A stretch of 21,543 bases of DNA from Saccoglossus kowalevskii (Eukaryota > Hemichordata > Enteropneusta > Harrimaniidae), in contig NW_003130854.1 in the NCBI RefSeq assembly GCF_000003605.2, forward strand, positions 816,501 to 838,043, read 5' to 3'. Below the pieces are notes generated by a model. That model was not told the DNA's origin and did no database searches. It was given only the letters and a program-made list of their open reading frames with translations. The position numbers and the translations under genes are program-made. Of the stretch, positions 1 through 21,543 are shown piece after piece; the first letter of the stretch is position 1; the number at the start of each line of letters is the position of its first letter.

Positions 1-1262
1 TTTATCAATTTTTGAAAAATCAAGAAAAAAGTGAAAATTTCCCTTCTCGCTACCTTAAGTGAACAAAAGACACTGTATCTTTTGTAAAATCACCTTTCAT
101 CTCTAGATTTGTTTGTCATACTTTGTTGCCAGAAATTTTAAATTTGCATTTAATTTAAAATTAGTTATCACCAGTAAATGGTTATCAAATAATTCTTAAG
201 TACTTGTTATTTTTATTCTGCATAATAGCGTTCAAGTTTTATTTCTCCATAAAAACTTAAAATGTTTGGTATTATTCAATGAGAAAAAAATAAATAGTGA
301 TAGTTTCAAAATTTAGCATATGTTTTGTAAGTGTACAGGTTGTCTTTTTGTCATTAACATTGTACTGCCGCTTTTCCCAACATGAGCAATGACAAATACA
401 TGACAACTCCAGATGTCAACATCACAACGTCGACCACGAATGTTGAACGCCCTATGATACAAATCATAATTACACTAAAATAACTGTACAAACCAAAGAT
501 AAAAATAAAAATGATGGGTGATGTTATATCATTATTTATTCGCAATCGGTCAGGACTTGAGCGTATATTAATTATAATTTTAAAAAGGTCGGAACAGAAG
601 CGTCACACGATGGCGGTGAATTTCAAAAACATTTCCGGCTTATTGGCCTCGTTTTCGTTTCGCCTTGATGTGCCTTGAGGTTATAGTTCGCACAAGCGCC
701 CTTTTTATGAAAAAGGTGCATGTTGTTTTGACATTTAACATAAGACCTATGACATCGAACCCTGATGGCTGTAAGTTCGCGATTTGATCCATTGAGAAAA
801 ATATGCGAGCATAACTAACCCAGAATACCAGCTATTTGTTTGACAAAATTGGAAACTGTTTGCAAAGTCTATTCATGATCCATTGCAATAAAAATGAGCA
901 TCACAATATACTCCAGAATACCATATCGACACTCAATTGCCAATAGTCCACACTGACATGACGCCACACAGAAAGCGTCACCTTACGGTAAAGACCCTTA
1001 CGGTACGACACTCAGAACAAACATTCACTTTATTTATCTTGGCTTGGAAAGTGATCTCCTCCACGGTACGATACTATTATGCTCTGTAAATGCGTAAGGT
1101 TTAGACATTGTGACGATTGGAAAATTATTTACGAAAAGGTTTGATTTCAATGAATGTAGAATGTTTTTATTCCGTGTATCGCGTCACTACGTCACAGATA
1201 ATAAACGGCCATCGATTCATGGGCGCTTTGATAATAGGTAGCAGCATGGACTAACAAGAGCT
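1..1262. other. AT-rich stretch, no gene seen
   Basis: I see no coding signal in this stretch on either strand. Open frames are short and of low complexity. The part from about 590 to 1250 is less AT-rich than its surroundings and holds near-repeated words: 'ccagaatacca' twice near 820 and 910, and 'ttacggta' twice near 983-1000. It could be an old non-coding repeat, but no family is recognisable. Confidence 0.4.
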
Positions 1263-1307
1263 TTGCGACTCGCAAAGGACCTTTGCTACCACTTTGGCGA
1301 GTCGCAA
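1263..1307. repeat. GC-rich inverted repeat (hairpin)
   Basis: The arm TTGCGACTCGC (1263-1273) is perfectly complementary to GCGAGTCGCAA (1297-1307) across a 23-base spacer. The spacer opens a second, nested palindrome, CAAAGGACCTTTG (1273-1285). In such AT-rich surroundings an 11-base perfect arm rich in CG is unusual. It could be a hairpin end of a small DNA transposon, a cruciform, or chance. No function can be assigned. Confidence 0.5.
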
Positions 1308-4300
1308 CTGCTGTCGCAAACGCTGTTTTGAGGCACCTATACATACCTCGCCATTTGAGATTGTCTTGAACTTAAATTAGCATGGGACTTATTCATCCAT
1401 GTTTCTACATGTCTTAACTATAAAACTGGTCTCCAAACCTGGTTTTGTGTATGTGTGTGAACACAGTATATCCTACTCGTATGTTACCTGTTTCAATTAT
1501 TATGATAAATGTAACTGAATCAACTACTGTAAAATAATTAATTTTCACTGAAAGAATGATTTAGTGAAAATAAAACCCAGCGAATATACCCTTTTCCTTA
1601 TTGTTTACATTCAACTTGTGAAAATAACGTCCACACAAAACACCAAAAATATTTCCGCGAAATTTAATTCCAGCTGAAATAAGGTATTGTTGGTTGTGGT
1701 ATGACGAATTACATTTTACGGGGCCTTTGCTTTAATTTCTAGAATAAAATCACTTATAAATCCCTTTTACGGAAAAAAAAGCATTATTTAGTGCACGATA
1801 ATTGACTGCTATTTGTCCTATTATCCCAGAACAAAAATGTGCTCCTGATAGGCAAATATGTTTTAATTCCTGCATTTCAATTTCTAGCTTTTACAGTACC
1901 CAGCACTTCGACACGTACATCTGCATGTGATAAAAAAATGCAGTGACTAAAGCAGCTTTGAACCATTGCAACAAGATGAAATAGACTTCAATTACCGAAT
2001 TCCACTAGCTTTAATTGCGTCCACAGTCGACGAGATTAACACAAAGACTCAAGCTGAACAAGCTGTAAATGCATCTTGGGCGTTATGGAATATATGCTAG
2101 TAAATGTATACCCGTGTATGGACGAGTCTAACATGTTAATAGTGAATTAAAAACAATACACAACTGGATTTTGTAAAAATAACACCCATTGTTTGCAGTT
2201 ACCATTTTCTGACAATACAAAATCTTTGATTTGAAAAACAAAGTTCTGGCAAAATCGCCCTCTCTTGGTCAAAGCAGAGATCACATCACACTGTTGAGTC
2301 GTGTAATCAGTGTTTATTGTGACTGGGAAAAATAAAATTCAACTGTTGTCATTTTTTCATCACTTGTTTTAGCCTGTGAAAACTACTTATCACCTTTCAC
2401 AAATCTTTATGTATATTTAAGTATTTAAATAACATGTTTTTCAATTCTTTATGTTATTATCAACTCTAGGAAGAATTACTTGGCTTATCAAAAAGACAGA
2501 TTCAAAAATAATACATTTTTAAGTCAAAACAAAATATCTGTTTATTTCCCTTTCAATAATGTCAGCTCGACAATTTGTAATAGCTTTGCTGTCAACTTTG
2601 TTAATAATATCATTATAATTGTCCATCAGTGTTTATTTATTGCTTTTATATTGAACATGTAGTTGCGTTTGATTTATTCTTTTTCTCTTTCCATGGGCCG
2701 AGCAACCCATGCAGAACCTAGCCGATTTATGCACATTATTGGTGTCGGACTGACACAGTTTCAAACGAAAAATGTTGAAAAAATATGACTGAACGTGTGG
2801 ATTCTCATCAATACGTTATATATTTATCCCAGTTATATTATATCAACTGTATTTCTAATGTATTTTCGAGACCCAGACACTTTAACCAATATTTTAATAT
2901 TTAAAAAAATACTTAAACGAAATGGGATTAACTTATAGAATTAATACATGTTATTCACGTTTTGGGCCTACATCCTACGTTGTCTGGCTTGCCTATTCAA
3001 CGCTTTCGCGTTATACTAGTATTATATAACACGCTATTATAATATACATGTATAAATTAATTATAACTTGTGTGTGTCCCGGCAGTGAACGGAATATCGT
3101 GTTGTAATACCCCCCTCCCAATTATATAACATGTTTAAAATAAAGAATATTTGTATATTATTTTTATGCTGTCTATATACTTTATACGTTTGTACACCAC
3201 TGTGCAGAACAGGACGTGAACACGTTAAACCGGTGATAACAGTTCTAATTTCTCAATGTGTATAGATTTGTGAGACTGTTTAGATTTTAGATTTATCTAC
3301 GTTGTTGAATTCAACATATTTTTTTATACGTGACCGAGAAATGTCACGATTCACTGCTCAATTGAACAGATGCGCAAATATATAAAGTGCAACGCCGCAT
3401 TTGAAGAAGTTACAGAAAAAAACATGATATTGGGTGTATTGACGCTGCAGAAGAGTTCAACCCGTTCGAGAGAAATTTGTAGTCAGCTAAGAGTGGGGTC
3501 CATTCTTAGTGACAATTCAGGGTCGCCAAAACTGCTTTTCATTCTTCATCGGAGCATTACCTCGTACCAAAGGCCTCCCGAAGAATGACAAAGTAGTTTG
3601 CAGAGCAATTCTATTTGTATTCAGACACCAAAAACACCACAACTCAACATAAAAACGAGTTCATCAATGTTGTCTTTGTCATGTTCAATTAATGAGCGAA
3701 AAATCAAAACACTGACAATGTGTGAAGATAATATTACCTTAATGGATCACTACATGGCGACAATTTTATTCGCCAGGTGAGCAACAATTAATGAGCGCAA
3801 CTTGCACAATGACTGCATACGTTTAATAGTTTCAGAAATTAACATGACAAGAATGCTTCAATTTTGTTTTGTCTATATTCATACAAGAAGTGTAAATATG
3901 TCGTTGCTTGGTAATACTGATGATAGTTGTCACCTCCAGTTGACCATATATTTATTTCACGTGTCTACTTTTCATGTATATATAAAGTAACCTTGATAAT
4001 TACGATCGGACGCAGTGTTGGTACCAGATCACTTACAACATTAAAACTACTTGCAACACTGTATTGTTTATTGTAGGTCAAGTGAACACAGTGTATTTGA
4101 TTTGGTTGCGGTGATTGGCCCGAAATATACGTCACTATATCGAGTGAGTATGTTATAGCAATTGTGGTGTTAAAACAACTGTGTGTATGTGTGTTGTGTA
4201 ATATAATACAGCCGTACATTCTTTTTCACAATATAGAAGCACGGTGTTAAAAATTATCATCGCACATCGAGCCATAGGGCGAAAAACAAAATTCTAACGA

Positions 4301-4440
4301 ACGGGAGCTTATCCTAAAAAATAAAAAAAGACTTAAAAATGATTACATCCTTCAAATAAACCTGTAATGATATTCAAGTTGCACTATTTTGTAAAACGGA
4401 GATAATTTTTCTAATCATAATATTAGATCGTTTTTTTTAT
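1308..4440. other. Long AT-rich stretch without recognisable genes
   Basis: The few open frames here (for example 3370-3588 on the plus strand and 3965-4219 on the minus strand) have no familiar motif and lack domain-like composition. A loose inverted repeat lies around 3008-3034 (GCGTTATA...TATAACACGC). I see no tRNA, no convincing splice-bounded exon and no transposon protein. It is best read as intergenic or intronic DNA. Confidence 0.45.
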
Positions 4441-4805
4441 GTTTATAAGCTCTTTGCGTCTCTGGAGGGAGAACAAAGAGACAATGGAACGTCAGGAGAT
4501 GGTAAACTACATACAGTATTACGATTACAACGAAGGACGAGGAGCCATTAAATTCCGGTAATCATTGTGAGGTTGGACAAGAAATTATTAAATCAGGTTT
4601 ATTTGGGGTAGGTAGATGGTATCACACAAAGAATCGTCATGCCGGGTTTGCCCAAGCATGGTTTAAAGCTCGCCACCATTTTAATAGTCTCGTTGGACAA
4701 CAATACTGTGTGGAGGTTTGTAGCAAACGAGTTGAAGTGACCGACTCGAAAACATTGTGTAAAGTATTTGGCGCGAAAATAGAGGACACGTTCAAGAACG
4801 AGTAA
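4441..4805 (+). pseudogene. Degraded N-terminal block of the PHD-methyltransferase gene, unknown domain
   Basis: An open plus-strand frame runs from 4506 to a TAA at 4803. It reads like real protein, with motifs such as GVGRWYHTKNRH, FAQAWFKARHHFNSLVGQQY and VEVTDSKTLCKVFGAKI. Just upstream another frame carries ERQEMVNYIQYYDYNEGRG, so the coding sequence seems to change frame near 4540-4560. I do not recognise the domain. It lies about 120 bases before a PHD-type zinc finger on the same strand, which suggests that both belong to one gene. A short stretch between them in another frame (QLTEIGPQEN, near 4864) may be a further fragment. The minus-strand frames over the same bases look like shadows. 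The coding nature is inferred from composition and frame length alone. Confidence 0.45.
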
Positions 4806-4900
4806 GCAATATTTTTGAAACAAAGCAACTAGAAGATTGCGAAGATAAATCCATAGCCTTCACCAATTAACTGAAATTGGTCCGCAAGAGAATTTGATGT

Positions 4901-5022
4901 ACAGACACTAAAAAGATAAAAGCGTATCGATGTGTGTGCGATAAACCAGATGAGGGTAAACTGTATATTGAATGCAAATCTTGTTTCAAATGGTACTATT
5001 TTGAATGTATGAAACTGGATAA
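4901..5022 (+). pseudogene. PHD-type zinc finger, first half
   Basis: The plus frame reads YRCVCDKPDEGKLYIECK and then SCFKWYYFECMKLD. Cysteines lie at codons 4931, 4937, 4973, 4982 and 5006, with the spacing of the first half of a C4HC3 PHD finger (C-x-C, 11 residues, C-x2-C, 4 residues, H, x2, C). PHD fingers bind histone H3 tails in the nucleus. The expected zinc-binding histidine, before FEC at 4997, is tyrosine here (TAT instead of CAT), which should weaken zinc binding. The last two ligands are not found in frame, because the reading changes into a different block soon after 5020. It is probably the chromatin-reader part of the gene that carries the methyltransferase exons downstream. 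The finger is well supported; membership of that gene is inferred. Confidence 0.6.
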
Positions 5023-5415
5023 AAACTATTCCACTCGTATTCAACACCGGATCTCCCACCCCCACCTCACTCCCCTGTTCTGGACCTTGGCTATCCTAAA
5101 CACCATATATCCTCGCCCAAACCGTCGGCCTCTCTCCTTATATTCGACCCGAGCGACGAAGACCTCCATAATATTTTCCATACAGTCACCCAATCTGATT
5201 TCTCCCCGCCAAACACGCAAATTACCGATCTTAAGGCCAGACTCGATGCGACCATCTTACAGACCCACCTCAAACGTTTTTGTATCGCCAAAATTCAATC
5301 AGACTCCCTCGAATCCGCCATCCAAATGGACTGTTGTAGCATTACTGGTTTAAAGGTTGAACTAAACACTTTGAATAAGAAAAAAAAAATTGTGAAAATT
5401 GGGTACCATCTTTGA
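5023..5415 (+). CDS. C-rich open block of 130 codons, unknown protein fragment
   Basis: A plus-strand frame stays open from 5023 to a TGA at 5413, but has no clear ATG at its start. It begins proline-rich (DLPPPPHSPV) and continues with LLIFDPSDEDLHNIF, SDFSPPNTQITDLKARLD and LESAIQMDCCSITG, ending in a lysine-rich tail. Its base use differs from the surroundings: it is rich in CCC/CTC codons, while the neighbours are strongly AT-rich. The competing frame (4934-5353) carries the PHD half but becomes low-quality after 5040. The block may be a linker of the PHD-methyltransferase gene read after a frame change, or a foreign insertion. I do not recognise a family. Confidence 0.4.
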   Translation, partial: KLFHSYSTPDLPPPPHSPVLDLGYPKHHISSPKPSASLLIFDPSDEDLHNIFHTVTQSDFSPPNTQITDLKARLDATILQTHLKRFCIAKIQSDSLESAIQMDCCSITGLKVELNTLNKKKKIVKIGYHL

Positions 5416-5877
5416 TTACTTATAAAAAAAATAATAGTTTTTGACTGATGCCATAGTTACCCAATGTAATTGGAATTTGCCATGTTGCAACTCTACACAA
5501 CTTGGAAACAGTAGAAAATTAGTCAGATAAGTGGCATGATTTGATCACGGCTACAGTTTTGGGCATTTGTTTCTCTTGAGTGCCTTTTCCTACCAACTAT
5601 TTTGTTGTTGTTACATGTATGGCAAAAGCTTCTTAAAGAAAAAACAAATGCTCTTTTCTCTAATTGCACAACAAAAAGTAAATGAGTGTAAAGAAGAACT
5701 TTTTCTGATATTTCATGTTGACCTTTTTCAGAATTGTTCATTTGTGATGATATCTTCAATTCTCTAATTTTAATGATTATTTTTGACTTTTTGGTAAAAA
5801 GTGATATTTTAGACTTCTTGTTAAAAACCGCAAGTCCGATTGCTATACATACTATACATATTGTTCATGCTATGCAG
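5416..5877 (+). other. Probable intron before the first methyltransferase exon
   Basis: This AT-rich stretch has no domain-like coding signal. It ends in a pyrimidine-rich and AT-rich tract followed by TATGCAG at 5871-5877, a good 3' splice site just before coding-like sequence. No donor site was pinned down. Confidence 0.4.
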
Positions 5878-6024
5878 GACTGTGATGCTGGTGATGTGAT
5901 AAGCCCGGATGATTCAAAAGTTGTTACCATACAACATGATGCACTTCATCTCACAAATGCAGATTTCACCGAGAAATGTCAGGATTTTAAAGGCTTTCAT
6001 TTAGCTGTACTTATTATACCATTG
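5878..6024 (+). pseudogene. DNA methyltransferase exon A (motif IV region, degraded)
   Basis: This 49-codon exon begins after CAG at 5875-5877 and reads DCDAGDVISPDDSKVV, then TIQHDALHLTNADF and QDFKGFHLAVLIIPL. In permuted beta-class N4C/N6A DNA methyltransferases, the catalytic motif IV (D/S/N-P-P-Y/F/W) follows a hydrophobic strand in the N-terminal half. GFHLAVLIIPL sits where FDLVILDPPY would be expected, so the strand is there but the catalytic residues are not. The exon ends in phase 0 at TTG|ATAAGT (6022-6030), which looks like a normal GTAAGT donor with its first G changed to A. Exon B starts in the same phase at 6603. The frame runs on open to 6201, but the part after 6025 is not methyltransferase-like. 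Confidence 0.55.
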
Positions 6025-6602
6025 ATAAGTAGTGAATTGTCAAGTGAATTCATTGGTAGAATATTGATGCTGGATTTTGTAGGCAGTCTTGTACTAGTAT
6101 TTGTCAGTATCCGAGTTATTCCTATATGCATTTCTGTTAAACCCCAACTATTTTTACATTCTTCATCAATTCATGCATTTACAAAAGCAATTTATTATTG
6201 AAAATATTTTAAATTGTATGCTTATAATACAAGCTTTTCAAGTATAACATGGTTCAGAAATAATTCATTTTAAGCAAATTAAGAAGAAAAAATGTAATAA
6301 TAAATATGTATTGTTTTTCCATGCATTTCGTATTACAGCGCCATAATTTTTTTAAACTTTCATACACAATTATTTGCATGTGTGGGTAAGTTAACTTCAC
6401 CACATTAAAAAGTGGGTTAAATAGACATACATTTATATTATCGTACATGTATCTACAAGTATATTGTTATATTGCCTAGGCATGAGTCTATTATAGTGAT
6501 GTGCAAATAATCGTTAATTGTATGTACTTTAAATAGAAAGCTGCAAGATTCTTTATTTACTTATATACACCTTACAATATGTTATCATTGCTCGATTCAT
6601 AG

Positions 6603-6789
6603 GATTGGACTGCAGATGATTTAAAAAAGCTGTGTATCACATGCCATAGATATGGAACATGATGTACCATTTTATAATTTTATTACATTGTGTCCCATTG
6701 AAAAAATGTACATGGTTGTGAGAACGATGCAGGAATGTGGAAATGCTTTGAAGATAGAGGATATTACTATATTGACAATGATAATCCAG
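6603..6789 (+). pseudogene. DNA methyltransferase exon B (post-motif IV region)
   Basis: The exon is bounded by AG at 6601-6602 and GTGGGT at 6790. It is 187 bases long, so it enters in phase 0 and leaves in phase 1, as the next exon requires. Frame 0 gives DWTADDLKKL at the start and KCFEDRGYYYIDNDNPG (completed by exon C) at the end. The middle reads in the +1 frame: MEHDVPFYNFITLCPIEKM and VVRTMQECG. The two frame changes cancel in length, and both lie in A-rich runs, near 6623-6629 (AAAAAA) and near 6740-6744. The layout fits the region after motif IV of permuted methyltransferases (W-T-x-D-D-L helix, then the NP-G-N-N-V loop). The cause is either small indels in a dying gene or assembly errors in homopolymers. 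Confidence 0.65.
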
Positions 6790-7292
6790 GTGGGTGATTA
6801 AATTAATATTAACATGTAGTAAACATTTTATATTGTCATTGATTTGATGGTGAGAGAATTACTTACATACTTGATTGTGACTGAATGAGCCGGCGAGGTA
6901 GAACAGTTTACCTTCAAGCTTTCTCAGGTGTTTTGTATTGTGTCTGTATCTACATTCTGTAATCAGTGACACACTAGAATGGTGAAATATTACATGAGGC
7001 AATTTATGCATTTTTTTAAATAGTTGAGTAGTTGAATTTTGTCCCGGCAGTTTTATTCATGTGCCATTTTAAATTGTAGCATGCTGAATTCCAAGTTCGG
7101 GTTGTTGGCTGAACATGTTAGAAGATAATCAATGCAACAGTTTGTCTGGACGCAAGCAAATGAACTAGCAGGTTACTCCATTACATAAAATGTAAACACA
7201 TACCACATGTTTGTATAAGAACAAGTACAGTAAAACTGAGAAATGAAGAAAAAGCTTAGATTTAATGTGCTAATTGATGTCATCTATTATAG

Positions 7293-7553
7293 GTAATAAT
7301 GTAACACTATGCAACTCGGTTAGTGGTGGTGTTATTGCTTATTGGAGTCAAGCAGAAATCTCAGATGTCCAAATTAATACGACTTGTGCCAATGAGCATC
7401 ATCATTTTTGGTCATGCACCTCATTTCCAAAATTTAGAGGAGATGATGGAGAAGTAGCTTGTGATCAGCAGAAACCACTAGGCCTAATGAAACAATTAAT
7501 TAGACTGTTTTCATTTGAAGGTTTAATGGTCCTTGACCTTTGTAGTGGAACAG
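7293..7553 (+). pseudogene. DNA methyltransferase exon C (intact; carries motif I start)
   Basis: A clean 261-base exon between AG (7291-7292) and GTAAGC (7554). It enters in phase 1, leaves in phase 1 and has no stop. It reads GNNVTLCNSVSGGVIAYWSQ, then a histidine-rich piece, then FPKFRGDDGEVACDQQKPLG, LMKQLIRLFSFEG and MVLDLCSGTG. QKPLGLMKQLI is the helix that precedes the cofactor site in beta-class methyltransferases. VLDLCSGTG is the S-adenosylmethionine-binding motif I (usually DxFxGSG), with cysteine in the usual phenylalanine place. AYWS is the strand between the halves. The open frame visible from 7274 includes intron bases before 7293, so its ATG is not a start codon. The exon itself shows no damage; it is called a pseudogene only because neighbouring exons are broken. 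Confidence 0.8.
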
Positions 7554-8063
7554 GTAAGCATCTTATTAAATAATACGTTTTGAATGAAATTTGCCTAGGC
7601 ATTCTTGAGAAACCACAGAGGCAACAGGCATGATACATCTGTTTATCAACGTTTATTTATCTGTTTTGCAAGTACATGTACATTTATATAGGATATCATC
7701 ATTTAATAACAGAGTAAATGTATTTGTCATGCATATTAAGTGTGTTTTTTTCCTGCATGACCTTTGATAGTTTTCTCGATTGATTGTGTTTAATGAAGCT
7801 TCAAACAATATGTCAGCAAACATCAGCAATCATTTTTCAGACATGACTAGGCCTTTCTGTACATTTATAAGATGACATTTGAAGTACCATGCTGACTACT
7901 CCCTAACATCTACCTACATTCATTCATTCTTTATAGTTGACATTCACATGATGGCTTTTGTTTTGCTGATGTAGTAAGCAAATAATAATATAAAACTAGT
8001 GTTGCACATTTAAGAAACACTGGGAGTTAATAATTGACCATTTGTTTTATTTTTACGTTGCAG

Positions 8064-8270
8064 GATCTACAGCGATTGCAGCATTACAATGTGGTAGGAA
8101 ATGCAGCAACTGTTGAAAAAGACAAAATGTTTACATATTTAGTATCAAGACTTGTGTCAGTGTTTAAATTAGATGAAGATGAGGAAGATTTAATTAGATT
8201 TAGTCCGACTGGAGTACATTCAAACTTTGATCATGTATCACATTTATTATTCTTGAATTTTCATTTGTAA
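8064..8270 (+). pseudogene. DNA methyltransferase exon D (motif I end, motif II)
   Basis: The exon starts after TTGCAG at 8058-8063. Its first two bases complete the glycine split by the intron, so the protein runs ...DLCSGTG|STAIAALQCGR, a textbook motif I with the following alanine-rich helix. One base too many in an A-run (8099-8101) moves the reading into another frame. That frame continues NAATVEKDKMFTYLVSRLV and SVFKLDEDEEDLIRF, where VEKD is the acidic motif II that holds the ribose of the cofactor. The frame is open to TAA at 8268, but the true exon end may be earlier, perhaps at a GT near 8236. N4-cytosine and N6-adenine enzymes cannot be told apart here. Confidence 0.75.
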
Positions 8271-9186
8271 AATATTTTTTTTAAGATGATTTTAATTAAA
8301 ATTTTCACTCGTATTGATTTCGTGTTTATTGTGAATTTGCGGGGCTATGTAATTTCATGAATATTAATAATTGTATGCAATTGGACATGACATACAATTT
8401 TATGGTCAATGATATGGCATTATTTTTTATCAATAATTCAAATAATCTACTTTAACGGTTCCAAAATCATTTATGCCCTATACCAAAGGGTTTTCGATCG
8501 AAAAGCATTTCATTCTCATGGCCCTAAGCATTTTTCATTTTAAATGGAGAATCGTCAAAACGTGATTTTTAAGCATTGTAAAATACAATTAGAAAAATGT
8601 AGTGCAAACATAGAATAAGAGCTGAAGTGCTATATAATAAAGAAAAAAACAAGAAATCTTTACTTGCCTACAATTAGACAACAGTTGCCAAATTTTGTTG
8701 AGACAAAAATGAAAGGTTTAATTACAGGAAAATAGTAGAAAATGAGAAAAAAAAGTGTATACAAATGTGGGCAGAAAGTCTGGTTCTAGTGTAAAGCGAC
8801 CATGGTGGATAGTTTATTGGAGGTGTGAATGTACATTGTTAGAAGTGATAATCACTTCAATTGCATCTGTTGGGTGGGTCATGTTTGTGACCTTTTTCAA
8901 AAATATATAAATTTTTGCAATCTGTGATATTCATCATTGCGACATATAATTGTTTTAAAGCAAATAAATCATTGTTTCACCGCAGCTTTTTCCTGGGGCA
9001 GTTTACTCCACATCTTACAAGCAAATGATCCCTAGATATAGACGTTTAAACTTTGTAGTAGTTAAATTTTGTAGTGCTAAGAATTCATGCATTTGTATCA
9101 TTGATAAGTTTGATGGGTTGATTTTTGGGCCTTGTCATGCTATGCTGTCCTATACATCATATTCATTTATTTGTTCACACTATTAG
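8271..9186 (+). other. Probable intron of the methyltransferase gene
   Basis: AT-rich sequence with many A-runs and no coding signal. It ends in a pyrimidine-rich tract and CACTATTAG at 9178-9186, a plausible 3' splice site before the next coding-like stretch. Confidence 0.35.
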
Positions 9187-9445
9187 GTTTTACGGCGACT
9201 GCAACATGGAAGTTATACAGAAGATAGTGGAAGCTGCCACAAGTCAATTAAAAGGAAATCATGAAGACTTTGTTTTAGGTAAAGAATTAAGATTTGCAGA
9301 TTTTATACTTCTTGGTATTGATCTATTATCATACATTGACAAATATTTTAATAGGAATCATGCCACTTATCTTGTACTTATCCATAGATGCTTCTCGGAC
9401 ATACTTATTTACAAAGAGAAAATCTGGGAAGACTTTGAAGTTTAA
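9187..9445 (+). pseudogene. Possible exon E, helical then basic tail of the methyltransferase gene
   Basis: Following a good acceptor at 9178-9186, the plus frame reads CNMEVIQKIVEAATSQLKG, then NHEDFVLGKELRFADFILLG and IDLLSYIDKYFNRN, ending in a TAA at 9443. From about 9410 two other frames look more protein-like and lysine/arginine-rich (KSGKTLKFKKKQARRQRKQQ, and KKASQKAEKAADNN). A short basic, nuclear-localisation-like region may therefore follow after a frame change. I recognise no domain. Its place between the methyltransferase exons and the acidic tail, on the same strand, is the only reason to assign it to this gene. Confidence 0.35.
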
Positions 9446-9495
9446 AAAAAAGCAAGCCAGAAGGCAGAGAAAGCAGCAGATAATAATATTTTATA

Positions 9496-10260
9496 TTGTT
9501 AAATGCTAATTTGCAGTTCTTCAAGAATTTAAAAAATCTTGCTTCGAAACATTACCATATCAGCATGGAACACTTTCTTCGGCATGGGACTAGCTTGTTG
9601 ACAGTAGCGCATACAATACAGCCATGTTGTGAAACACGCAGATATGCAAGCATCAGTGTAGTAGAAGCAGGTTTTGTATTTAGATTCCTTTAAAAATTGG
9701 CACAATGATAATCTGACAAAATACAGGTGCTTTCTAATTTGGAGTGTAATTTTATGACCTTAAATTTTCATTGTAGGTGCCTGTTATTGTTGATACTCTC
9801 CAAATTTGTTCCTACATTTAGAACTGCAAAGATATTTCGGCCGTGAGATGGAACTGTTTAGGAGATATAAGAAAAACAAGTTATGAAATCTGGTGCATAA
9901 GTGCTTGCGGATAATATTGCTCTTTGTTATTCAATATTTTATGAATACTTTCTATATCTATTTCACACCTTCTACCTTCAGCACACAGTTCTTTCTAAAC
10001 TTCCTTTGATTCTAAGTTGGACGTTCTCCACAAGATATTAGGTCACAGTTTTGCCTATGCATGATGTGTAGCACTATTGTGGGAAAACAATTTGTTTGTC
10101 CATCTTAGTTGAATTTTCCTTGAACTCATAGCGATATTCTAGTATACAAAGACATTTTCCAGTTACCTTTGGGCAACATGGTAATGCAACTGTGATGACA
10201 TTGTTACAATACATAATGCGGTATGGACAAACTCAACTGATAAATGATCTTTTTTTACAG
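9496..10260 (+). other. Unassigned stretch between possible exons
   Basis: Mostly non-coding in appearance. A plus frame at 9496-9693 (LRHGTSLLTVAHTIQPCC) and a short piece near 9825-9890 could be coding relics, but have no recognisable family. The stretch ends in ATCTTTTTTTACAG (10247-10260), a strong 3' splice site for the next block. Confidence 0.3.
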
Positions 10261-10472
10261 AAGCTGAGCAGGAAGAAGGCTGCATTGCAGGGCAGCCCAT
10301 CAATTTCTGCAAGTGATCAGCAGTTTTTGAAAATGATTTTGAAGACTGAGATTCATCGCCGGATGCAGCAGAATCTAGTGATGATGACGACATTGCAATT
10401 CTCCAGACAAGAAAGTCGAAGTGTCTGTGTGTCAGGCCTCTTCCATGTAGATCAGAGAATTTAAACAAGTAG
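10261..10472 (+). pseudogene. Acidic C-terminal exon F, probable end of the methyltransferase gene
   Basis: Starting right after a strong acceptor, the frame from 10263 reads AEQEEGCIAGQPINFCK, SAVFENDFED and DSSPDAAESSDDDDIAIL, then QTRKSKCLCVRPLPC, and ends at TAG 10470. Two in-frame TGA codons interrupt it (near 10314 and at 10347). Serine/aspartate-rich tails of this kind are common in nuclear chromatin proteins. The longer uninterrupted frame over the same bases (10192-10464) starts inside the intron and is arginine/glutamine-rich, so it is less likely. The assignment to this gene rests on position and strand. Confidence 0.4.
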
Positions 10473-10689
10473 TTTCAAATTCTTGACCACAAACGTGAAA
10501 ACAGTTGAGAATGGAGGTGAAATCGGTTCACACCTAAAAGAGCCCCCATTGCACCCCTCCATAGTTCTTTCATTGGACGATTATTTTGTAGATTTGTTTT
10601 CATTAATTAAATATAATTTCTAACCAGTGAATTATGTGACATGTATCACAATTTAACCCCGGGTATATACGACTTGAATAGTGCATATT

Positions 10690-12071
10690 CACCCAGTACC
10701 TTTTGCACGAGTGAATTATTTGACAGGAATACATGGGTTCAATTTTGAACTTGCTTTTGGAGATAGATAGTCCGATGTTCTTTTATATGTATTTGCCTTG
10801 GGTAAACCTGTCAGATTTGTTTCATTGTGTAAATTTAATTCTCCAATATTAGCCGAAATCCGTTCACTTGGGCTAATTGACAAGATTGTCACAGGACCAT
10901 ACTGAAAAGCTGAAAACATCCTTGACATGAACTCTCACCTCCTCCAAATGAAAATAACGTTGGAGAGATGATGCCAAGATGCATCTCCTGTTCTGGAAGG
11001 TAAAATCTTGTTCTCAGAAGAGCTTGCCCCTATACGCAGATAAACTGCACAGTAAACTGATGAAAGAAACTAATAACCCAGAATTTGATGCATTCAATAT
11101 TACTAATTCTAGAGCGCGAGCGGCAATGCGAAAATTAGCTGCCAGGTGGGAAATACTGGAATTTAGATGCCATTACAAAGCAAGCTGTTGCAGGAGTTTC
11201 GACAACCGATATTGCTGGAGAGCGTGATTTTGCAATCTTGGATTTGCTCGTTAGAAATAAACCAGCGGCAACAACCCTGTGTTCTGTGGCCAAATAATAA
11301 AACCAGGCAGTGGCTGGACAGCAAGTCTTCTGAAGATAAAAAGAAACTGATGGCAAAGTTGCACGAAGATAAATACAATGACCGAATGAAATCTCTTAAG
11401 GAAAGAAAGTTGGTGATACCAAGAGCGGAAAAGGAAAGCAAGGACAATAAAGAATACACAAAAAAGGGAGCTTTTTAAATAAGATAAACCCAGTGTGGAC
11501 CACAGTTGAAGAAAGTCTACTCAAGTACTGCTTCAATTGAACTCTTACAAAACAGTACTTAAATCAAGAGGGTTGAAAGGATTGTTCCAGCAGTCGCACA
11601 AACATACGCAGTATACACTACAACAACTAGTAGAAATGTAAAGTCTGTTATTGCTGCAAACCCTGTATTACAAGCTGATTAATGTAATAATGCCCCTTTG
11701 ATACCAGTAGTACGTCCTAGTGATGAAAGAGATGCAATTCAAATTACAAAAACAAAAATTGCACAGCAACCTTCATGACCTGCGAAGGAAGCGACGAATT
11801 GAGAAACAGCAGGAGCTTCATCCTTTATTTGAAAGTGATTCCATCTTACTTGTGAATAAACTTGTTCTCCATAAGTGTGTTGAGGAAGGAACCACAGAAG
11901 CAGTAGGGTTTGGTGGCCATGCTTTGGCACTAGTGAAGAGAAATCAAAATAACACTTCGGAGTGAATTCACTATAAAATATGATGAGGAAGACGATGAAA
12001 CTTCTTGGCAATTTCCATGATTATTGGACTTCAAAAAAGGGGATCTTGTAATTGTGAATACATGTATATAA
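10690..12071 (+). pseudogene. Remnant of an uncharacterised invertebrate gene family with Tudor-like C-terminus
   Basis: Plus-strand pieces follow one another without introns over about 1.4 kb, in changing frames. They are EIRSLGLIDKIVTGPY (near 10855-10910), ENILDMNSHLLQMKITLER (to 10968), QDASPVLEGKILFSEELAP (near 10975), GKYWNLDAITKQAV and ERDFAILDLLVRNKP (11142-11294), NNKTRQWLDSKSSEDKKKLM (near 11290), a lysine-rich helix to 11478, and VWTTVEESLLKYCFN (near 11505). The C-terminus is LVNKLVLHKCVEEG, FTIKYDEEDDETSWQFP and LLDFKKGDLVIV, ending near 12050. From memory this order (LGLIDK-x-TGP, DAS, ERDFAxLDRLLREKP, NNKTxxWL, WTxEE, then a Tudor-like barrel) occurs in many uncharacterised proteins of molluscs, cnidarians and other invertebrates. 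The final piece fits a Tudor fold (xYDxxxE...F.LLxDxxxGDL). In-frame stops (for example TGA in GPY|KAE) show it is broken. Its N-terminal part is missing or unrecognised. A role in chromatin or DNA mobility is inference. Confidence 0.6.
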
Positions 12072-14140
12072 ATAGATAATAATACACATTTAATAACCCC
12101 TATCTATGCCTATGAATGAATGATGTTCAAGATGCAAATTATCTTGTCTTTAGACAAGAAAAATTACGAGTAACGTTGTTTGCATATTAGAATTATTAAA
12201 AAAAAATCTGGTTAGTATTTTCCTAATAAGTAAAATGCATTTTGGGAACGATTTGCATCGCGTAAAGTGCATTTACCCCACATATAGTAGTATAATACGT
12301 GCAGGGTGCATATTTATTTTACCGATCCCAACATGTAGATATTTTCAAAAATATTAAATATGCTACGAGAACTTTACTTGAAGCAGAAGCAGTACAGAAT
12401 AATTAGAGATTAAACGCATTTAAACTAGGGTAAAGTTACCTTGCCCTTAGCATCAGATGGCAAAGGTTTATTACAGGAGAAATGTCATCGCTCCCGCTGT
12501 AGTTGCCACTGCACTTAGTATCAGTGACTTTGGTGACTTTTAATATTGATACAAAATTACTGTCTTACACTTCTTATCACACAACAGTGTTAGGTTGCTT
12601 CTAATGCACAGTTACAATTTGTCTGAAGTAAGGCATAAGAATGTTTATACTCAATAATTTAAATAACCGAATGATGCACGTTAGTGGATGCATTATATGT
12701 AAAAATGTTTTTGAAATATAAATAATAATGCTTTTTTTGTTTCTTAATAGGGTAATTGTGAATCAAATCTTAACGATGACCACCTGCATGACATAAAGAA
12801 AATGTATTCAGACACTAAGAGCTTGGGTTACCGATTAAATTGTTAAAGGGGAGCAGAAGTCTGGCTTTTGACACTCTGTACATGGAATTTGAGATCTATG
12901 AATGAATTTTGTCGATAAAAACAACTTGTATGTGCTGCGAAATGACCTAAACATCGGGTATAAAACGGCCTGTGAAGCAGACAACAAACGTCCGCTTTGC
13001 CTGGCGTCATTTCGCCTCTAGAGGGCCAGTCAAATTATGTCATCAGTGAACACTGATAATTGAACCCATTCATTCTAGTACGTCAATCTTATAGAAATGC
13101 TACTATGAAAACCCTTGTTAACTGACAATTTAAAAGTTGAAACATTGTGAGGTGTTGTGCGTATGAATATCATAACGATTTATGTTAAGTTTCTCGAAAT
13201 CCCAAATAAAAAAAATCACGTTGTTGGTTGCGAGAAATCGGCGGAAGAACTAACCAAAAAGTGAAGACACGTACAGCGTTCTAGCTATAGTGAACAGTGA
13301 GTGAATAAACATTGTACAAGTTGAAACTAAATTAGAAATACGCTAACGTCACTTGAACTACAGTACTCATTTCGCCCAACTTCTCACTTTTTAATCGACC
13401 GCTTATCGTTTAATTTTCGACCGCACTGTTTTTTCAGACCGGAAAACGACCGCATTTTTATCGTTATCGTTTCTCTCTCATTGAAAACACCGACCGGTCA
13501 CTCAAACACTGGTCCCTGACACAGGAGTAGTAGTTTAAGTGATTAAATTCCGAACTACTCTTCAAATCTATACGACTTTGTAACGTTCTGTGTTCAATAT
13601 TAAATAACTGAGTTTGCGTAATTATTATGAAAGCGATATATTACAATGTTGAAATTTTTAGAGCCGGTACAATATTATAAACACATTTGCGTAATTAGAA
13701 AAGCAGCGCACTAAGTAAACGATCTTAAAATATACAAGTTTGCGTACAGCATCGTCAGAACTAATAACAATTGTACAAGATCGACGCGCGGAGCAAGAAA
13801 GAAAAAGGTTGCTAAGGTAACGCGCCTGTTCAGTGCGTGACTTGGGGGTCAAACATACGGTCAACACACACTAGATGTCAGCATGGCCGCACAGCAAGTT
13901 ACGCAATGAAGTACTTGAAGTTCAGTTGCGCCCCAAATTGTCGTTGATCACTCAGTCTTCTATCAACTATTCATATACACTAGTTTCCAAGCTTTTGGTG
14001 CAGCCAAATTTATATATATATATATATATATTTGAACTTTGTGGCAATATAATCCTTTTAATTTCCCAGTCCTTTCTGCTCATTCATGGTCTTGACAATA
14101 AGTGTGAATTGATGTGCAAGCCTAACCATACACGACAGCG
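12072..14140. other. Stretch without recognisable genes
   Basis: I find no domain-like frame on either strand. A GTATAAAACGG element lies at 12958-12968 and recurs twice further on. Around 13395-13455 the word CGACCGC recurs several times in a degenerate manner. A (TA)n microsatellite lies at about 14010-14032. The minus-strand frame 13658-13867 and the plus frame 13875-14159 lack any familiar motif. Confidence 0.4.
14010..14032. repeat. (TA)n microsatellite
   Basis: An uninterrupted TA dinucleotide run of about 22 bases. A shorter TA run lies at about 14349-14361. Confidence 0.85.
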
Positions 14141-14166
14141 AGGTCAGACGGCGTCATGAAATCTAT

Positions 14167-14225
14167 GCATAAAAGGCGGGCGACCTGTGGCCGTTTGATT
14201 TCCTACTCTCATGAAGCTAGCGATT
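14167..14225 (+). promoter_or_regulatory. Possible TATA promoter with short first exon
   Basis: GCATAAAAGGC (14167-14177) is a good TATA-type box in a locally GC-richer patch. About 30 bases on lies a pyrimidine tract (TTTCCTACTCTC, 14199-14210), followed at once by ATGAAGCTAGCGATTG and then GTGAGA, which could be a splice donor. This would give a tiny first coding exon (MKLAI). No downstream exon was recognised, so the call stays tentative. Confidence 0.25.
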
Positions 14226-15290
14226 GGTGAGAATGGTTATTAATATTTTTTTTTTTTTCATTTCAAGGTAAAAAATTGATAGTTAGAATTGACTGTTTCA
14301 CCGGGACACCTCCAGTTCTTTTATAGTTTGGCGATGAAAAATAACAAATATATATATATAATGCATAGCTATAGTATTTGTTTAATTATTTGGGTTTTCA
14401 CCCGTCAAATTACTGAACATGATTCCCATTAATTACGGTCAATGTTTGTTCTGTCTCGGCTTGAATGACAGACGTCGACACCGACGCACGAGAAACAAAC
14501 GACGATCGATATTCTAAACAAATTATTACCGGGAAATTGTCGATAGGCATTCCAAACAATCGAAATTATTATCCTAAGACCGTGACTACAAACATAATTA
14601 AACAAACACATCGTGAGGAATCAACAATTCGAAAAGGAAACCCAGAAATTACGCCGATGTACTTTGTAAATCGGACAAGCATACCGCAATTGTGTTCTAA
14701 ATACAAGCGGATGATATGTAATCGTCGGGTTGTAATACGTTCTGTGTCATTCGTTCCAATTACAGGCGAATAATATGCAATTGTCGGGTTACGATTACAA
14801 GCCCCAATATATATTTCAGTTTTTGACCCAATATATATTTCAGTTTTTGATGTAATTAACACATTTCAAGCTGGTAAGTAATGTGAACATAGACACAAAA
14901 TAATGCGAATTATATTCCAAAGAAACCTATACACCAAATGTGAGAGCAATCTCAACAATGGTTGTCAAGAGAGTCTACATGAGTAGAAAATACAAATTTT
15001 ACTAAAATTAACTAAACAAATCGACAACAAAGGAAGATGATAAAACAAATAAATCAGAATGAGATCACCCAGTCTCCCAAGATTAAAATATTAAGAGGAA
15101 TCCGTGGAATAACAGTTACCAAAAAATATATTGATATATCGTCTCACCAAGTTTAGAATGTACATTCAACATGTCTTAATGGTAATACTGAAATCTTGAA
15201 AAATTCTGCATGTAGTAAGCTAAGCCCCTTTATTTTATCAGCGATATTATCCAAGTACAGCAAGCCACATTTTGTTTTTCAATTATTATT
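14226..15290. other. Stretch without recognisable genes
   Basis: The longest plus frame here (14465-14773) has no known motif and is overlapped by a minus frame of the same quality. Both look like chance. Related half-repeats (TGTAATCGTCGGGTT and TGCAATTGTCGGGTT) occur near 14717 and 14775. They are followed by the tandem duplication listed separately. Confidence 0.35.
14803..14850. repeat. Tandem duplication, 24-base unit, two copies
   Basis: The unit beginning CCCAATATATATTTCAG and ending TTTTTGA occurs at 14803-14826 and again, identically, at 14827-14850. This is a recent slip or duplication event with no evident function. Confidence 0.85.
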
Positions 15291-15807
15291 GTATAAAACG
15301 GAACATGGGCGAGTGGGATGAGAAAAATGGATGTGTACAAATGTCACGACCCTATGCTAGGAACCAACGTTTGATATACTGTGACAGTTATTTTTGATGT
15401 TTCGGAACCTTTCACTAAGGTAACCGGGATTCGATTGTTCTCCACGCTAGACTCACAAAAACACAAGCTCAGTTCATGTCCATTCGATTCTTCGCTGGTC
15501 TCTCGCTTTCTCCCCGAGACAGCTTAAAATCACTTTTTATTACTTGTCAAACAAACAGCCAATCACATGAAAGTTTTACACATAATACAATTGATTAATC
15601 GTCACTATATTAGGAAAACCACTCATATTGTCAACGTCAGTTTATATTTATGGGTTTTAATAGTCTTGCAATAACATTCAATAAAGACAACGCACAGGTT
15701 TAAAATCGCAAACATCATTAGTTTTGGGTTACGACCAAAGTACCGCATAAACTCAAAATTGCAAACTCATGAGATGTGTCGGCTGGTCTCGACTAGTTCC
15801 GCCATCA

Positions 15808-15918
15808 GGCCTCATCAGTAATTTAACCTTTATCAGTAGATGTCATGGCAACCACTATTAAGCCGACTGGCCTCGTTATTTAACCCTTATCAGCAGATGC
15901 CATGGCAACCACTATTAA
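15808..15918. repeat. Diverged tandem repeat, about 50-60-base unit, two copies
   Basis: The first copy starts GGCCTCATCAGTAATTTAACC at 15808. The second starts GGCCTCGTTATTTAACCC at 15869. Both continue with TTATCAG-AGATG-CATGGCAACCACTATTAA. The second copy lacks a few bases near its start and differs at several sites, so the duplication is not recent. Confidence 0.8.
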
Positions 15919-16219
15919 CCTGAAATATAAATCATGATAATACCTTCCCAATTCCTGGAGAATGATCGACAAACAAGATTAAATCACGATCAAAATTTAA
16001 ATTGATTTGTTCTGTGCGCACAAGGTATCACTGGATTGTACAATATATGAGCAATACTTTCAATATTGGTTGAAGACAACATGCATTATAATATCCCTGG
16101 CATTCCCGCCGCATTGAATTCGTTACAAAATATGACCAGGCATTCTGAACATCCATGAATATATTATCTTTACACCATACGACAGCTGGGTTTTACAACA
16201 ATTAACTTCAATTCAACTA

Positions 16220-16352
16220 ATTAAACAGTGTCTTCAGAAACGCCAAAAAACCGCAATAATCACTACAACAATCCAACGCACTACTACTAACAGTACTATA
16301 TTTAAACAGTGCTTTCACACACGCCACAAAACCGCATCAATTACCACACTCG
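16220..16352. repeat. Diverged tandem repeat, roughly 80-base spacing
   Basis: TTAAACAGTGTCTTCAGAAACGCC-AAAACCGCA near 16222-16257 recurs as TTAAACAGTGCTTTCACACACGCC-AAAACCGCATCAATTACCACAC near 16302-16350. The copies are clearly related but have drifted. They lie inside the possible LTR. Confidence 0.65.
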
Positions 16353-16738
16353 ATTGTAGCCCAATGTAGCCAAAATCGCATCACAACAACATCTTAACTC
16401 AATAGAAATAATATACAATTATTCGGAATGCTTGCCTCTGAAAAAAGTTGATCAATTACAATATGCTGTCATACAAATCCAAGGCACAGGGTTTTCATAT
16501 AAATACAAATATGTACGCAAACACTTTGGTTCGTGAAAACAGTCAGTTCCAGGAAATACCTTCGGCTACGGTAACGCAGCAATGTACAACAACGGTGGAA
16601 CGGCGATGTAGAAACACGTACTTGAGACGATGACAACGTACAACCAGACGTAACAGCGCCGAAACCCATAAAGTGAACCGGAACTTAATTTTCCCACACG
16701 TGGTGACAAGTGATCATTGACACGCCTGCTAATCACAC

Positions 16739-16787
16739 GTATTGTAATGAATGGCCACCTGAGGTATTGTAATGAAGGGCCACGAAT
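16739..16787. repeat. Tandem repeat, 25-base unit, two copies
   Basis: GTATTGTAATGAATGGCCAC (start 16739) recurs as GTATTGTAATGAAGGGCCAC (start 16764), directly adjacent. Single-base differences separate the copies. Confidence 0.8.
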
Positions 16788-17112
16788 TCAAGTCTGACGA
16801 CCCCTTTACAGACAACGCATGGGCGTCTCCCTAGCTCAATGGTAAATGTGTCCGCATTCACAAAAAAAAACAATACAAGCCTCAAAAGACACGGAAATAC
16901 GTAACAATTACCAATTGAACTATTACCAATAGTGTATATTGGAGGAAAAAAGTGAACAGAATGGGCCGAGAAAAATGGATGTATACGAAGTATAAAACGG
17001 AAACCATTGATGTATATGTCACGCCGCCCTGCCTGACCAGTTGGCAAATTTGTCATTTCTTTTCGAATATTCAAAAACTGGTTTTGGAATTTATGACTAC
17101 TTTTCTACAGTA

Positions 17113-17529
17113 ATGGCTATCTTGCAAAAACAAAAATGCAAGGACAGAAGAACATTTCGTAAAATGAACTTGGTAGTGATACCACGTGTTAAAGATTATT
17201 CAGCTAGAAAATCTTGACAGAGCAGGACTGTCAATGATTTTGATGACAAATATGAAAACCATAGAACCCAGCGACTGTCTGCTAAATGAAACTGGGTTGC
17301 ATTTCACCACCACACTTTACACACACGTGTTACGTGTAAGCTGCGAACAGAACAGAACATAAATGACAATGAGAATAATCTAAACAGGAACCTAGTGATC
17401 ACCAGCAAAATGCGTGACAACAAGACAACGTCAGAAATCGGACTTATAACAAGGGTTGATGTTGCAACACTTGAAAACTACAAATTCCAATTTACCAAGC
17501 CAAAGAAAGACATACTCCAGGACCAGTAA
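17113..17529 (+). pseudogene. Long frame interrupted only by two TGA codons, unknown protein
   Basis: From an ATG at 17113, just after an acceptor-like TTTTCTACAG (17101-17110), one plus-strand frame runs 139 codons to TAA at 17527. It has only two internal stops, TGA at 17215 and TGA at 17287. Pieces are MAILQKQKCKDRRTFRKMNL, VVIPRVKDYSARKS, QSRTVNDFDDKYENHRTQ, NWVAFHHHTLHTRVTCKLR and KTTSEIGLITRVDVATLENY, ending in KFQFTKPKKDILQDQ. I recognise no family. CGA (Arg) decaying to TGA at methylated CpG would explain both breaks, which suggests a dying gene. Chance openness and, less likely, stop recoding are alternatives. The shorter first part (34 codons) could also be all that is translated. 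Confidence 0.3.
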
Positions 17530-18029
17530 CTGCGCATTCATGAATGACAGTCACGAGGCTTCGGCTTCCTGGGGTCGGTAAAATGACCTCACACATCAGC
17601 CAATAAAAGAGCCCATGTGATATGCTAATACGCGCTGCTTTGCTTATCAATGGAAACACGTGTCAAATTCCCGCCAAGAGAGCTGGCCTATCATGGCTTG
17701 CATACCTTCATTGTTAGACGCCTCAGTTTTCTGTCTCTCATTTTGTTGGCTGTATCAGCAAAAACGACATTAGCAACGCTCATGTTTTTATTTCATTCGC
17801 CGTAAAATAAGTTATTTTAGTTCCGTTTTAGGAGAAACTGAAATTTGTATTTTTGCTCTTATTGTATGACTGAATATCGCTGTTGGCAGTTTTATTCCTT
17901 GACAAATGCAATGTTAAGGAAAAATTACAACAAACACATGTTGATGGCTGTTGTAAAAATCATGCTAGATTTTCTTGCAGAGTGTTCGTAAGACGTGTAA
18001 AATGTGGTTATTTACAACACGCTTTTTTT
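17530..18029. other. Stretch with promoter-like words but no gene
   Basis: CAGCCAATAAAAG (17597-17609) combines a CCAAT box with an A-rich, TATA-like stretch. ATGCTAAT (near 17622) resembles an octamer site. No convincing start exon follows; the open frame at 17883-18083 is cysteine-rich but has no known domain and runs into the repeat below. Confidence 0.25.
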
Positions 18030-18236
18030 AAAAATGTTGCGGGCAGTCACTCTTTTTGGTTGGATATACCGTCACAAACTTAACTTGTCACAACGAATAT
18101 TTACCACAATCCGTTTATGACCACAAAATATATACCCACTGTGAAAATTAATTCTTAGGATATAATACAAAAATTATCATATTTATTTAAAAATACGAAA
18201 CAATAATGAAAATATTGAGTGTACTGTCCAAATTAT
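18030..18236. repeat. Direct repeat, copy 1 (unknown family)
   Basis: The stretch from AAAATGTTGCGGGCAG to TACTGTCCAAAT is found again at 18659-18884 in the same orientation. A 33-base run (18116-18148) is identical to 18736-18768. The rest has small indels and substitutions. It has no coding signal; it may be an unknown dispersed element or a segmental duplication. Confidence 0.8.
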
Positions 18237-18658
18237 GTGTTTATCTTGAAAACGCCGTCAGGGCACTGTTTTTGGTTGAACAGTGTTACAACAATCATAC
18301 AGACAACTAACCTGGGAGTTAATTTATGCATAAACTTGAAGTAGTGAAATTTGAGATGCCGCCCTGCAAAATTGACAACTGGTAGACAGTTTTCAAGACG
18401 GCACTTTCTTCATAGTAAACATATGTACTCATAAACCAATTTTGGCAGGAAACAGAAGCATGGTTTAGAAACTAATTCTTTTCAAAATCTCTTTTGACCA
18501 TATTTCAAACTACAGTGTCCATAAAAAAAATACTGACAAAATTTTAAAATTCATACAATAAGCTTTCCGAAAATATATAGTTTTGTGGACAAGAGAGTCA
18601 TCTTGGTTTCCTAATTAAGTAATTAAAATACCTGTCAGGTAAACTGCATCTCTACCTT
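18237..18658. other. Spacer between direct repeat copies
   Basis: Non-coding in appearance, AT-rich, with no recognised feature. Confidence 0.4.
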
Positions 18659-18884
18659 AAAATGTTGCAGGCAGTTCTTGGTTGGATATACCGTCACAAA
18701 TGTAACATTTTAACGGATATTTACCACAATCAGTGTATGACCACAAAATATATACCCACTGTGAAAATCAAAATAATATCATAAAGTCGACAGCTGTTTG
18801 GATTTTTGAAAAAAATTACAAAAATTATCACATTTATTTAAAAATACAAAAAAAATTATAAAAGTTTGAGTATACTGTCCAAAT
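18659..18884. repeat. Direct repeat, copy 2 (unknown family)
   Basis: The second copy of the unit at 18030. It is slightly longer, because of extra bases around 18772-18815 (including TAAAGTCGACAGCTG) that copy 1 lacks. It also carries a few short deletions near its start. Confidence 0.8.
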
Positions 18885-19080
18885 TTTATTATTTGGCATT
18901 TCAATATAGAGCTGAGGAAAAGATTTTTAAACTTTTTTTAAGAACAGACTAGTCAGGGTAACTAATGAATGGCTAATGGTGGATCACTTAACCGATGATA
19001 TGTCGGCCTTTTAAGAATTCATTCTACACAGATATATAAATACTTTGTAATGCGACACTAAGTTTTGCCTATTTTTACAG

Positions 19081-19209
19081 ATGGCGAAATCAACAATCAA
19101 CAACAATACAGAGAAAAAAGGACATCGACGCAAACAATTATCGAATTCATCATATAATAAAACATCATTTGAATCACTAATTCAAGACAGGAATCTACAA
19201 CGCATGTAA
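19081..19209 (+). CDS. Short ORF (42 codons) after a splice-like site, unknown
   Basis: Directly after CCTATTTTTACAG (19068-19080) an ATG opens a 42-codon frame: MAKSTINNNTEKKGHRRKQL, SNSSYNKTSFESL, IQDRNLQRM, then TAA. It is hydrophilic and basic, with no known domain. It may be a chance frame, a small exon, or sequence just upstream of the LINE endonuclease. Confidence 0.2.
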   Translation: MAKSTINNNTEKKGHRRKQLSNSSYNKTSFESLIQDRNLQRM

Positions 19210-19211
19210 AT

Positions 19212-19935
19212 ATGGTTTCACAATTAGACCCGTTACGAATTAAATATTCATGTAAATGTCAAGCCCCCCTGTATACGATTGGCCCCAAGCGTTTGCGGTT
19301 TTTGAAAGCATCCAAACATTTGTTAAATGACTTGAACGCGGATCACGTCATCATAGGCGGTGGCTGCATTGAGAATAAAACTCGCATCCATACTTCAACC
19401 TATCCGATCAGCGCAGAATCAAAAAACGTTACTGAAAGACTTTGTAAGAACAGAAACTAAAGATCACGCTATCAACTTCTTACTGAAAATAATGCACCTA
19501 CCTGATTTTTCTTTGACATCGAAAAAAACAAAGGTAGCAGAAAAGTCACGTCTCTTCTGGATTTTAATGGACTTGTTGAATCACTGAAGGATATGCGTCG
19601 CTTCGCTGAGGAATTTTATTCTAATTTAGATTCTACCGATTCTATTTCAAATGACTTTTAAAATAAAATACTAGAGAACCTCTCCCACCTTAATGACATG
19701 ATAAAGAAAACTGTGACGCCCGATTGTTCTTTGACGAGGTCTAACACTGTCGAACAAATAACATCTGGTTAAATTCCCGAGAATCGATAGATTACCTGGT
19801 GAGTTTTATGAACACTTTTGGCCACTTTTAGCCAATGATCTCTTTAATGTGTTCAAAGCCTTGATCGAGGATGGTAAACGAGGATGGTAAATAATAACGC
19901 TGAAGGGTAAAGTGGCCTTGATAAAATTTAGTTCT
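19212..19935 (+). mobile_element. Broken LINE (L1/Tx1-like) ORF2 fragment, endonuclease to start of RT
   Basis: The plus-strand pieces follow the order of a non-LTR retrotransposon ORF2. First comes the endonuclease end: FLKASKHLLNDLNADHVIIG then GGCIENKT (19300-19380), where the usual GGDFNCI has lost residues. The region after it is TLLKDFVRTETKD (19399 on). The linker is LVESLKDMRRFAEEFYSNLD (19551-19769, with one internal TAA). The start of the reverse transcriptase is LPGEFYEHFWPLLANDLFNV followed by FKALIEDGK (19792-19887), then an ITL relic. The frame changes at least three times. The RT core (YADD) and 3' end are absent, so the copy is truncated at both ends and inactive. A 13-base duplication (GAGGATGGTAAA) lies at 19867-19892. 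The GEFYxxFW motif favours the L1/Tx1 group. Confidence 0.75.
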
Positions 19936-21480
19936 TGAATGGCAGCTGATCACGGAACTATTAATGATTTGTGGTGTTATTTTTCAGGGCTATGTAAATG
20001 TATTTAAATAAAAGTAGCGCTTGGTACTGGTCAGCTGTGTGTGGATTTATTTCATTTAAGTGGTATACGTGTAACAGTTAATCGGAGTTCTATAGTTGAT
20101 CTGATCTGAGACATATATCTGAGCCAAAGAAATATTTTTAATTTGCCCTAGTTGTATTAGGCCTGCTGAATGCTTATTTGATTTACAGCTAATTAGGGCG
20201 GGGTTATGAGCACGTGCGTTGGGTAGTTGGCGTGGCGCCAGCAAACCCTCGTTAAACTTGCATCTCAGTTTCTGAATAAATAAAAAAAATACTGTTTTTT
20301 ACGTCAGATCGATTGCATGCATCACACAATATATACTCGTTGGTTGTTAGTTATGAATCTACAAATATTATTTCGAAATCTTGTAGTTTAACCCCAATTT
20401 CACTAGTAAATTTTAGTATGTTGTCGTTTGTATAATGTATAATCGTTGAATTGTGAATTTTCCAATTTGTGCATGAAGTATATTTGATTGAACAAGAAGT
20501 GACCTTATTCGACTTCTCTCACCTATAACATCCAATATATTACTATTCACTGAAGAGCTCCGTGATGATGATTGGACAATAAGTATCACAACTGACATGG
20601 GTAGTTTATGGATTTCTTAATTTTATATCCTATTTGTGTAAAAATTATTCAATTAACAATTATCCGACTAAGCCGATGTTGGTGCAACTAAGAGTTATGA
20701 GTGACATTTCCAGTGTAATTGAAATTGCTCATAACTGCACAATTAGTTATGTGTTATACAAGTTACACGTGTGCTTCAATTAACATTGAGTGCACTAAAG
20801 ATGTGACTGGTATAGTGCCATATATATAGTCTTGAAGTAAAGTTACATTAGGACATGCGACATGCGTATGACAAATGAAGATCCACATTATTTTAGGAGC
20901 ACCAATCAGCAAAGCCAGTATTTTACATCGAAACGCGGAAGATGGGGGATGCAATGAGTATTTGTGAAAGTTTTTATGACTAGTTAGTGTACAAAGTTCA
21001 TGAACAGCTGTTCATATGTACAGTGTATTCTAGGTTGGTGTAAATGCATCTCTTCTAATTGAATCACAGTAGTAAACGAATATTTTATTCATATAACGAG
21101 ATAGCATAATGAGCACACAAACCATGGCCAAAAATGACTTGACAATTCACTGTATAAAGCATAAATTACGGGTAAAATATCACCTAACTTAATTGGGGAA
21201 TTCCCTTGAGCTAATAAGGATGATTTGCTCGACGGCAAATACACGTTTATTGTAGTGATGCCTGATTCTATTAGAATACTTGCTGAGCCCAATCTGATTA
21301 AAATCTGATGTAGTGTACGGGCTTTAACTATTTTGGCTATAAACTTATTTTAATTTTATTTTTTATTACTTTTGTTATTAATGCCTTTTTATTTTATTAT
21401 TTTACTTTGATTTTGATTTTTTTTAATTCCGCCCTACCTACATCTGATCCGACGCCTACGCAAGTCCCGTTCAACTCTCG
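19936..21480. other. AT-rich stretch without recognisable genes
   Basis: No frame on either strand has a known motif. The frames at 20056-20244, 20413-20598, 20763-20954 and 21089-21292 (minus) are short and unconvincing. A T-rich tract lies at 21340-21427, just before the base composition becomes more GC-rich towards the promoter at the right edge. Confidence 0.4.
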
Positions 21481-21488
21481 CGTAAGTA

Positions 21489-21543
21489 ACAGCCAATCAC
21501 AGGCCCCCTTTTATACAGGCTGTCGGTTGCTTACTTTTCAGTG
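21489..21543 (+). promoter_or_regulatory. CCAAT-TATA-cap promoter at window end
   Basis: CAGCCAATCACAGG has a CCAAT box at 21493-21497. TTTTATAC (21509-21516) is a TATA-like box. TTTTCAGTG (21535-21543) fits an animal start site, with its A at 21540, about 29 bases beyond the TATA box. Spacing and order match a compact RNA polymerase II promoter of the type seen in histone genes, though nothing identifies the gene. The transcript would run rightwards out of the window. Confidence 0.45.

Follow-up and report, generated by a model that had tools for sequence, protein, structure and literature searches.

Does a locus of the hemichordate Saccoglossus kowalevskii encode a captured bacterial-type enzyme that methylates animal DNA? 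A first-pass annotation had proposed so, describing four exons that rebuild an N4C or N6A methyltransferase. In this work, the window, i.e., the whole stretch of DNA that was analysed (21,543 nucleotides, C2261:816501-838043), was compared with the genome that contains it (572,110,611 bases, 4830 contigs), with viral, plasmid and GTDB sequences, and with Pfam and PDB entries. We consider it probable that the window holds a pseudogene of a multi-copy, intron-rich family bearing a captured methyltransferase domain, and that the living members of this family are non-catalytic scaffolds.

The core of the window copy and its decay

The features read in the window, together with the eight further loci of the family, are listed in Table 1. 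The core formed by exon C, the intron and exon D is real. Unspliced, exon C matched the PF01555 profile (N6_N4_Mtase) with E=5.4e-4 and 20.4 bits, below the gathering cut-off of 26.7 bits, whereas the strict-frame splice of exons C and D rose above it with E=3.2e-9 and 37.5 bits. Using an independent profile of 14 phage or plasmid enzymes (loci L001-L013), the acceptor ending at 8063 gave the top spliced score (51.3 bits) among the 240 AG acceptors located between 7560 and 11500; the second-best acceptor, at 9186 (42.5 bits), was judged a chance match. Furthermore, when the 727 six-frame stop-to-stop segments with a length of 20 amino acids or more were scanned, exon C ranked first (E=1.7e-9) and exon D second (E=0.16, not significant by itself), both being adjacent in the profile. 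The protein read from exons B to D, with an X placed at the frame change, matched the solved structures 2zie (1.6e-5), RsrI (1.6e-4), CcrM (3.1e-4) and MboIIA (0.0098), and the D, G, G and T of its motif I (DLCSGTG) were invariant in an alignment with seven phage enzymes. Exon C displayed 56%, 34% and 31% identity to that of three paralogues.

Table 1. Coordinates of the family features in the window, and location of the further family loci in the genome
Feature	Location	Strand	Description
Exon A remnant	5908-6024	+	3' end of the family's long e6 exon, up to motif IV (..FHLAVLIIPL)
Exon B remnant (e7, motif V region)	6603-6789	+	three pieces that alternate between two frames; entered at phase 0, left at phase 1
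Exon C (e8)	7293-7553	+	carries motif X (QKPLGLMKQLI), then motif I as far as DLCSGT; in frame from 7295
GT-AG phase-1 intron	7554-8063	+	interrupts motif I; position matches the five paralogues read
Exon D (e9)	8064-8200	+	second half of motif I (GSTAIAALQCGR); 3' end approximate
P2	C1801		frame change in exon C; entered the tree with its two frames joined
P3	C1340		open over nine exons
P4	C3194		e3-e9 open; relative to P3, e2 is shifted in frame at an A-run
P5	C1554		frame change in exon C
P6	C1496		frame change in exon C
P7	C167		stops and frame changes
P8	C167, second place		partial
P9	C419		partial

The annotation was thus right that a GT-AG, phase-1 intron splits motif I, and also that the locus is not bacterial contamination: the C-D intron interrupts the identical codon in six copies, namely those of the window, C1801, C1340, C3194, C1554 and C1496. 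Contamination, or a chance similarity, could be argued from exon C, which by itself stays under the Pfam cut-off; its probability is nevertheless practically nil, as the spliced score exceeds that cut-off, the acceptor is the top one of 240, and the introns are shared with paralogues on other contigs, by which this explanation is refuted.

The remainder of the proposed four-exon layout fared worse. The intron phases 0, 1 and 1 are indeed those of the paralogues, whereas the window has lost the A-B donor, with ATAAGT standing immediately past motif IV, at the site of the GT donor of the paralogues. Exon B contains two frame changes, starting with DWTADDLKKLCITCHRYGT, continuing in the other frame with FITLCPIEKMYMVVRTMQE, and returning to the first frame with GMWKCFEDRGYYYIDNDNPG. 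With exon pieces picked by eye beforehand, the score of the joined exon B against the paralogue e7 was reached by 0 of 2000 shuffles (P4, P5) or by 5 of 2000 (P3); the single pieces scored weaker, one of them being equalled by 1976 of 2000 shuffles against P3. For exon A against the paralogue e6, the corresponding counts were 1 of 2000 with P5, and 49, 405 and 84 of 2000 with P3, P4 and P6, respectively. The joined exon B is supported as a remnant of the family, and exon A is so only weakly. The acceptor of exon A at 5877 is missing from the paralogues, in which the exon runs on uninterrupted at this point, and the motif IV region that had been placed in this exon reads IIPL (FHLAVLIIPL), the catalytic tetrapeptide being absent. 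Nor do STAIAALQCGR and VEKD belong to one reading, as had been claimed: the exon D frame carrying the former runs to ..KCSNC and a stop, and VEKD, with the motif II acid, follows a frame change. Finally, e3-e5, the start of e6, and e1-e2 were undetected in the window at E≤0.5.

The window copy is best read as a decayed pseudogene of which the last four exons alone are legible, and most likely yields no functional protein. The degree of this decay could be overstated by assembly errors, since frame changes in exons C or D are present in P2, P5, P6 and the window, and another one occurs at the A-run in e2 of P4. Taken to its extreme, this argument would turn the window gene into an active animal DNA N4C/N6A methyltransferase broken only by sequencing or assembly errors, and motifs X and I are well preserved in the window and C1801 (QKPLGLM, SGTG), the exon C donor is clean, and one of the breaks lies at a short A-run. 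We hold this to be very unlikely, as the IIPL of motif IV, the missing donor of exon A, the two frame changes of exon B and the undetected upstream exons are independent defects, too numerous for read errors.

The gene family and its origin

Searches of the genome returned four loci with exon C as query (window included), six with e6 of P3, four with e4 of P3, and one with PF01555, all these counts being lower bounds; the family comprises at least nine loci, i.e., the window and eight others. An open frame across the whole of e3-e9 is confined to P3 and P4. These seven common exons display open frames, GT-AG introns and equal phases in both copies, with lengths of 176, 213, 87, 621, 193, 267 and 143 (P3) or 146 (P4) bases, six of which are identical; in the nine-exon model of P3, a start was not found. 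Purifying selection between the two open paralogues has been strong: 378 of 565 residues are identical, pS is 0.697 and pN 0.189 (dN/dS ~0.11, at a dS of ~2 that is near saturation), and pN is lower than pS in seven of seven exons.

Both paralogues matched PF01555, with 52.7 bits for the full model and 55.9 for its C-terminal part in P3, and 41.5 and 41.4 bits, respectively, in P4, and their motif I reads DACCGTG. A three-paralogue profile recovered the solved amino-methyltransferases DpnA (5hek, 1.2e-7), MboIIA (2.1e-7) and CcrM (7.5e-5) in an alignment that begins in the motif V region and ends at the motif II acid, and the phage and paralogue profiles were aligned by hhalign with a probability of 98% and E=1.8e-13 over 71 columns, from motif X to II; this match, as well as the Pfam matches of P3 and P4, stops short of motif IV. 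The permuted order, in which motif IV precedes X and I, is given by the exon order e6-e7-e8-e9 in P3, P4 and P5. By score, motif order and motif I, the domain is classed as a relative of PF01555, so the permuted bacterial-type amino-methyltransferase domain announced for this intron-containing gene was borne out.

Several decayed copies of one domain might also be expected if the methyltransferase were cargo of a transposable element, e.g., a DIRS-type retrotransposon, and an MT domain is present in DIRS1-like elements (PMC3266345, accessible part). We give this explanation only a very slim chance: the loci found in 572 Mb are few (at least nine) and have spliceosomal introns in common, and no reverse transcriptase or recombinase was found at Pfam E≤1 in the three plus-strand frames of window positions 4000-13982.

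In a tree of 78 columns, from which P6, P7, P8 and P9 were excluded as broken or partial and in which P5 was entered with X, the window copy and P2, P3, P4 and P5 formed one clade against 107 viral or plasmid ORFs (SH-like support 0.90), and the window copy grouped with P2 (0.979). Scans of viral contigs using the window exon C, the upstream exon, the joined B-C-D protein or the paralogue profile A3 confirmed no relative; paralogue profile A4 recovered one locus, matching the methyltransferase end only, and a profile with two phage enzymes recovered at least 309 relatives, of which 80 were kept. Among GTDB contigs, neither A3 nor A4 led to a confirmed relative; the method relies on short patterns and may miss distant ones. 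In a phage search with e3-e9 of P3, the best 30 of 761 records matched the methyltransferase end only, and plasmids gave nothing at E≤0.1 with the e6 exon. The C-terminal domain of the family is best read as a descendant of a permuted beta-class amino-methyltransferase of bacteria or phages, and we infer a single capture together with upstream additions, namely an N-terminal region of no recognised family and an e6 region of ~200 residues.

The e3-e4 part of this N-terminal region is highly kept among the C1340, C3194 and C1554 paralogues (80% and 57% identity), and matched none of the Pfam families at E≤1, nor any PDB chain convincingly. A ParB reading of e3-e4, proposed by eye, was unsupported: there was no ParB_N match in Pfam at E≤1 and no ParB in PDB at E≤10, and hhalign against one viral-contig ParB_N protein gave a probability of 0.1, less than the 2.2 reached by the top-scoring one among 150 other viral ORFs, a weak test made with a three-row profile.

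Motif IV and the probable loss of catalysis

The long exon ends with FDLVILDTPQ in P3 and VDLVILDTPQ in P4; motif IV reads VIVDVPD in P5 and CILNMPE in P6, and the DVPD of P7 is out of frame with the residues preceding it. An aromatic fourth residue is found in none of the six readable copies (DTPQ, DTPQ, DVPD, DVPD, NMPE and, in the window, IIPL), and P3, P4, P5, P6 and P7 retain a D or N in first and a P in third position. For comparison, Y or F occupies the fourth position in 104 of 107 viral or plasmid methyltransferase ORFs (103 D-x-P-Y/F, one SPPY, and three other, namely DPSQ, HMVN and a gap), a set that serves as a yardstick and not as a sample, since it was mostly picked through patterns and includes near relatives. 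A motif IV-V profile of 106 ORFs aligned its consensus vdliiaDpPY to FDLVILDTPQ (P3), VDLVILDTPQ (P4) and FDCVIVDVP (P5), scoring 11.7, 12.8 and 3.4 bits, each unmatched in 250 shuffles, and covering e6-e7 in P3 and P4 and the motif IV end alone in P5. This profile does not align the motif IV of P6, for which 92 of 202 row-giving shuffles scored equally high; NMPE was therefore placed through the alignment of P6 to P3, P4 and P5.

METTL14 is an MT-A70 protein and a degenerate subunit of the m6A writer. Like the family described here, it has the fold of a methyltransferase and a motif IV devoid of the aromatic residue (EPPL), and the accessible part of its description reports that this absence accompanies inactivity (PMC5023411); Pfam gave no MT-A70 match for P3 or P4 at E≤1. 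From this precedent and from the paralogues lacking the aromatic, the active sites of the family are inferred to be degenerate. The loss of the aromatic is by itself not proof of inactivity. As motif IV shows no D/N/S-x-P-Y/F/W in the readable copies, the family was not classed as an active amino-methyltransferase.

With the window copy broken and no readable motif IV carrying an aromatic, a captured working enzyme making N4C or N6A, as first proposed, does not follow from the data. The suggested search for intact paralogues did succeed, yielding two open ones (C1340 and C3194), whereas their motif IV reads DTPQ. These living paralogues could still be catalytic, acting on another substrate or through a rearranged active site (D-x-P-Q/D/E), given that the D or N and the P of motif IV are kept in P3-P7, that P3 and P4 preserve the motif I signature and are under purifying selection, and that DPSQ occurs at motif IV in one of the 107 comparison ORFs. 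The near-universal aromatic of those ORFs (104 of 107) and the inactivity of METTL14 without it (PMC5023411, accessible part) make this rather unlikely in our view.

A different arrangement, with a catalytic subfamily, is conceivable, since the motif IV exon was not found in P2, to which the window copy is most closely related. Two branches would then derive from a single capture, one of degenerate METTL14-like scaffolds (C1340, C3194, C1554 and C1496) and one with canonical motifs X and I (the window and C1801) whose intact members elsewhere catalyse. We regard this as distinctly unlikely; if true, animals would have two independent amino-methyltransferase systems, this one and the bdelloid N4CMT.

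Under the reading that we favour, that of a pseudogene within a family of scaffolds, an animal gene family would have taken in a permuted beta-class amino-methyltransferase, keeping the fold and probably losing catalysis, as in METTL14. Its living members would retain the SAM-binding signature (D-x-C-C-G-T-G and the downstream acid) and, instead of methylating DNA, may serve as non-catalytic scaffolds that bind SAM or nucleic acids. A Lys-rich stretch is present in e2, which would fit a candidate nuclear protein.

The prokaryotic and phage beta-class enzymes DpnA, MboIIA, CcrM and RsrI share with the family the order IV-V-X-I, a motif I of the form D-x-x-x-G-T/S-G, a Q-K region and an acid closing the next strand; unlike them, the family has no motif IV aromatic, and possesses spliceosomal introns and long N-terminal regions. 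The bdelloid rotifer N4CMT (PF01555) is, like the family, an intron-bearing animal gene with a permuted beta-class core of bacterial origin, and differs by its C-terminal chromodomain and its activity shown in E. coli, according to the accessible part of PMC8885841, and by its catalytic SPPY motif, according to that of PMC11065753. The family, in turn, is set apart by its motif IV without an aromatic, by ~500 residues before motif IV (P3) and by its at least nine loci, and neither P3 nor P4 has a chromodomain match in Pfam at E≤1. According to the accessible text of PMC8885841, eukaryotes contain no homologues of the bdelloid N6_N4 methyltransferase, and a family such as the present one is described in none of the open-access journal papers listed, as judged from titles and beginnings of abstracts. 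A multi-copy, intron-rich and selected family with a PF01555 domain would add a further case to the DNA-modification enzymes known to have been captured, and would exemplify a captured enzyme that sheds catalysis while its fold persists. Its exons constitute precise queries for other animals.

Neighbouring features

Upstream of the family exons, a PHD-finger-like stretch was observed at window positions 4931-5029 (PF00628, E=1.4e-4, 22.2 bits, under the cut-off of 24). As a part of the methyltransferase gene it was rejected, since no PHD finger was found near P2-P8 at E≤1 and the P3 model has no PHD match. Just upstream of it, a coding-looking stretch (~4600-4803, ..GRWYHTKNRHAGFAQAWFKARHHFNSLVGQQYCVEV..) is read in the plus-strand frames and has no Pfam match; both stretches probably belong to a separate gene or pseudogene.

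Downstream, at a distance of 1 kb, a stretch resembling the C-terminal domain of GST lies on the plus strand at 9209-9313 (PF14497, E=0.0039, under the cut-off). Two overlapping plus-frame ORFs of coding-like composition occupy 10958-11480 (..NITNSRARAAMRKLAARW.. and ..NNKTRQWLDSKSSEDKKKLMAKL..), and their Pfam matches were weak only and probably due to chance. The window also contains an exact two-copy tandem of a 24-base unit (14803-14850), and a diverged direct repeat (18053-18234 and 18675-18885) of three blocks, 79-93% identical and ~620-651 bases apart. Outside the window, minisatellite-like repeats are located ~1.7-2.5 kb past exon C in C1340 (L100, minus strand) and C3194 (L102-L103), and are readable as repeated peptides (STIVDFLGPSQY.. 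and FSTIVDYVQAE..).
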